Below, one piece after another: positions 1 through 64,000 of a stretch of DNA of 64,000 nucleotides. Made by a program: the position numbers and the translations under genes. The notes below the pieces were generated by a model that had not been told where the DNA came from, did not search any database, and saw only the letters and a list, made by a program, of their open reading frames with translations. The stretch is from positions 1 to 64,000 of the forward strand of contig JACRCL010000001.1 of the NCBI GenBank assembly GCA_016219015.1, written 5' to 3'. Source of the stretch: Deltaproteobacteria bacterium (lineage in GTDB: Bacteria; Desulfobacterota; GWC2-55-46). Positions within the stretch are counted from its first letter, which is position 1. Every line of letters begins with the position of its first letter.

Positions 1-366
1 GGGTCTACTATGCTCGCGGGAGTGCATCTTGTGAGCGACGGCCTTATTATAGCCGGTTTCATGCTGATGGCCTCTGGCTGGAGAAAAGTCCACGGGGCAA
101 AGGGCGGACTTGTCACTGACGGGGCCTACGGGTATATGCGCCACCCTCAGTATTCAGGGCTGTTTCTTGTGACCATCGGGCTTTTTATCCAATGGCCGAC
201 CATAATCACTGTCCTCATGTGGCCTGTCCTTATCTTTGCGTACTACAGGCTCTCAAAAAGGGAAGAGGCGGATATGGAGCGGGAGTTCGGAGACGCTTAC
301 AAGTCTTACAGGGAGCAAGTCCCGATGTTCATACCCCGGATAAGGGCGGGAGGTATGAAGGAATAA
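1..366 (+). CDS. Isoprenylcysteine/phospholipid methyltransferase-like membrane protein (5' partial)
   Basis: C-terminal part of an integral membrane methyltransferase of the ICMT/PEMT family. The frame is open to base 1, so the true start lies outside the window; the first visible ATG is at 10. Visible are a hydrophobic segment near the start, the family signature GAYGYMRHPQYSG, a hydrophobic hairpin (roughly residues 55-80 of the visible part) and the closing stretch EEADMEREFGDAYKSYRE, which in this family forms the SAM/substrate pocket. Bacterial members sit in the inner membrane and their substrates are mostly unknown. It lies 28 bases upstream of a copper-linked gene set on the same strand. 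Family assignment is good; the substrate is not known. Confidence 0.75.
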   Translation, partial: GSTMLAGVHLVSDGLIIAGFMLMASGWRKVHGAKGGLVTDGAYGYMRHPQYSGLFLVTIGLFIQWPTIITVLMWPVLIFAYYRLSKREEADMEREFGDAYKSYREQVPMFIPRIRAGGMKE

Positions 367-394
367 GCGCGAAAAACGCGGAAAAGAGGCGTAT

Positions 395-571
395 ATGGAT
401 TACGGAACGATACTCATAATCATTGTTGTAGTCGTTTTCATGTTTCTCATGCACCGGGGCGGCGGCGGGATGGGCTGTTGCGGAGGCGGGCACGGACACG
501 GAAGGCCAAAAAAGGATGAAGATACTCAAAAGAAAGACGAGGAAGGGCATGGAGGAGGCCATCATGAATAA
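395..571 (+). CDS. Small His/Cys-rich single-span membrane protein (58 aa)
   Basis: A 58-codon reading frame with ATG at 395 and a purine-rich ribosome site (GAAAAGAGG, 381-389). Residues 4-19 are a hydrophobic span, followed by a glycine-rich stretch with a Cys pair (GMGCCGG) and HGHG, a charged linker, and a His-rich end (GHGGGHHE). The layout, one membrane span plus a soluble Cys/His tail, suggests metal binding. The gene ends 21 bases before the next His-rich membrane protein and lies in the run leading to a Cu(I) ATPase, so a role in copper handling is a reasonable inference. I do not recognise a named family. Confidence that it is a real gene rests on the ribosome site, composition and context. 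Confidence 0.6.
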   Translation: MDYGTILIIIVVVVFMFLMHRGGGGMGCCGGGHGHGRPKKDEDTQKKDEEGHGGGHHE

Positions 572-592
572 AAAGCTTACGGAGGGCAATTG

Positions 593-1222
593 ATGCGTGA
601 AGCGATAAGACCTGTAAGGCTGGGGGTACTGCTCGGACTCTTCGGGCTCGTCTTCGGGATAGGCTGGGCCTTCTGGCTCGTACTGGGGCATGAGAGGATA
701 CACGCAAGCCTTGAGGAGAGGGCCGCGGCGGTCGAGAGGACCGGCGTGGAAGCCGCCGTAACGGGACACGCCGAGCCTTCAGGACAAAAACCTGTTTTAA
801 AGACCCACAGCCATACCCACGGAGGCGATGGGCATAATAATGCGGTAGCCACGGGAGAGATGAAGGCGCAGGAGTCTCACGGCGCGCACAAAAGCCCTGT
901 AATGGAACTCGCCCATACGCGCCTTGTAAGGGGGCACCTGCACGCAATGGGGCTTGGTCTTGCCGCCGTCTTGATATCATTGGTTGTGGCGGGGACTTCG
1001 GCAAAAAACTGGTTAAAGACGGTTGCGTCCATATCGACCGGGCTCGGAGGGCTCATATATCCGCTTGCATGGGTTATAATGGGATACAGGACCCCTTCCC
1101 TCGGGTCTGATGCCGCCGAGGCCTCTGTAATGACTATCGCCGGGCCTGGCGTTGCCCTTGTCCTGCTCGGAATATCGATTGCCGCGGCCTTTTTGATAAA
1201 AGACATGTTCTCAAACCAATAG
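593..1222 (+). CDS. His-rich four-span membrane protein, unknown function
   Basis: 209 residues from ATG 593, preceded by GGAGG at 581-585; a TTG one codon upstream is less likely. Predicted membrane spans are near residues 8-31, 112-133, 140-160 and 175-203. Between spans 1 and 2 lies a hydrophilic loop (about residues 35-110) rich in His (KTHSHTHGGDGHNN, then SHGAHK), a pattern common in metal-handling membrane proteins. It sits between the 58-residue His/Cys protein and an exported protein, upstream of a copper ATPase. I do not recognise a named family; a metal-related role is inferred only from composition and neighbours. Confidence 0.7.
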   Translation: MREAIRPVRLGVLLGLFGLVFGIGWAFWLVLGHERIHASLEERAAAVERTGVEAAVTGHAEPSGQKPVLKTHSHTHGGDGHNNAVATGEMKAQESHGAHKSPVMELAHTRLVRGHLHAMGLGLAAVLISLVVAGTSAKNWLKTVASISTGLGGLIYPLAWVIMGYRTPSLGSDAAEASVMTIAGPGVALVLLGISIAAAFLIKDMFSNQ

Positions 1223-1239
1223 TACGAAAAGGAGGGCGT

Positions 1240-1683
1240 ATGTTCAGACTGATTGCGGTTATTGCAGTCCTGTCACTTATTTCGGCGTCCCCGTCTTTTG
1301 CAGAGCAGATGAATAGGCAGGAGGCCCGGACTGAGGCCAGTGGGCTTGTACAGGAGGCCGAGGCAACGGGTGTGGCCGTAAAGGCCGTATATAAGAACCC
1401 CGGCGCAAAGGGGCCGGTCTTTCTTGTTGCGCTCGATACGCACACAACGGACCTCGATGGGTACAGGTTCGAAGATATTGTCGTCCTGCGTGATGACGCC
1501 GGCAACGAATACAGGCCTGAGACGGTCTCGGAGGAGGGTTCCGACCACCACAGGGAGGCGCTTCTCCAGTTCAAGGGCGCAATCCCCGCCTCGACAAAGA
1601 CGCTCGACCTGGTCGTGAGAGGTGTGGCCGGGGTGGATGAGCGGGTATTCAAATTCGATCTGCGGAATAAAACCGGCAAATAG
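1240..1683 (+). CDS. Exported protein, unknown function
   Basis: 147 residues with a clear Sec signal peptide (residues 1 to about 21, ending SASPSFA before EQM), so probably periplasmic. The mature part looks like a small beta-rich domain (alternating hydrophobics in VFLVALDTHTTDLDGY and KTLDLVVRGVAGV), with no enzyme motif I can name. ATG 1240 has AAGGAGGG just upstream and lies 17 bases after the preceding stop. Its place in the run before the Cu(I) ATPase makes a periplasmic accessory role plausible but unproven. Confidence 0.65.
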   Translation: MFRLIAVIAVLSLISASPSFAEQMNRQEARTEASGLVQEAEATGVAVKAVYKNPGAKGPVFLVALDTHTTDLDGYRFEDIVVLRDDAGNEYRPETVSEEGSDHHREALLQFKGAIPASTKTLDLVVRGVAGVDERVFKFDLRNKTGK

Positions 1684-1752
1684 GATTTTTTTCAACGAGA
1701 TATACTTTGTAATAGAGGTCCTGCAAGTTTTTCGACTGGAGGCGTCAAGGTA

Positions 1753-4065
1753 ATGGCAAAAGACCCGGTCTGCGGCATGACAGTGGAGGCGGCAAAGGCC
1801 GCAGGAAAAAGCGAATATAAGGGAGAGGCCGTCTACTTCTGCTCTCTTAAGTGCAAGGGGCGTTTTGATGCCGAACCGGGGTCTTTTACCGGCGCTTCGG
1901 AGGGAGAGACGCAGGCGCGTAGCGCAATGACGGCCGCGCCGAGCGCCGCAGCGGAGACCGCCAAGGACCCTATCTGCGGCATGGTCGTTGAGAAGCGCAA
2001 GTCGCTTAAAAAAGAGGCCGGTGGCAGGGCCTACTACTTTTGTAGCGACGGGTGCCTTAAGACCTTCGTCGCACCTGAAGAGGAGTTGAAGAAGATGAAA
2101 AAGAGGGTCTCTATCGCCCTCTTCGGAGTCCTCGTCCTCGCCCTTTTGAGGGCCGCCTTCTTCCTCGGCCTCGCCGCGGGGGCGACCATCCTCACATGGG
2201 CGCCTATTCCTCAACTGCCCTGGTTCACATGGGGCGTGTGGCTCTTTATCCTCGTCACCCCGGTGCAGTTCATCGGCGGGTGGAGCTTTTACAAGGGGGC
2301 GTACAACGCGGTCAGGAACAGGATGATAAACATGGACTTCCTCATCGCCCTCGGGACGACGGTCGCGTACCTCTACTCGGTGGCCGTCATCTTCGCGCCG
2401 GATATGCTTCCGGTCAAGGTTGAGGAGCGGGACGTGTATTTCGAGGTCTCAGCCGTCATCATCGCCTTTGTCCTCCTCGGCAAGTACATGGAGGAGATAA
2501 TAAAGAAGAGGTCGTCGGCCGCCGTCAGGAAGCTCATGGACCTTAAACCCCAGACGGCGCACGTCATAAGGGGCGGCATCGAGATGGAGGTCCCGGCCGA
2601 GACGGTGCAGATAGACGACGTCGTGGTCGTAAGGCCCGGAGAGAAGATACCCGCGGACGGAGTGGTCGTGGAAGGCTCGTCCGCGGTGGATGAGAAGATG
2701 ATAACCGGGGAATCCATTCCGGTTGAAAAGAAGGCCGGGGACGAGGTCATAGGGGCGACCATCAACAAGGTCGGCCTCCTCAGGTTCAGGGCAAAAAGGG
2801 TCGGCTCCGAGACCACGCTCAGCCAGATAATAAAGATGGTCGAGGAGGCGCAGGCCTCAAGCGCCCCCATACAGAGGATAGCCGACCAGGTCTCGGGATA
2901 CTTCGTGGTCTCCGTTATAGTTGTGGCCTTTCTTTCCTTCTTCGGGTGGTGGGCCATCGGGGACTTCCCCCAGGGGCTCTTGAGCTTCATAGCGGTCCTT
3001 ATCATCGCCTGCCCCTGCGCCCTCGGCATAGCCACGCCCGCCGCGCTCATGGTGGGTGTCGGAAAGGGGGCTGAGGCCGGTATACTCATACGCGGAGGCG
3101 AGTACCTCGAAAGGGCGCAGAAGCTCAATACCGTCGTATTCGACAAGACAGGGACGCTCACGAAGGGCGAGCCGTCGGTTACGGACATCATAAGCCTTGA
3201 AGGTGATAATGACGCGGTCCTCCGGATCGCATCGATTGCGGAGAAGGGCTCGGAGCACCCTCTCGGCGAGGCTATAATAAAGGCCGCAAGGATGAAGGGG
3301 CTGGACATTCCCGACCCCGAGGGCTTCGAGGCAGTGCCGGGTCACGGCGTAAGGGTCGTCTATAATAAAGAGACGGTCCTCCTCGGGAACAGACGCCTCA
3401 TGCAAAAATTCAATATCCCGATAGATTCAATCGGGGACAGGTTAAACGAGCTTGAGACACAGGGCAAGACCGCGATGCTTGTCGCAAAGGACGGCGTAAT
3501 ACTCGGCATCATCGGGGTCGCCGATACCCTGAAAGAGGGCTCAGTATCCGCGGTATCGGCCCTTAAGAAAGAAGGGATCGAAGTGGTCATGCTCACGGGC
3601 GACAATGAAAGGACGGCGAGGGCCATAGCCAAAGAGCTCGGCATCGAGAATGTTATAGCGAACGTCCTCCCTGGCGAGAAGGCCGGTGTCGTAAAGGGAT
3701 TTCAGGCCTCGTCCAAGGTAGTTGCCATGGTGGGGGACGGGATCAACGACGCCCCTGCGCTGGCCCAGGCGGACATAGGCATAGCCATAGGGAGCGGCTC
3801 GGACATCGCCAAGGAGACGGGCGGCATAATACTCGTCCGCGACGACGTCCGGGACGTCGTCGCCGGGATAAGGCTCTCAAGGGCCACCATGCGGAAAATC
3901 AAGCAGAACCTTTTCTGGGCGTTCATATACAACTCCATCGGCATCCCCATCGCGGCTCTCGGTTTTCTAAACCCCATAATCGCGGCCGCGGCTATGGCCT
4001 TGAGCTCTCTTTCCGTCGTAGCCAACTCGGCTACTTTAAAGGCGTTTAAGATAGAGGTGAAATAA
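1753..4065 (+). CDS. copA: Cu(I)-transporting P1B-type ATPase with two N-terminal YHS domains
   Basis: 770 residues; exports copper (or silver) across the inner membrane using ATP. N-terminal metal sensing is by two YHS domains (about residues 3-45, DPVCGM to YFCSLKC; and 71-115, DPICGM to YFCSDGC) instead of the usual HMA ferredoxin-like domains. Visible P-type hallmarks are TGES, the ion-path motif CPC at 420-422, the phosphorylated Asp in DKTGT at residue 464, SEHPLGE for nucleotide binding and [10 protein letters not shown] at the hinge. The last spans carry [10 protein letters not shown] and MALSS, the P1B-1 signature for Cu(I). ATG 1753 follows GGAGGCGTCAAGG. It is downstream of three small uncharacterised genes and 2 bases before a methyltransferase, so these are probably co-transcribed. 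Confidence 0.93.
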
Positions 4066-4067
4066 GA

Positions 4068-4871
4068 GTGAAAAAGGCCGTCTGGCTCTGCCCTCCCCTG
4101 ATGGCGGCCCTCGCCGCGTGGGTATTCACGCTACTCGGGTATACCCTCTGGACGGCGGTCTTAATCGCCCTTCTCCTTGTATGCCCCGGTATTATCTTTT
4201 ACGGCATAGTGAGGGTGTTCCGCCACCCCAGGGGGTTTTCACCGGAGACCATCCATACGCGCGGCATGCCGCTCGACCTAATTGCGTCCATATACGACAG
4301 ATACTGTCCGATGATAGGCCTCGGAAGGGCGTTCAGGCTGGAGACGCTCCGGCACGCCGGTTTGAGAGCGGGTGAGTTCGTTTTGGATATCGGTTGCGGC
4401 ACAGGTGTTTTGACGAGGCTTGCGGCCCTTGATGTCGGGCCTGCCGGGCGTGTCACAGGCATAGACCCCGCCGCCAGGATGATAGCAGTGGCGAAAAAGA
4501 ACGGGCTTGCCGAAGGTAGCCGGGCGGAGTTCAGACCGGGGGTCGCTGAAGCCCTTGATTTTGAGGACAATTGCTTTGACTGCGTCCTTTCAAGCGCTAT
4601 GCTCCACCACCTCCCCCCTGACCTGAAGATTAAATGCCTGTCAGAAGCGCTCCGCGTGCTTAAGCCTGGAGGCCGCCTTGTCCTTGTCGACGTGGACAGG
4701 CCCTCAAACAAAGCCTGGTGGATAGTCCTTTGGCCGCTCCTTTTCTGGTCGTTTACCGAAAGCCAGGTTAAAGGCAGGATCAAAGAGATGATGCTTAAGT
4801 CCGGATTTTCCAGGGCCGAAAGGGTCGGGGGTTGGGGCGGCTTACTCGGCTTCTGGAAGACCTTTAAGTGA
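4068..4871 (+). CDS. Membrane-anchored class I SAM-dependent methyltransferase
   Basis: 267 residues from a GTG start just after the copA stop, indicating translational coupling. Two hydrophobic segments (about residues 8-24 and 29-50) anchor the protein; the rest is a UbiE-like Rossmann methyltransferase with motif I VLDIGCGTG (about residues 104-112), the acidic GIDPAARM loop after strand 2, and LHHLPPDLK/LKPGGRLVLVDVD. The substrate is unknown; quinone or lipid methylation would fit a membrane anchor. A strong bidirectional terminator follows directly, marking the operon end. Confidence 0.8.
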   Translation: MKKAVWLCPPLMAALAAWVFTLLGYTLWTAVLIALLLVCPGIIFYGIVRVFRHPRGFSPETIHTRGMPLDLIASIYDRYCPMIGLGRAFRLETLRHAGLRAGEFVLDIGCGTGVLTRLAALDVGPAGRVTGIDPAARMIAVAKKNGLAEGSRAEFRPGVAEALDFEDNCFDCVLSSAMLHHLPPDLKIKCLSEALRVLKPGGRLVLVDVDRPSNKAWWIVLWPLLFWSFTESQVKGRIKEMMLKSGFSRAERVGGWGGLLGFWKTFK

Positions 4872-4885
4872 TGAGGTCGAGGACC

Positions 4886-4927
4886 AAAAAAACGCCCGCG
4901 GCTTTATGCCGCGGGCGTTTTTGTTTT
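4886..4927. terminator. Bidirectional intrinsic terminator
   Basis: A 12-bp perfect stem (AACGCCCGCGGC, 4891-4902, with its complement 4908-4919) around a 5-base loop, flanked by A-rich and T-rich tracts so that it works in both directions. It separates the convergent methyltransferase (+) and aclA (-). Confidence 0.9.
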
Positions 4928-4945
4928 TTGCTATCGGTTAAACAC

Positions 4946-7657
4946 TTAACCCACGAACGTGCACTTCGAGGCCGCGGTCCTTGTGTCCATGTTGCGGCCC
5001 CTGTTTATGTGGTCGTCTATCTCTGAGGCGCATCCGATCATCCTGCCGAAGAGGAAGGTCGTGAACGCCGCTGACTCGACCTCCTTATCCGTCATCTTTC
5101 CGGAGTTGAACGACGCCCAGACGACTTTCAAGAGGATGACCGCGATTACCGCGTCGACGTTTACGCAGTAGACGTTCGACGACACCTTGGCGTCGAAGAG
5201 CGAGAGGACGAGGTTCTGGTAGAAGTCGAGGAAGACGTTGTATATCCCCTTCTCATCGAAGAGCGCGGATACGAACCTCTCCCTCGGGTCGTAGTTGACC
5301 TCCCTGCCCTTGAATACAGGGTGGTTGACGCAGGGGATCTTCAGGTACTCGATGTTCCCGAAGGCCTTCTGCTCGGCCTTGTACTTTGCGTACCACTTCG
5401 CGTACTCATCCGCTATGGCCTTGAGGTTAAGGCCGTGTACCCTGGAGGACGGGTCTTTAAGGCCGGTCTTTCCGAACCTCTCGATGAGGAAGGCTATCGC
5501 TTCATACCCGTTGCCGCCGTGCGCGAACCCCGTGTGCGTGAGGAACCCTATGAACGCCTTGTTCAGCTGTACCCTCGCCGTGTCCTCCGGGCCGTCTGAG
5601 CTGACGGCGCCCTTGCAACCCTGAGCGGATATAGTGCCGGGGCCGTTCGAGATGATGAGCCCGAGTAACATCGAGAACTCGAACCTCTCCTTCTCGTCCG
5701 GCTTTCTGCCGATAAGGGCGAGGAATGCCGCGTCGGTGAAGGTCCAGCCGCCGAGTAGCTCGTCGTTCTTTACGCCGCAGAAGGCGTCCTTAGTATGTTT
5801 GGAGACAGGCACGCTGCACCCGACAAAGGACGAGAATATGCGGGAGTACCACGGCAAGGCCGTGAGCGTCACCTTGGATATCGACCTCCTGACGAGCGGC
5901 TCCCAGCCGAGCGTCATCCAGAGGCCTGCCATGAGGGCGTCCGTTGACGGGTTGCCGCCTGCGGCGTCCTTAACGAGCTCGATAAAGACGGACTTCCTGC
6001 CAAGCGCGTCTATCGCCTTTAACAAGGGCTTTGCGAGCTTGTCGTCCTTGGAGGCAACGAGCGCCTTCTGCGCATCTTTCGGCATGGACTTTAAAATTGC
6101 CGAGTGATCGAACCCTGCCGTCGGGGAGACTACCCCGGAGGTCTGGAAGAGGTCGAGGAGCGCGTCCGTCGCCTCAAGCGCGCCCTTTACCCTGCCCCTG
6201 CCGATTATCGATATAGCCGAAGAGAGGACCGTGTTAGGGGAGCTCTCCGCCTCTCTTGCCGCGTCAGCCGCGATTGCGGCGGCGTCGCCGTCGTGGTTCA
6301 AGTAGGCGTTGAAGGCGATGTTCGCAAGCGCCCTTTCATACTCGGAAGGATACTTCTTCAAAAGCGAGAAGAAAAGGTTCTCTTCAAGAGAGCGCTTCGA
6401 GGCGTCGAGGATAGAGACGTTGTGGAGCTTCGTCACCTGCGTCGTTGGATCCATCATGGAAACGCCTGAGGCGTCCTTCATCGCCTGTCTCGGGTATTGC
6501 GCGCCTATCTGCCTGTTTATGTGGTCTATCTGCTCGTCGTACGGGGAGACTGCCCTGACTGCCTTGAAGTCGAGCTCCTTGGGCACCTGGATGGAGGCGT
6601 CGGAGGCGAACCAGCACTTAAGCGAGAGGTCCCCCTTTGCCTCGAAGTCGGGCTTTATGCCGTTAAGCTCCATTACCTTTGTGAGCGCCTCGGGGATGTA
6701 CGCGATGTTCGTTACGACCGCGCCCTTTTTCGAGACTATCGGCGTCTGCGGCGTGTATATGCCGTTCACCCCGAAGTAGTCCATGTACCACTTTTCCTTG
6801 GCGTTCGCGTCGTCGCCGGTCCCCGCCAGAGACCCTGCGTGTCCGCAGGCCTTTGTGAGGCGCGCCTTCCAACGGCCCACGACGCAGGCGACGGTGGGTT
6901 TATTTATCTCAAGGCCGTGCTCGTAGTACCCGCCCGGCTCGGTGTAGATGACCGCGGCCTTGGACCTGTCGTCGTTGTCGAGGGCGTGGAAGAACTCCTT
7001 CGGGCCGTAGTGGATGTAGACGTCCTTTCCGCTCGATATCGAAGTCGTCGTCCCCCATCCCTTTGTAAGGAGGTATACGGCTATGGTGGTCGTAAAGTTG
7101 CCGGAGTTCGAGAACAAGGCGATAGAGCCCTTGACGAGGGATTCTTCGGGCTTGCTCCCTCCGAGCGCGCCGCCTATCCTCACCTTGTTCCAGGCGTCCG
7201 CGACTCCAAGGCAGTTCCCGCCGAAGACGTCCACGCCGTTGGCCTGGCAGATCGCCCTTATGACCCTGGCGTCGTTGACCGAGACCTTCTCGGTAAGCAC
7301 GACGACCTTCTTGAGGTCCGGGTTGTGCCTTACGGCCTCGGCGACGCCGTCCTTCACCCCTGACGGGGGAAGGTATATGACGGCGGTATTGAACTTGAGC
7401 CCGGCCTTTATGCCTTCTTTTACCGAGTTGAAGACCGGGATGTTCCCCGCCTTTGTCTCGAGGAACTGGCCGGACCTTCCGGGGCTCGTGCCGAAGACGA
7501 TATTGCCGCCCGAGTAGATGTGGCTTACGGGAGTAACCGTCCTGGACTCGTTTCCGAGTATGTTAAAGACGCATACCCTGTCCTCCCTCGTGGCTATCTC
7601 GGAGAGGGAGTTTATCCCGACGTAGTACGGGAACTTCTTGACGCCTTCCTTATGCAT
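4946..7657 (-). CDS. aclA: ATP-citrate lyase large subunit (enlarged, divergent type)
   Basis: 903 residues. With AclB it cleaves citrate with ATP and CoA to acetyl-CoA and oxaloacetate, the committing step of the reductive TCA cycle. Residues 1 to about 345 are the succinyl-CoA-synthetase-alpha-like CoA-binding half; the phosphohistidine is H273 in CGHAGSLAGT. The C-terminal third is citrate-synthase-like (GPGTISAQG, GFAHGGNGYEA, EIDDHINRGRNMDT). AclA of green sulfur bacteria is about 600 residues; here a helical stretch of roughly 200 to 300 residues separates the two halves, and the citrate-synthase motifs are divergent. The order aclB-aclA matches known aclBA operons. AGGACGACT precedes ATG 7657. 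Assignment is firm; reaction direction is inferred. Confidence 0.9.
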   Translation of the reverse strand: MHKEGVKKFPYYVGINSLSEIATREDRVCVFNILGNESRTVTPVSHIYSGGNIVFGTSPGRSGQFLETKAGNIPVFNSVKEGIKAGLKFNTAVIYLPPSGVKDGVAEAVRHNPDLKKVVVLTEKVSVNDARVIRAICQANGVDVFGGNCLGVADAWNKVRIGGALGGSKPEESLVKGSIALFSNSGNFTTTIAVYLLTKGWGTTTSISSGKDVYIHYGPKEFFHALDNDDRSKAAVIYTEPGGYYEHGLEINKPTVACVVGRWKARLTKACGHAGSLAGTGDDANAKEKWYMDYFGVNGIYTPQTPIVSKKGAVVTNIAYIPEALTKVMELNGIKPDFEAKGDLSLKCWFASDASIQVPKELDFKAVRAVSPYDEQIDHINRQIGAQYPRQAMKDASGVSMMDPTTQVTKLHNVSILDASKRSLEENLFFSLLKKYPSEYERALANIAFNAYLNHDGDAAAIAADAAREAESSPNTVLSSAISIIGRGRVKGALEATDALLDLFQTSGVVSPTAGFDHSAILKSMPKDAQKALVASKDDKLAKPLLKAIDALGRKSVFIELVKDAAGGNPSTDALMAGLWMTLGWEPLVRRSISKVTLTALPWYSRIFSSFVGCSVPVSKHTKDAFCGVKNDELLGGWTFTDAAFLALIGRKPDEKERFEFSMLLGLIISNGPGTISAQGCKGAVSSDGPEDTARVQLNKAFIGFLTHTGFAHGGNGYEAIAFLIERFGKTGLKDPSSRVHGLNLKAIADEYAKWYAKYKAEQKAFGNIEYLKIPCVNHPVFKGREVNYDPRERFVSALFDEKGIYNVFLDFYQNLVLSLFDAKVSSNVYCVNVDAVIAVILLKVVWASFNSGKMTDKEVESAAFTTFLFGRMIGCASEIDDHINRGRNMDTRTAASKCTFVG

Positions 7658-7681
7658 AGTCGTCCTCGTTTTTTTTCGAGT

Positions 7682-7742
7682 CTGCTCCTAAAGTCCATCT
7701 GCTTCGTTGTCATCGTCGCATCTGAAGCTTTATTAGCAGCCT
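7682..7742. repeat. R5 repeat, short degenerate copy
   Basis: Between aclB and aclA. It has the family arms (CTGCTCCTAAAGTCCATCTG at the left, GCATCTGAAGCTTTATTAGC at the right) but lacks most of the central part found in the copies at 11561, 23032 and 53378. The arms are complementary, so the copy can fold as a hairpin in the intercistronic region. Confidence 0.6.
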
Positions 7743-7774
7743 CAATAATGTGTGTTCAAAAAACCATTTAGAGG

Positions 7775-9067
7775 TTAAACCCCGGCCTTTTGCTTCGCGG
7801 AGGCCGGGTTCGCGTTTGCGAAGAGGCCCCTGCCCTCCCTCTCCATCCACTTATCCACCGAGAGGGCGTAGTTGACGACCTCGCTCATTGCGGAGTCGTG
7901 GCCGAATATCCTGTACGGGAGCTTCAAGTTCTCGATCGTGTCCCTCAAGTAAGCCATGCCCCTTATGAGGTTCGGGCCGCCCCTGCCGACGACTACGAAG
8001 AGCGGGGTCGGGCCGTTCTTGTGGAAGAAGTCCTTCAACGCGTCGGCCATCGCCCTGAATGTCTCGTATATGTCGGTGTTGTTCGCCTTGCCGCCTATGA
8101 TGAAGAGGACGTTGGACTGCTTCAGCCAGTACTTGAATACTATTCTCGATATCTGGAACATCTTCTCGTACGGCGGGTTGCCTCCGAAGTCGGACGAGAT
8201 CGTCGCCCTCTCGCCGAGGAGCTCTGTGACGAGCGCGTTCGCGCCGCCGCCGAAGGTCGGGGCGGTTATCGTGCCGCGCGGGTTCATTACGAATACGTCG
8301 CTCTGTCCCTGGTATGTGCGGAGCTGATTTATCTCCTGCTCGAATTCGGAGTAGTCGGAGGCGAAGAGGTGGGCCGGGAGGCCAAGCCTCTTCCACGCCG
8401 GGTTGTCCTGGTCAAAGGACCCCTTGAAGTCGCAGGCGATCGGCGTAAGCCTGCCCTTTGAGTCCGGGGACATCCTTATCGGGTTCAATTCCAGGGTGGC
8501 CATCCCGTAGTTGTTGTAGAGCGTCCAGAGCTTCGGGAGGTTCTGGACGAGCGGGCTTATTATCTCGCTCGGAGCGCCGAGCTCGGTCAGCGCGTTCGAT
8601 ATGTGGAAGCTCTTCAGGCCCGTTAGCGGGTCGAAGGGTATCTCCTTTATCTTGTCCTTGGGCAGCTCCTCTATGTCCATGCCGCCGTGGTGCGTTATGG
8701 TCATTATCGGGGCCCTGTAAAGGGTCGAATCCGATATCGAGAAGTAGACCTCCTGCTCGGCCGGGACCCCGCCCTCGAACGTGACGCCGTCGGCCTTGGC
8801 GGTTGAGTTGCCGAAGGCATGCTCTATGAAGTAGAGCCTCTCTTTCTCCTTGAGGGCCGTGGCAATGTCCTTGGCCCTCCCGATGAGGCCGGCCTTGCCC
8901 TTCTTGCCGACGCCGCCCTTGAAGATGGGTTTTATGAAGACCTGCCCGCACCTCTTTATGAGGTCTTTTATCTCATCGACGCTGGCCTCGGGGCCAAGCA
9001 CCTCTGCGCATGGGAACTCGACCCTTTTAAGGAGCCTCTGTCCCCACAGAAGGCCTGTGAGCTGCAT
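7775..9067 (-). CDS. aclB: ATP-citrate lyase small subunit (ATP-grasp)
   Basis: 430 residues, the succinyl-CoA-synthetase-beta-like partner of AclA; the ATP-grasp fold phosphorylates the AclA histidine. Visible are the ATP-grasp lysine strand FIKPIFKGGVGKKGKAGL, the metal-binding region YGMATLELNPIRM, and a C-terminal nucleotide-binding half with GGGANALVTELLGE and IIGGKANNTDIYETFRAM. CGGAGGTAGTT precedes ATG 9067. It is the first gene of the aclBA pair, 117 bases before aclA, with a degenerate R5 repeat between them. An R1 repeat ends the upstream gap to icd. Length is close to the family norm of about 400. Confidence 0.9.
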   Translation of the reverse strand: MQLTGLLWGQRLLKRVEFPCAEVLGPEASVDEIKDLIKRCGQVFIKPIFKGGVGKKGKAGLIGRAKDIATALKEKERLYFIEHAFGNSTAKADGVTFEGGVPAEQEVYFSISDSTLYRAPIMTITHHGGMDIEELPKDKIKEIPFDPLTGLKSFHISNALTELGAPSEIISPLVQNLPKLWTLYNNYGMATLELNPIRMSPDSKGRLTPIACDFKGSFDQDNPAWKRLGLPAHLFASDYSEFEQEINQLRTYQGQSDVFVMNPRGTITAPTFGGGANALVTELLGERATISSDFGGNPPYEKMFQISRIVFKYWLKQSNVLFIIGGKANNTDIYETFRAMADALKDFFHKNGPTPLFVVVGRGGPNLIRGMAYLRDTIENLKLPYRIFGHDSAMSEVVNYALSVDKWMEREGRGLFANANPASAKQKAGV

Positions 9068-9095
9068 AACTACCTCCGTTGTTCAATTCAATTGA

Positions 9096-9237
9096 GGCTA
9101 CCTCTAAAAATTGTTCTTTTTCCTGACCTCTGTGTCAGGGCGAAAATAAAAATGCTCACATATGCACATATATGCTGCGCTTTTTATTTCCGCCCTTCCT
9201 TGACTTCAGAAAAAATTCCTAATTTTTAGAGACAGCC
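9096..9237. repeat. R1 repeat, copy A
   Basis: 142-bp element starting GGCTACCTCTAAAAATTG and ending AATTTTTAGAGACAGCC; the ends are complementary and the interior (GCGAAAATAAAAATGC against GCTTTTTATTTCCGC) also pairs, so the whole unit is one long imperfect hairpin. It occupies most of the icd to aclB gap. Other copies are at 13000, 31306, 36411 and 51693. Confidence 0.9.
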
Positions 9238-9309
9238 TTGAGTTTTTCCGCTTGATCCGGTTCTTCACTGTTCCGAAGACCGGGCAAGACCTCCATACCT
9301 TTTTCCTTA

Positions 9310-11550
<2,241 letters not shown>

Positions 11551-11560
11551 TCAACAAATA

Positions 11561-11683
11561 CAGGCTGCTGAAAAAGTCCATCTGCCGCGTTATCTTCGTC
11601 GCTCGTCACTGCAGCGTAGATAAAAACTACGCCTCATTCCTCGCTCCTCGATGCCTTGCATCTGGAGCTTTTTGAGCAGCCTG
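11561..11683. repeat. R5 repeat, full copy
   Basis: 123 bp with outer arms CAGGCTGCTGAAAAAGTCC and its near complement ending GAGCTTTTTGAGCAGCCTG, and an inner stem around GTAGATAAAAACTACGCC. Reverse orientation relative to the copies at 23032 and 53378. Confidence 0.85.
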
Positions 11684-12100
11684 TTCGAATTTTGGGTTTT
11701 CAGCACCCTGTTAAGGATATTACTCCGTATTATTTCTGAAAGGCATCGTATATTTTCGCCGTTTTTATCGGTTTTTTTAAGGGTTTACTAAAACAGATTC
11801 CACAAGTTTTGTCAAGGCCGCGACCCTGTTGCGCGGGCATAAAAAAACCGCCGGGGCATATGACAAATACGAGCTTTCGCTCTATCTCATTTTGCCCAGA
11901 CGGTCGGCTGATTCTTATTCATTCCGCTCCCCGGTGGTGCCCACCTTGATTCCGTCAGTAGCGGAAAGACGAGGGGAAAACCCTTATTTTAATCAGGGGA
12001 AAAATATTACATTAAAGGGGCAGGATTTGTCAAGTGCTATTTGTTCTCATTACGTGGGGCTTGCCTTGCGCCTGGCGGATGCGGAGCAATTATCTTGGCC
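11684..12100. other. Intergenic stretch, no gene recognised
   Basis: About 400 bases between the R5 copy upstream of icd and an R2 copy. A 125-codon frame (11829-12206, +) crosses it but runs into the R2 repeat, has no ribosome site I accept and resembles no family; I do not call it. Base composition is more AT-rich than the flanking genes. Confidence 0.4.
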
Positions 12101-12190
12101 TGTCATTCTGAGCGAAGCGAAGAATCTCGGAGCTGACGGAAGTAACAAGTTACGGGATTCTTCGTCGCCTTCGGCTCCTCAGAATGACGA
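12101..12190. repeat. R2 repeat
   Basis: About 90 bp starting TGTCATTCTGAGCGAAGCGA and ending with the complementary CTCAGAATGAC; inner complementary parts are GAAGAATCTC and GATTCTTCG. It lies immediately downstream of the HIT gene stop. Other copies are at 27901 and 45047, and a half copy at 39271. Confidence 0.85.
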
Positions 12191-12202
12191 CATCGGGGAC
12201 TT

Positions 12203-12682
12203 TTAAAGGCCCTTGAAGTGGGGGGCGAGCTTGTCGAAAGTGGCCTTGAGGTGTTCGGGGATGACCTTTACGTCTGAAAGGACCGGCATGAAGTTCATGT
12301 CACCGTTCCATCGCGGCACTATGTGCATGTGGAGGTGTCCGTCTATCCCGGCGCCGGCGGCTTTTCCGAGGTTCATGCCGACGTTGAAGCCATGGGGCTT
12401 CAATTCCCTCTGAAGGACCGAGACGCAATGGCGGAGCATCCTGAAATTGTCGAACCCCTCCTCGGGGGTAAGCTCCTCCACCTTCGATACGTGCCTTACC
12501 GGGGCTACCATGAGGTGGCCGCTGTTGTAGGGGTATTTGTTGAGCATCACTACCGATACCGAGCCGTTGAAAAGGACGAGCCCTTCAGACGGGTCTTTCT
12601 TCGGGGCCTCGCAGAATATGCAGCCCTCATCGGCATCGGCCTGTATGTAATCCATTCGCCACGGGGCCCAGAGCTGCCTCAT
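12203..12682 (-). CDS. HIT-family nucleotide hydrolase/transferase
   Basis: 159 residues. Histidine-triad protein of the Ap4A phosphorylase-like branch, acting on dinucleoside polyphosphates or nucleotidyl adducts. Visible are the N-terminal zinc pair CIFC (C21, C24), the strand SGHLMVAPVRH and the triad HLHMH at 116-120, whose central histidine is the nucleophile. Its ATG overlaps the ihfB stop by 4 bases, so the two are translationally coupled. It is the last gene of the ribosomal S1/sppA/ihfB run. Substrate is not determinable from sequence. Confidence 0.88.
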   Translation of the reverse strand: MRQLWAPWRMDYIQADADEGCIFCEAPKKDPSEGLVLFNGSVSVVMLNKYPYNSGHLMVAPVRHVSKVEELTPEEGFDNFRMLRHCVSVLQRELKPHGFNVGMNLGKAAGAGIDGHLHMHIVPRWNGDMNFMPVLSDVKVIPEHLKATFDKLAPHFKGL

Positions 12683-12972
12683 ACGTCTTTCTTGCCGTTG
12701 TTGATGCGCTCCCTTATCTCCTTGCCGGCCTTGAAGAAGGGCACCCGCTTCGACTCTATGAAGATGTTCTCCCCGGATTTCGGGTTCCTCCCCTGCCGTC
12801 CGTCCCGCTCTTTTATCTTGAATGAGCCGAAGCCCCGGATCTCGACCTTGTCGCCTTGCGAAAGGCTCCTGGACATGGAGTCGAAAAGGGTATCGACTAT
12901 TATCTCGATGTCCTTTCTGGAGAAGGTGCTGACCTTTTGGGCCACCTGTTCGATTAGCTCGCTCTTAGTCAT
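12679..12972 (-). CDS. ihfB: Integration host factor beta subunit (HU/IHF family)
   Basis: 97 residues; a DNA-bending nucleoid protein of the HU/IHF fold. The N-terminal helices (MTKSELIEQVAQK) and the arm signature RGFGSFKIKERDGRQGRNPK are typical; the arm proline in GRNPKSGE intercalates at the DNA kink. The C-terminal extension after the arm and the position directly downstream of rpsA-sppA favour IhfB over HU. GGAGGCACT precedes ATG 12972. An R1 repeat fills the 155-base gap to sppA. Confidence 0.88.
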   Translation of the reverse strand: MTKSELIEQVAQKVSTFSRKDIEIIVDTLFDSMSRSLSQGDKVEIRGFGSFKIKERDGRQGRNPKSGENIFIESKRVPFFKAGKEIRERINNGKKDV

Positions 12973-12999
12973 CTCTGCAGTGCCTCCTTGATAATTTTC

Positions 13000-13127
13000 G
13001 GCTGCCTCTAAAAATTGTTATTTTCCCCGGCCTCTGCGCAGGGGAAATAAAAATGGCCATAATGCCGCGCTTTTTATTTCCGTCCTTCCTTGACTTCAGA
13101 AAAAATCCCTGATTTTCAGGGACAGCC
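13000..13127. repeat. R1 repeat, copy B (shortened)
   Basis: 128 bp with arms GGCTGCCTCTAAAAATTG and GATTTTCAGGGACAGCC. It ends at the base next to the sppA stop codon and has lost part of the central loop present in copy A. It lies inside the rpsA-sppA-ihfB run. Confidence 0.85.
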
Positions 13128-14009
13128 TTACCTTTCTGGATTGGGCGTCATATACATTATCCTGAGCCCTGAAAACAGCTCCGTGAAATTCTTCGCGGCC
13201 CCCTCCCCGAATACCGCCTTCCAGAGGCTCAGGCCCTTCCTCTCTGGGTAGATGACATTGGGCTTGCCTTCTATGCCCGCGAGCTTCGCGCTCAGCTCTA
13301 TCGCGTCGGTAAGGCCGCCCAGCGAGTCGATCAGGCCTTTTTCCTTCGCCTGCTTGCCGGAGAATATCCTGCCGTCCGCTATCATGGCCACGTCCTCGAC
13401 CTTCATGTTGCGGCCTTCGGCAACGGCCCTTATGAACTGGCCGTTTACGTCGTCTATGACGTCCTGGAGGAGTTTTTCCTCCTCCTTCTCCATCTTCCGG
13501 AGCGGCGAGCCGACGTCCTTGTACTTGCCGCTCTTTACGACGTACCCCTTGAGCCCTATCTTTGACAACAGCTCCTCGGCGTTCATGAACTCCACGATGA
13601 CGCCGATGGAGCCTGTTATGGTGCCGGGGTTGGCCACTATCTTCTGCGCGGCCACGGCCGCGTAATAACCGCCGGAGGCGGCTATCGTGCCCATCGACGC
13701 GACGACCGTCTTTTTCTCCTTGAGCCTCTTTATCTCCCCGTATATCTCCTGCGAGGGCCCGACGGCGCCGCCCGGGGAGTCTATCCTCAGGACAACGGCC
13801 TTTACGTCGTCCCTCTCCTCAAGGTCCTTGAACTGGCGGCTTATCTCGGACGGGTCGGTTATTATCCCCTCAAGCTCAACCACCGCGACCTTGTCGGCCC
13901 GGCTTAACGACCCGCCGGAGAAATAGCTCACGGCGAGAGAAAGCGCTATGAGTATTATGAATACCGCGCCGACGGCGGCCAGGAGGTTCTTTAAGGTCTC
14001 TCCCTTCAT
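13128..14009 (-). CDS. sppA: Signal peptide peptidase SppA (membrane serine protease)
   Basis: 293 residues; short-form SppA, which degrades cleaved signal peptides in the inner membrane with a Ser/Lys dyad. An N-terminal span (about residues 8-30) anchors the periplasmic catalytic domain. The nucleophile is S112 in GTIAASGGYYAA and the general base is probably K164 in KSGKYKDVG, the 52-residue spacing known from Bacillus SppA. Its ATG overlaps the rpsA stop by one base (TGATG), so it is translationally coupled to S1. A second, lipoprotein-type SppA is at 43747-44718. Confidence 0.92.
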   Translation of the reverse strand: MKGETLKNLLAAVGAVFIILIALSLAVSYFSGGSLSRADKVAVVELEGIITDPSEISRQFKDLEERDDVKAVVLRIDSPGGAVGPSQEIYGEIKRLKEKKTVVASMGTIAASGGYYAAVAAQKIVANPGTITGSIGVIVEFMNAEELLSKIGLKGYVVKSGKYKDVGSPLRKMEKEEEKLLQDVIDDVNGQFIRAVAEGRNMKVEDVAMIADGRIFSGKQAKEKGLIDSLGGLTDAIELSAKLAGIEGKPNVIYPERKGLSLWKAVFGEGAAKNFTELFSGLRIMYMTPNPER

Positions 14010-15634
14010 CAGGAGGCTTCACCTTCGCCGTTGTTTGCGTCCTTCCTTGTCGTCCTTATGCTGAGCCCTATCTTGTTGTCCTCGGGGTCTACGTTAAGGA
14101 CCTCCACCTCGACGACGTCGCCGACCTTTATGTCGGAGCCCTTCTTCTTGCCGCGGCTCAGCTCGGAGACATGGACAAGGCCCTCGAGCCCGTCTTCGAG
14201 CTCTACGAAAGCCCCGAAGTCCGCCACGCTCGTCACCCTGCCCTCGACTATCATGCCGGGCCTGTACCTCTGCTCGACGCCCTCCCAGGGGTTCTTCTCA
14301 AGGAGCTTGGTCGAAAGGGAGAACCTCCTGTTGGCGCTGTCTACGTTAAGGACCACGGCCTCGGCCTCCTGCCCTTTCTTGTAAAGGTCGGAGGGGTGCT
14401 TTATCTTCTTCCACGAGAGGTCGGAGACGTGGACGAGCCCGTCTATACCCTCCTCGACGCCGACGAATATGCCGAAGTCCGTGACGTTCTTCACGACGCC
14501 CTTTACCCTGGTCCCCTTGGGATACCTCTTCTCGACGTCATCCCACGGGTTCGGCTCCACCTGCTTTAAGCCTAAAGAGATGCGCTTTGCCGCGGGGTCT
14601 ATGTCGAGGACCATTACCTCTACTTTGTCCCCGACCTTCAGTTTCTGCGACGGGTGTTTGAGCTTGGTCCAGGACATCTCTGAAATGTGTATGAGCCCCT
14701 CGAGACCGGGCTCGACCTCGACAAAGGCGCCGTAGTCGGTAAGGTTCACGACGCTGCCGGGTATCTTCGAGCCTATCGGGTACCTGTCCTTTACCGTAAG
14801 CCAGGGGTCTTCCTTGGTCTGCTTTATGCCGAGCGATATCTTGTTGTCCTCCTTGCTGAACTTGAGGATCTTGACGGCGACGCGGTCGCCGATCTTCAAT
14901 ATCTGGGACGGGTGGGTGACCTTGCCCCACGAAAGGTCCGTCAAGTGCACAAGCCCGTCTATCCCTCCGAGGTCGATGAACGCGCCGTAGTCGGTTATGT
15001 TCTTTACGAGCCCCTCTACGACCGCGCCCTCCTGTATGGTCCCGAGGGTGGTCTTCTTGAGCACCTCCCTCTCGTCCTCGAGTATCGCGCGCCGTGATAC
15101 TATGACGTTGTTCTTGCGCCTGTTGTACTTGAGGACCCTGAAAGGGGACCTCTGCCCGATTAGCTTGTCCGGGTTCCTTACGGGCTTCAGGTCGACCTGC
15201 GAGCCGGGCAGGAACGCCGTCACCCCGCCGACATCGACGTAGAACCCGCCCTTTATCCTCTGGGTCACGACCCCGTCCACGGGCTTCCCTGTCTCATACG
15301 AGGCTACTATGTCGTCCCATATCTTTACCTGGTCGGCCTTCGCCTTTGAAAGCACTATGTAGCCCTGTTCGTCCTCCCTCTTTTCAAGGAGCACCGATAT
15401 CTCGTCCCCGACCTTTACGGTGGGGTTGCCGTCCTTGTCCAGAAACTCCTTTAGCGGCACCTGGCCTTCGGACTTGTACCCGATATCGACCATTACGGAG
15501 TCCTGGGTTAACTGGACTACCTTTCCCTTGATGATGTCGCCTTCCTGAAGCTCTTTTATCCGCGCCTCGAAAAGCTCTTCGAAATCGGTTTTGGGCGCGT
15601 CATTGGCATGGGATTTTTCCTCTCTCCCTATCAT
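14009..15634 (-). CDS. rpsA: 30S ribosomal protein S1
   Basis: 541 residues with six S1 RNA-binding repeats (roughly residues 32-100, 115-180, 200-268, 285-353, 372-440 and 458-526). Each of the last four contains the DYGAFV/DFGAFV-type strand and a GLVHVS-type strand. S1 binds mRNA leaders and helps position them on the 30S subunit. Six repeats and about 550 residues are normal for Gram-negative S1. It is between ispH and sppA, as in Geobacter-type genomes. The 69-base gap to ispH probably carries its own promoter, but none was clear to me. Confidence 0.96.
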   Translation of the reverse strand: MIGREEKSHANDAPKTDFEELFEARIKELQEGDIIKGKVVQLTQDSVMVDIGYKSEGQVPLKEFLDKDGNPTVKVGDEISVLLEKREDEQGYIVLSKAKADQVKIWDDIVASYETGKPVDGVVTQRIKGGFYVDVGGVTAFLPGSQVDLKPVRNPDKLIGQRSPFRVLKYNRRKNNVIVSRRAILEDEREVLKKTTLGTIQEGAVVEGLVKNITDYGAFIDLGGIDGLVHLTDLSWGKVTHPSQILKIGDRVAVKILKFSKEDNKISLGIKQTKEDPWLTVKDRYPIGSKIPGSVVNLTDYGAFVEVEPGLEGLIHISEMSWTKLKHPSQKLKVGDKVEVMVLDIDPAAKRISLGLKQVEPNPWDDVEKRYPKGTRVKGVVKNVTDFGIFVGVEEGIDGLVHVSDLSWKKIKHPSDLYKKGQEAEAVVLNVDSANRRFSLSTKLLEKNPWEGVEQRYRPGMIVEGRVTSVADFGAFVELEDGLEGLVHVSELSRGKKKGSDIKVGDVVEVEVLNVDPEDNKIGLSIRTTRKDANNGEGEAS

Positions 15635-15703
15635 TTAAATGCTTATCCTCCGTGGGTTTTTCTATTAATTAAAACAATATCATAGGCAGTTTCAAATGGC
15701 AAA

Positions 15704-16561
15704 TCATTTTACTCGGATAGACCTTATCTTATCGGCCACTTCGCTTATGGCCCAATCAGGCGTGGAGGCCCCGGAAGTGATGCCGACCGAGGACGCGCCT
15801 TCGAGCCACGACGGGTCCAATTCGGCAGCAACCTCAATATGATATGTGCGCGGCTGTATCTGCCTGCATACTTCGGCGAGCCTCCTTGTGTTAGCGCTGT
15901 TCCTGCCGCCCACGACTATCATGACATCGGCCTTCGCGGCCAGCTCCGCGGACTCTGTCTGCCTTATCGATGTAGCGTTACAAATAGTATTGAAAACCTT
16001 TATTTCCGAGGCCTTTTTTAAACAAAAACTGACAACGGCGTCGAGCTTTTCCATAGGCAGTGTCGTTTGCGCTATGATGCCTATCCGTTTCTTTCTCGGC
16101 ATGTCCGCAAGGCCTTCGGGCGAATCCGCTATCCTTATATCCGTTGTCCCGTAGCTTATAAGCCCTTTGACTTCGGGATGGTCCTTCTCGCCGACGACGA
16201 CCACGGAGTAGCCTTCCTCGCTCAGCCGGGACACAAGCTCCTGCGCCTTCTTGACGAACGGGCAGGTCGCGTCCACTATATTGAGCCCCTTGTCCCTGGC
16301 CGCGTTAAGCTCCTCGAGCCTCACGCCGTGGGACCTGATTATCACGGTCCCCTTGTCTATCTCGTCGAGCCCCTTCTTGGCGTAGATGCGCGCCTCCTCG
16401 AGCTTCTTGACGACCTGTGGGTTGTGGATGATGGGGCCGAGCGTGTATATCTCGCCCTCCGTCTCCGAAGCGCAGTTATTGGCGAGGTTTATGGCCCTCT
16501 TTACCCCGAAGCAGAAACCGGACGACTTAGCTACGAATATCTCCAACTTTAAGCCTTTCAC
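15704..16561 (-). CDS. ispH: 4-hydroxy-3-methylbut-2-enyl diphosphate reductase
   Basis: 285 residues from GTG 16561. Last enzyme of the MEP isoprenoid pathway; a [4Fe-4S] enzyme making IPP and DMAPP. Cluster ligands C17 (SGFCFGV), C100 (DATCPFV) and C194 (NTICNAT) are all present, as are H46 and H78. The GTG start overlaps cmk by 35 bases. A TTG three codons downstream (16552) has AAAGG at good spacing and would give a protein starting at LEIFVAKS, closer to the usual N-terminus; the true start may be that one. Confidence 0.95.
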   Translation of the reverse strand: MKGLKLEIFVAKSSGFCFGVKRAINLANNCASETEGEIYTLGPIIHNPQVVKKLEEARIYAKKGLDEIDKGTVIIRSHGVRLEELNAARDKGLNIVDATCPFVKKAQELVSRLSEEGYSVVVVGEKDHPEVKGLISYGTTDIRIADSPEGLADMPRKKRIGIIAQTTLPMEKLDAVVSFCLKKASEIKVFNTICNATSIRQTESAELAAKADVMIVVGGRNSANTRRLAEVCRQIQPRTYHIEVAAELDPSWLEGASSVGITSGASTPDWAISEVADKIRSIRVK

Positions 16562-17222
16562 CTATTTTAACAAGTATCAACCGGGCGACATCCCCGGCTT
16601 CAAGCTCGCCGGTATCGATGTATATGGCGTCATCGGCCTTTTTTAACGGCGAGTTGGCGCGCTCAATGTCTCTCCTGTCCCTCTTCTCAAGCTCCGAGGT
16701 GACGGCCTCTTTGGAGGCCATCGCCTTTTCGGCTACCTCAATGTGCCGCCTCCCGGCCCTCACCTCCAGCGGCGCGTCGAGGAAGAACTTGATATCCGCG
16801 TCCGGGAATACCGCTGTCCCGATATCCCTGCCCTCCATGACCACGGAGCCCGAGGAACCGATCCTCCTCTGGAAGCTCACGAGGAACTCCCTAACTGCCT
16901 TTTTTACCGACACCACCGAGGCGAGCTCCCCGGCGGTCTGGCTCCTTATCCTGTCCGAATAGTCCCTTCCGTTTATAAGCGTATTGCCCGAGGCCTCGTC
17001 GAACGTTATCCGCGCCCTGGCGCAAAAACCTTCGAGCGCCTTAACGTCGTTAAGGTCCACGCCTTCTTCGCTGGCGGCAAGGGCGAACGCCCTGTACATC
17101 GACCCCGTGTTAATGTATCTCAAGCCGAGCTTCTCGGCTACAAGCCTGCTGACGGTCGTCTTGCCGACCCCGGAAGGGCCGTCTATCGCTATTATCGGGC
17201 CTCTCCGTTTTTTTCCGCTCAT
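16527..17222 (-). CDS. cmk: Cytidylate kinase
   Basis: 231 residues; phosphorylates CMP and dCMP with ATP. The P-loop is GPSGVGKTT (residues 15-23), followed by INTGSMYRA at the substrate site and MEGRDIGTAVFPDADIKFFLDA, characteristic of bacterial Cmk. Start ATG overlaps the aroA stop by 4 bases. The position between aroA and ispH/rpsA is the conserved order in deltaproteobacteria-like genomes. Confidence 0.95.
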   Translation of the reverse strand: MSGKKRRGPIIAIDGPSGVGKTTVSRLVAEKLGLRYINTGSMYRAFALAASEEGVDLNDVKALEGFCARARITFDEASGNTLINGRDYSDRIRSQTAGELASVVSVKKAVREFLVSFQRRIGSSGSVVMEGRDIGTAVFPDADIKFFLDAPLEVRAGRRHIEVAEKAMASKEAVTSELEKRDRRDIERANSPLKKADDAIYIDTGELEAGDVARLILVKIGERLKVGDIRS

Positions 17223-18550
17223 CGGACGGCCACCCGGGAAAGTATCTCAAAAAAGCCGGGGAACGACACGTCCACCGAGGAGGCCCCGGTTATACCGACC
17301 CCTTTGACGCACCTCAATCCGGCCATGGCCATCGCCATCGCTATCCTGTGGTCGCCGTGGCTCTCGACCTCCCCGCCAATGGCCTCGCCTTTCCCAAGCC
17401 CTTCTATCTCTATCCCCTCTTCCTCTTCCCTGTTATTAACGCCAATGGAGCTTAACGACCTCGACATGACGGCGATCCTGTCGCTCTCCTTGACCCTCAG
17501 CTCCCTCGCGCCGGTTATACGCGTCCTCCCGTGGGCGAAGGCCGCGGCAACGCATATAATGGGGAACTCGTCTATGGCGGGCACAAGCTCTTCCCCGCTT
17601 ACCTCCACGCCCTTGAGAAGCGAGCTTTTTACCAGTATATCGGCCACGGGCTCGCCGGAGGAATCCCTCTGCCCACTTTTATTGAGAACTTCTATCGAAG
17701 CGCCCATCTTTTTCAATATCCGTATTATCCCGGTGCGCGTCGGGTTTACCCCTACGTCCCTTATAAGAAGCTCGGAGCCGGGGGTTATAAGGGCGCCGAC
17801 CATAAAAAAAGCGGCCGAGGAAATGTCCCCGGGTATTTTTATTTTACACCCGTTTAGCTTTTTTGTCGACCCCACAATAACCGAATTTCCTTCTGTTTTT
17901 ACCGTAGCCCCGAATAGGGCGAGCATCCTTTCCGTGTGGTCCCTCGACCTCTCGGGCTCCTCTATTATCGTCTCGCCTTCGGCTTGGATACCCGCCAGCA
18001 GGAGGGCGGATTTAAGCTGCGCGCTTGCAACAGGAGTCCTGTAACTGATGCCCTTGAGCTTGGAGCCGGTTATGGCGAGCGGCAGGAGATTTCCGCCGCT
18101 TCTGCCGGATATCCGAGCGCCCATCTTTGCAAGCGGCTCCACGACCCTCTTCATCGGGCGCTTTCTTAGAGAGCTGTCCCCGGTTATGACCGAGAAGAAC
18201 GGCTGCGCGGAGAGGAGCCCTGTCAAAAGCCGTGTCGTTGTGCCGGAGTTCCCGGCGTCTATCACGTCCTCCGGCTCAGTAAGGCCGTCCATCCCCCTGC
18301 CGTGTATCACGACCCTTCCGTTATCGGGCCCGTCTATCTTTACGCCCATCGACCTGAACGCGGCTATGGTGCTCAGGTTGTCCTCGCCTTCGAGAAAGCC
18401 CGTCACTTCGGTGACGCCGCCGGCGATGGAGCCGAGCATGACCGACCTGTGGGAGATCGATTTATCACCGGGAACGGATACCTCCCCCCTGAGCCCCTTT
18501 GCCGGATGGACCCTGATAGAGCCTGAGAATATGTCCTTTTTGGCGGTCAT
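17219..18550 (-). CDS. aroA: 3-phosphoshikimate 1-carboxyvinyltransferase (EPSP synthase)
   Basis: 443 residues; condenses shikimate 3-phosphate with PEP, sixth step of chorismate synthesis. Key landmarks are PGDKSISHR near residues 27-35 (K30 at the active site), the family signature DAGNSGTTTRLL beginning at D98, RKRPMKRVVEPL, and the late EIDEFPI/KESDRIA region with catalytic Asp/Glu. The gene starts at the base after tyrA stops and overlaps cmk, so it is tightly embedded in the aromatic operon. Confidence 0.96.
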   Translation of the reverse strand: MTAKKDIFSGSIRVHPAKGLRGEVSVPGDKSISHRSVMLGSIAGGVTEVTGFLEGEDNLSTIAAFRSMGVKIDGPDNGRVVIHGRGMDGLTEPEDVIDAGNSGTTTRLLTGLLSAQPFFSVITGDSSLRKRPMKRVVEPLAKMGARISGRSGGNLLPLAITGSKLKGISYRTPVASAQLKSALLLAGIQAEGETIIEEPERSRDHTERMLALFGATVKTEGNSVIVGSTKKLNGCKIKIPGDISSAAFFMVGALITPGSELLIRDVGVNPTRTGIIRILKKMGASIEVLNKSGQRDSSGEPVADILVKSSLLKGVEVSGEELVPAIDEFPIICVAAAFAHGRTRITGARELRVKESDRIAVMSRSLSSIGVNNREEEEGIEIEGLGKGEAIGGEVESHGDHRIAMAMAMAGLRCVKGVGITGASSVDVSFPGFFEILSRVAVR

Positions 18551-19447
18551 TTATCTGTTCTCGACGATCCTTCCTGCCTTTTTTACGAGTGAGTCCCGCG
18601 TGACCTTCGCCCTCTCGAAGTCCTTTTTAAGCCCCTCGATGTCGCCTGCCTCTATGAGGTCTTTGAGCCCTTCGAGCCTCTTCTGGAAGTTATCTATCAT
18701 CTTTACTATCGCGTCCTTATTCAACGCGCAGATATCGCTCCACATCTCCGGGGAGCTCGAGGCTATGCGGGTGAAGTCCTTGAAGCCCCCGGCCGAATAG
18801 CTTAGCGCGTCCACCCCGGCCTTCTCGATGTCGGCAACGGTATTGACGAGGCTGTAGGCTATCATGTGGGGTAGGTGGCTTATGGCCGCGAGGATGCCGT
18901 CATGGGTGGCCGCGTCCATCAGTACGACGTTGGAGCCGGCCTCCTGCCAGAGCGCCTTTACCTTTTCGAGCGCGCCGGGATCGGTCTTGGGCGTGGGCGT
19001 GAGGATGCATTTACGGCCGATGAAAAGCTCCGGGAAGGCGGCCTCTGAGCCTGAGTTCTCGGTGCCGGCTATGGGGTGGCCGGGCACGAAGTGGACCCCC
19101 TCGGGGACCACCGGCTCGACGGCGTCTATCACCGCCTTTTTGACGCTCCCGACGTCCGTTACTATGGCGCCCTTCTTGAGGCAGGGTGCCGCCGCTTTTA
19201 TGGTATCCGCTATCTTTAGCACCGGGACGGCGACGATAACGAGGTCGGCCCCTTTGACGCCTTCGGCCACGTCGTGCGTGAAAGAGTCTATTATGCCGAG
19301 GCGTTTCGCGGCCTCGAGGTTGGCAAGCCCCCGCCCGACGCCCACGAACCTTGAGGCGAGCCCCTTCTTCCTCATGGCGAGCGCGAGCGAGCCGCCGATA
19401 AGCCCTACGCCTATTATCGCGGCTTTATTGAAGTGTAGAGGAGACAT
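18551..19447 (-). CDS. tyrA: Prephenate dehydrogenase
   Basis: 298 residues; oxidative decarboxylation of prephenate (or arogenate) towards tyrosine. The Rossmann motif IIGVGLIGGSLA begins near residue 11, and the helical dimerisation domain carries FVPGHPIAGTENSGSEAA with the substrate-binding His and ATHDGILAAISHLPH. Monofunctional: no chorismate mutase or ACT domain, while the mutase is on pheA. It abuts aroA directly. An R3 repeat lies in the gap between aroF and tyrA. Confidence 0.95.
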   Translation of the reverse strand: MSPLHFNKAAIIGVGLIGGSLALAMRKKGLASRFVGVGRGLANLEAAKRLGIIDSFTHDVAEGVKGADLVIVAVPVLKIADTIKAAAPCLKKGAIVTDVGSVKKAVIDAVEPVVPEGVHFVPGHPIAGTENSGSEAAFPELFIGRKCILTPTPKTDPGALEKVKALWQEAGSNVVLMDAATHDGILAAISHLPHMIAYSLVNTVADIEKAGVDALSYSAGGFKDFTRIASSSPEMWSDICALNKDAIVKMIDNFQKRLEGLKDLIEAGDIEGLKKDFERAKVTRDSLVKKAGRIVENR

Positions 19448-19523
19448 GGCTTGAGGCCCTGACTTCCCAGGTTTTCAGTATTTTCAGAAGCGGTTTGCGG
19501 CCCGTATTTTTTCTGGAATTGCG

Positions 19524-19638
19524 TTGAATCTCCCCGCAGCAAGCTGCGGGGAATCTTCGGCACAAAAGGAAAAAATTTCGATTCGCTCGCTAAACCCCGC
19601 CGCAAGCAGCGGGGAATGCGCTCGCTGTGCGTGTTCAA
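19524..19638. repeat. R3 repeat, copy A (two tandem hairpins)
   Basis: 115 bp: a perfect 9-bp hairpin (TCCCCGCAG, CAAG loop, CTGCGGGGA), a spacer TTTCGATTCGCTCGCTAAA, then a second GC-rich hairpin around CCCCGCCGCAAG. It ends 2 bases from the aroF stop codon and therefore sits at the 3' end of aroF inside the operon. It is near-identical to the copy at 47467 at the 3' end of guaB. The double-hairpin form resembles REP/BIME units. Confidence 0.85.
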
Positions 19639-19640
19639 GC

Positions 19641-20654
19641 CTACAGTGTCCTCCCGACGGACGCGGCGACTTTTCTTACCTCGTCCATGAGGCGGGCGAA
19701 CTTTGTCGGCTTCAAGGACTGCGCGCCGTCGCAGAGCGCGTTCTCGGGGTCGGGGTGGACCTCTATCATGAGCCCGTCGGCGCCCACGGCCACGGCCGCC
19801 CTGGCCAGCGGGGTCACGAGGCCCCATCTGCCCACGGCGTGGCTCGGGTCGATGAACACGGGCAGGTGCGTCTCTTCCTTCAATACAGGCACCGCGCTTA
19901 TGTCGAGCGTATTCCTCGTGGCGGTCTCGAACGTCCTTATGCCGCGCTCGCAGAGTATTATCTGGGTGTTGCCCTGCGCGGCTATGTACTCGGCCGACAT
20001 CAGGAACTCTTTAATAGTGGCGGAAAGCCCCCTCTTGAGGAGCACCGGCTTTCCGGATTTGCCGACCTCTGTAAGTAGCCTGAAGTTCTGCATGTTCCTG
20101 GCGCCTATCTGGACTATATCGACGTACTCGCAGACGATCTCGGTGTCACGCGGGTCCATGAGCTCGCTTATTATCGGCAGCCCGGTGGCCTTCTTGGCCT
20201 CGGCCAGGAGCTTCAACCCCTCGACTCCCAGGCCCTGGAAGTCGTACGGCGAGGTCCTCGGCTTGAACGCCCCGCCCCTCAATATGCGGGCGCCGCTCTC
20301 CTTCACTTTCCTCGCGCAGTCTATGAGCGACTCCTTGCTCTCGACGCTGCACGGCCCGGCTATGACCTGGAAGGCCGTATCGCCTATCCTCACCCCCTCG
20401 ACGTCTATGACCGAACTCTCTTTCCTGAACTCCCTCGATACGAGCTTGTAGGGCTTCATTATCGGCATCACGCTCTCGACTCCGGGCAGGGCCTCGAGCG
20501 ATATCGACGCCAGGCGGGACTCGTCGCCTATCGCCCCTATTATCGTCCTTTCCTTGCCCTTCGAGATATGGACGGCGAGCCCTGCGCCTTTTATCTTTTC
20601 GATCACATGATCGATTATTTCCTGAGTGGCTTCTCTCTTGATTACGATTATCAT
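19641..20654 (-). CDS. aroF: 3-deoxy-7-phosphoheptulonate synthase (AroF type Ibeta)
   Basis: 337 residues from ATG 20654, which has GGGGGAGA 5 bases upstream; an upstream in-frame ATG at 20690 lacks one. First step of the shikimate pathway (PEP plus erythrose 4-phosphate). Residues 1 to about 70 form the ferredoxin-like regulatory domain (MIIVIKREATQEIIDHVIE); the TIM barrel follows with AGPCSVES, GGAFKPRTSPYDFQG, ILCERGIRTFE and DPSHAVGRW, which carry PEP and metal ligands. It lies 4 bases downstream... of hisC with reading in the same direction: the hisC stop at 20695 leaves a 40-base gap to this start. Confidence 0.94.
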   Translation of the reverse strand: MIIVIKREATQEIIDHVIEKIKGAGLAVHISKGKERTIIGAIGDESRLASISLEALPGVESVMPIMKPYKLVSREFRKESSVIDVEGVRIGDTAFQVIAGPCSVESKESLIDCARKVKESGARILRGGAFKPRTSPYDFQGLGVEGLKLLAEAKKATGLPIISELMDPRDTEIVCEYVDIVQIGARNMQNFRLLTEVGKSGKPVLLKRGLSATIKEFLMSAEYIAAQGNTQIILCERGIRTFETATRNTLDISAVPVLKEETHLPVFIDPSHAVGRWGLVTPLARAAVAVGADGLMIEVHPDPENALCDGAQSLKPTKFARLMDEVRKVAASVGRTL

Positions 20655-20694
20655 CGAATCTCCCCCCATATTTTTATTTGCCGGAGCCAACGGC

Positions 20695-21801
20695 TTACCG
20701 GATGACCTCGGAGAACGCCCTTATGAACCGCTCGTTCTCCCCGGGCAGCCCAACCGTTACCCTTATGTATTCAGGCAGGTTATAGCCGGCCATGGGCCTG
20801 ACTATGACCCCCTTCCTCAATAGCGCGTCGTAGAACCTCTTGCCGTCGTTTACCTTTATAAGGAAGAAATTCGCCTCGGTATCGACGCACTCGAAGCCCA
20901 AAGAGCGGACCTCTTTAAAAAGGTATTTAATGCCTTCGGCGTTGTTCGCCCTCGTCCTTTCGAGGTGAGCGTCGTCGCCGAGCGCGGCGATGGCCGCCGC
21001 CTGCGCGAGCGAGTTGACGTTGAAAGGCTGGCGCACCCTGTTCATATAGTCAATCATCTGCGGAGGCGCCACCCCGTAGCCTATCCGGAGGCCCGCAAGC
21101 CCGTATATCTTGGAAAACGTCCGGAGGAGCAGTACCGGCCTGCCTTCCGTAATATGGCCGAGGGTGTCCGGGAAATCGGCGCTCCGCACGAACTCGCGGT
21201 ACGCCTCGTCCACGCATACGATAACGTCCTCAGGGACCTCTTTAATGAACCTGTTGAACTCCCTGGCCGTTACTATCGTCCCGGTCGGGTTATTCGGGTT
21301 GGCGATAAATACTATCCTCGTCTTTTTAGTCACGGCCTTTGCCATGGCCTTAAGATCGTGCCTCATGGCTTTTAAGGGCACCAGCCTGCCTTTGGCCCCG
21401 ACGGTCTTTATCACTATCGGGTAGACGGCAAAGGACGGGTCCGCCATCACCGCCTCATCGCCGGATTTGAGGAACGCCCTTACAAGAAGCTCTATTATCT
21501 CGTTCGAGCCGTTGCCGAATATGAGCGTCTCCGGCGGCACACCGAGGAAGGACGAAAGCCTCTCCCTCAGGTAATAGCATGAGCCGTCGGGGTACCTGTG
21601 GAGGTTCGACAGCGCCCCTGCGACGGCCTCGACCGCCTTCTTCGAGGGCCCGAGCGGGTTCTCGTTGGAGGCGAGCTTTATCGAGCCCTTTATCCCGAGC
21701 TCCCTTTCAAGCTCCTCGATCGGTTTGCCGGGAGGGTAAGGGACGAGTGAAGAGATATTTTTCGATACCGTGAGCTTGAGTGGTTTTTCTTTCGTTATCA
21801 T
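20695..21801 (-). CDS. hisC: Histidinol-phosphate/aromatic aminotransferase
   Basis: 368 residues; PLP-dependent class I/II aminotransferase. The PLP lysine is in RTFSKIYGLAGLRIGYG, with NPNNPTGTIV and VDEAYREFV as further cofactor-site motifs. Sequence resembles HisC, but the position between pheA and aroF in an aromatic operon suggests it also, or mainly, transaminates phenylpyruvate and 4-hydroxyphenylpyruvate. Whether a second hisC exists in the genome cannot be seen here. Confidence 0.92.
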   Translation of the reverse strand: MITKEKPLKLTVSKNISSLVPYPPGKPIEELERELGIKGSIKLASNENPLGPSKKAVEAVAGALSNLHRYPDGSCYYLRERLSSFLGVPPETLIFGNGSNEIIELLVRAFLKSGDEAVMADPSFAVYPIVIKTVGAKGRLVPLKAMRHDLKAMAKAVTKKTRIVFIANPNNPTGTIVTAREFNRFIKEVPEDVIVCVDEAYREFVRSADFPDTLGHITEGRPVLLLRTFSKIYGLAGLRIGYGVAPPQMIDYMNRVRQPFNVNSLAQAAAIAALGDDAHLERTRANNAEGIKYLFKEVRSLGFECVDTEANFFLIKVNDGKRFYDALLRKGVIVRPMAGYNLPEYIRVTVGLPGENERFIRAFSEVIR

Positions 21802-21845
21802 GGAGTTTCTTTGAGCAGCAGTATTTTTTCACGCCGGTGAGCCCG

Positions 21846-22928
21846 TTACTGATGGGACCTCGCGTAGGAGCCGAGCACCTTCAGGAACGAGCAGGACTTT
21901 TCAAGCTCGGCGACGGCCTCTTTTACCGGAGAGTCGGTGATGTGCCCGTCGAGGTCAACGAAGAATACGTACTCCCACGCCTTTGTCTTCAGGGGCCGCG
22001 ATTCTATCTTCGTAAGGTTTATCCCCCTTGACGCGAAGGGTTTGAGCATCGAATAGAGCGCGCCCGGTGAATCCTTTATCGCGAACATAACCGAGGTCTT
22101 GTCGGCGCCGGTCTTTTTGCTCTGGTCCTGGCCTATGACGAGGAAGCGGGTGAAGTTGTTCGCGTTGTCCTCGATGTTCTTCTCTATCACGCGGAGGTCG
22201 TAGAGGCTCGCGGCCGCCGGAGAGGCTATAGCGGCGGTCTGCGCGTCTTCCGAGGCCATCTGCGCGGCCATGGCCGTGGAGGAGACGTCGAAGACGAGCG
22301 CGTTCGGCAGGTTGTTCTTTATCCAGTACTTGCACTGGGCCAGCGCGTGCGGGTGCGAGCAGACCTTCGCGATGTCGGACGGATCGCCGGACTTATTCAA
22401 CAGCGCCAGCGATATCTCGAGCAATACCTCGGCGGATATCTTGAGGTTCGAGGTGACGAACATGTCGAGGGTGTGGCTCACCACGCCCTCGGTCGTGTTC
22501 TCGATGGGCACGACCCCGAAATCCGCCCTGCCCTTCTCAACGTCGTCAAAGACGTCGGCTATGTCCTTTTTCGGGACGAACTCCCCTGATGCGCCGAAGT
22601 GCTGCATGCAGGCCTGGTGCGTGAAGGTGGCCACCGGCCCGAGGAACGCTATCTTTATAGGTTTTTCAAGGGAAAGCGAGGCGCTCATGATTTCCCTGAA
22701 GACGTTACGGAGCGCCTTGGTGGGGAAAGGCCCCCTGTTGTTCTCGGAAAGCCTCCTGTATATCTCCCGCTCCCTCTCCGGGGCGTAGAAGTCCCTCTGC
22801 TCCCTCGATTTCGCCTTCCCGACCTCGATCACGAGCTCAGCCCTTTTGTTGAGGAGCTCGAGTATCTCGATGTCGACATCGTCGATACCGCGCCTCAGCT
22901 CTTCTATGTCCGGGGGCCTTTTAGTCAT
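21846..22928 (-). CDS. pheA: Bifunctional chorismate mutase/prephenate dehydratase
   Basis: 360 residues. Residues 1 to about 88 are an AroQ-type chorismate mutase (IDDVDIEILELLNKRAELVIEVGKAK). Residues about 91-270 are prephenate dehydratase, with FLGPVATFTHQA, PIENTTEGVV and the catalytic TRFLVIG. The C-terminal ACT domain (about 280-355; DSPGALYSML, ESRPLK) binds phenylalanine for feedback control. Length matches the P-protein family. It is the first gene of the aromatic operon; the upstream 225 bases hold an R5 repeat and a small hairpin (GAACAAT/ATTGTTC, 23014-23032). Confidence 0.95.
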   Translation of the reverse strand: MTKRPPDIEELRRGIDDVDIEILELLNKRAELVIEVGKAKSREQRDFYAPEREREIYRRLSENNRGPFPTKALRNVFREIMSASLSLEKPIKIAFLGPVATFTHQACMQHFGASGEFVPKKDIADVFDDVEKGRADFGVVPIENTTEGVVSHTLDMFVTSNLKISAEVLLEISLALLNKSGDPSDIAKVCSHPHALAQCKYWIKNNLPNALVFDVSSTAMAAQMASEDAQTAAIASPAAASLYDLRVIEKNIEDNANNFTRFLVIGQDQSKKTGADKTSVMFAIKDSPGALYSMLKPFASRGINLTKIESRPLKTKAWEYVFFVDLDGHITDSPVKEAVAELEKSCSFLKVLGSYARSHQ

Positions 22929-23031
22929 CGGATTTCATGGATTTCCTTTGAGAATCAGAAAGATAGATTAATTTATTCCTTAATAAAAATCAACAGGTAT
23001 TTACAGGGTTTCCGAACAATGCGGAATTGTT

Positions 23032-23148
23032 CAGGCTGCCTTAAAAAGTTCCAGATGCGAGGCGTCAAGGAGTGAGGAATGAGGCGTACTCTCCTTACGC
23101 TGTGACAAGACGAAGACAACGAAGCAGATGGACTTTTTAAGCAGCCTG
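23032..23148. repeat. R5 repeat, full copy
   Basis: 117 bp with arms CAGGCTGCCTTAAAAAG and CTTTTTAAGCAGCCTG and an inner GAGGCGTA...TACGC stem. Opposite orientation to the copy at 11561. It lies between pheA and accA, ending 5 bases before the accA stop. Confidence 0.85.
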
Positions 23149-23153
23149 CCCTG

Positions 23154-24125
23154 CTAATATCGTTTGGGCTCGGAGAATACCCCCATGCCGCGGAATTTTT
23201 TATACCTGGCCTCTATGAGGTCTTCCTGGCCGAGCGGGCTTAATTCCTTAAGGGATGAAATAAGTGCGGATTTGAGGTTCTTATAGGCGGCGTCAGGCTC
23301 CCTGTGGGCGCCTCCCACGGGCTCTTTTACGACCTTATCGACTACACCCATCTTCAACAGCTCCTCTGCCTCTATCTTCAAGGCCTTGGCCGCGAGGTCG
23401 GCCTTTGTGCCGTCTTTCCACAGTATCGCGGCGCAGCCTTCCGGGGAGATGACCGAATACGTCGAGAACTCCATCATAAGCACCCTGTCAGCCACACCTA
23501 TGGCAAGCGCGCCGCCGCTGCCCCCCTCGCCTATGACGGTGGTGACTATGGGGACCTTGAGCCTCGACATCGCCATCAGGTTCGTGGCTATGGCCTCGGA
23601 CTGGCCCCTCTCCTCGGCCCCTATGCCGGGGTAAGCGCCGGGCGTGTCTATGAAAGTGAATATGGGCCTCCGGAACCTCTCGGCCAGTTCCATGAGCCTC
23701 AGGGCCTTCCTGTACCCTTCCGGATGGGGCATGCCGAAGTTCCTGAGGACCTTGTCCTTCGTGTTCCTGCCCTTCTGCTGGCCGAGCACAAGGACGGGCG
23801 CGCCCTCAAGCCTCGCGATCCCCCCCACTATGGCCGGGTCGTCCTTGAAGCACCTGTCCCCGTGAAGCTCCATGAAGTCCTCGAATATGTTCTGGATGTA
23901 ATCGAGGGTATAGGGCCTGTCAGGGTGCCTCGCGACCTGCGTTACCTGTGAGGGCGTAAGCCTGGAGTAGATATCCTTCAGGAGGTTCTTCGCCTTTTTC
24001 TCGAGCTTGGCTATCTCGTCGGCGTGGCGCGAGGGCCCTTCGGACTGAAAGGCCTTGAGCTCCTCTATCTTTTTCTCTATCTCCTCGACGGGCTTTTCGA
24101 ACTCAAGCCAGTGCCTGTAGACCAT
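23154..24125 (-). CDS. accA: Acetyl-CoA carboxylase carboxyltransferase subunit alpha
   Basis: 323 residues from ATG 24125, with AGGAG 8 bases upstream; a TTG one codon earlier is less likely. With AccD it transfers CO2 from biotin to acetyl-CoA, giving malonyl-CoA. The crotonase-type core has [54 protein letters not shown] and [15 protein letters not shown], all typical. It is 33 bases downstream of dnaE, the dnaE-accA pairing common in Proteobacteria. Confidence 0.96.
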
Positions 24126-24158
24126 CAAAAATGCTCCTTGATAAGTAAAGATTTCCTA

Positions 24159-27100
24159 TTATATTACTTTAACGCTGCTCCCGTCTATAAGGTCTTTGAT
24201 CCGCGCGAGCGCCTCTTCCGAGGGCGTTATTTTCATGCCTTCGCTTACGGCCACCACCACGTCCCCGTCAGGGTAGACCAGACGGAGGTATACCGGCGAG
24301 GAGCCGGGGTTTTCTTCGAGTATCTTCTTAAGCTCAGCGAGCTTGTCCGCGTTGAGCGATTCGGCCGGGGCCGATATATGCGTATTCTTGACCTTGAGCT
24401 TCTTCTCCATCTTTTTCGCCTCATCGACGGGCGTTATGTCGGTGGCGAGGAGCTTTACCTTGTCCTCGTCCTTCTCAAGCCTGCCGATTATCAGGAGCGG
24501 ACGCTCCGATGAGATGGCGTCCCTTACCTTCCTGTAAAGGTCCGAGAAGAGCGTGACCTCCACCGAGCCGGTCAAGTCCTCCACCCTTATGAAGGCCATA
24601 CGGTCGCCCTTCTTGGTCGTTATCTCCTTCAATTCAGTCACGATCCCGCCGACCGTGACCTCCGAGCCGTCCTCTTTTTCAACGAGCCCTTCGATGGTCG
24701 AGGTCGCGTAAAGTTCAAGCTCCTCCTTGCAGCCCGCGAGCGGGTGTGAGGAGAAGTAAAATCCGAGCGTCTCCTTCTCGAACGAAAGGGCCTCCTTGTC
24801 CGTCCATTCGGGGGCGTTCAACTGCGCGGGCGCGGTCCTTACGGCCGCCGGCGAGCCGCCGAGCACGTCGAATATCGACTTCTGCCCGTTGTCCCTGTCC
24901 CTCTGTACGCCCTGCGCCTCGTCCATCGCGGATTCGAGCGAGGCAAAGAGCCTTGACCTTTTCTCGCCGGTAAAATCAAAGGCCCCGCATTTCACGAGGC
25001 TCTCTATCACCTTCTTGTTCACCTTCCTCGAATCCACCCGGCTCAAGAAATCAACAAGGGACTTGAACGGGTCTTCTTTCCTGACCGACAATATCTCGTC
25101 TATCGCCGCCTCCCCGACGTTCTTGACGGCGGCAAGGCCGAAGCGTATCCTGTTGCCCGAGACGGTAAACTCCATCGAGCTGGCGTTCAGGTCGGGCGGG
25201 GCCACGGAGATGCCCATATCCTTGCACTCGTTTATGTATTTAACGACCTGGTCGGTATTATTCATGTCCGAGCCGAGCAGGGCGGCCATGAACTCGACGG
25301 TATAATGGGCCTTGAGGTACCCCGTCTGGTAGGCTATGAGCGCGTAGGCGGCGCTGTGGCTCTTGTTGAAGCCGTAGCCCGCGAACTTGGCCATGAGGTC
25401 GAATATCTTCTCGGACTTCTTCGCCGGTATGTTCTTCTTCTTCGCCCCGTCGAGGAACTTCGTCCTCTGGATGATCATCTCTTCGGGGAGCTTCTTACCC
25501 ATCGCCTTGCGGAGGACGTCCGCGTCTCCGGGGGTGTAGCCCGCGAGCACCTTGGCGATCTCCATGACCTGCTCCTGGTAGACCATGACGCCGTAGGTGT
25601 TCTCGAGTATATCCTTCAGCTCCGGGACTTCGTACTGTATGGCGGTCCTCTTGTGCTTCCGAGCTATGAAGTCGTCTACCATGCCGCTCTGCAGCGGCCC
25701 CGGCCTGTACAGGGCCACGGCGGCTATCAAGTCCTCGAAGGTCTCGGGCTTTAATTTACGCAGCAGGTCCTTCAAGCCCGAGCTTTCGAGCTGGAATATG
25801 CCGTTAGTGTTGCCGCTGGCGATGAGCGTGTACGTCCCGGCGTCGTCGAGGGAGAGGTTATCGATGTCTATCTCCACGCCCCTGTTAGCCCTTACCAGCC
25901 TCACGGTCTTGTCTATTACCGTAAGGGTCTTCAACCCGAGGAAGTCGAATTTGACCAGCCCTATCTTCTCCACGTCCTTCATCGGGTACTGGGTCGTGAC
26001 GACGTCTTCCTTCTGGCTCTTGTACAGGGGGAGGTACTCGACAAGCGGCCTGTTCGAGATGACGACCCCGGCGGCGTGGGTGGAGGCGTGGCGGGGCAGC
26101 CCCTCAAGCGCTATGGCGTAGTCTATGAGCTCCTTTACCTTCGGGTCGTCATCGGCGAGCTTTTTAAGCCTCGGCTCCTGCACAAGGGCGTCCGTGATGG
26201 TGATATTGAGCTGGTTGGGGACGAGCTTGGCGATCCTGTCGACGTCCCCGTAAGGCATGTCAAGGGCCCTGCCCACGTCCCTCAGGCACGCCTTCGCCTT
26301 CATCTGGCCGAAGGTTATTATCTGCGTGACGTTGTCCGCGCCGTACCTTTCGGTGACGTACTTTATGACCTCGTCCCTCTTCTCGAAGCAGAAGTCTATG
26401 TCGATATCGGGCAGGCTTATCCTGTCCGGGTTCAGGAACCTCTCGAACAGCAGGTTGTATCTTATCGGGTCGAGGTTGGTTATGCCGAGGGAGTAGGCGA
26501 CGAGGCTCCCGGCGGCAGAGCCTCTGCCGGGGCCGACGGGTATGTCCCTGCCCCTCGCGTACTCGATAAAGTCGTTGACTATGAGGAAGTAGCCGGGGAA
26601 ACCCATGCCCTTTATGACCTTCAGCTCCTTCTGGAGCCTGTCGTAGTAATGCCATTTTACCGGCTCGACGTCGATACCCTTGCCCGTCATGGCCGCGAGC
26701 CTTTTTTCAAGCCCCGCGGCGGCCTTCGCCTCTATTACGCTCTCAAGGGTCTCTCCTGAGGGCACGGGGTACTCGGGCAACTTGTTCTCCCCGAGCTTCA
26801 TCTCGAAGTTGCACCGCTCGGCTATCTCTATGGTGTTGGCCAGCGCCTCGGGCGTGTCCTTGAAAGACTCGAACATCTCATCAGGGGGCTTGACATAGAG
26901 CTCGTCAGTGGTAAAGCGCATCCTGTTAGGGGTGTTCACGTTTGCGCCGGTCTGGATGCAGAGAAGGATATCGTGGACCTTCGCGTCCTCTTTTTTAAGG
27001 TAATGGCAGTCGTTGGTGGCTACGACCGGTATATCGAGGCTCCGGCTCAACTCAAGCAGCCCCTTGTTGACCTTTTCCTGCTCTTCAAGCCCGTTATGCT

Positions 27101-27629
27101 GTATCTCCAGGTAGAAGCGCCTGTTCGCGAATATTTCCTTATATTCGTTCGCCGCCCTTATCGCCGCTTCCTTCTGGCCCATCGAGAGGTTGTAAGCCAC
27201 CTCCCCGTGAAGACAGGCGCTCAAGGCTATAAGCCCATCGTTATATTCCTTCAACAGCTCCTTGTCCACCCTGGGCTTGTAGTAGAACCCCTCCAGATAG
27301 GCCTTCGTGAGGAGCCTGCATAGGTTCTGGTACCCTTTGGCGTTCTTGACGAGCAGTACGAGATGGAAGGCGGTCTCGCCCCTTGTGGCGGTCCTGTCGG
27401 TCCGGCTGCCGGGCGCGACGTACATCTCGCACCCGATAATGGGCTTTACCCCCTTTGACATGGCCTTCTGGTAGAACTCGACGGCGCCGAAGAGGTTCCC
27501 GTGGTCGGTCACGGCAACGGCCGGCATCTTGTATTCCTTGGCAAGGGAGATGAGGGCCTCGGGCCTTATCGCCCCGTCCAGAAGGCTGTACTGGGTATGG
27601 AGGTGGAGGTGGACGAAATTGGAATGCAT
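24159..27629 (-). CDS. dnaE: DNA polymerase III alpha subunit
   Basis: 1156 residues; the replicative polymerase of the DnaE1 type. The N-terminal PHP domain starts with FVHLHLHTQYSLLDGAI; the palm has PDIDIDF (about residues 403-409) with the catalytic aspartates, and VGPGRGSAAGSLV and SHSAAYALIAYQTGYLKAHY of the fingers. A tandem HhH region (about residues 830-880) and an OB domain (about 990-1070, TVGGIVTELKEITTKKG) follow. No clear ribosome site precedes ATG 27629, which is unusual in this window. It forms an operon with accA. Confidence 0.97.
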   Translation of the reverse strand: MHSNFVHLHLHTQYSLLDGAIRPEALISLAKEYKMPAVAVTDHGNLFGAVEFYQKAMSKGVKPIIGCEMYVAPGSRTDRTATRGETAFHLVLLVKNAKGYQNLCRLLTKAYLEGFYYKPRVDKELLKEYNDGLIALSACLHGEVAYNLSMGQKEAAIRAANEYKEIFANRRFYLEIQHNGLEEQEKVNKGLLELSRSLDIPVVATNDCHYLKKEDAKVHDILLCIQTGANVNTPNRMRFTTDELYVKPPDEMFESFKDTPEALANTIEIAERCNFEMKLGENKLPEYPVPSGETLESVIEAKAAAGLEKRLAAMTGKGIDVEPVKWHYYDRLQKELKVIKGMGFPGYFLIVNDFIEYARGRDIPVGPGRGSAAGSLVAYSLGITNLDPIRYNLLFERFLNPDRISLPDIDIDFCFEKRDEVIKYVTERYGADNVTQIITFGQMKAKACLRDVGRALDMPYGDVDRIAKLVPNQLNITITDALVQEPRLKKLADDDPKVKELIDYAIALEGLPRHASTHAAGVVISNRPLVEYLPLYKSQKEDVVTTQYPMKDVEKIGLVKFDFLGLKTLTVIDKTVRLVRANRGVEIDIDNLSLDDAGTYTLIASGNTNGIFQLESSGLKDLLRKLKPETFEDLIAAVALYRPGPLQSGMVDDFIARKHKRTAIQYEVPELKDILENTYGVMVYQEQVMEIAKVLAGYTPGDADVLRKAMGKKLPEEMIIQRTKFLDGAKKKNIPAKKSEKIFDLMAKFAGYGFNKSHSAAYALIAYQTGYLKAHYTVEFMAALLGSDMNNTDQVVKYINECKDMGISVAPPDLNASSMEFTVSGNRIRFGLAAVKNVGEAAIDEILSVRKEDPFKSLVDFLSRVDSRKVNKKVIESLVKCGAFDFTGEKRSRLFASLESAMDEAQGVQRDRDNGQKSIFDVLGGSPAAVRTAPAQLNAPEWTDKEALSFEKETLGFYFSSHPLAGCKEELELYATSTIEGLVEKEDGSEVTVGGIVTELKEITTKKGDRMAFIRVEDLTGSVEVTLFSDLYRKVRDAISSERPLLIIGRLEKDEDKVKLLATDITPVDEAKKMEKKLKVKNTHISAPAESLNADKLAELKKILEENPGSSPVYLRLVYPDGDVVVAVSEGMKITPSEEALARIKDLIDGSSVKVI

Positions 27630-27900
27630 GGGTTAGAAGGTAACATATTTCGGGGGTTTTGGGTAGAGGATTGGATGGGGCTGGTTTTTGGGTAAAGCGG
27701 TACGAAAGAGTACGGTTTGAAAAAAGAGAAAAGAAAAAATAGTATGCGGGTTCAGGTTATTACCTGAACCCCGCAATAGCAAAAAATTAATGCGTACCCC
27801 CCCCCAAAAAATACATCTGGCGCGCGGGGGTGGATAACAGGACGGGGGCTGAAAATGCCCTGTCAACCGCTCCGCGCGCCATGTTCTAACTATTTTGGTC
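27630..27900. other. Leader/intergenic region upstream of dnaE
   Basis: About 270 bases with no gene recognised. It holds an A-rich tract (27716-27742), the hairpin listed at 27747, a run of nine C followed by six A (27796-27811), and a GC-rich stretch with GCGCGC. The dnaE promoter is expected here but I cannot pick a clear one. Confidence 0.5.
27747..27775 (-). terminator. Probable terminator of the feo operon
   Basis: GCGGGTTCAGGT pairs with ACCTGAACCCCGC (one bulged C) around a TATT loop. On the minus strand the hairpin is followed by ATACTATTTTTTCTTTTCTC, an imperfect T tract. It could end transcripts reading out of the dtxR-like gene before dnaE. The T tract starts 7 bases after the stem, so efficiency is uncertain. 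Confidence 0.45.
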
Positions 27901-28016
27901 TGTCATTCTGAGCGCGTGAGCCGAAGCCCTGAGCGAAGCGAAGGGGAAGAATCCCGGAGCTGATTGAATCGGCAAGTTACAGGATTCTTCGTCGCCTTCG
28001 GCTCCTCAGAATGACA
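27901..28016. repeat. R2 repeat, long copy
   Basis: 116 bp from TGTCATTCTGAGCGCGTGAG to CTCAGAATGACA, with the inner complementary segments GGAAGAATCCCGGAGC and GGATTCTTCG. It is followed at 28021-28042 by one arm of an R5 element. Confidence 0.85.
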
Positions 28017-28020
28017 ATTT

Positions 28021-28042
28021 AATGGACTTTTTCAGCAGCCTG
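28021..28042. repeat. R5 half-arm next to an R2 copy
   Basis: AATGGACTTTTTCAGCAGCC, the right arm of the R5 family, without its left partner. With 39246-39326 it shows R2 and R5 units being found joined. Confidence 0.6.
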
Positions 28043-28047
28043 ACCCG

Positions 28048-28707
28048 CTAAAATATCTTTTTAACGTATATCTCTTTTATTATCTCCGGGTCGAGCGCAA
28101 GGGTAGTCTCGCCTATCTGTATGACGAAGGCGGGCCTCTTCTGGTGCACCCTCAATGTGGAGCCGGGGACTATCCCGAGGGTGCCGAGCTTGTCGAGCCT
28201 CATGTGGGAGTTCGACGCTATGAATATTATCCTCCCGCTCTCGCCGACATCCAGGGCGTTCAGCTGCTGGACGATGGGCTTCATCTCCCCGCGCTCCTTC
28301 TTGCAGCAGTTCCCCCTCGGTATCGGCAGGCCGTGAGGGCATGTCGGCGGATGGCCGAGCAAAGTGCAAATACTGTCTGTGACCTCAGGGGAGAGCGTGT
28401 GCTCGAAGGAGCAGGCGTTCTTCTCTATCGACGCCTCGTCCATGGCGAGCACTTCGGTCAGGAGCCTCTCGGCGAGCCTGTGCCTCCTTATGGCGGCCTC
28501 GGCAAGCCTCTCGCCGTCCATCGTAAGGACGATATTATCGCCGCTGATGTTCACCAGCCCGGCCCTTCCCATGTCCTCAAGGGTCTTTATGTCAGCCTCC
28601 TCGGCGACCTCCTCTATCCCGAGGAGCTGCCTTACGGAGTTGGACCCCTGCTCCCTCTGGGACCAGATGAACTCAAGGACCTCTTCGACGGCTTTGTTCC
28701 CGGCCAT
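28048..28707 (-). CDS. DtxR/MntR-family metal-dependent regulator with FeoA-like SH3 domain
   Basis: 219 residues. Residues 1 to about 65 form a winged-helix DNA-binding domain, followed by the dimerisation domain with metal-site-like residues (RRHRLAERLL, EKNACSFEHTLSPEVTD) and a Cys-rich stretch HPPTCPHGLPIPRGNCC, typical of iron-type members. The last about 75 residues (LNALDVGESGRIIFI ... LGIVPGSTLRVHQK) form a FeoA/SH3-like domain. It is 9 bases after feoB and has GGAGGGTAC before its ATG, so it is co-transcribed. Likely an iron-responsive regulator whose FeoA domain could also act on FeoB; no separate feoA is present. Confidence 0.85.
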   Translation of the reverse strand: MAGNKAVEEVLEFIWSQREQGSNSVRQLLGIEEVAEEADIKTLEDMGRAGLVNISGDNIVLTMDGERLAEAAIRRHRLAERLLTEVLAMDEASIEKNACSFEHTLSPEVTDSICTLLGHPPTCPHGLPIPRGNCCKKERGEMKPIVQQLNALDVGESGRIIFIASNSHMRLDKLGTLGIVPGSTLRVHQKRPAFVIQIGETTLALDPEIIKEIYVKKIF

Positions 28708-28716
28708 GTACCCTCC

Positions 28717-30690
28717 TTAAAGTGTGACGCCGAATATCTTTAGGATGAGATTGAGCGCCCCGCCCATGAGGACAGCGAACGGGAATATGAAAAGCGTCAT
28801 CCAGACCGCCGCCTTAGCTCCCCTTTCCTTTACTATCATGAAGAAGTTGGCTATGCACGGCACGAAAAGCGTCATCGTGACGAGGCTTACCACGACCTGG
28901 TTCGGCGTGAGCAGCCCGTCCTTCTGCAGGGCAAAAAGCCCGGCCGCGCCGTAGTCTCTCCGCAAAAACCCGACTATGAAGGCCTTCGTCGTCTCCACCG
29001 GCAGGTCCAGGAAGCCCACTATCACCGGCGAGCCCGCGGCCTCCAGATACTTCAACGCGTTCGTCTTATCGAGCGCGAAGAGGAGCAGGGTGCCGAGCAC
29101 GAAAAGCGGGACGGCCTCTTTCAGGTACCACTCTACCCGCACAAGGGTCTTCAAGACTATGTTCGAGAGCTGCGGCATCCTTATGGGCGGTATCTCGAGG
29201 ATAAAGTCCGACGATTCGCCCGGCAATACCTTTGAGGCGAGATAGCCGACGAGGAGCGTCACTACCACGACGCTGCCCGCCCACCAGAGCGTGGCGGCCA
29301 AGGATACGGCCCCGAGCATGCCGAGTATTACCCCGAGCTGTGCCGAGCACGGCACGCCGAGCGCGAGCAGAAGGGTGACTATCACCCTCTCCTTTTTTGT
29401 CTCGAGTATCCTCGTGGTCATCGTGGCCATGGTGTCGCACCCGAGCCCCAGCACCATCGGCAGGACCGCCTTACCGTTAAGCCCCATGAGCTTGAATATC
29501 TTATCGACCATTATCGCGAGCCTCGGCAAATACCCGGAGTCCTCGAGGAAGCTGAAAAATATGAAGAAAAAGCCTACTATCGGCAGCACTATCGCTATGG
29601 CGTAGGTAAAGGCCATCGTTACGATGCCGTACGGCCCGACGATAAGGTCGTGCATAAGGCCGCTCGGGAAGACGTACTCCACGACCCTCGTTGTCCAGGG
29701 GTTTAAGTACGCCTTGAAGATAGTATTCTCGAAAAAGTTGACGCTTACTCCTGCACCGAGGACTCCGACGAACTCGTACATGAAGAACAATACAGCCAGC
29801 AGTATCGGGACCCCCCAGACGGGGTGCATCGAAAGCGACCCAATCAGTGTGGAGAGCTTGCTCTTTCCCGTGTGCTCCTGCCTTACGACCTTCTCCACAA
29901 TGGAATCAACGGTCTTGAGCCTTGTCCTGTTTATGATATAGCCAATCGGCTCCTTGAAGCGGGCCTGGGTCTCCGTCCTTATCTGCTCTATCCCGGCCGT
30001 TGCGCCGGGGGCGCTTTCGGCCACCCAGTCGTTCAGGGTCGTATCGTTTGAAAGGAGCATTATCGCCAGCGACCTGTTCGATATCCGCGCCGCCGGAAGG
30101 AGCCCTCCTATCCTCTTTATGCCTTCTTCTATGTTCGGGTGGTAGGCGACGTTGAAGTCCGGGCTTTTCCTGTGCGTGAAGGCGTCAAAGAGCTTGTCGA
30201 GGTTCCACCTCTGGGTGGCTATCGTGGGCACGACGCCAAGGCCCATCGACCTGGAAAGGCCGTCCGCGTCTATCGTGATGCCCCTTTCCCCGGCCTCGTC
30301 GTACATGTTGAGCGCCAATGTGACCGGCAGCCCCATCTCCGCGAGCTGGAGCGTTATAAGGAGGCCCCTCCTAAGGTTCTTCGAGTCCATCACCTGCAGC
30401 ACCGACCCGATATCCTCGTTCAGGAGGATGTCCCTGGTGACGCGCTCGTCCTCGCTCATGGGCACGAGGCTGTTCACGCCGGGGCTGTCGATTATGCCGA
30501 AGCGCTGGCCGCCGATCTTGGCAGTTCCGCGGGAGACCTCCACGGTCGTGCCCGGGTAGTTCGAGACGGTGGCGTACCTGCCGGTCAGGGCGCCGAATAT
30601 GACGCTCTTGCCGACGTTGGGGTTGCCGACGAGGACCAGCCACTTCTCGCCCGCCTTCAACGCCTCTTTATGTTTGCCGTGACCGTGCAT
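28717..30690 (-). CDS. feoB: Ferrous iron transport protein B
   Basis: 657 residues; Fe(II) uptake across the inner membrane, coupled to an N-terminal G domain. G1 is GNPNVGKS (residues 22-29), G3 is DSPG and G4 is NMYD; the membrane part (from about residue 285) has two Gate motifs, including GLGCDTMATMTTR and GVPCSAQLG, both with the conserved cysteine. It is shorter than the about 770-residue E. coli protein. A Fur-box-like site lies 15 bases before the ATG and the fur gene is directly upstream, so iron repression is likely. No Shine-Dalgarno sequence is evident. Confidence 0.95.
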   Translation of the reverse strand: MHGHGKHKEALKAGEKWLVLVGNPNVGKSVIFGALTGRYATVSNYPGTTVEVSRGTAKIGGQRFGIIDSPGVNSLVPMSEDERVTRDILLNEDIGSVLQVMDSKNLRRGLLITLQLAEMGLPVTLALNMYDEAGERGITIDADGLSRSMGLGVVPTIATQRWNLDKLFDAFTHRKSPDFNVAYHPNIEEGIKRIGGLLPAARISNRSLAIMLLSNDTTLNDWVAESAPGATAGIEQIRTETQARFKEPIGYIINRTRLKTVDSIVEKVVRQEHTGKSKLSTLIGSLSMHPVWGVPILLAVLFFMYEFVGVLGAGVSVNFFENTIFKAYLNPWTTRVVEYVFPSGLMHDLIVGPYGIVTMAFTYAIAIVLPIVGFFFIFFSFLEDSGYLPRLAIMVDKIFKLMGLNGKAVLPMVLGLGCDTMATMTTRILETKKERVIVTLLLALGVPCSAQLGVILGMLGAVSLAATLWWAGSVVVVTLLVGYLASKVLPGESSDFILEIPPIRMPQLSNIVLKTLVRVEWYLKEAVPLFVLGTLLLFALDKTNALKYLEAAGSPVIVGFLDLPVETTKAFIVGFLRRDYGAAGLFALQKDGLLTPNQVVVSLVTMTLFVPCIANFFMIVKERGAKAAVWMTLFIFPFAVLMGGALNLILKIFGVTL

Positions 30691-30705
30691 GGTTTGTAGG
30701 TTATA

Positions 30706-30720
30706 TGATAATAATATTCA
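30706..30720. promoter_or_regulatory. Predicted Fur box upstream of feoB
   Basis: TGATAATAATATTCA matches the 7-1-7 Fur consensus TGATAATnATTATCA at 12 of 14 defined positions. It lies in the 54-base gap between fur and feoB and would overlap the feoB promoter. Confidence 0.65.
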
Positions 30721-30744
30721 TTTTCAATTACAAGACAAAAATTT

Positions 30745-31176
30745 TCAGGCGCAGTCCGAGCAGTAGCCGTAAAGCTCAAGCTTGTGGTTCACGACGGTGA
30801 ACCCGAGCTTCTTCGCCATCTCGGACTGGAGCTGTTCTATCTTCTGGTTCTGGAACTCGGCTATCTTCGAGCACTTTATGCAGATAATGTGGTCGTGGTG
30901 GCCGTCCTCCGGGAGGTTCTCGTACCGGGTCTGGCCGTCCCCGAACTGCCTCGCTATGGCAAGCCCGCACTCCGTCAGGAGCTTCATCGTCCTGTACACC
31001 GTGGCGTACCCGATGTTCGGGGTCTTCCTTTTCACCTTTTTGAGGAGCTCTTCGAGGCTTATGTGGGTGTTGATCTTGAAGAAGACCTCGGCTATGTAGT
31101 CGCGCTGCGCGGTGGATTTCAGCCCCTTGGTCTCAAGGTAGGACTTGAGGATTTCCATCTTGGCGGATTCTTTCAT
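30745..31176 (-). CDS. fur: Fur-family transcriptional regulator
   Basis: 143 residues. N-terminal winged helix (LKSTAQRDYIAEVFF ... NIGYATVYRTMKLLTECGLA), then the HHDH metal motif in EDGHHDHIICIKC and a second Cys pair near the C-terminus (YGYCSDC). Those two CxxC pairs form the structural zinc site. Position directly upstream of feoB with a Fur-like box favours an iron-sensing Fur over PerR or Zur. A Met at codon 7 is an alternative start; AGAAGG at suitable spacing supports ATG 31176. tRNA-Gly lies 40 bases upstream on the same strand. Confidence 0.9.
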   Translation of the reverse strand: MKESAKMEILKSYLETKGLKSTAQRDYIAEVFFKINTHISLEELLKKVKRKTPNIGYATVYRTMKLLTECGLAIARQFGDGQTRYENLPEDGHHDHIICIKCSKIAEFQNQKIEQLQSEMAKKLGFTVVNHKLELYGYCSDCA

Positions 31177-31216
31177 AAACGGCCTTCTGAAAAGGGTTAT
31201 TCCCGGGCGGAATCTA

Positions 31217-31292
31217 TGGAGCGGGAGACGGGTCTCGAACCCGCGACCTCAACCTTGGCAAGGTTGCGCTCTACCAACTGAGCTACTCCCGC
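31217..31292 (-). tRNA. tRNA-Gly (GCC anticodon)
   Basis: 76 bases, folding as a standard cloverleaf: acceptor GCGGGAG/CTCCCGC, D arm with AGCTCAGTTGGTAGAGC, anticodon stem CAACC/GGTTG with loop TTGCCAA (anticodon GCC), T arm GCGGGTTCGAGACCCGT, and an encoded CCA end. Confidence 0.97.
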
Positions 31293-31305
31293 ATTTAAGA
31301 ATATA

Positions 31306-31447
31306 GGCTTCCTCTAAAAATTGTTCTTTTTCCTGATCTCTGCGTCAGGCGCGAAAATAAAAATGCTCACATATTACCATATATGCTGCGCTTTTTATTT
31401 CCGCCCTTCCTTGACCTCAGAAAAAATTCCTAATTTTTAGAGACAGT
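31306..31447. repeat. R1 repeat, copy C
   Basis: 142 bp starting GGCTTCCTCTAAAAATTG and ending AATTTTTAGAGACAG. It lies 14 bases upstream of the tRNA-Gly 5' end and downstream of a candidate promoter, so it may be transcribed as part of the tRNA precursor. Confidence 0.9.
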
Positions 31448-31480
31448 GTGTCCTGCGTCGTTGCGAATGCGCGACAAAGA

Positions 31481-31508
31481 ATCTTATCATAACCATAACT
31501 ACTGTCAA
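31481..31508 (-). promoter_or_regulatory. Candidate sigma-70 promoter for tRNA-Gly and fur
   Basis: On the minus strand TTGACA (31503-31508), 16 bases, TAAGAT (31481-31486). Transcription would start near 31474 and run through the R1 copy into tRNA-Gly. Confidence 0.5.
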
Positions 31509-31533
31509 TTGAAATCTTAAAATTCCGTGCTAT

Positions 31534-32589
31534 TTACCCTTCCCTTTTGAGCCAGGACTCGTGAATTTCGTTAAAAATGTCGTCCAGATCCTTGGTGATG
31601 TCCCACCCCGGGTAATGGGCGCGCATCTTGGAGAGGTCCGAGATATAGCAGATGTGGTCGCCCTGCCGGTTCTCGTCCACGTACTCCTGGACCATCCTGT
31701 TGCCGGATATCCCCTCTATCTTCTCAAAAGCCTCCAGTATGGATATCGAGTTCCCTCTGCCGCCGCCTATGTTATAGACCTCGCCGGGCCTCGGGGCCGC
31801 TATGAACTCGGCTATGAACCGAGCGACGTCATATGAGTGGATGTTGTCCCGCACCTGCTTGCCCTTGTAGCCGAAGACCCGGTACAATTTCTTCTCCAGG
31901 TTGCACTTGATGAGATAGCTCAAAAACCCGTGCAGCTCGACCCCGGAGTGGTTCGGCCCCGTAAGGCACCCTCCCCTCAGGCAGCAGGTCGGCAGGTTGA
32001 AGTACCTCCCGTACTCCTGCGCCATGATGTCCGCGGCGACCTTCGAGGCACCGAAGAGCGAGTGCTTAGACTGGTCTATCCTGAAGTCCTCCTTTATGCC
32101 GTTACGGTACTCGGGGTCCCTGTAGTCCCAGCGGGTCGGAAGTTCGATGAGGCCGAGCTCGTTCGGGGCGTCGCCGTAGACCTTGTTCGTTGACATGTGG
32201 ACGAACGGGGCCTCCTTGCAGGACTGGCGCGCGGCCTCGAGGAGGTTCAGTGTGCCGACTGCGTTCACGTCAAAATCGTCGAAGGGGCGGCTTGCCGCCA
32301 GGTCATGGCTCGGCTGGGCGGCGGTATGGACTATGGCGTCCGGCCTGAGGTCTTTTACGGTGGACAGGACCTTGCCCCTGTCCCTTATATCGAGCTCCAC
32401 ATGGCGGAAGTTGCGGTGCTTCTCGATGAGCCTCTTCTGGTTCCAGCGGGTGTCCCCTTTCGGGCCGAAAAAATCGGCCCTCATGTTGTTGTCAACGCCC
32501 CAGACGTCCCAGCCCGCCGAGCAGAAATACCCGACGACCTCGCTCCCGATAAGCCCGCCGGAGCCTGTTACAAGCATCTTTTTTGCCAT
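31534..32589 (-). CDS. NAD-dependent epimerase/dehydratase (CDP-paratose 2-epimerase-like)
   Basis: 351 residues from ATG 32589, preceded by AAGGGGAA; an ATG 15 codons upstream has no comparable site. Extended short-chain dehydrogenase fold with GSGGLIG (residues 9-15) for NAD and HTAAQPSHD and [10 protein letters not shown] in the active site. The usual catalytic YxxxK reads FGASK (F179, K183), so the tyrosine is replaced by phenylalanine; I confirmed the codon as TTC. The full-length order and [17 protein letters not shown] match nucleotide-sugar epimerases of the CDP-paratose/tyvelose type. Probably makes or modifies a surface sugar; transcribed divergently from the secreted beta-helix protein at 32779. 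Confidence 0.8.
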
Positions 32590-32704
32590 GGGTTCCCCTT
32601 TTATAGCTATAGCGCCAATGAGTACATATCCCAAATAACCTATTTTTCATGATTTTGCAATACCTTATCGGCACGCGCCTTTTTGAGCTTAACATAAACC
32701 AAAA

Positions 32705-32733
32705 ATGACAAAGAAGATATCATGGTGTATAAT
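32705..32733 (+). promoter_or_regulatory. Sigma-70-type promoter for the beta-helix protein
   Basis: ATGACA (32705-32710), 17-base spacer, TATAAT (32728-32733). Expected start near 32740, giving a leader of about 40 bases before ATG 32779. Confidence 0.65.
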
Positions 32734-32778
32734 CCTCCATCATCAAGACGCTAAAAACGGGCCTCAGGCAAGGAACGC

Positions 32779-35064
32779 ATGGGAAAAAACCTTTTCTCCA
32801 GGTCCGCTTTCATCATCTTATTTCTCTGCCTCACGCCTTCCTACGGCGATACCAAAACCAGGACCGAGTATCCGGCCCCCAACGGCATAGACGTGAAAAA
32901 GTTCGGCGCGGTCCCTAACGACGGCAACGACGACAGCGGGCCGATCCAGGCGGCGCTCGACGCCGCCAACGCCGCCTCACCGAACACACCGGTATACATC
33001 TGCGGGGTCTATAACCTGAGCAGGCCCATACACCTCTACAGCGACATGAGCATAGAAGGTTGCGGCTCCGGTTTCGGCATGGCCATACTCAGGCCGCATT
33101 CGAGCATGAAGGCCGGGGAATATCTCATCGAATCTGACAGCCTCTCCAGGGTATACATCCGGGACCTGACTTTGCAGGCCGAGAAGAGCGACACGGCCCA
33201 CTACCAGGCCGTCAACGGGATCAAGGCTTACGGGCTTAACAGGTGGCAGGTCGATAACGTCATACTCTCCGGCTTCGACGCGGCGCTCGACATACGGCCC
33301 GGCTCCAAACAGGAGGCCAACAACGGGCTTTTCACGGGGCTCATATTAGAGAAATCAAGGACAGGACTGATAGCTTCGGGGCAGGACCTGCGCTTTATCC
33401 ACCCCACCTTCGAGCAGAACACCACGGGCTTCGTCATAGGCGAACACAACGGGACGATATCGACCAAGGACGTAACCATCGACACCCCTCACTTAGAGAC
33501 GAACCAGGTAGGGGGCTGGGTCGGGACGGCCCGCTCCGTGGGCCTGAAAGACGCGTACGCGTACTATAGCGATATTTATCTCAGCCCTTTCAGCATGAAC
33601 GCTCGGATAGAGGCATTTCAGGGCATAAATTCAGACGTCATAGACACCGGGGTGGCGACCTCCAGGCGCGGCTATTCTTCGATAAGGCAGGGCCCTGACG
33701 GGGCCGACCCTCTTTACCGGGAATCCGGGCTGTACGGCTTCGACTGCGGGAAATGCGACACCGTATTAAGGAGCGCCCTGCCGAAGAACCCCGACTTCTC
33801 AAACACGGCCCTCGGCACCTCCGGCTGGACGGCCGCTAACGCCTCCATATCGATCCCGGGCGGCCAGAACGAGGCCCCTTACGGGCCGGGCGGCCTGAGG
33901 ATTATCTCCACATCGGGGGCCGGATACGCCCAATCAACGGCCACGGGCGTCAAAGGGGGCGACGACTACCTCGTAAAGGGCGTCTACACCAACCTGTCCG
34001 GGGATAAGACCTACATGAAGATAGGGCTACACAAAGGCTCTGACGACAGTAGGATCGCCGAGAGCGCGGAGCTCAAGAACCAGACCGAGCGGTTCACCCC
34101 CATAGTCCCCGGCGCCTACTCGATGGTCGCGACCGTCCCGGCGGGCGAAAACTCCGTAAGATACAGGGTCTCGACGAACGACACCGACGCCAAACACGGC
34201 GGCATGCTCTTCAGGGCCGACCTTGTTAAATCGATACTCCGTAACGGCGGGTTCGACAGGTTCGTTGACGGGCGCCCCGAAGGCTGGCAGGCCGCGTCCG
34301 GCATGACCGCTGCCGAAGACTCCACAGCCGCCCGGACGAACAGGGCCGCGAAGTTTAGCATGCGCGCTTCCAGCGGAGTCGTAAAGCAGACCGGTGTCCC
34401 GGTGGCTGAAGGGCATACGTACCTTTTGGGCGGGTATATAAAGACGGACTCGGCAAAGGGGAGCTTCGAGATAAGGTGGGGAGAAGCCCAGCCGCAGAGG
34501 GTACTGCGCGGACTGGCTGCCAACGCCCTGCACGCCGGGAACCCGGCTGTTACGAAGGATTACTACATACCCTTCGTTGCCACCTGGCGGGTAAACAGCG
34601 CAAGCGACAACGTCCTTTCGGTCTTTGCCTCGAACATGTCGGCCTACGAGACCTTCACCCTCGACGATTTTTACATGGTGCCGGTGACCGGGGAGACGAC
34701 CTTCCTGCCCCAGAACGAGAAAAAGGCGATAACCCAAACCGCCTTGCCTCTTTCAGACGCACCGTCCCGGACTATCGTCATGACCGCAAACGCCAACTTC
34801 ACGCTCAGGGGCGCGAGGGTCATATACGACGAGGGCACGAGCGCGGATGCCGGGGTCACGGTATCGCTGGGCGTAAGACGCGGGGACGCATCGACAAACA
34901 GCTATTACGCGTCGATGACGACGGAGCCGAACAGGCTTGAGATGGGTTCGACCCCCATGAAGCTGTCGAACCTCGACATAAGGGAGGGGGACGTCATCTA
35001 CGCCTACACTTCAGGCGGCAAGACCGGGAGCGGCAGGGTGCTTGTGGAGTTCGAGTACGAGTGA
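32779..35064 (+). CDS. Secreted pectate-lyase-like beta-helix protein with carbohydrate-binding-like C-terminus
   Basis: 761 residues with a signal peptide (about residues 1-23, LCLTPSYG). Residues 34 to about 300 are a right-handed beta-helix of the Pectate_lyase_3 type: NGIDVKKFGAVPNDGNDDS is the characteristic opening, followed by GCGSGF and repeating short strands. After about residue 330 come two jelly-roll-like segments that begin similarly (NPDFSNTALGTSGW; NGGFDRFVDGRPEGW), as in carbohydrate-binding modules. Likely an extracellular polysaccharide lyase or hydrolase, or an adhesin; the catalytic residues cannot be assigned. AAGGAAC precedes the ATG and a good promoter lies 46 bases upstream. 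Divergent from a sugar epimerase. Confidence 0.7.
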   Translation: MGKNLFSRSAFIILFLCLTPSYGDTKTRTEYPAPNGIDVKKFGAVPNDGNDDSGPIQAALDAANAASPNTPVYICGVYNLSRPIHLYSDMSIEGCGSGFGMAILRPHSSMKAGEYLIESDSLSRVYIRDLTLQAEKSDTAHYQAVNGIKAYGLNRWQVDNVILSGFDAALDIRPGSKQEANNGLFTGLILEKSRTGLIASGQDLRFIHPTFEQNTTGFVIGEHNGTISTKDVTIDTPHLETNQVGGWVGTARSVGLKDAYAYYSDIYLSPFSMNARIEAFQGINSDVIDTGVATSRRGYSSIRQGPDGADPLYRESGLYGFDCGKCDTVLRSALPKNPDFSNTALGTSGWTAANASISIPGGQNEAPYGPGGLRIISTSGAGYAQSTATGVKGGDDYLVKGVYTNLSGDKTYMKIGLHKGSDDSRIAESAELKNQTERFTPIVPGAYSMVATVPAGENSVRYRVSTNDTDAKHGGMLFRADLVKSILRNGGFDRFVDGRPEGWQAASGMTAAEDSTAARTNRAAKFSMRASSGVVKQTGVPVAEGHTYLLGGYIKTDSAKGSFEIRWGEAQPQRVLRGLAANALHAGNPAVTKDYYIPFVATWRVNSASDNVLSVFASNMSAYETFTLDDFYMVPVTGETTFLPQNEKKAITQTALPLSDAPSRTIVMTANANFTLRGARVIYDEGTSADAGVTVSLGVRRGDASTNSYYASMTTEPNRLEMGSTPMKLSNLDIREGDVIYAYTSGGKTGSGRVLVEFEYE

Positions 35065-35075
35065 AGCGCCCCCCT

Positions 35076-35198
35076 CACGGACGCAAGAAATGGCTTTAGG
35101 CAAGGCGGACGACGAGTCCAACCGCAGGCGTACTTTTTTGTACGTCGAGGATTGGACGAGGAGTACAACGCAGCATAAAGACATTTATTGCGTCCGTG
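35076..35198. repeat. R4 repeat, copy A
   Basis: 123 bp with perfect 11-bp complementary arms (CACGGACGCAA at 35076-35086, TTGCGTCCGTG at 35188-35198). Inside, AAATGGCTTTAG pairs with ATAAAGACATTT, CGAGTCCAA with TTGGACGAG, and GGCGTAC with GTACGTC around a T loop. It lies between the convergent beta-helix protein and the rhodanese. The core is identical to copy B at 35590. Confidence 0.9.
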
Positions 35199-35212
35199 TT
35201 AAAAGGCGCGTG

Positions 35213-35545
35213 TTACTTCTTCTCAAGCTGATACCCTGCCCTGACCCATTCGTTGAAGCCGCCGAGGAGCGCGCTCGCCGACCTGAAGCCGTTGCCAAGG
35301 AGTATCTGCGCCGCACGGGCGCTCGAGTGCTCCTCCGTTCAGGTGCAGTAGGCGACTACCTCCTTTGACTTATCGAGCTCATTGAGCCTCGCAGCGAGCT
35401 CCGCAAGGGGTATCCTTATCGCCCCCGGTATCTTAACGTTACTGTTGCCGTAGTCCGTCGGGTTCCTTACGTCGAGCAGTATTAAATCCTCCCTGTTGTC
35501 GATCTTCTTCTTAAGGTCCTCCCTGCTTATCCTCGGGGCTTCCAT
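35213..35545 (-). CDS. Rhodanese-domain protein with in-frame TGA at the active site; candidate selenoprotein
   Basis: A single-domain rhodanese (sulfurtransferase) of 110 codons if the TGA at 35339-35341 is read through as residue 69. The first part (ISREDLKKKIDNREDLILLDVRNPTDY ... split by family strands) ends VVAYCT, and the same frame continues after TGA with TEEHSSARAAQILLGNG and ALLGGFNEWVRAGY to a TAA at 35213. In relatives the loop reads YCTC followed by a P/T-x-E-H-x-S-A-R, so the TGA replaces the second cysteine, giving C67-T-U69. A SECIS-like hairpin follows (35299-35341). Alternatives are a sequencing error (TGC or TGT to TGA) or a nonsense-mutated gene. R4 repeats flank it on both sides. 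Confidence 0.6.
35299..35341 (-). promoter_or_regulatory. Possible bacterial SECIS element
   Basis: Directly after the TGA on the minus strand: lower stem GGAG/CTCC (35330-35333 with 35299-35302), internal loop, upper stem GCGCC/GGCGC (35318-35322 with 35308-35312), apical loop CGTGC. The apical loop begins 21 bases after the TGA and has a G in its first two positions, which fits the known bacterial SECIS rules. GC-rich coding DNA can form such hairpins by chance. Confidence 0.4.
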
Positions 35546-35589
35546 AACGGCCTCCAGTTTAATTAATTCGCATTAAAAAGCATCATCAA

Positions 35590-35712
35590 TTAGAATGCAA
35601 GAAATGGCTTTAGGCAAGGCGGACGACGAGTCCAACCGCAGGCGTACTTTTTTGTACGTCGAGGATTGGACGAGGAGTACAACGCAGCATAAAGACATTT
35701 ATTGCGTTCTAA
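35590..35712. repeat. R4 repeat, copy B
   Basis: 123 bp with arms TTAGAATGCAA (35590-35600) and TTGCGTTCTAA (35702-35712), complementary apart from one T-G wobble. The core matches copy A exactly, while the outer arm bases are different in sequence but still self-complementary. It ends 5 bases before the stop of the nicotinamidase gene. Confidence 0.9.
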
Positions 35713-35716
35713 CGCG

Positions 35717-36304
35717 TCATACAAGCTCCACTTCGTCTACGGTCGTGGTGCCCGCGCCTTTCTCTATCATCTCGTCTATCGCCTGCCCGGAATCCCCTTC
35801 CTTCACGTCTACGCCCTTTATCGCGTCAAGGAGGACCGTTACCCGCAGCCCCGCCTTGAGCCCGTCGAGGGCGGTCTGCCTTACGCAGTAGTCGGTTGCA
35901 AGGCCGCCGACATAGATATGGTCTACGCCTTCATCCCTCAAAACGCGAGCTAATTCTCTCCCATCAGGGTCTTTCCCGTCAAAGCCCGAGTAGCTGTCCT
36001 TTTCAGGGTCTTCGCCTTTCGTGATTACCGCGGCGTCAGGAGGGACCTTAAGCTCAGGGTGAAACTCCGCGCCCTTTGTCCCCTGCACGCAGTGAGGAGG
36101 CCAGGAGCCGCCGTACTCCTTGAAATGGACGGTCCTTTGCGGGTGCCAGTCCCTGGTGAAGTAAACGGGGAGCCCCGCCGCCTTGAAAAGGTCTATGTAC
36201 CTGTTCAACACCGGCACGGTGCCGCGGCCGCCCTTTACCGGCAGCGCGCCTCCCTCGCAGAAGTCGTTCTGCACGTCGACGACTATAAGGGCGCTTTTCA
36301 TCAT
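35717..36304 (-). CDS. pncA: Nicotinamidase/isochorismatase-family hydrolase
   Basis: 195 residues; converts nicotinamide to nicotinate in NAD salvage. The catalytic triad is visible as D10 (VVDVQNDF), K96 (VITKG) and C140 (ATDYCVRQT), and the metal-binding residues as D52, H54 (RDWHP) and H71. This combination points to nicotinamidase rather than isochorismatase. Two ATG codons in tandem (36304 and 36301) follow GGAGAGG; either could be used. Stand-alone gene; R4 copy B is at its 3' end. Confidence 0.9.
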   Translation of the reverse strand: MMKSALIVVDVQNDFCEGGALPVKGGRGTVPVLNRYIDLFKAAGLPVYFTRDWHPQRTVHFKEYGGSWPPHCVQGTKGAEFHPELKVPPDAAVITKGEDPEKDSYSGFDGKDPDGRELARVLRDEGVDHIYVGGLATDYCVRQTALDGLKAGLRVTVLLDAIKGVDVKEGDSGQAIDEMIEKGAGTTTVDEVELV

Positions 36305-36410
36305 AAACCTCTCCTTCTATTTTGAGCGTATCATCTTCCGGGGCCGTGTCAAGACGGGCGGAGCGCGCGGGTTGAAAAATAAACGGAAATGGTTTATCAT
36401 TTTAAGTTCA

Positions 36411-36552
36411 GGGTGCCTCTAAAAATTAGGAATTTTTTCTGAAGTCAAGGAAGGGCGGAAATAAAAAGCGCAGCATATATGTGAATATGTGAGCATTTTT
36501 ATTTTCGACCTGACGCAGAGGTCAGGAAAAAGAACAATTTTTAGAGGTATCC
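36411..36552. repeat. R1 repeat, copy D (reverse)
   Basis: 142 bp starting GGGTGCCTCTAAAAATTAGG and ending AATTTTTAGAGGTATCC, in reverse orientation to copies A to C. It lies just upstream of the M16 peptidase, ending 31 bases before its ATG, so it is in or next to the promoter/leader. Confidence 0.9.
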
Positions 36553-36583
36553 TTAAATTTATCCAGTGGTTACGGAGGTTTGA

Positions 36584-39241
36584 ATGAGATTAAGACACAG
36601 GGCCGCTTTAACCCTTATAACATTTTTCCTCTTCCTCGGCTCCATTGCCTGGGCCGAGCCCGGCAGGCCCTTCAAGACAAGGCTCGACAACGGGCTTACC
36701 GTGATAATCGAAGAGGAGCATTCAGCCCCCGTCGTATCGGTGCAGATGTGGGTGAGGGTCGGCGGCGCGGACGAGACCGACAGGGAGGCCGGGATTTCCC
36801 ATGTCTTCGAGCACATGCTCTTCAAGGGCACGGCCAGGAAGAAGGTCGGCGAGATAGCGAGCATCGTGGAATCCGTCGGCGGCGACATAAACGCGTATAC
36901 CTCGTTCGACAACACCGTCTTTCACCTCACCGTCCCGAGCAGGCACTTCTCAACGGGCCTTGACATCGTAAGCGACGCCATACAGAACTCGTCCTTTGAA
37001 CCGAACGAGCTGAAGAAGGAGCTCGAAGTGGTCCTCGAGGAGATAAGGATGAACGAGGACGACCCCGGAAGAAAGCTCTACAGGTCGCTCCTCGGCACGG
37101 CCTTCAAGGTCCATCCGTACAGGAGGCCGGTCATAGGCTATCAGAAGACGGTAAAGTCCTTCACGAGGGAGCAGATAATCGCCTTCTTCAGGAAGTGGTA
37201 CATACCTAACAACATGACGCTCGTCGTGGCCGGGGACGTGGACAGGGCGGCGGCGCTAAAGGAGATAAAAAAAGAGTTCGCGTCTTTCGAGAAAAAGCCC
37301 GACCCGCACAGGAAAAGGCCGGTTGAGCCGCCCCAGAAGGACCTGAGGGCGGATGCAGCCTCCATGCAGATAAAAGAGGCCCACCTCGGGATGTCGTTCC
37401 ACATACCGGAATTGAAAAACCCGGACACCTTCGCCCTCGACGTGCTTCAGGTAGTTTTGAGCGGAGGGGAGACCTCGCGGCTCTACAAGAAGCTGAAGCT
37501 CGAGGACCAGCTCGTCTACAGCATCTCGGCGTACCCGATGTCGCTTAAGAACCCCGGGCTTTTCTTCGTGACCGCCACCCTTGAGTCCAAAGACATCGAC
37601 AAGACCGTGACCGAAGCGCTCCACGAGATAGACCGCCTGAAGTCCGAGGGCCCCGACCACGAGGAGCTTCAGAAGGCCAAGTTCAACCTGGAGAGCGAAT
37701 TCATCTTCTCCCGCGAGACGATGGACGGCATAGCGAGCAAGATCGGCTACTACGAGACGAACCTCAACGACCCCGAATACGAGAAGGTCTACATCGAAGG
37801 CATCAGGAAGGTCACGCCCGACGACATAAAAAGGGTAGCCGCGAAGTACTTCTCAGACGGGAACATCACGATAAACGCCGTCCTCCCGAAGGCCGACAAG
37901 GACGTTGTCACGAAAGCATCCCTCGCCTCCGCGGTGCGCGCATCATTGGAGAAGGAAAAGGAGATGGCGCTATCCGGGGAGGCCGAAGGCAAGACCACCA
38001 AGGTAAGGCTCGATAACGGGATAACGCTCATCGTAAAAGAGGTCCACGCCAACCCCACGGTCGCGTTCTACGCCACCTTCCCCGGCGGGCTCCGCTTCGA
38101 GGAAAGCGCAAAAGACGGCATAGGCAGCTTTACCGCCGGGATGCTCACGAGGGGCACGGCGAAGAGGACCCGCGAGGAGCTCGCCAACGAGGTCGAGGAG
38201 ATGGCCGGGGCCATAGGCGGGTTCTCGGGCTGGAACTCCACCGGGGTATCCGGCAAGTTCCTCTCGATGTCCTTTGAGAAGGGCCTGTCGATGATGGCCG
38301 ACGTGATGCTGCAACCCGCGTTCCCCGAAGACGAGATAGAAAAGCTCAGGAAGGACACGATTGCCGCCATAAAAAGGCAGGAGGACTATCTGCCGGGCTA
38401 CACCTTCAAGCTCCTGTACAGGGAGCTTTACAAAGTCCACCCCTACGGCATGCCGGTCATCGGGACGGTAGAGTCCGTATCTTCCTTCAAAAGGGACGAC
38501 CTCGTAAGCCACTGGGAGGAGTTCTTCGTGCCTGAACGCATGGTCTTTACCGTCGTCGGGGACGTCAAGACCGACTACGCGATAGAGCGGGTGAATAAGC
38601 TTTTCGGCGGCTTCAAGAGGGCCTCCGGGCCCCTTGCCGCGCCTCCGCAGGAGGAGCACCAGAAAGAGGTCCGCATGACCGGCGACACCAAGGAAAAAGA
38701 GCAGACGCACATGGGGATAGGCTTTCTCGGCGCCACCATGGGCGACGAGGACAGCTATGCCTTGAAGGTGATGACGGAAGTCCTCTCCGGGCAGGGAGGG
38801 AGGCTTTTCGTCAACCTGAGGGACATGAAGAGCCTCGCGTACAGCGTAAGCGCGGTCGACAAGGAAGGAAAGGACAAGGGCGTCTTCGCCGTCTACATCG
38901 CCGCGGCCCCGGACAAGAAGGACGAGGCCATAGCGGGGATAATGAAGGAGCTTAAGGACATCAGCGCCGAAAAGGTGACGGCGGCCGAGCTCAAGAGGGC
39001 GAAGAACTCGATAATCGGCGGCTATGAGATAGGGCTGCAGGAGGTATCGAGCCAGGCGGCCGACATGGCTAATAACGAGCTGTACGGGCTGGGCTACGAG
39101 TTCTACAGGGAGTTCCCGAAAAAGATAGAGGCCGTCACCGAAGACGATGTGTTAAGGGCGGCGCAAAAATACCTGACCCTCGACGCGTATACCATATCCA
39201 TCGTGGGGCCTAACGGCCTGAGCCTGCCGGCGAAACAATAG
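36584..39241 (+). CDS. Periplasmic M16-family zinc peptidase (two-lobed)
   Basis: 885 residues with a signal peptide (residues 1-24, GSIAWA). Contains two M16 units in tandem. The first (about residues 28-440) has the inverted zinc motif HVFEH (H73, E76, H77) and a downstream glutamate-rich helix (LEVVLEEI) for the third ligand. The second (about 460-880) keeps the fold (KVRLDNGITLIVKEVHANP) but has no HxxEH (IGSFTAGMLTRG instead), so it is probably the inactive substrate-holding half, as in PqqL or mitochondrial processing peptidase. Degrades peptides or processes exported proteins. Monocistronic, closed by a strong terminator. Confidence 0.9.
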   Translation: MRLRHRAALTLITFFLFLGSIAWAEPGRPFKTRLDNGLTVIIEEEHSAPVVSVQMWVRVGGADETDREAGISHVFEHMLFKGTARKKVGEIASIVESVGGDINAYTSFDNTVFHLTVPSRHFSTGLDIVSDAIQNSSFEPNELKKELEVVLEEIRMNEDDPGRKLYRSLLGTAFKVHPYRRPVIGYQKTVKSFTREQIIAFFRKWYIPNNMTLVVAGDVDRAAALKEIKKEFASFEKKPDPHRKRPVEPPQKDLRADAASMQIKEAHLGMSFHIPELKNPDTFALDVLQVVLSGGETSRLYKKLKLEDQLVYSISAYPMSLKNPGLFFVTATLESKDIDKTVTEALHEIDRLKSEGPDHEELQKAKFNLESEFIFSRETMDGIASKIGYYETNLNDPEYEKVYIEGIRKVTPDDIKRVAAKYFSDGNITINAVLPKADKDVVTKASLASAVRASLEKEKEMALSGEAEGKTTKVRLDNGITLIVKEVHANPTVAFYATFPGGLRFEESAKDGIGSFTAGMLTRGTAKRTREELANEVEEMAGAIGGFSGWNSTGVSGKFLSMSFEKGLSMMADVMLQPAFPEDEIEKLRKDTIAAIKRQEDYLPGYTFKLLYRELYKVHPYGMPVIGTVESVSSFKRDDLVSHWEEFFVPERMVFTVVGDVKTDYAIERVNKLFGGFKRASGPLAAPPQEEHQKEVRMTGDTKEKEQTHMGIGFLGATMGDEDSYALKVMTEVLSGQGGRLFVNLRDMKSLAYSVSAVDKEGKDKGVFAVYIAAAPDKKDEAIAGIMKELKDISAEKVTAAELKRAKNSIIGGYEIGLQEVSSQAADMANNELYGLGYEFYREFPKKIEAVTEDDVLRAAQKYLTLDAYTISIVGPNGLSLPAKQ

Positions 39242-39245
39242 CTGC

Positions 39246-39326
39246 CAGGCTGCTCAAAAAGTCCATTATTTGTCATTCTGAGGAGCCGAAGGCGACGAAG
39301 AATCCTGTAACTTTTTCAGCGGCCTC
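39246..39326. repeat. Composite R5/R2 repeat
   Basis: R5 arms (CAGGCTGCTCAAAAAGTCC at the left, ACTTTTTCAGCGGCCT at the right) enclose half of an R2 unit (TGTCATTCTGAGGAGCCGAA to GAAGAATCC) in place of the normal R5 centre. Confidence 0.7.
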
Positions 39327-39333
39327 TTAAAAT

Positions 39334-39370
39334 AAAAAAGGAGGGGGTTTGATATACCCCCTCCTTTTTT
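39334..39370. terminator. Bidirectional intrinsic terminator
   Basis: AAAAAAGGAGGGGGT pairs with ACCCCCTCCTTTTTT around a short loop, giving A and T tracts on both sides. It separates the convergent M16 peptidase (+) and the spermidine-synthase-like membrane protein (-). Confidence 0.9.
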
Positions 39371-39384
39371 TATCTTTGTTTTGC

Positions 39385-41793
39385 TTAACTTCTCGCCGCA
39401 GACCTGCTCACTGAAAAGAAGATAAGCAGCGCCGCCGCGGCGGCGGCGTAGAACGCGAGCCCGGCGGCCATCGTGGCGGTAAAGCCCCATGTTATAGAGA
39501 TGCAGACGCTAAGGACCGAAGACACCACGCTTGTGGCGCCGTTTACGGCCCAGAACCACGGCGTATGCTCCTTGAACGACCGTGACGCGAGCGACATCCC
39601 GAACGGGAACGGCAGGCCCATCAGGAAGCCGATCGGCACAAGGAAGATGAGCGACAGCGCTATGCGCGCCCCGATCCCGTTCCTTTCAAACCCCGCGAGT
39701 ATCCCGGGCTGGAAATAAAGCGTCAAGCCGAGCAACATTATAAGAGCCGCCATCAATACGGCTATGTGCGACGCCTTCAGCCCGCCTCCCCTTGTCCACA
39801 GGCCGCTCGCTATTGAGCCCACCCCGCTGGAAAGGAGCATGGCGAATATCACTACCGTGATGCTGTAGACCGGGTGCCCGAGGAAGATGATGAGCCTCTG
39901 TAGCTGGGCAATCTCGATGAGTATGTACCCGAACCCGATGGAGGCGAAGAACAGCAGGCCCACCGCGCCTCCCCCCGTGGGCAGAGGCGCTCGCCCCTTC
40001 GCGAAAAGGAGCGGGCCGAATATGAACGCCGCGCACAGGACCACGCTCACCACCATGAGCACAAGGAGCATCGTGACGCCTTCGGCGCTGAACCGCTGCT
40101 CTCTGAACTTGAAGTTCTTTCCTTCAAGCAGGTCCTTTATCCTGAGCGTATAGAAGAAAAACGGCCTGTCGTCGGTGGACGGCGAGAGGTCCAGCGGGAC
40201 CGAGGCGTAGAACCGCTCGTCCCCGGCTTTTTCTATTACGTCCCTGAACATCGGGTCCTGATATCCCGCCGGGTCGTACACGAACTTGAAATCGAGGGCG
40301 ATAACGGCGGCCCGGAGCTTGTCGATATCCGGCCCCGTAAAGGCGCTCTTTCCGATAAGGATAGTGGCCGAAGGCATCTTGCCCGGCATATCGCTCCGGA
40401 CGACCGCTATGTGCCTTCCGGGGTCCGCCACACCCTGCATCTTCAGGGTATAGGACGCGAGGCTGGCGAGCCGGAGCAACTGTGCCGGGAAGTCCGGGCT
40501 GTACCACCTGTTGAAAGAGAGTATGCCGTTATCCGTGAGGCGGCCCATGAAGGTCTCCCACGCCTCGACCGTATATAAACTGTTCTCTGCCAGAGAGAAC
40601 GCCCCGGCGGTCGTGGCCGACCATGTCGCTATGCAGGAGGCCTGGATGATGTCGAACCGCTCGTCCGACCTTGTTATGACGCTTCTGGCCTCGTCGTTTA
40701 TTATCCTTACGTTCGGGAGCTTGTCGAGGTGGCCGGTGAAGTTTCCGAATGGGCCGTTTATAAGCTCCAGCGTCCTGTCGTTTATCTCGGCCCCTACTAT
40801 CTCTTTCTGGTTGAACTCCCTCGCGGCGAGTATGTCCCTGCCGCCGCCGCCGCCGACGCCTATTATGAAGACCTTCGCGTTATCCCTCATGTAATGGGCT
40901 ATGGAGGTGACGTCGTATTTGAGGTGCGGGGCCGAACCGGCCTTGCCGTCGTACATGGTCATTACGGTCTCGGAGATCCCGTCGATGTCTATCATCCTCT
41001 CGCCCACCCTCCTCTGCGGCGTGTAGGCGGTGCTTAAGCCCCAGCTGTAGGGGGACTTCACGTAATTGAGCGGATAGACGGCTATGCGGGAAAAGGCGTT
41101 CCAGGACTCCACGTCGGGACTGTTGAACTTGCTCTTTACCCACTCGAGCTTCACGGGCTGGAATACGGCGTTGGTGAGCGTGAAGGCCGTAAGGAGTAAA
41201 AAGACCCCGGCAACGCCTTTCTTGAGGCCCTCCGCCCGCCCTATTGAAATCGTCTTCGAGAAAAATATCGCCCCGAGCGCGCCGACCGCGCCGGAGAGCA
41301 TTATGGCGCTCGGCGCGTCCATGGCGTTAAGCACCGGGAAGACCATGAAGGCCCCGGCTCCCGCGCCGATCAAGTCGGCGGCGTACAGGAGCCCCGTCTT
41401 TTCGGGGAACCTCGTAAGGCACAGGCAGACGACCACCCCGGCGCAGAGGAACGGGAACGCGAGGACGAGGTAGATTAATACCGTCGAGAAGACCCCGGTG
41501 CCGGTAAACCTCGGGTAAAAGGGTATTGAAAGGAATATCATCAGGGCGACGTCGACCGAGATCCCGAAGACGAGGGCAAAGGCCGTAAGCTTCGTATAGA
41601 GCTTTTCCCCCTCGAAGCTCTCCTTTTTCAGATAGACCGTGAGCGCGCCGAGCGTAAAGCCGAACATGGCTACCGAGATGGCGAAAAAGGCGAAGTAGTA
41701 CCACGTGGCTACGCTCAGGACCCTCGTAAGGAGTATCTCGAGCATGAGCGCCGCGAGGCTTGTGAAGAAAAGGCCAAGGTAGGTATTTTTCAT
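39385..41793 (-). CDS. Membrane protein with central spermidine-synthase-like domain
   Basis: 802 residues. About six to eight N-terminal membrane spans (residues 5-220), a soluble spermidine-synthase/methyltransferase-like domain (about 240-510, with IIGVGGGGGRDILAA for nucleotide binding and EINDRTLELI, NDEARSVI), then six or more C-terminal spans (about 555-790). This architecture is known as fused MFS/spermidine synthase. The aminopropyltransferase active-site Asp and substrate residues are not obviously kept, so the chemistry is unknown. A GT39-like gene and an R4 repeat lie upstream on the same strand. Confidence 0.75.
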   Translation of the reverse strand: MKNTYLGLFFTSLAALMLEILLTRVLSVATWYYFAFFAISVAMFGFTLGALTVYLKKESFEGEKLYTKLTAFALVFGISVDVALMIFLSIPFYPRFTGTGVFSTVLIYLVLAFPFLCAGVVVCLCLTRFPEKTGLLYAADLIGAGAGAFMVFPVLNAMDAPSAIMLSGAVGALGAIFFSKTISIGRAEGLKKGVAGVFLLLTAFTLTNAVFQPVKLEWVKSKFNSPDVESWNAFSRIAVYPLNYVKSPYSWGLSTAYTPQRRVGERMIDIDGISETVMTMYDGKAGSAPHLKYDVTSIAHYMRDNAKVFIIGVGGGGGRDILAAREFNQKEIVGAEINDRTLELINGPFGNFTGHLDKLPNVRIINDEARSVITRSDERFDIIQASCIATWSATTAGAFSLAENSLYTVEAWETFMGRLTDNGILSFNRWYSPDFPAQLLRLASLASYTLKMQGVADPGRHIAVVRSDMPGKMPSATILIGKSAFTGPDIDKLRAAVIALDFKFVYDPAGYQDPMFRDVIEKAGDERFYASVPLDLSPSTDDRPFFFYTLRIKDLLEGKNFKFREQRFSAEGVTMLLVLMVVSVVLCAAFIFGPLLFAKGRAPLPTGGGAVGLLFFASIGFGYILIEIAQLQRLIIFLGHPVYSITVVIFAMLLSSGVGSIASGLWTRGGGLKASHIAVLMAALIMLLGLTLYFQPGILAGFERNGIGARIALSLIFLVPIGFLMGLPFPFGMSLASRSFKEHTPWFWAVNGATSVVSSVLSVCISITWGFTATMAAGLAFYAAAAAALLIFFSVSRSAARS

Positions 41794-41812
41794 CGTTCCC
41801 CTTTCAACCTGC

Positions 41813-41931
41813 GAGCGCGATAAATGTCTTTATACTTCGTTGTGCTCCTCGGAAAATCCTCGACGTACCGAACATAGTACGCCTGCGGTTTTCCTCGTCG
41901 CCCGCCTCGTCTAAAGCCACTTCTCGCGCTC
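41813..41931. repeat. R4 repeat, copy C (reverse, diverged)
   Basis: 119 bp, opposite orientation to copies A and B, with arms GAGCGCGA/TCGCGCTC. The inner stem reads CGAGGAAAA/TTTTCCGAG where copies A and B have CGAGTCCAA/TTGGACGAG, that is, both sides of three base pairs changed together. It lies between the spermidine-synthase-like and GT39-like genes. Confidence 0.85.
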
Positions 41932-41968
41932 TAATCATCTCATTTCGGAGATTCCATGCTTATACTAC

Positions 41969-43714
41969 TCACTCCAGCTCGAATATCGAAAAACCGTTCG
42001 CGCCGTACACCCTTCTTGAGCGCCTCTGGAAGAACTCCGCCAGGCCCTTCAGCTCATCCGCGCTGAAATTGTCGTTCGCGAAGCCCTCGAATATGCGATC
42101 GTTTACGAACAGATGGGTGACCCCGAAGCCTTTGAACGCCGCCCTGAGCCCGTCCGCGTCATTATGATACCGTTTCACGAGGCCTTCGAAAGTGACCCCG
42201 GTCCTATCCCAGTAGAGATACTCCCTTTCCCAGTAGTAGCCCCTGTCGCCGGAAAAGAGGAGCAGGACCTTCGCGTTGGCGGGGAGGTTCGCGTTCGCGT
42301 ACTCGACGGCTTTGTAATCCGGGAGCGTTGCCTGAAGGTAATCGCCCCTCGCCCCGGCCCCAAGGAGATAATCGAAGGGCCTGTATTTCGAGTAGAGCCT
42401 GCTTGCGTAGAACGCGTTAAAGGCGAAAAGTGCAGCTAAAGCAGCTATCGCCGCCTCTTTCCTCGCCTCGAAGAGGTTCTTCGCCCCGAAGACGGCGATG
42501 ACTATCACGGCGGGCAGCGCGGGCATCAGATAGCGCGTGGCGAGGTCGGCGGTCGAGGCGGCCATCACAAAGAAAAGGAGCGAGAAGAGGGCGAGGTGCT
42601 TGATGGCCCCATTGCTTTTTTTTATGAAGGCCAGGGGGATGAACAGGAGAAGGAGCGGGTTCAGGACGCCGTCGAACCGCTCTATCGAATTGTCCGCGCC
42701 CTCCCAGAATATCCGGAGCGGCAGCAGGATGACGTCGAGCGCCGTCTCTTTGTATAAAAGGAACCTCTTGCCCGCGGGCGCCATCTCGCCGGTGACATGG
42801 AGCCCCTCACCGCTTAAGGAAGAGCGGACGGCCGTCTCATATATCGGGTAGAAAGGGTTGTGGCCCCATAGATGGTTCCTCACGAGCCAGGGCGAGAGTA
42901 TCAGCAGGGCAACGAAAATATATAGAGCGCCCGACCTCAAGCCTTCGAGCGCGCCGCGCCTGCGCGCGCCGTGGAAGACGATGAATGCCCCTATGAGGAT
43001 GAGCGTGATCGCGGCGTTATACTTGACCCCTAAGGCGAACCCGGTCGAGGCGGCTGAGAAAAGCAGCCACTTGAGATCGAACCCGTCCTTCCATCTGAGG
43101 GCGGCGAAGAGGGCAAGGGTCGAGTAGAAGGCCGCGGCGTTATCGGTATACGCCATCCGGGAAAGGTTGAAGACGAGCGGGGTGGATATGTAGAGCAGGA
43201 AACCGAGCAGCCCGTAAGCCCTGCCCGCCCTTTCGGATACGTAAAAATATACAAGCAGGCCCGTAAGGACGCCGAAGCCGAGGTGGATGAGCCTCGGGAC
43301 GATATCGCTGCCGAAGGCGAGCGGGACGAGGTACAGGAGGTCTATATTCTGGGGAAGGTACGAGAACCCGATAAAGCCTATCTCGAATATCCTGCCCTTT
43401 TGGAGATAGAGCCTGGGGAGCGCGAGGTGCTGGATAAGCTCGTCCCTGACCGCGGGCGGCAGTAACGCAAGCGGGATTATGGCCAGGAGGGCCGCAAAAG
43501 AGGCCAGGAGAAGCGCCCATTCGGCTTTTGAAAGTGGCGGCCTGGTCCCCGGATTATTTCGCCATCCGGAGATGAAAAAGACGGCCCCGGACGCAATAAG
43601 GGCAAGTATAAGGAAAGGGGATGAGAGCAGGCCGAGGTGGCCAAGAAAAAAGACTATAAGGCTCAACGCCCCGAGCGCGAAACCGGCCCTGTAAAGGCTC
43701 TCGATACGGAACAT
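41969..43714 (-). CDS. Membrane glycosyltransferase, GT39/ArnT-like
   Basis: 581 residues with about 10 to 12 hydrophobic spans and a C-terminal soluble periplasmic part (about 450-581, ANAKVLLLFSGDRGYYWEREY). An acidic motif in the first periplasmic loop, DELIQHLALPRLYLQKG, is characteristic of lipid-linked-sugar glycosyltransferases (PMT/ArnT type). It probably transfers a sugar from a polyprenyl donor to lipid or protein on the outer face of the inner membrane. Acceptor unknown. 32 bases downstream of the lipoprotein SppA gene; R4 copy C follows. Confidence 0.75.
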   Translation of the reverse strand: MFRIESLYRAGFALGALSLIVFFLGHLGLLSSPFLILALIASGAVFFISGWRNNPGTRPPLSKAEWALLLASFAALLAIIPLALLPPAVRDELIQHLALPRLYLQKGRIFEIGFIGFSYLPQNIDLLYLVPLAFGSDIVPRLIHLGFGVLTGLLVYFYVSERAGRAYGLLGFLLYISTPLVFNLSRMAYTDNAAAFYSTLALFAALRWKDGFDLKWLLFSAASTGFALGVKYNAAITLILIGAFIVFHGARRRGALEGLRSGALYIFVALLILSPWLVRNHLWGHNPFYPIYETAVRSSLSGEGLHVTGEMAPAGKRFLLYKETALDVILLPLRIFWEGADNSIERFDGVLNPLLLLFIPLAFIKKSNGAIKHLALFSLLFFVMAASTADLATRYLMPALPAVIVIAVFGAKNLFEARKEAAIAALAALFAFNAFYASRLYSKYRPFDYLLGAGARGDYLQATLPDYKAVEYANANLPANAKVLLLFSGDRGYYWEREYLYWDRTGVTFEGLVKRYHNDADGLRAAFKGFGVTHLFVNDRIFEGFANDNFSADELKGLAEFFQRRSRRVYGANGFSIFELE

Positions 43715-43746
43715 CAGCTACGGCCTTATGTTAAAATTAATGTGCA

Positions 43747-44718
43747 TCAGGGCATCCAGATATACATGAAGCTCGTCCCGAACTTCCTTGAAAGGCCGGG
43801 GTCGATGTTTATGAGGTTCAACTGGGAGGGCATCTGCGGTACGCCCGAATAGATGTTGTTCCTGTACGCCGAGGGCGGAGCGTAGGTAATAATGCGAGCC
43901 TCCTTGACGCCGGAGAGCTTCTTGGCAGCCTCTATCGCGTCGTCCATGTAGCCGATCGAGTCTATGAGCTTCAGACTCAGGGCCTGCCCGGCGGTAAGTA
44001 CCCTGCCGTCGGCTATCTTCCTGAGCTCGTCTTTCGGGATGAGCCCGCGCCTCCCCTCCACCACCACGTCGAGGAACCTGTCGTACATCGAGTCTATCAC
44101 GGACTGGAGTATCGCCCTCTCCTCTTCCGTCATGGGGCGGAGCATAGTCCCGATGTCCTTCTTGTCCCCTGATTTTATGGTCTGGTCGGCAATGCCGATC
44201 TTTTCAAGGAGGCCGCTTGCGTTCACGCTGTACGATATCACGCCTATGGAGCCTGTTACGGTGGTGGGGTGGGCTATTATCATGTCGCCCGAGCTGGCTA
44301 TGTAGTACCCGCCGGAGGCGGCCGTGTCCATAAGCTCGGCGACGACCGGGATATTCTTGTTTTTCTTGAAGGCTTTTATCTCGTGGCTTATGATGTCGCA
44401 GGAGGTGACCGACCCGCCGGGTGTGTTTATCCGCAGTATCAGGGCCTTGATGGCGGAGTCTTCCGCGGCCTTGTCGAGCTCCTCCTTGACCCTCGCGGTT
44501 ATTCTCGGCTTTTCTTGCAGGATGCTCCCGCCCGGCTCGTCCTCTGAGATTATGCCGGAGATGTCCATGACGAGGACCTTGGCCGCGCCGCTGCCGCCGA
44601 TCGTCTTTTCCTTCAGGGGCTGAGTCCGGGGAAGCCCGATGACCACGCACCCTGCAAGGAAAATAGATAATAAAATGGAAAGAAAAACAAGAGGTTTAAA
44701 GATATTCCTCATACTCAT
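43747..44718 (-). CDS. sppA: Signal peptide peptidase SppA, lipoprotein-type
   Basis: 323 residues; second SppA in the window. It begins with a lipobox (IFLAGC, C24), so it is likely lipid-anchored rather than membrane-spanning. The nucleophile is S135 in DTAASGGYYIA and the base is K187 in KSGDKKDIG, the same 52-residue spacing as the other copy. AAAAGG precedes ATG 44718. A 12-bp perfect palindrome lies 62 bases upstream. With a GT39-type gene directly downstream, a role in envelope quality control is likely. Confidence 0.9.
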   Translation of the reverse strand: MSMRNIFKPLVFLSILLSIFLAGCVVIGLPRTQPLKEKTIGGSGAAKVLVMDISGIISEDEPGGSILQEKPRITARVKEELDKAAEDSAIKALILRINTPGGSVTSCDIISHEIKAFKKNKNIPVVAELMDTAASGGYYIASSGDMIIAHPTTVTGSIGVISYSVNASGLLEKIGIADQTIKSGDKKDIGTMLRPMTEEERAILQSVIDSMYDRFLDVVVEGRRGLIPKDELRKIADGRVLTAGQALSLKLIDSIGYMDDAIEAAKKLSGVKEARIITYAPPSAYRNNIYSGVPQMPSQLNLINIDPGLSRKFGTSFMYIWMP

Positions 44719-44779
44719 TCTTAGCCTTTTCTTCCGGCATTTTAAAATAGGATAGTACGTAATCAGTATAACAGAGATA

Positions 44780-44791
44780 TGTCCGCGGACA
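44780..44791. promoter_or_regulatory. Perfect 12-bp palindrome upstream of lipoprotein sppA
   Basis: TGTCCGCGGACA, between the RHH gene (44837) and sppA (44718). It is the kind of site an RHH repressor could bind, but nothing else supports that. Confidence 0.3.
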
Positions 44792-44836
44792 AGGCTTGTT
44801 CGGAGGGCTTTTTCAGGGCGGGGCGTGTGACTTCCT

Positions 44837-45007
44837 TCAGCTCATCTTCCCCATCTTGGTGAGGAAGTCGCCTACCGCGACCCTTACCATGGCGCTCAGG
44901 GACCACCTCTGCCCGAGCTTTTCCCTGTACTCTGAGGCAAGCTCGTTGAGCTTTTCTATCTGGTCTTCCTCGAGGGCAATTGTTATCTTCTTAAGAGGCT
45001 CTTCCAT
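44837..45007 (-). CDS. Small ribbon-helix-helix (CopG/Arc-type) protein
   Basis: 56 residues: MEEPLKKITIALEEDQIEKL begins with a short strand (KKITIAL), followed by two helices (EEDQIEKLNELASEYREKLG; WSLSAMVRVAVGDFLTKMG), the RHH layout. Such proteins are DNA-binding dimers, often antitoxins or repressors. No toxin gene lies next to it, so a stand-alone regulator is more likely. ATG at 45007. Confidence 0.6.
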   Translation of the reverse strand: MEEPLKKITIALEEDQIEKLNELASEYREKLGQRWSLSAMVRVAVGDFLTKMGKMS

Positions 45008-45046
45008 TTAATCTTCCCAAGAAAGCTCTAATTGATTATATTTGCT

Positions 45047-45122
45047 TGTCATTCTGAGGGAGCTATTGCGACCGAAGAATCTCTTTTCTGATACAAGATT
45101 CTTCGCTACGCTCAGAATGACA
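45047..45122. repeat. R2 repeat, short copy
   Basis: 76 bp starting TGTCATTCTGAGGGAGC and ending CGCTCAGAATGACA, with GAAGAATCTC/AGATTCTTCG inner pairs. Lies between the LOG gene stop and the RHH gene start. Confidence 0.85.
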
Positions 45123-45129
45123 CGCGGTT

Positions 45130-45849
45130 CTAAGGCAGTATCTTCCTGCCCTTTACTTTTGTAGCCGCCTTCACTGCGCCCCTCCCCTTCGAGGCCGCTT
45201 TTATAAGCCTCATCTTCTTGTCCATGTGCCTGTTTATAATGGCAAGCACCTCTTTGGGGTCGTCGGTCAGGTCTATGAAGTCGAGGTCCTGGGGGTCGAT
45301 GGTCTTGTACCTTATCATAGTCTTTTTCATGAAATCGACGAGCGGGGACCAGTATTCCTTCCCGAAGAGTATGAGCGGGAACGGGTATATCTTGTGGGTC
45401 TGTATGAGGGTAAGCGCCTCGAAGAACTCATCGAGCGTGCCGAACCCGCCGGGCATGCATATGTAGCCGATGGCGTATTTGACGAACATCACCTTCCTGG
45501 CGAAGAAGTACTTGAAGTGAAGGGACCTGTTCTGGTACTTGTTCGGCTTCTGCTCTTTCGGGAGCGTTATGTTAAGGCCTATGGAGACCCCGCCGTTCAG
45601 GGAGGCCCCCTTGTTCGCGGCCTCCATTATGCCCGGCCCGCCGCCGGTGATTATTGTGTAGCCGTTTTTGGAAAGGAGGCTCGAGACCTCCACGCTCTCC
45701 CTGTAATACTTGTTGTTCTTGTTTATCCGCGCGGAGCCGAAGATAGACACGGCCGGGCCTATCTCGGAGAGCTCGTCGAACCCTTCTATGAACTCGCTCA
45801 TTATCCTGAAAAGCCGCCATGTCTCCTTGCCCTTCAAGTCCTCAACCAT
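45130..45849 (-). CDS. LOG-family nucleotide phosphoribohydrolase (TIGR00730 type)
   Basis: 239 residues from ATG 45849, 5 bases after the guaA stop, with GGGAG at good spacing; upstream in-frame starts would overlap guaA. The Rossmann-like fold carries TIITGGGPGIMEAANKGA and the family signature PGGFGTLDE (residues 133-141) with the conserved R118/K119. Family members cleave ribose 5-phosphate from nucleoside monophosphates (cytokinin-activating in plants; AMP/GMP or similar in bacteria). Co-transcription with guaA, a purine gene, fits nucleotide metabolism. The C-terminus is Lys-rich. Confidence 0.88.
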   Translation of the reverse strand: MVEDLKGKETWRLFRIMSEFIEGFDELSEIGPAVSIFGSARINKNNKYYRESVEVSSLLSKNGYTIITGGGPGIMEAANKGASLNGGVSIGLNITLPKEQKPNKYQNRSLHFKYFFARKVMFVKYAIGYICMPGGFGTLDEFFEALTLIQTHKIYPFPLILFGKEYWSPLVDFMKKTMIRYKTIDPQDLDFIDLTDDPKEVLAIINRHMDKKMRLIKAASKGRGAVKAATKVKGRKILP

Positions 45850-45854
45850 CAGCT

Positions 45855-47402
45855 TCACTCCCATTCTATGGTGGACGGCGGTTTGGAGCTTATGTCGTAA
45901 ACGACCCTGTTGACGCCCCTCACTTCGTTTATCACCCTTTTCGAGATGCGCTCCATTACGTCGTAAGGGAGCCTTACCCAGTCCGCCGTCATGCCGTCTA
46001 CGCTGTCCACGGCCCTGAGCGCAACGGTATTTTCGTAAGTCCTCTCGTCCCCCATGACCCCTACGGTCTTTATCGGCAGGAGCACCGCGAAGGACTGCCA
46101 CATCTTCCTGTAAAGGCCGGCCTTTTTTATCTCCTCAAGCACAATTGAATCGGCCTCCCTTAATATATCGCACCTTTTGGCCGTGACTTCACCTATAATC
46201 CGTATGGCAAGGCCGGGGCCGGGGAAAGGCTGCCTGTCGATTATCTCTTCCGGCATCCCGAGCTCACGGCCCAGCAGCCTGACCTCGTCCTTGAATAGCT
46301 CCCGTAGAGGCTCTATGAGCTTTAGTTTCATGGTCTTTAAAAGCCCGCCGACGTTATGGTGGCTTTTTATCGTGGCTGAAGGCCCCTTGAATGACACGCT
46401 CTCTATAACGTCCGGATATAAGGTGCCCTGCGCGAGGAACTTGACGCTCTTAATCTTCCGCGCCTCATCCTGGAAGACCCTTATGAACTCGTTGCCTATT
46501 ATCTTCCTCTTCCTTTCGGGGTCCTCGACGCCCTTGAGTTTTTTGAGGAAGCGGGCAGAGGCGTTCACCCTCCTTATGTTCATGTGGAAACTTCTTTTAA
46601 GGGTCTCCTCGACCTTGTCGGCCTCGCCCTTCCGCAAGACCCCGTTATCGACGAATATGCAGGTAAGGTTATTGCCTATGGCCTTGTGGACGAGGAGGGC
46701 GGCGACGGCTGAATCGACGCCCCCGCTTATCCCGCATACGACCCTGTCGTGGCCGGCCTTGCTTCTTATATCCTCTATCGCGGTATCGATAAACGACCTC
46801 ATCGTCCATGAGGGCGAGCAACCGCATATCTCGAAGAGGAAGTTCTTTATTATCCTGTCGCCTTTCGGGGTGTGGACGACCTCAGGGTGGAACTGGACGC
46901 CGTATATTTTGCCCTTGCCGTCCCTCATGGCGCAGAGGGCCGAGTTGTCGCTCCGCGCTATGGCCTTGAACCCCGGAGGCAGCTCTTCGACCCTGTCCCC
47001 GTGGCTCATCCAGACCTGCAATGCGCCCATGCCCAATCCGCGGAAAAGGTCGCCTGCATTGTCAACGTAGAGCTCGGCCCCGCCGTACTCCCTTTTCTTC
47101 GAGCGCTCCACCCTGCCGCCGAGGAGCTTGGCCGTAAGCTGCATACCGTAGCAGATGCCGAGTATCGGTATATTCAGGCCGAATATCTTTTTGTCTATCT
47201 TCGGCGCGCCCTTGTCATAGACGCTCGAAGGGCCGCCGGAGAGTATTATGCCCTTTGGGTTGAACTCCTTTATGAAATCGAGCCCCTTATTATATGGGTG
47301 TATCTCGCAGTAGACGCGCGCCTCCCTGACCCTCCTTGCTATGAGCTGGGTATACTGGGAGCCGAAGTCGAGTATGAGGATTTTCTGGGAGTGGATGTCC
47401 AT
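45855..47402 (-). CDS. guaA: GMP synthase (glutamine-hydrolysing)
   Basis: 515 residues; XMP to GMP. Class I glutamine amidotransferase at residues 8 to about 190 (nucleophile C84 in LGICYGMQL, then HPEV), ATP pyrophosphatase around residues 205-395 (P-loop [14 protein letters not shown]) and the C-terminal dimerisation domain ([27 protein letters not shown] ... IEWE). Downstream of guaB with an R3 repeat in the gap, and coupled to the LOG gene. Confidence 0.96.
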
Positions 47403-47466
47403 TGACCTTATGTCGCCCTTTTAAGAATTTTAATGGCTTTAAAAAAGTTTTTCCGTGACTGAAGTA

Positions 47467-47581
47467 TTGAATCTCCCCGCAGCAAGCTGCGGGGAATCTT
47501 CGACACAAAAGGAAAAAATTTCGATTCGCTCGCTAAACCCCGCCGCAAGCAACGGGGAATGCGCTCGCTGTGCGTGTTCAA
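47467..47581. repeat. R3 repeat, copy B (two tandem hairpins)
   Basis: 115 bp, same as copy A at 19524 except for a few bases (CGACAC for CGGCAC, AACGGGG for AGCGGGG). It sits 12 bases from the guaB stop codon, inside the guaB-guaA operon. Confidence 0.85.
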
Positions 47582-47592
47582 AAAAACCGCCC

Positions 47593-49053
47593 TTATATCT
47601 CCTGCTTATAGTTCGGGGCCTCTTTTGTAATCGTCACGTCATGGACATGGCTCTCGCGCAGCCCCGAAGAAGTAATCTTCACGAACCTCGCCTTCTCGTG
47701 GAGGTCCGGTATAGTCCGTGCCCCGCAGTAGCCCATGCCCGCCTTCAGCCCGCCTATGAGCTGGAATATGGTGGAGGCTATCGGCCCCTTGTGCGCCACC
47801 CTGCCCTCTATGCCCTCGGGGACGAGTTTAAGCTCGCTCTCAACATCTTCCTGGAAGTATCTGTCCTTACTGCCTTTTTTCATAGCCTCGATAGAGCCCA
47901 TGCCCCTGTAGACCTTGAAGGTACGGCCCTGGTAGAGGACCGTCTCTCCGGGGCTTTCATCGGTCCCGGCAAAGAGCCCGCCTATCATCACGGAATCGGC
48001 ACCGGCGGCTATCGCCTTTGTTATGTCTCCGGAGTATTTGATCCCTCCGTCGGAGATGACAGGGATGTTTTTCTTCTTCGCCACGTTCACGACGTCGCTT
48101 ACCGCGGTTATCTGGGGCACGCCTATGCCGGTCACGACCCTCGTGGTGCAAATGGAGCCCGGCCCCACCCCGACCTTTATCGCGTCGACCCCGGCCTTTA
48201 TGAGCGCTTCTGCCGCCGCGGCCGTGGCGACGTTGCCTGCTATGAGCTGGCAGTTGAAGCTCTTCCTCGTCGACCTCACGGCCTCTATGACGCCGTGGCT
48301 GTGGCCGTGCGCCGTGTCTATCACTATGCAGTCGGCGCCCGCCTGCAAGAGGGCCTCTATGCGGGCCTCCCTGTCGAACGATACGCCTACCGCGGCGCCG
48401 ACCCTCAGCCTGCCGAAGCCGTCCTTGCAGGAGTTCGGGAACTTCTCCCTCTTCTCGATGTCCGTTACCGTTATCAAGCCCTTCAGGTGGTTCTTTTTGT
48501 CCACCACCGGGAGCTTCTCTATCCTGTGCTTATGGAGGATCTCCTTGGCCTTCTCTATAGATATCCCGACGGGGCCGGTTATGACCTTCTTCGTCATTAT
48601 CTCGGAGATCTTCCTCATGGGGTTCGTCTCGAACCTCAAGTCCCTGTTCGTAAGTATGCCGACGAGCACCCCGTCCTTTACGATGGGGAAGCCGGATATC
48701 TGCTCTTTTCTCATTATATCGAGCGCGTCGGCCACCTTCTGCTCAGGTGTGAGCGTCATGGGCTTCGATATTATGACGGACTCGTACTTCTTGACCTTAT
48801 CCACCATGGCGGCCTGCTCGTCTATGGTGAGGTTCTTGTGTATCATGCCTATGCCGCCCGCCTGCGCTATGGCTATCGCCAGCTTCGATTCGGTGACGGT
48901 GTCCATGGCCGCGCTTATGAGCGGGACGTTAAGCCTTATCTCGTTCGTGAGCCTCGTGGAAACCTCCACGTCCCTCGGCAGCACCTTCGAGAACGCGGGC
49001 TCAAGGAGCACGTCATCGAACGTCAACGCGGTCTTTATCTTCAGATAGTCCAT
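47593..49053 (-). CDS. guaB: IMP dehydrogenase
   Basis: 486 residues; IMP to XMP with NAD. TIM barrel interrupted by a pair of CBS domains (about residues 92-205; [41 protein letters not shown]). The catalytic cysteine is C302 in [13 protein letters not shown], followed by the mobile flap. Starts 15 bases after the ppx stop and leads into guaA. Confidence 0.96.
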
Positions 49054-49068
49054 AAAACTGGCCCTCCG

Positions 49069-50025
49069 CTAAGCGTTTTTTGTCTCCCCAATTCTGCGGA
49101 TAATAATCCCTTCGAGGAGCCCTGCGTCGCTTACCTTTATTTCGTTAAATCCAAAAGACTCCATCGTAAGGAGCGTTATCGCGGAGCCCGGTATGATGAG
49201 GTCCTCCCTGCCCTTCTCAAGGGTGAGTATCTTCTCGCGCTCCTTGAGCCTCATCCCCGAAAGACGCCGGTACATCTCCCCGACCTTCTCCTTCGTGAGG
49301 GTGTAGTTGTTGATCCTCTCCCTGTCGTATACGACGAGGTCCTGGTCGAGGGCGGCCAGTGTAGTTATCGTCCCGGCCGTGCCGACGAAGACCGCGCCCT
49401 TTTTCCCCGAATATTCAAGCGGCTCTACCGCCTCTTTCTTCATCAGGGCCTTAAGCTCCGATATTACGCCCTTTATCTCGCTTTCGAGTGCGCAGAGATC
49501 ACGTTCTCCAGGCGGGTCGGATTTAAGATATTCTTCCGTCAGGTGGACGACGCCCATCTCCATCGACCACGCGCCCGCGATATTCGCGCCGTCCGTGAAG
49601 ATGAACTCGGTGCTGCCCCCGCCTATGTCCATGACGAGCTTCCTGCCGTTTCTATCCTCTATGACGGAAAGCACCCCCAGCAGGGACAGCCTGGCCTCCT
49701 CGTCTCCGGAAATGACCGAGATTTTTATCCCTGTCCTCCTGAAGACCTCCCCTGTGAACCAGTCCCTGTTGCGAGCCCTCCGTACCACGCTCGTGGCAAA
49801 GGCGAGGACTTCCTGAGCGTTATTTTCGGAGATTATCTTTTTAAAGTCCTCGAGGGCCTCGAAGGTCCTGTTGGCGGAATCTTTGTCTATGCCTGCCTCG
49901 TCCGTATACTTCCCGCCGAGGCGCGTTATGGCCCGCTTGTATATCAGGGGCTTCAGCCTGCCCCCCTCTTCCCCGGCTATGAGAAGACGTAACGTATTGG
50001 TGCCTATGTCGATGGAGGCGTATAT
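49069..50025 (-). CDS. ppx: Exopolyphosphatase/guanosine pentaphosphate phosphatase (AUA start inferred)
   Basis: 318 residues if initiated at ATA 50025-50023, directly after the exbD TAA. The protein then reads (M)YASIDIGTNTLRLLIAGEE, exactly the normal start of Ppx/GppA; an in-frame stop precedes it and no ATG, GTG or TTG occurs until a GTG at 49788, 79 codons in, which would remove the phosphate-1 loop. AAGGA lies 5 bases upstream of the ATA. Other family motifs: LAFATSVVRRARN, VISGDEEARLSLLGV, LVMDIGGGSTEFIF, GTAGTITTLAALDQD. ASKHA-fold phosphatase acting on polyphosphate or pppGpp. A base-call error (ATG) is the alternative. Confidence 0.82.
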   Translation of the reverse strand: MYASIDIGTNTLRLLIAGEEGGRLKPLIYKRAITRLGGKYTDEAGIDKDSANRTFEALEDFKKIISENNAQEVLAFATSVVRRARNRDWFTGEVFRRTGIKISVISGDEEARLSLLGVLSVIEDRNGRKLVMDIGGGSTEFIFTDGANIAGAWSMEMGVVHLTEEYLKSDPPGERDLCALESEIKGVISELKALMKKEAVEPLEYSGKKGAVFVGTAGTITTLAALDQDLVVYDRERINNYTLTKEKVGEMYRRLSGMRLKEREKILTLEKGREDLIIPGSAITLLTMESFGFNEIKVSDAGLLEGIIIRRIGETKNA

Positions 50026-50439
50026 TTATTTCCTTCCTTCCCGTTCCGTAGCTATTGAGAGCTTGGTTGCCCCGGCCAGCTTCGCCGCGTCCAGCGCCTT
50101 TACTATGACGCCGTGGCGGGTGTTCCCGTCTGCCTTTATCACGACGTTCTTATCGACGCCGCTGTCGAACGCCTTCTTAAGCTCTGAATAAAGCCCGTCG
50201 AAGGGGATGTTCTTGCCGTTCAAGTTCACTACGCCGGATTCGCTTATGGATAACACCGCGCCCTTGCCCGGCTCGGTATCCGAGGTGACCGCCTTCGGGA
50301 GCTTTATCTTGAACGACTCGGTCATTATAAAGGGCGTTGTGACCATGAATATCACAAGGAGGACCAGCATCACGTCCGTAAGCGGGGTGATGTTTATCTC
50401 GGAGATGAGCCTGTCGTTCTCCTTCGTCTTCCAGCCCAT
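50026..50439 (-). CDS. exbD: ExbD/TolR-family biopolymer transport protein
   Basis: 137 residues; one N-terminal span (about residues 18-40, LTDVMLVLLVIFMVTTPFI) carrying the conserved membrane aspartate (D18), then a periplasmic domain. With ExbB/TolQ it couples the proton gradient to TonB or TolA. It starts immediately after the exbB stop. The last codons (EREGRK) overlap the ribosome site of ppx. Confidence 0.9.
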   Translation of the reverse strand: MGWKTKENDRLISEINITPLTDVMLVLLVIFMVTTPFIMTESFKIKLPKAVTSDTEPGKGAVLSISESGVVNLNGKNIPFDGLYSELKKAFDSGVDKNVVIKADGNTRHGVIVKALDAAKLAGATKLSIATEREGRK

Positions 50440-51063
50440 TTACTTCTCTCCGGCTATCCGGTCCGTAAACTCGGACGCCGATGTTTCGAGCTCAAGAGCG
50501 CAGCGGGACGCTGACCTAACGAAATAGTTGTAGGCCATGGTCGCGGGTATGGCCACGAAAAGCCCCGTAGCGGTCGCCACGAGCGCCTCGGCTATGCCGT
50601 CGGCCACGGCAGCGGGGCTCGCACCCTGGGTAAGCGCCATGTCGCTGAAGGCCCTTATTATGCCCAGCACCGTGCCGAAAAGCCCGATGAACGGGGCAGT
50701 CGAGCCTATGGTGCCGAGCGCTCCCAAAAACCTTTCAAGCCTCTGCAGCTCCGCCCTGCCCGCAAGCTCCATCGCGGTGGAAACCTCTTCCCTGCCCTTT
50801 CCCCTCTTCGTGTAGCCTGAGAGAAAAACCGGGGCAAGGGGCGAATCGTTCGCCCCGCAGAGGGCGGAGGCCGCAGTCAGCCCGCCGTCCTTTACCGTCT
50901 TGCTCAGGGCCGGGGAAAACGCCTTCAACCCTTGCCTGAACTTCCTGAAGGCCCAGGCGCGCTCCAACATTATTGCAAGGGATATTACGGAGAGGACTCC
51001 GAGTGCTATTACCGTGACGCCCCCTTTTTGGAGGAGGCCTATGAAGGACAAGTTTTCAAACAT
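50440..51063 (-). CDS. exbB: ExbB/TolQ-family proton channel
   Basis: 207 residues with three membrane spans (about 15-35, 115-140, 160-185) and the cytoplasmic loop typical of the MotA/TolQ/ExbB family. FLGALGTIGSTAPFIGLFGTVLG and EALVATATGLFVAIPATMAYN are the conserved channel helices. Forms a pentameric channel around ExbD dimers. Whether the pair serves TonB or TolA cannot be told: no tonB, tolA or tolB lies next to it. Confidence 0.9.
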   Translation of the reverse strand: MFENLSFIGLLQKGGVTVIALGVLSVISLAIMLERAWAFRKFRQGLKAFSPALSKTVKDGGLTAASALCGANDSPLAPVFLSGYTKRGKGREEVSTAMELAGRAELQRLERFLGALGTIGSTAPFIGLFGTVLGIIRAFSDMALTQGASPAAVADGIAEALVATATGLFVAIPATMAYNYFVRSASRCALELETSASEFTDRIAGEK

Positions 51064-51097
51064 TTTTTAAGGCTAAGTACCCCTTACGGTGATAGAC

Positions 51098-51616
51098 CTA
51101 AACGCCCTTATACTCCACGTAGTTCTTCGCGTAGCCGATATAGTTCTCCGCGGACCTCAATATCCGGGCGACCTCCTCGGGCTTCAACTGCCTTACGACC
51201 TTTCCGGGCAGGCCGAGGACGAGGCTGCCCGGAGGGACCTTCATGCCTTCGGTCACGAGCGCGCCCGCGCCGATTATCGAGTCTTCACCTATCTCGGCGT
51301 TGTCGAGTATTATGGAGCCCATGCCTATAAGGCACCTGTCCCGAACCGTGCAGCCGTGGAGGACGACGTTATGGCCTATGGTCACGTCATTGCCGATGAT
51401 GAGCGGGTAGGTGTCTTTCGTGACGTGGAGCGTGGAGTTGTCCTGGACGTTGGTGCGGCTGCCGATCCTTATATAGTGCACGTCCCCGCGCACGACGGCG
51501 TTGAACCAGACGCTCGAACGCTCGCCTATCTCGACGTCGCCTATTATCCTGGCGCTTTCCTCGATATATACGGTCTCATGGAGCTTCGGCCAGACGCCCT
51601 TGTAAGGCAGTAACAT
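51098..51616 (-). CDS. Gamma-carbonic-anhydrase-like hexapeptide-repeat protein
   Basis: 172 residues; left-handed beta-helix trimer of the YrdA/CaiE/PaaY group. Repeating hexapeptides run from ESARIIGDVEIGERSSVWFN to VRDRCLIGMGSIILDNAEIG, and the zinc histidines are likely those in RGDVHYIRIG, STLHV and IGHNVVLHG. Related proteins are often annotated as carbonic anhydrases; activity is not certain. Followed by exbB with a 34-base gap. Confidence 0.85.
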   Translation of the reverse strand: MLLPYKGVWPKLHETVYIEESARIIGDVEIGERSSVWFNAVVRGDVHYIRIGSRTNVQDNSTLHVTKDTYPLIIGNDVTIGHNVVLHGCTVRDRCLIGMGSIILDNAEIGEDSIIGAGALVTEGMKVPPGSLVLGLPGKVVRQLKPEEVARILRSAENYIGYAKNYVEYKGV

Positions 51617-51692
51617 TTCTGCGCTCTCCGAAAAACCCTTTAGTAAATTTTTTTAATATACCAAAATATCGGACAAACCACAATAAAATAAA

Positions 51693-51834
51693 GGCTGCCT
51701 CTAAAAATTAGGAATTTTTTCTGAAGTCAAGGAAGGGCGGAAATAAAAAGCGGAGCATATATGGTAATATGTGAGCTTTTTTATTTTCGACCTGACGCAG
51801 AGGTCAGGAAAAAGAACAATTTTTAGAGGTAGCC
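51693..51834. repeat. R1 repeat, copy E (reverse)
   Basis: 142 bp starting GGCTGCCTCTAAAAATTAGG and ending AATTTTTAGAGGTAGCC, same orientation as copy D. It lies between the tilS stop and the gamma-CA start, ending 10 bases before tilS. Confidence 0.9.
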
Positions 51835-51844
51835 CAAAAAGAAA

Positions 51845-53233
51845 TCAGCCCTTACCGCTCACCCATTCGACCCTCAAGGCCCTCCCGCCGCCTTTTTCGG
51901 CCTTGAAAAGGTCCGACCGCCTGACCCCGGCTATCCAGAGTACGTCCTTGTCCGATGTGACAAGAGGTATCGAGCCCCTTTCCCTCAGTGGCACCTTCTT
52001 GTCTATAAATAAGTCCTTCACCTTCTTATGTCCCTTCATGCCGAAAGGGGCTATCCTGTCGCCCGGCATAAACGGCCTCACCCGTAACGGAAGTCCGAGG
52101 ACTGCCGCGTCGAAGTAGGCTACTCTTTCGCCCTTTTCAAGGGTCTCCGGGACTGTCTCGATGACCTCGGCAATAAAGTATCCGCCGTTTATCCGGGTCA
52201 CGCCGGGGGCCTTCAGCATGACGGCCTTGAAAGGTTTTTTTGCGTCTTCTTTCCCGGTGGTGATGATGACCTTCCCGTATTCCCTTATGACGCGCAGCCT
52301 GCCCGGAAGCTTTAAAGAGGCGGATGGGTCTTTCCCGTTGACTATATCCGAGAAGGATTTGAAATGGCCGCCGTATGCTTCAGGGTTGGCGGCAAGCGAG
52401 CCTGTTGCCTTTAACAGGACGCGCGCGAGCACCGCCTTGTGGAGCCTTGATAAGACCTCGCGGCTTAGAGTAACAACGCCCTCCTCCCTTGAAAGTATCG
52501 CCCGGGAATAGGCCTTTTCAGCCTCGGAGCCGATGAAGTCGTCTTCCTCCCTGAGTACGGCGGCGGTCCTCGAAAGGGTCTCTATTATATTGGGGTTGTA
52601 GCGTCTTTTGAGATAGGGGACGAGCTTTAGCCTGACGTCGTTCCGGAGGTATTTGGTGGTAAGGTTGGAGGAATCGACCACGTACTTGATCCCGTTCTTT
52701 TTTGCGAACGCCTCGACCTCCGCTCTCGTGATCCCCATGAGGGGCCTGATGAAGGCGTCCCTTTTGGGACTGATGCCCTTGAGTCCGCTGAGCGAGCTCC
52801 CCTTTATAAGCCTCATGAGGATAGTCTCCGCCTGGTCGTTGGCGGTATGCCCGAGGGCGATCCTCTTCGCCCCGTATTTCTTCGCGATAGATAAAAGGAA
52901 CCTTTGCCTCTTTTCCCTGGCCGCCTCCTGCAAGGATATCCTCCCCGCCTTCAGGGCGCCCTTCTTCAAAGTCCTGCCCGCGAACCTCATGCCGAGCCTC
53001 CCGGCGGCGGCCTTTACGAAGTCGAAGTCCCTCAATGACTCCCTGCCCCTCAGGTTATGGTTAAGGTGGGCTACTACGACCTCGATCGCCAGGTCTTTCC
53101 TCAACCCGTTCAAAAGGTGGAGCATCACCATCGAATCCGCCCCGCCGGATATTGCCGCAACCACAATATCGCCTTCGGAGAGCATCCGGTATTCCGTCAG
53201 GTTTGCCCTGAACTTTCTGATGACCTCTCGCAT
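51845..53233 (-). CDS. tilS: tRNA(Ile)-lysidine synthase
   Basis: 462 residues from ATG 53233, with GAGGGG 7 bases upstream; a TTG five codons earlier is less likely. Modifies C34 of tRNA-Ile(CAU) to lysidine so that it reads AUA. N-type ATP pyrophosphatase with PP-loop SGGADS (residues 29-34), HLNHNLRGRES and GHTANDQAETILMRLIKGSSLSGLKGI; then the TilS-specific C-terminal domains (about 240-320 and 390-460; PGDRIAPFGMKGHKKVKDLFIDKKVPL is split typical sequence). Its presence shows AUA is a normal Ile codon in this organism. Confidence 0.93.
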   Translation of the reverse strand: MREVIRKFRANLTEYRMLSEGDIVVAAISGGADSMVMLHLLNGLRKDLAIEVVVAHLNHNLRGRESLRDFDFVKAAAGRLGMRFAGRTLKKGALKAGRISLQEAAREKRQRFLLSIAKKYGAKRIALGHTANDQAETILMRLIKGSSLSGLKGISPKRDAFIRPLMGITRAEVEAFAKKNGIKYVVDSSNLTTKYLRNDVRLKLVPYLKRRYNPNIIETLSRTAAVLREEDDFIGSEAEKAYSRAILSREEGVVTLSREVLSRLHKAVLARVLLKATGSLAANPEAYGGHFKSFSDIVNGKDPSASLKLPGRLRVIREYGKVIITTGKEDAKKPFKAVMLKAPGVTRINGGYFIAEVIETVPETLEKGERVAYFDAAVLGLPLRVRPFMPGDRIAPFGMKGHKKVKDLFIDKKVPLRERGSIPLVTSDKDVLWIAGVRRSDLFKAEKGGGRALRVEWVSGKG

Positions 53234-53377
53234 AAAATAACCCCTCAAGCCGCGCTGTACCGGGAAAAACCTTCGCCCTCTGCAAGGCCAGCGCGTCTTT
53301 AGGAAGAATATTATTATACTTAATTCAAATGAGGTATTACAAGCCTAAAGGGGGCTTTTAAGGAGGGGGTATAATTG

Positions 53378-53492
53378 CAGGGTGCTGAAAAACTCAAAAT
53401 TGAAATAGGGGAGATTAGGAATGAGGCGTAGTTTTGGTCTACGCCTGTTGCGCGGCGAAGATAACGCGGCGGATGGACTTTTCGGCGGCCTG
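53378..53492. repeat. R5 repeat, full copy
   Basis: 115 bp, same orientation as the copy at 23032, with arms CAGGGTGCTGAAAAACTC and GACTTTTCGGCGGCCTG. The inner stem is GAGGCGTAG/CTACGCC. Between tilS and the PilZ protein, ending 6 bases before the PilZ gene stop. Confidence 0.8.
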
Positions 53493-53497
53493 TCAGG

Positions 53498-54040
53498 TTA
53501 TTCCTGAGGGGACTTGTCGCCCCTCAGGAGCCTTCTCTGCCTGGCGAAGATGTACCTTATTATCTTGTCCCTCGTGCCCTCGTCCATGCCGACGTACCTC
53601 ACGGCCACCTCGAACCCGCCCGATGGGGCAGGCACCGCCCGCACGACCTCGCACTTCACCTTTATGACGTGCGAGTGCGTCGGGAGGAACAGCTTCAAGA
53701 CCAGCCTCTCGCCGCTCTTGAAGTTGTCGTTGCAGAAGAACTTGAGCCCGCCGCCGCTGATGTTCACGTCGCGGGCCTCGGGCATGTTGAAACCGTTCTT
53801 CTCGGCCATGTAGTTGATGAGCATGTGAAGCTTCTGGTTTATGTCGAAGAGGAGCTCATAGAGCTTCGGGTTCTCCTCGGGCCTCGGATCTATCTCGTCG
53901 AACATGACCTCCCAGTCGGCCGTCGGCCTGTGGTCCGAGAAGAGCTCGTAGTAGACCGGGAGCTTATCGCTCATCCTCACGAACTCGCGCTGGGAATATT
54001 GTCCGTCGGGGGTTTCGATGTCCTTATCTCCGCTTTCCAT
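53498..54040 (-). CDS. PilZ-domain protein
   Basis: 180 residues. The N-terminal region has the PilZ-like lead REFVRMSDKLPVYYEL, and the C-terminal half (about 88-165) is a PilZ beta-barrel with DVNISGGGLKFF (the D/NxSxxG c-di-GMP motif) and VRYVGMDEGTRDKIIRYIFARQRR. Binds c-di-GMP and probably links it to motility. It lies 6 bases after an HD-GYP response regulator, a c-di-GMP phosphodiesterase, on the same strand as the flagellar genes. Confidence 0.82.
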   Translation of the reverse strand: MESGDKDIETPDGQYSQREFVRMSDKLPVYYELFSDHRPTADWEVMFDEIDPRPEENPKLYELLFDINQKLHMLINYMAEKNGFNMPEARDVNISGGGLKFFCNDNFKSGERLVLKLFLPTHSHVIKVKCEVVRAVPAPSGGFEVAVRYVGMDEGTRDKIIRYIFARQRRLLRGDKSPQE

Positions 54041-54046
54041 GTCCTG

Positions 54047-55570
54047 TCATCCTTTCAGGATGCCGCTTTTGAGGAAGGCATCCACTATCTCGGGGTCGAA
54101 CTGCGCCCCGCTGCACTTGACTATCTCCTCCCTGGCGACCTCGGAGCTGAGCGCGTCCCTGTAAGGCCTCGTGGAGGTCATGGCGTCGAACGTGTCGGCC
54201 ACGCTGAATATCCGGGCCACCACCGGTATGTCGCGCCCTGAGAGGCCGTTCGGGTAACCTTCGCCGTCCCACCTCTCGTGATGGAAAAGCACCACGGATT
54301 TCTCGGAGGTGAGGAGGTTCAGGGGTTTGAGTATCTCCAGGCCCCTTGTCACGTGGGATTTCATTATCTCCCTCTCGTCCTCGGTGAAATGGCCTTTCTT
54401 GAGGAGTATCTCGTCCCTTACGCCTATCTTCCCGATGTCATGGAGCGGCCCGGCGAAGCTGATGCTGTCGAGTATCTCCTGCTCGCACCCGAGCGACCTG
54501 GCTATCTTGACGGCGTACTGGGTCACCCTGCTCGAATGGTCCTTCGTGTACGTGTCCCTCGCGTCGAGCGCGTTGATGAGGGAGTTTATGGCGCCGATTA
54601 TGCTCGTAAAGATATTCTCGGAAAGGGCGATGTTCTCGAGCTTCAGGGACGCCTTGGCCGTAAGATTCAGTATGAGCGTCATGACGTCGTTAGTGAGCCC
54701 GCCTGTGACCCCCTTGCCCGAAAGGCCGAGTATCACCACGACCTCCCTGTTTATAAGGAGCGGCGCAAGGAGGAGAGACCCCCTCCTGCCGGGGACCGGC
54801 TCTACGGCGGCAAGCGGCCCGAGCAAGGGGCCGTCCACGAGGAGGTGCGAATAGCATTTGTTCTTCACCACGCTGTTGAAGGGCTCTTCCTTAAGGGAGA
54901 AACTCATCCCCTCCGGGGAGGCGTCGTAGCCCGAGGCCGCGCGTATGACAAGGTTCCTGTTCTCCTGCTCAACCACCATGATAAAGGCCCTGTCCGCGTC
55001 GGCTATTATCTGGGCGATGTCCATGGTCTTCCTGAATATCGCGTCCTTGTCGTTCACCTCGTCGAGCGTTTCGCTTATGGTATGGAGGATCGAAAGCTCC
55101 TTTATCTTGTCCTCAAGCCTTCTCCTGGCGGCCTCCGGCGCGAAAGACGCCCCTGAGAGCCCGTCCGGCATCTCGGCGCGGGCGGACTTCGCCTCTCCCG
55201 CGGCCTTCCTTACTATTATTTCGAGCTCCTCGGCCTTGAAGGGTTTGGCGAGGAAGTCCACGGCGCCGACCTTCATCGCTTCCACCGCGAGGTCTATGGA
55301 CGGATAACCGGTGACCATCACGACCGGGACCTCCGGGGCCGCCTCCTTCGCCAGCGTGAGGAAGCTCATACCGCTCAGACCCGGCATGTTGATGTCCGCG
55401 AGCACGACGTCGTAGGGCCTTTTCCCCAGGGCCGCGATGCCGGCCTCCGCGTTGTTGAACGCGTCCACCTGCCAGCCCTTGCGGGAAAGTATCTCGGTGA
55501 CGACCTCCCTGACAGAGTCGTCGTCGTCGATGACCATCACGACTATCTGGTTTATAACAGCCTGTTGCAA
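54047..55570 (-). CDS. Response regulator with GAF-like and HD-GYP domains (c-di-GMP phosphodiesterase)
   Basis: 507 residues. REC domain at 8-125 with phospho-acceptor D59 (VVLADINMPGLSG). A GAF-like sensor domain at about 160-310. HD-GYP domain at about 325-507, with HSSRVTQYAVKIARSLG, the metal motif HDIGKIG, HHERWDGEGYP and the GYP motif (ARIFSVADTFDAMTS). It hydrolyses c-di-GMP under phosphorelay control; the cognate kinase is not in the window. It sits 24 bases after a REC-only regulator. Confidence 0.93.
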   Translation of the reverse strand: MQQAVINQIVVMVIDDDDSVREVVTEILSRKGWQVDAFNNAEAGIAALGKRPYDVVLADINMPGLSGMSFLTLAKEAAPEVPVVMVTGYPSIDLAVEAMKVGAVDFLAKPFKAEELEIIVRKAAGEAKSARAEMPDGLSGASFAPEAARRRLEDKIKELSILHTISETLDEVNDKDAIFRKTMDIAQIIADADRAFIMVVEQENRNLVIRAASGYDASPEGMSFSLKEEPFNSVVKNKCYSHLLVDGPLLGPLAAVEPVPGRRGSLLLAPLLINREVVVILGLSGKGVTGGLTNDVMTLILNLTAKASLKLENIALSENIFTSIIGAINSLINALDARDTYTKDHSSRVTQYAVKIARSLGCEQEILDSISFAGPLHDIGKIGVRDEILLKKGHFTEDEREIMKSHVTRGLEILKPLNLLTSEKSVVLFHHERWDGEGYPNGLSGRDIPVVARIFSVADTFDAMTSTRPYRDALSSEVAREEIVKCSGAQFDPEIVDAFLKSGILKG

Positions 55571-55594
55571 GAAGTTTTCTCCATTAAGACCATA

Positions 55595-56173
55595 TCAGCT
55601 CTTGGCGGGCTTTTTCATGAACCTGTCGGCCTCTTTAAGGTATTCCTGCTGTTTCCACGGCCCCGGCTCTCCCTGCTTTCCGGCCTCCGGGGTCTCCCCG
55701 GCCTCTGTCCTCGGAGACCGCTGCGCCAGCGCGCTCTTCAAGACGGCTATCTCGCCGTACGCGCTCCGGAGCTCGTCCAGGAGAGTCTTGTTGTGCATGA
55801 TAAGCCTCAGGCGCTCGCCGGCGTTCTTTATGACTATCATCAGTTCGTCGAGCCTGAAAGGCTTGGCGATATAGTCGTAAGCCCCTTCCTCTATCGCCTT
55901 TACCGCCGTCTCTATGGTGGCGTAGCCCGTTATTATGATGACGAGTATCTCCTTGTCGAGCTCCCTTATCTTTTTGAGGAGCATGAGCCCGTCCATGCCC
56001 GGCATCATGAGGTCCGTTATAACCATGTCGAACCTCTCCATACGGAGCTTCTTCAGCGCCTCGTCCCCGTCCCTGGCCACCGACGTCGAATACCCCCAGT
56101 TCCTTACGGCCTCCGTTAGGAGCTCCCGCAGGTCCATATCGTCGTCGGTTATGAGTATCTTGAAGTTTTCCAC
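55595..56173 (-). CDS. Response regulator, REC domain with C-terminal extension
   Basis: 192 residues. REC domain at residues 4-120: acidic pocket ITDDDMD, phospho-acceptor D54 (VITDLMMPG), GYATIETAVKAIEEGAYDYIAKPF with the conserved Lys. The tail (about 125-192, DELRSAYGEIAVLKSAL) is probably coiled coil plus a disordered Pro/Glu-rich end, without a DNA-binding domain. Between a FlgM-like small protein and the HD-GYP regulator, so it probably controls motility or c-di-GMP. No kinase next to it. Confidence 0.85.
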   Translation of the reverse strand: MENFKILITDDDMDLRELLTEAVRNWGYSTSVARDGDEALKKLRMERFDMVITDLMMPGMDGLMLLKKIRELDKEILVIIITGYATIETAVKAIEEGAYDYIAKPFRLDELMIVIKNAGERLRLIMHNKTLLDELRSAYGEIAVLKSALAQRSPRTEAGETPEAGKQGEPGPWKQQEYLKEADRFMKKPAKS

Positions 56174-56185
56174 GGACCTGTCTTC

Positions 56186-56368
56186 TTAGCCTTTCTGCTC
56201 CGTGAGCCTTGCCACGAGCTGGCCCATTATGTGCTTACGCTTGCCCTCGTCCGAGATGGTGACCGTGTCGCCCGCGTGGCCGTTGTTTATATCCTGGTTC
56301 AGGGCCTTCTTGATGATCTTCTCGGAAATTAAGCCGTTCTGGCCCAAAACAGGGTCGAGCTTGACCAT
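56186..56368 (-). CDS. 60-residue protein behind a sigma-28 promoter; FlgM candidate
   Basis: A 60-codon frame from ATG 56368. GAGGAGGCG-type ribosome site (CAGGAGGCGTT) precedes it. The central part (NNGHAGDTVTISDEGKRKHI) resembles the disordered N-terminal half of FlgM, in which a D-x-V-x-I/L-S motif is followed by a charged helix; the end (IMGQLVARLTEQKG) is helical. FlgM is normally about 90-100 residues, so this is short. A near-perfect sigma-28 promoter just upstream, and the neighbouring fliT, fliS and fliD, fit a flagellar role. Assignment is tentative. Confidence 0.5.
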   Translation of the reverse strand: MVKLDPVLGQNGLISEKIIKKALNQDINNGHAGDTVTISDEGKRKHIMGQLVARLTEQKG

Positions 56369-56401
56369 AACGCCTCCTGATAGTTTTACTTTACACCATC
56401 A

Positions 56402-56429
56402 TATTCGGCAGAAATAAGCCGAAACTTTA
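56402..56429 (-). promoter_or_regulatory. Sigma-28 (FliA) promoter upstream of the FlgM candidate
   Basis: On the minus strand TAAAGTTT (56422-56429, perfect -35), 12-base spacer, GCCGAATA (56402-56409) against the consensus GCCGATAA. Note that the promoter also contains a small dyad TTCGGC/GCCGAA. Start point near 56395, a leader of about 27 bases. Confidence 0.75.
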
Positions 56430-56503
56430 GGCCTTTTTCGCCTCTGACCGGGGTTATATGGTTTTTAAAGGGTTTTTAAAAAGGAGCGGAAAAAAACGCG
56501 GGG

Positions 56504-56833
56504 TTACCTGCACTGCGGGGAGCTGTACGCCCGTAAGGCCTTCAGGCCGTTCTTTATCTTATCGAGCTTGCACCTTATCTCGCCCATCGACGATTCTATG
56601 CTCAAGGTCAATACCTTGTCGTTTACGAGTATGGTCTCAACGAGCCTTTTCAGGCGCTCCTCCATGATGTCCACCTTGCCGGAGCCCTCAAGCTCGGCCA
56701 GGAGGGCCTCCCTCTCGGACTGGCTCTTGATGAGGTCGTTGAACCTGTTCTCGGAAAGGAACTTCCTCTGGAGCTGCGAGAGCTCCAGGACCCTCAGCAG
56801 GATCTCTTCGTGCCTTTCCCGGCTATGCCCCAT
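56504..56833 (-). CDS. fliT: FliT-like flagellar chaperone
   Basis: 109 residues, mostly helical and charged (EEILLRVLELSQLQRKFL, KSQSEREALLAELEGSG, MEERLKRLVETILVNDKVLTLS), the small helical-bundle form of FliT/FlgN-like export chaperones for FliD. No enzyme motif. It overlaps fliS by 11 bases and lies after fliD and fliS, the usual place for fliT. Sequence alone is weak; context carries the call. Confidence 0.6.
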   Translation of the reverse strand: MGHSRERHEEILLRVLELSQLQRKFLSENRFNDLIKSQSEREALLAELEGSGKVDIMEERLKRLVETILVNDKVLTLSIESSMGEIRCKLDKIKNGLKALRAYSSPQCR

Positions 56834-57230
56834 AATTGCTCGCCTCGATGGACGCGGCCGTCTCGGGCCTTTTCCCGGCTATCCCCTCCCAGCCGGCCTT
56901 GAGCTCGCTTATTATGCCGGTCACAACATCGATATGCGGGGCGCTGTTTTTGAGGTTAGCCTGTGTGAGCTGGCTCGTGGAGAACTCGTAGAGGCTCCGG
57001 AGCTTCCGCGCTATCTCGCCGCCCTCTTCCATGTTAAGCGAGCCGTTCAGCTCGCTTATGATCGCAAGCGACCTGTTAATGAAGTTATTCCGCCCCTCTA
57101 TGTCGCCCTCGCGGATGGACTTCTGGGCGGACTTGTTGAACCTTATCACGCCCTCGCAGAGCATTATTATGATCCGGACCCTGTCGGCCGTCATCACCTG
57201 CACGTTCTGGTACTGCCTCATCTTGTTCAT
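56823..57230 (-). CDS. fliS: Flagellin export chaperone FliS
   Basis: 135 residues; binds the C-terminal D0 helix of flagellin and prevents its premature polymerisation in the cytoplasm. MNKMRQYQNVQVMTADRVRIIIMLCEGVIRFNK shows the typical Y-x-x-x-x-V-x-T/S...LI.MLYDG-type start (here LIMLCEG); helices follow with GRNNFINRSLAIISELNGSLNMEEGGEIARKL split along the family pattern. Directly after fliD (12-base gap). Confidence 0.93.
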   Translation of the reverse strand: MNKMRQYQNVQVMTADRVRIIIMLCEGVIRFNKSAQKSIREGDIEGRNNFINRSLAIISELNGSLNMEEGGEIARKLRSLYEFSTSQLTQANLKNSAPHIDVVTGIISELKAGWEGIAGKRPETAASIEASNYGA

Positions 57231-57242
57231 CCATTGCTCCCG

Positions 57243-58580
57243 TTACAGGCTTGAAAGATAGTTTTGCTGGTTCTTTAGTCCCGCGAGCATGGTCTCAAGG
57301 CCCGTGAACTGGGCCCTCAGCTGTTCTTCGTACTGATTGACCTCGGTCTCTTTCCTTGTAATGTCGTCCTCTATGTAAGATATGTTCTTGGCAAGTCCCT
57401 CGTTCTTCACGGTTATTCTTCCGTCCGCGAAGTCGGTGATGCCGTTGGCCGCGTCGTAGACGAGGCCGCCGAAACCCTTTGTCGTGGCGCTGTCCTGGAA
57501 GAGCTTAACCACGCCGTCGAAGTCCGAGGAAAGGGCCGAGTCGAGCTTGGCGGAATCGAGCGACATCACGCCGTCCTTGTCGGTGGTGATCCCGACGTGG
57601 AGGAGCCTGTTCATGGTATCCGGCAGCCCGGAAACCGACGACTGCATGACCTTCCTAAGATCGTCCCACACGCTCCTGGCAACCGTCTCACCGAAGAACG
57701 CGCCCGCGGTCTTGGTCTCGGTGTCGTACCTGTTATTCGACGTTATCCAGCTTATTACCGCGTTATAATTGTCAACGAGCGCGGTGAGTTTTTTCGATAT
57801 CTCCGCCGTGTCCCTGTCCACGCCCACGGTGACCGTCCGGGCAGGGTCGGAGCTCTTGAGGTCGAGGGTGACGCCGGAGATGATGTCCGTTATGGTATTG
57901 GACGGCCTCGTGAAGGTAAGCCCGTCGACCATGATGGATGCGTCCTGGGCCGCCTGCAGGGTTGTGGAGAACGCGAGGGACGTATCGTTCTGGGTTATGG
58001 TTACGGCGTTGGCAGTGCCGGTATTGTCGCTCGTAAGTATCAGTCTCCAGGGGTTTGTGGCCCCGCCGTCGTTCACTAACGTCGCTGTCACGCCCGCGTT
58101 AAGGCCGTTTATGGCGTCCTTAAGGCCGGCAAGAGTCGTGGTCGCGTCCACGCTTACTGTCTGTACCGCTCCTGCGCCCGCCTGGAAGCTGAAGGAGCCG
58201 GGGCCCGAGGCTACGGTGGAGGTGTCGGATGCGACCCCGTCCGCCGCTATCTTATGGGACCTGGCTATGGAGTTTACGGTTACCGAATAAGTGCCCTTTG
58301 AGGCCGATGACGACGAGCCGACCGTTGCGCCCAGGATGGTCTCGTCGCTTACGGTGGACGTGAACACCTTGAAGGCGTCGGCGGACTTCAAGTCGTCCGC
58401 CGCGCTCATAAGGTCGGTTACCGCCGTGTTCAGCGTCCCGTAAGCGGACTTCTTGTTCTCGAGAGTGCTCTTCTCGGTCTCGAGCTGGGTTATCGACTGC
58501 CTTTTTACGTTGACGAGCTGCGTTATGAGCGACTCGTAATCTATGTTGCTTACAACGCCCGATGTGGCCGCGATGCTCAT
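57243..58580 (-). CDS. fliD: Flagellar filament cap protein FliD
   Basis: 445 residues. The N-terminal D0 helix (GVVSNIDYESLITQLVN, KRQSITQLETEKSTLENKKSAYGTLN is family-like) and C-terminal coiled coil (DDITRKETEVNQYEEQLRAQFTGLETMLAGLKNQQNYL) frame a beta-rich domain. Ser/Thr/Ala-rich central part as in typical FliD. Caps the growing filament and folds flagellin. Length is near the family norm. Followed by fliS and fliT; flaG precedes it. Confidence 0.94.
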   Translation of the reverse strand: MSIAATSGVVSNIDYESLITQLVNVKRQSITQLETEKSTLENKKSAYGTLNTAVTDLMSAADDLKSADAFKVFTSTVSDETILGATVGSSSSASKGTYSVTVNSIARSHKIAADGVASDTSTVASGPGSFSFQAGAGAVQTVSVDATTTLAGLKDAINGLNAGVTATLVNDGGATNPWRLILTSDNTGTANAVTITQNDTSLAFSTTLQAAQDASIMVDGLTFTRPSNTITDIISGVTLDLKSSDPARTVTVGVDRDTAEISKKLTALVDNYNAVISWITSNNRYDTETKTAGAFFGETVARSVWDDLRKVMQSSVSGLPDTMNRLLHVGITTDKDGVMSLDSAKLDSALSSDFDGVVKLFQDSATTKGFGGLVYDAANGITDFADGRITVKNEGLAKNISYIEDDITRKETEVNQYEEQLRAQFTGLETMLAGLKNQQNYLSSL

Positions 58581-58623
58581 CCAGTTTCTCCGGGTAAAGC
58601 GGTTGAATTACAAGATTGCCTTT

Positions 58624-58986
58624 TCAGGTCTTGGAATTATAGAGGACCCCTATGAGCTCCTGCATGCGCGCCCTTATGGCCATAAGCTCTTCAGAGGGTA
58701 TCTGCCTTATGACCTGTTTGGTCTCGGGGTCTATTATCCTTACTATTACGTCCTTCGAGTCCTTGTCGACCTCGAACCTGAGCTCCGTATTGAGCCTTTT
58801 TAATTGTATCTGCACGTCCGAGGCGGCCTCTTCTATCTTCTGCGGCGGGGCGTCGTTTTTCGCCTCCGCGGGTTTCGAGAAAAGCCCGGCTGCCGGCTCC
58901 ATTGTCTTTTTCGGGGCGGCTGGAGCGCTATGCGCCGTCTGGACCGGCGCCATGGTCACGTCTTTTATGCTTATATCCATACCCAT
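58624..58986 (-). CDS. flaG: FlaG-family flagellar protein
   Basis: 120 residues. The C-terminal half (about 50-115) is the FlaG domain: LNTELRFEVDKDSKDVIVRIIDPETKQVIRQIPSEEL, highly characteristic. The N-terminal half is Ala/Pro/Lys-rich and probably disordered. FlaG influences filament length and sits between flagellin and FliD in many bacteria. A strong hairpin lies in the fliC to flaG gap. Confidence 0.9.
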   Translation of the reverse strand: MGMDISIKDVTMAPVQTAHSAPAAPKKTMEPAAGLFSKPAEAKNDAPPQKIEEAASDVQIQLKRLNTELRFEVDKDSKDVIVRIIDPETKQVIRQIPSEELMAIRARMQELIGVLYNSKT

Positions 58987-59001
58987 GCTCCCTCCAGGGT
59001 T

Positions 59002-59028
59002 AGGCGGGGGGCTTTGGGCCCCCCGCCT
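59002..59028 (-). terminator. Intercistronic hairpin between fliC and flaG
   Basis: AGGCGGGGGGC pairs with GCCCCCCGCCT around a 5-base loop (TTTGG region). There is no T tract on the minus strand, so it more likely stabilises the fliC transcript end or reduces read-through into flaG than terminates fully. Confidence 0.5.
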
Positions 59029-59056
59029 GTTCCAAGGGCCTTTAAGGCGTTAATCG

Positions 59057-59887
59057 TTACCTCAAGAGCGAAAGGGCGCTCTGGGGCTGCGTGTTTGCCT
59101 GGGCGAGCACCGAGGTGCCGGCCTGGACCATTATCTGGTTCCTTGTGTACACGGCTGTCTCGAACGCGAAGTCCGCATCCCTGATCCTTGACTCGGCGGC
59201 CTGATAGTTGGTGAAGGTTACCGTCAGGTTCGAAAGGGCGGCGGTGAGCCTGTTCGTCGAGGCGCCGTAGATGGCTCTGGCGTCGCCGACGGTCTTCAGG
59301 GCCGCGCTGATCGAATCGAGGGCGCTAAGAGCCCCTGTTATCGAGCCGAGTATGCCTGAAGAGAGGTTAAGGCCGCTCGCGCCGGTCGTGAGGCAGTTGA
59401 GCGTGACCGAGAGCTGGTCGTTCGCTGTGTTCTTGAAGCCTATGTACATGGTGAGCGTGGAGGTATCGCCGTTTATGAGCTTGTAGCCGCCGAACTCCGT
59501 TGTATTGGCGATCCTGTCGATTTCGCTTATGAGCTTGTCGAACTCGTCGCTGTAGTAGCTCCTGTTCGTCGCGTCCAGGGTGCCCTGCGCGGCGCTCGCG
59601 GCCAGCTCAGACATCCTTGTCACGATGTTAGTGACCTGCTCGGCGGCCTTGTCGCTTATTTCCATGGCGCTGACGCCGTCGTTGATGTTCCTCATCGAGG
59701 CCTGGATCATCCTCGACTGGGACCTCAGCTGGTCGGCCCTTCCAAGGCCGGCTGCGTCATCGGCAGAGGAGTTTACCCTGTAGCCCGATGAAAGCCTCTG
59801 TACGCTTACCTGTAGCTGGGAGTTTGATGCTGAAAGGTTCTGCTGCGCGATTAAGGCGGAAACGTTTGTGTTGATGACCAATGACAT
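59057..59887 (-). CDS. fliC: Flagellin
   Basis: 276 residues, a short flagellin. Conserved D0/D1 helices at the N-terminus (MSLVINTNVSALIAQQNLSA, RLSSGYRVNSSADDAAGLG, QASMRNINDGVSAMEISDKA) and C-terminus (RIRDADFAFETAV ... QANTQPQSALSLLR). Only about 60 residues form the variable part (about 140-200), so there is no large outer domain. C165 in that region is unusual for flagellin. CGGAGGG precedes ATG 59887. A sigma-28 promoter lies upstream. The neighbouring Maf and GH57-like genes suggest the filament is glycosylated. Confidence 0.95.
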   Translation of the reverse strand: MSLVINTNVSALIAQQNLSASNSQLQVSVQRLSSGYRVNSSADDAAGLGRADQLRSQSRMIQASMRNINDGVSAMEISDKAAEQVTNIVTRMSELAASAAQGTLDATNRSYYSDEFDKLISEIDRIANTTEFGGYKLINGDTSTLTMYIGFKNTANDQLSVTLNCLTTGASGLNLSSGILGSITGALSALDSISAALKTVGDARAIYGASTNRLTAALSNLTVTFTNYQAAESRIRDADFAFETAVYTRNQIMVQAGTSVLAQANTQPQSALSLLR

Positions 59888-60004
59888 TTTGTACCCTCCG
59901 TAGTGTTTTTATTCGGCATCCTTGCCGTGTTTTTTGAGGTTTTTTGGCCCGGCCCTTCGGTTACCCCCCTTTCCGGCCTTTTTGCCATGCGCCTCTTAAC
60001 TTAA

Positions 60005-60031
60005 ATATCGGACGGACGGGGCGGAACTTTA
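60005..60031 (-). promoter_or_regulatory. Sigma-28 (FliA) promoter upstream of fliC
   Basis: On the minus strand TAAAGTTC (60024-60031), exactly 11 bases, TCCGATAT (60005-60012), against TAAAGTTT-N11-GCCGATAA. The leader to ATG 59887 is about 110 bases. Confidence 0.75.
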
Positions 60032-60067
60032 ACCCCAAATACCGCAGACCCGGCACTGAAGGCCTAA

Positions 60068-60670
60068 CTACGCCTCCGGACAGCGGAAAATGCGGGACTC
60101 CATCCCGTTCAGGAACGGGGTCAGCTCGTATTCGAGCATGTCGGCTACGAGGACCGGGTCCCCGGCGGTCCGGGCGTCCTTCAATGCCTCGAGGTTCTTA
60201 AGGAGCGGCAGGTAGAAGTTCTCCGGGTTCTCGCTGAATAGCTTTATCTCGAACGCGTCGGCGCACCCGGCCAGCGCCTCTATGGTCTTCACTATCTCGA
60301 CGAGCCCTTCAAATACGGTGTTGAAGCTCTTGTCGGCCCCGGGGCCGCCGAGCCGGGAATCCCTTACGCACGCGCTTATCTCCCCCTTTATCACCTTGAA
60401 GTACTCTGTGACCGTATCGAGCCCCTCGAGGGCCGCGGCATCCACCGAGCCGGTCTCTATGCTTATCTCGCTGAACCCATATAGAGGGCTGCGGAAGCGC
60501 CCGCCGGTCCTCCAGTCACCGGAGCTTTGCCCGTCGAGCCTTATATCGGCTATGAACCGCCTTATGGCCTTCAATTCACTCTCAACGGCCCTCAGCAGGT
60601 CGCCGAGCGTGGAGTCCCCTTCCGTATCCTCGAAGTCGAGCCTTTTTCCGTCAATAAGAACCTCAGGCAT
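60068..60670 (-). CDS. Conserved unknown protein upstream of flagellin
   Basis: 200 residues from ATG 60670, with AAGGAGG at 6 bases; the 10-codon longer frame has no ribosome site. It starts with a short beta-hairpin (MPEVLIDGKRLDFEDTEG) followed by a largely helical domain (LGDLLRAVESELKAIRRFIAD, LDTVTEYFKVIKGEISACV, FNTVFEGLVEIVKTIEAL). The end (VADMLEYELTPFLNGMESRI) contains a conserved-looking helix. It overlaps the Maf-type gene by 8 bases and ends 36 bases before the fliC promoter. Not recognised; a role in flagellin modification or filament assembly is inferred from position. Confidence 0.55.
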   Translation of the reverse strand: MPEVLIDGKRLDFEDTEGDSTLGDLLRAVESELKAIRRFIADIRLDGQSSGDWRTGGRFRSPLYGFSEISIETGSVDAAALEGLDTVTEYFKVIKGEISACVRDSRLGGPGADKSFNTVFEGLVEIVKTIEALAGCADAFEIKLFSENPENFYLPLLKNLEALKDARTAGDPVLVADMLEYELTPFLNGMESRIFRCPEA

Positions 60671-62609
60671 TTGCAGCCTCCTTTTTGCATTTGCAGTCAA
60701 CGCACGGGTTTTCCGGGTCCCCGGCCCGGCAGTTTTTCTCCTTCTCGGCCTGTATGAACTCTATGGCGGCCTCTACCCTGGGCATGAACTCCGCGCACAT
60801 CTCTCCCACCTTCCTGTAAGAACATTCTATCGCGTCGAGGTCTTTCCTGAACCTGTCCTCCACGCTTATCCCCTCATCGCTGTTTTTCAGGTATTCCTTG
60901 AGCCCGTACGTGTTCGATACCAGGGATTCCCAGATGAACAGGGCAGGCCCCGACGACTCGAATATCTTTTCCTCGGCCGTCTTTATCCGCTCAGCGTTCC
61001 TTGAAAGGCCGGGTGAAAGGCCTTTCTTATCGAGGCCCTTCCTTATCCTGGCCGTCTCCCTTAATATCTCGCGCGACCCCTTCCTGATATTCTCAAGCCC
61101 CTTTCGCATGGACTGAAATGAGTCGAGAAGCCCCCTGAAGTCCACGCGCTTCCTGTCCTTCAAGGCCCCTTCCATGACCGCGTCGATGTCGAACGCGCCC
61201 TTTACGTATCTCTCAAGGACGCTCTTGAGCGTAGCGTGCTCCATGCCCTCTATGTAGGCCCCGCCCTCGGTGGCGTTTATGACCTTCACGGGGCTGCCCT
61301 CTTTCCTTAAGTTAGCCATGTAGTTCTCGAACCACTGGTGGAACGTCGCCCAGTCGAACTTGCTCGGCACGGGCCTGCCGCTCTGGCCCTTGAGCCACTG
61401 GAGGGGGAAGCGGCTTACAGCCTTGTCCTTCAGGGTGACATAATCCTCTTCTATCACGACCTCGCCCTTTTCCCTGTCTATCCTCACGTTCTGGGCGACG
61501 TAAACCCCGCCGGGCGCGTGCGTTTCGTTATCTCCGAAGCACAGGTCCTGGCCCACGAAGACGATCGGGTCGCACCCGAACATTATGCCGATATCGAGCG
61601 CGGCCGTGGTGACGCTGCCGCCTATGGCCGGGAAATACGAGCTGCCCCAGTGCTTCGCCTGCGCCACGCTTAAGCCCACGTAAGGGTTATAGAAGACGAA
61701 CTTACCTTTCACGTCCCTGCCGAACATCCCCGGGTGCGACACCTCGGCCAGCACCAGCCTTGTCTTCCTGTCAGGCTCGCCGAAGGTGAAGTACTCCGGC
61801 AGGTCTACCTTCTCGGAGGCTATTATGAAATCAGGCACCACGCCGTAATTGAGGAGCGGCTTGTACGCGGTGATGGCCGCGAATATGAGCGCCTTTCCCT
61901 TGAACTCCCTCAACAGGTGCGCGTTCTTCTTCAGCGACGGCCCTGCCCCGGCTATCACCATGGGTACATCCTTGAACCTCCCCTTGAGAGAGTCTATGGG
62001 CGGGTGGAGGGGGAGCGACCTCAAGTTATCGAAATAGTTCTCTATCCAGCTCATGCGCGAATCGATGTCGGTCCTTATGCCGACCTTGTTCGTCGTATGG
62101 GCGTTATGCACCCTGTTGGTGAATTCCAGCAGCCTTTCGGGGAAAGATACCCTGTAGGGCGTGGTGGAGTAGCATAGCAGGTTGTCGAACCCGTCGGTGA
62201 AGTTACGGACCTTCTCGGTCACGGAGTTCATGTCGGAGCAGAGGAATACCGTATCCTTCGATAGCCACTCCGAGAGGTCTACGCTCTTCAATACCGAATT
62301 GAGTATCTCCGGCACGTCCAAGGCGATTATCCGCTCATGGCCTTTTCCTATGAGGGCCTTCAGGAGATACCCGCAGCCGGCCCCGAAGAGGAGCACCCAG
62401 TCGGGCTTCTTCGAAAGTATCTCGTCGGCCTGGGCCTCGGCCTCTTTCAGCGGTTCGTAAAGGCTGTGAAAGTACTTGCCGTTATACTTGAACGTAGGCT
62501 CGCCTTTCCTGCCCGCCTCTATGGTGACTGCGCCGCAACCGGCTTCTCCGAGCAGGTCCGTCCCGCCTTTTCGCCTTATGGCCGCGAGGTTATTTTCGAG
62601 CACGCCCAT
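60663..62609 (-). CDS. Motility accessory factor (Maf/DUF115-type), likely flagellin glycosyltransferase
   Basis: 648 residues. N-terminal Rossmann-like part with VLLFGAGCGYLLKALIGKGHERIIALD, then the DUF115/MptE-like core (VPMVIAGAGPSLKKNAHLLREF, LIFAAITAYKPLLNYGVVPDFIIASE, HAPGGVYVAQNVRID), and a helical C-terminal region ending in a Cys-rich tail (NCRAGDPENPCVDCKCKK). Maf proteins transfer nonulosonic acids to flagellin in Campylobacter, Clostridium and Magnetospirillum. Location immediately upstream of the flagellin operon supports that. It overlaps the GH57-like gene by 20 bases. Nonulosonate synthesis genes are not in the window. Confidence 0.8.
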   Translation of the reverse strand: MGVLENNLAAIRRKGGTDLLGEAGCGAVTIEAGRKGEPTFKYNGKYFHSLYEPLKEAEAQADEILSKKPDWVLLFGAGCGYLLKALIGKGHERIIALDVPEILNSVLKSVDLSEWLSKDTVFLCSDMNSVTEKVRNFTDGFDNLLCYSTTPYRVSFPERLLEFTNRVHNAHTTNKVGIRTDIDSRMSWIENYFDNLRSLPLHPPIDSLKGRFKDVPMVIAGAGPSLKKNAHLLREFKGKALIFAAITAYKPLLNYGVVPDFIIASEKVDLPEYFTFGEPDRKTRLVLAEVSHPGMFGRDVKGKFVFYNPYVGLSVAQAKHWGSSYFPAIGGSVTTAALDIGIMFGCDPIVFVGQDLCFGDNETHAPGGVYVAQNVRIDREKGEVVIEEDYVTLKDKAVSRFPLQWLKGQSGRPVPSKFDWATFHQWFENYMANLRKEGSPVKVINATEGGAYIEGMEHATLKSVLERYVKGAFDIDAVMEGALKDRKRVDFRGLLDSFQSMRKGLENIRKGSREILRETARIRKGLDKKGLSPGLSRNAERIKTAEEKIFESSGPALFIWESLVSNTYGLKEYLKNSDEGISVEDRFRKDLDAIECSYRKVGEMCAEFMPRVEAAIEFIQAEKEKNCRAGDPENPCVDCKCKKEAANA

Positions 62610-64000
62610 CTTGCCTTTCGTTCCTTTCAGCCGTGACGGTGAAGTTCACCTCGTTATAGCCCCTCCAGACCCACCATGCCGTATCGTCGACCTCGCCCAA
62701 TGAATGGTAGAGCCTGAGGAAGAACCTGTCCTCCATCGAATCCGTGTACTTTATCATCGGCACCGAAAAGAGCCGGGACTTGTCCGTGCTGACGGTTACT
62801 ATTTTCTCGCTGTCGCCTATCCTCACCCATCCTTCGGTGGCCCCGAGGCAGGATGACGCCGAAACGCCCTGGTTTACGGGTTCGTCCTGCGCTATCGTAT
62901 GGCCCTTCAGGTAGAACCTCTCAGGCGACATCCCGCCGTTCACGGTCTCGAACCAGAGGGAGTCCCTGTCAAAGCCGTTGGGCAGGAAAGTGAATATCCC
63001 GAGCCTCAGTGAAGACGCCGTCAGCCCTGCCACCTTGAGCCTGTATGTGACCGATATCCGGGGCCCGGTCTTCGATATTTCGAAACTCTTCCAGAGCGTG
63101 CCGATATCTACCGGTATGACCGAGCTTAAGACGACAGAGCCGTCGGTTTCATTTATATCTATCTTTGCCTGCTTGAGGTCGGCCGTCTTTTTGCCGTCCT
63201 TTGAGATGTTTATGAGGTGCCCGCTGAAAAAATCCGCCCCAAGGGCGATATCCTCGTAAAAACCGTGCGGGATGGTGCCCACGAGGGGCATTTTCGAGAC
63301 CTGCGGAAAGGCAACCGACTTTATGGCGGAGCCCTTGTTCTTTATGAACTCCGCGTCCACGGTCCCGGTGGAGACCCTTACGATGTTATCGGAATCTTCT
63401 ATTATCGCCCTGCGGGCCTTTGTTATGGCCGGGGTTGTCCCGGTCACGATGGGCCCGAAGGCCGTCTTTCCTCCCGCGTAGGAATACGCGGCCTTCCCGC
63501 ACCCGGCGAGCAGGCTTTCGGTAGTGAGCTTGAGCCAGCCGAGCCTGTTCTGGAAGGACTGGAACTTCTCGTCTATCGTATTTGTCCTGAAGTCGCTCCC
63601 CCACAGCTCGCAGAGGGTCTCCTTGAAGCAGATTAGCTGCTCTTCCGGAACGCCCGTCTCCATCAGCCTTTTTATGTTCTCATATACCTTGTAGCATTCG
63701 GTATTGATGTGGACGCTGTCCCTCCCGGCCACTGCCCAGCGCACGGGGTTGTACTTCTCCTGCTTCTTGCATACGATGGGGGATTCCGTTGATTCGAGCT
63801 TGATCGCGTTGAAGGCCCCGGTGGCGCCCTTAAAGGACTTAAGTATTGCGCCCGGAAGGAGATGGGCCGCCCTCTTGCTCTCTTTCAGCCTCGTCATTAT
63901 CTCTTTTATCTTTTTAAACTCCCCGCCCTCCGCCACACCGATGCCCGGCCTGTAGTCGAAGACCTCGGCGTCGTTAGTGTAGAGCGCGAAGGCGCGTACG
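62590..64000 (-). CDS. GH57-like glycoside hydrolase/glucanotransferase family protein (5' partial)
   Basis: The frame is open to the window edge; the start lies beyond 64000. The GTG at 63936 looks internal because residues upstream of it (VRAFALYTNDAEVFDYRPG) match the conserved GH57 motif of the catalytic barrel's end. The visible 469 residues include a helical part and a C-terminal beta-sandwich (about 285-460), as in alpha-amylase/4-alpha-glucanotransferase and DUF1926-type proteins. Catalytic residues lie outside the visible part. It overlaps the Maf-type gene by 20 bases and should be co-expressed with it, so it may act on a surface or flagellar glycan, or on storage glucan. Confidence 0.55.
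   Translation of the reverse strand, partial: VRAFALYTNDAEVFDYRPGIGVAEGGEFKKIKEIMTRLKESKRAAHLLPGAILKSFKGATGAFNAIKLESTESPIVCKKQEKYNPVRWAVAGRDSVHINTECYKVYENIKRLMETGVPEEQLICFKETLCELWGSDFRTNTIDEKFQSFQNRLGWLKLTTESLLAGCGKAAYSYAGGKTAFGPIVTGTTPAITKARRAIIEDSDNIVRVSTGTVDAEFIKNKGSAIKSVAFPQVSKMPLVGTIPHGFYEDIALGADFFSGHLINISKDGKKTADLKQAKIDINETDGSVVLSSVIPVDIGTLWKSFEISKTGPRISVTYRLKVAGLTASSLRLGIFTFLPNGFDRDSLWFETVNGGMSPERFYLKGHTIAQDEPVNQGVSASSCLGATEGWVRIGDSEKIVTVSTDKSRLFSVPMIKYTDSMEDRFFLRLYHSLGEVDDTAWWVWRGYNEVNFTVTAERNERQDGRARK

Follow-up and report, generated by a model that had tools for sequence, protein, structure and literature searches.

The window analysed here, a stretch of 64,000 nucleotides, carries on its minus strand a short rhodanese gene whose reading frame is interrupted by one TGA. 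The gene starts with ATG at 35545, passes through the TGA at 35341-35339 (codon 69) and ends with TAA at 35215-35213. The following features were assigned, by window coordinates:

11887-11972, minus strand: ZMP/ZTP riboswitch (63.2 bits; gathering score 39).
35076-35198: dispersed hairpin repeat of about 123 nt, the copy close to the rhodanese gene on its 3' side.
35213-35545, minus strand: rhodanese gene with a predicted selenocysteine (Sec), assigned from its translation, Pfam PF00581 and orthologues in frame across the TGA.
35297-35335, minus strand: extended stem-loop with lower stem GAGGAG/CUCCUU (RNA fold -19.6 kcal/mol).
35308-35322, minus strand: putative SECIS upper stem-loop, GCGCC / CGUGC loop / GGCGC, assigned from compensatory synonymous changes and a minimum free energy (MFE) of -9.4 kcal/mol.
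35339-35341, minus strand: in-frame TGA, codon 69, the predicted selenocysteine of a CxU motif (C67-T68-U69), assigned from TGA conservation in homologues and a genomic tRNA-Sec with anticodon UCA.
35551-35555, minus strand: ribosome-binding site GGAGG, 5' of the ATG, assigned from sequence.
35597-35707: copy of the dispersed hairpin repeat between the rhodanese gene and the gene upstream, not part of the selenoprotein.
35717-36304, minus strand: isochorismatase-family gene (Pfam PF00857), nicotinamidase-like by motifs, upstream of the rhodanese gene.

Translation on the minus strand confirmed the claim of an earlier note on this DNA that the frame crosses the TGA for 41 further codons and keeps the rhodanese signatures EEHSSARAA and LLGGFNEW. 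The read-through product is a single-domain protein of 110 amino acids which, with Sec written as U, reads ...VVAYCTUTEEHSSARAAQILLGNGFRSASALLGGFNEWVRAGYQLEKK. Residues 8-102 matched the rhodanese domain PF00581 with 58.6 bits (gathering cut-off 22.2), and the predicted model (pLDDT 89.5) aligned with solved rhodaneses at Z values of up to 18.5 (VIA-align). The protein lacks a signal peptide, and the leaderless clade that it represents is presumably cytosolic.

The rhodanese gene lies directly downstream of the nicotinamidase-like gene in at least 10 loci of the family, often at a distance of 20 nt or less, and the two genes apparently form an operon. Class-level leaderless relatives have an Fe superoxide dismutase gene as neighbour instead. 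The two repeat copies that flank the rhodanese gene are identical over 111 nt. The element had 30 matches in the genome, and 23 of 30 family genomes also gave matches; its RNA fold reached -58.3 kcal/mol (z -9.6), with terminal stems that vary between copies yet remain paired, and a comparison with Rfam yielded no match at the gathering threshold. Three copies (G000:C28:28999-29267, G000:C12:160078-160349 and G000:C24:45190-45458) all carry an insert of about 150 bp at one shared position in the middle and perhaps represent a composite or second element. A mobile cassette between direct repeats was considered and rejected, since the order of nicotinamidase-like and rhodanese genes predates the repeats: in relatives both genes are adjacent, and the loci examined in these relatives contained no repeat. 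A phage origin of the rhodanese was likewise dismissed, as only three weak matches with less than 44% identity were obtained. The eight best TGA-interrupted frames of the window were screened for further selenoprotein genes; none was found, as no Pfam domain spanned the TGA, and the FlaG and TilS matches among these frames stop before it.

A protein search in 97 genomes, the window's own and those of relatives, was conducted for homologues of the rhodanese. Homologues that read through one TGA were found at the level of the genus, family, order, class and phylum, among them records from Desulfuromusa kysingii DSM 7343, deltaproteobacterial metagenome-assembled genomes and a Pyrinomonadaceae metagenome-assembled genome. 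The TGA-containing orthologues that the earlier note had proposed to look for are thus abundant. All 60 homologues kept for RNA analysis, among them a second paralogue from the source genome itself, have TGA at the codon that corresponds to residue 69. Five positions (Y66, C67, Sec69, E72 and S75) are invariant in a 52-row protein alignment, which prints Sec as C, so that two rows with Sec at position 67 were counted as C. Homologues with a CxC loop exist, and they bear out the placement of the TGA at the second cysteine of this loop. In comparison to the orthologue from the same genus, dN/dS was about 0.16 after the TGA and about 0.14 before it, and 10 of the 16 changed codons after the TGA were synonymous. 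A degraded downstream half, named beforehand as evidence against a selenoprotein, was not seen; this half is intact and constrained.

The genome also encodes the machinery for selenocysteine insertion. SelA was detected with 578 bits, SelB with 357 bits in a frame that also takes in its neighbours, SelD with 377 bits near SelB on contig C20, and a tRNA-Sec with anticodon UCA with 71 bits (cut-off 47), so that all four components for which a search had been suggested are present. The SelD gene (G000:C20:39176-40099, minus strand) likewise contains one in-frame TGA, and SelD of this organism is therefore probably a selenoprotein as well. Among family assemblies of up to 100 contigs, the TGA-containing rhodanese gene and tRNA-Sec co-occurred strictly: seven of seven genomes with the gene have tRNA-Sec, and seven of seven without the gene lack it (Fisher p = 0.0006). 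The association weakened over all 97 genomes (p = 0.12), for two reasons: nine genomes that carry a TGA homologue gave no tRNA-Sec match, all of them fragmented drafts of 120-600 contigs, and the gene is missing from many genomes with the Sec trait (from 16 of 32 among the well-assembled ones with tRNA-Sec).

Bacterial SECIS elements are described by a loop of 3-9 nt, a stem of 4-16 bp, a G among the first two nucleotides of the loop, a spacing of 16-37 nt and an MFE of -7.5 or lower (PMC13188914). The hairpin downstream of codon 69 lies within all these limits, with an upper stem of 5 bp and a loop of 5 nt that begins 21 nt after the UGA and carries a G at its second position. The lower stem of the extended structure is present in this species, and folds of relatives indicated that it is not conserved in most of them. 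On the window sequence alone the hairpin was unremarkable (z about -1.5); its significance derives from the comparison with relatives and not from the fold of a single sequence. In 60 gapless homologues, numbered with the UGA as positions 0-2, the stem pairs joining third codon positions (17-35, 23-29 and 20-32) had the three highest mutual information values among the 105 third-position pairs, with 17-35 being a G-G mismatch in the window sequence itself. Watson-Crick pairing was found in 228 of 240 cells, compared to 193.7 ± 3.2 under synonymous permutation among sequences, and none of 2000 permutations reached 228. The covariation score was 0.288 versus 0.123 after shuffling and no more than 0.133 with slid partners; the shuffles keep phylogeny in, and the slid controls together with a held-out set remove it in part. 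The held-out set comprised 30 Sec loci, in which on average 4.85 of 5 pairs (20 CxU loci) and 5.0 of 5 pairs (10 loci with Sec at both loop positions, UxU) formed; one held-out UxU row, L115, duplicates L074 and was not counted. In most CxC homologues the hairpin has decayed: six of them had a mean of 2.33 of 5 pairs, with one of the six, L141, retaining 5 of 5. This comparison among relatives showed the downstream hairpin to be under selection as an RNA. The hairpin proposed in the earlier note, with its loop 21 bases away, its early G and its agreement with bacterial SECIS limits, was borne out and is now complemented by synonymous covariation.

With the sel genes, the TGA orthologues, the constrained downstream half and the SECIS-like hairpin all favourable, the selenoprotein interpretation put forward earlier gained support. 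Since the conservation of the UGA and the constraint downstream of it are otherwise unexplained, the UGA at codon 69 is almost certainly decoded as selenocysteine, as judged from comparative sequence evidence. Nothing beyond the TGA itself speaks for a sequencing error, a nonsense mutation or a pseudogene; this reading, already barely credible, is ruled out by the TGA in 60 homologues together with the constrained half that follows it. It is scarcely less improbable that the TGA is a true stop, leaving a functional N-terminal half of 68 amino acids and a relic. Such a reading would agree with standard decoding, but the 41 codons after the TGA retain the rhodanese signature at a dN/dS of about 0.16 relative to the closest orthologue, the SECIS covaries, and according to the predicted model the half-domain would be devoid of the active-site loop helix.

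There is no doubt that the window rhodanese belongs to an already catalogued selenoprotein family, as a member or as a close sister branch. The family is listed as 'Rhodanese-like domain-containing protein form 3, NF041203, CxU, 1 Sec' in a 2026 review catalogue (PMC13188914) and as 'COG0607 form 2, CxU' in a 2022 review (PMC9312934). The model NF041203 (rhodanese_LYCAU, rhodanese-related (seleno)protein) matched all 52 aligned proteins. No other model fitted the window protein as well: its residues 2-110 cover model positions 19-126 of 126, and the next best model reached 45 bits. The score of 108.1 bits is under the curated cut-off of 115, which members of the leaderless clades straddle (119.9 for L037, 118.1 for L043, 106.9 for L026 and 93.9 for L031). 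The YCTU motif aligned with the CxU or CxC motif of all 52 members. The window protein shares with the NF041203 family the rhodanese fold, a CxU motif with Sec in the second position and a bacterial SECIS, but differs in the absence of a leader (110 amino acids), in the residues that follow the Sec, TEEHSS where PDEATS is usual, and in its nicotinamidase-like neighbour. The exported paralogue in the same genome (G000:C13, L066:2758-3186) likewise has the CxU at the same place and the TGA at the same codon; it differs in its length of 143 amino acids and an N-terminal signal-like sequence, is 49% identical to the window protein and passes the NF041203 cut-off with 124.1 bits.

Other known rhodaneses are more distant. 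The thiosulfate sulfurtransferase GlpE of E. coli (1gmx) has the same single-domain fold (Z 14.8), but possesses one catalytic Cys, no Sec and neither CxC nor CxU. The rhodanese/DsbD fusion-like selenoprotein TsoB (NF045694) also contains a rhodanese domain with Sec; unlike the window protein it is a fusion of 572 model positions with a UxxxxU motif and two Sec, and the window protein matched this model weakly, with 21.7 bits where the cut-off is 805. A tree inferred after removal of the motif columns recovered a group of 16 (SH-aLRT 97), made up of leaderless proteins from the window's family and one from another family in the order; a second leaderless group, of class-level relatives, was placed nearby. 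Many forks of this tree are unresolved because only 108 columns were available for 100 rows. Some relatives carry additional domains, named here from sequence: a CxU rhodanese (L093:1-1536, minus strand) is fused to a stretch with many CxxCH haem-binding motifs, and another (L087:1079-2026, minus strand) to a DedA-like membrane domain. A multi-domain rhodanese (L098:674-2041, plus strand) has its in-frame TGA elsewhere in the loop (VYCEGPRUALTP), where the distance to the first Cys exceeds that in CxU by three codons, and was excluded from the RNA and tree analyses.

The loop motif varies within the family between CxC, CxU and UxU. The UxU form, in which both residues would be Sec (YUTUP, YUAUP and similar), was found at 12 loci from six families of the phylum (f1, f14, f20, f22, f28 and f101), one of which is the window's own family:

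L074:1285-1644 (G003), L094:961-1353, L127, L131, L132 and L152-L158: UxU rhodaneses with two TGA codons before one SECIS hairpin.

The two TGA codons start 6 nt apart and precede a single hairpin, whose loop follows the first UGA at 27 nt and the second at 21 nt, an arrangement which points to one SECIS hairpin serving two UGA codons in these relatives. Mapped on the tree, the UxU label needs about seven changes, of which well-supported branches force three or more. UxU rhodaneses are absent from the 2026 review catalogue (PMC13188914), and a full-text literature search with selenoprotein terms, judged by title or abstract, did not retrieve any, although absence there is no proof of novelty.

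Regarding the catalytic roles, Sec69 falls on the canonical rhodanese Cys and S75 on the loop Ser in two of three printed profile alignments to PDB entries (6mxv and 1yt8, both ungapped). The third (6pfz) places C67 and not Sec69 on the catalytic Cys, with a two-residue gap; the equivalence of C67 or U69 with the catalytic Cys was judged from these profile alignments only. The only departures from C67 are 12 relatives that carry Sec at this position; in a residue with a structural role such a pattern would be unusual, and it argues for a resolving function. We therefore favour Sec69 as the putative nucleophile and C67 as the resolving residue. In the mechanism that we propose, SelB and tRNA-Sec would read the UGA at codon 69 as selenocysteine, directed by the hairpin 21 nt downstream. 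Sec69 would act as the nucleophile of the active-site loop and attack a sulfane-sulfur or oxidised-thiol substrate. Cys67, two residues upstream, would resolve the intermediate as a C67-U69 selenenylsulfide, which cellular thiols or thioredoxin would then reduce. This combination of Sec decoding and Sec69/C67 sulfur-redox chemistry is very likely the best account of the locus as a whole; for the chemistry itself, that of a cytosolic sulfur-transfer or persulfide-reducing redox enzyme, the chances appear evenly balanced.

The main role of the selenoprotein's CxU pair might instead lie in oxidative stress, as a peroxide or thiol-disulfide oxidoreductase, and not in sulfur transfer. CxU is a two-chalcogen redox motif, C67 is also Sec in the UxU relatives, the genes of several class-level relatives (L037, L038 and L043) adjoin an Fe superoxide dismutase gene, and L093 joins the domain to a haem-motif-rich region, all of which would suit such a function. 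The fold and loop are nevertheless those of sulfurtransferases and not of the thioredoxin-like fold, and no superoxide dismutase neighbours the window gene, so that we consider this role possible but rather unlikely. Rhodanese domains also occur in selenium enzymes, such as the tRNA 2-selenouridine synthase MnmH. A rhodanese-based selenium-trafficking factor that carries selenium as perselenide to SelD or another selenium user would follow this precedent, to which the window protein showed a weak local similarity only (E = 0.03), and would fit the distribution of the gene, which tracks the Sec trait in the family. The sel genes are, however, located on other contigs without linkage to the rhodanese gene, and half of the well-assembled genomes with tRNA-Sec do without it, which makes a carrier function improbable. 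Sulfur-redox chemistry of the Sec69/C67 pair thus remains the preferred reading.

Accepting this decoding, a UGA that ordinary gene calling takes as a stop would be a real Sec codon across an entire bacterial clade, and the curated NF041203 model misses much of its leaderless branch. The UxU relatives suggest, with somewhat more for it than against it, that both loop positions are selenium-competent and that they form an intramolecular two-chalcogen couple (selenenylsulfide or diselenide), making the rhodanese fold a two-electron redox catalyst. The series of CxC, CxU and UxU proteins represents a natural experiment on which residue of the rhodanese loop does the chemistry, and the function of these uncharacterised Sec-rhodaneses thereby becomes testable.
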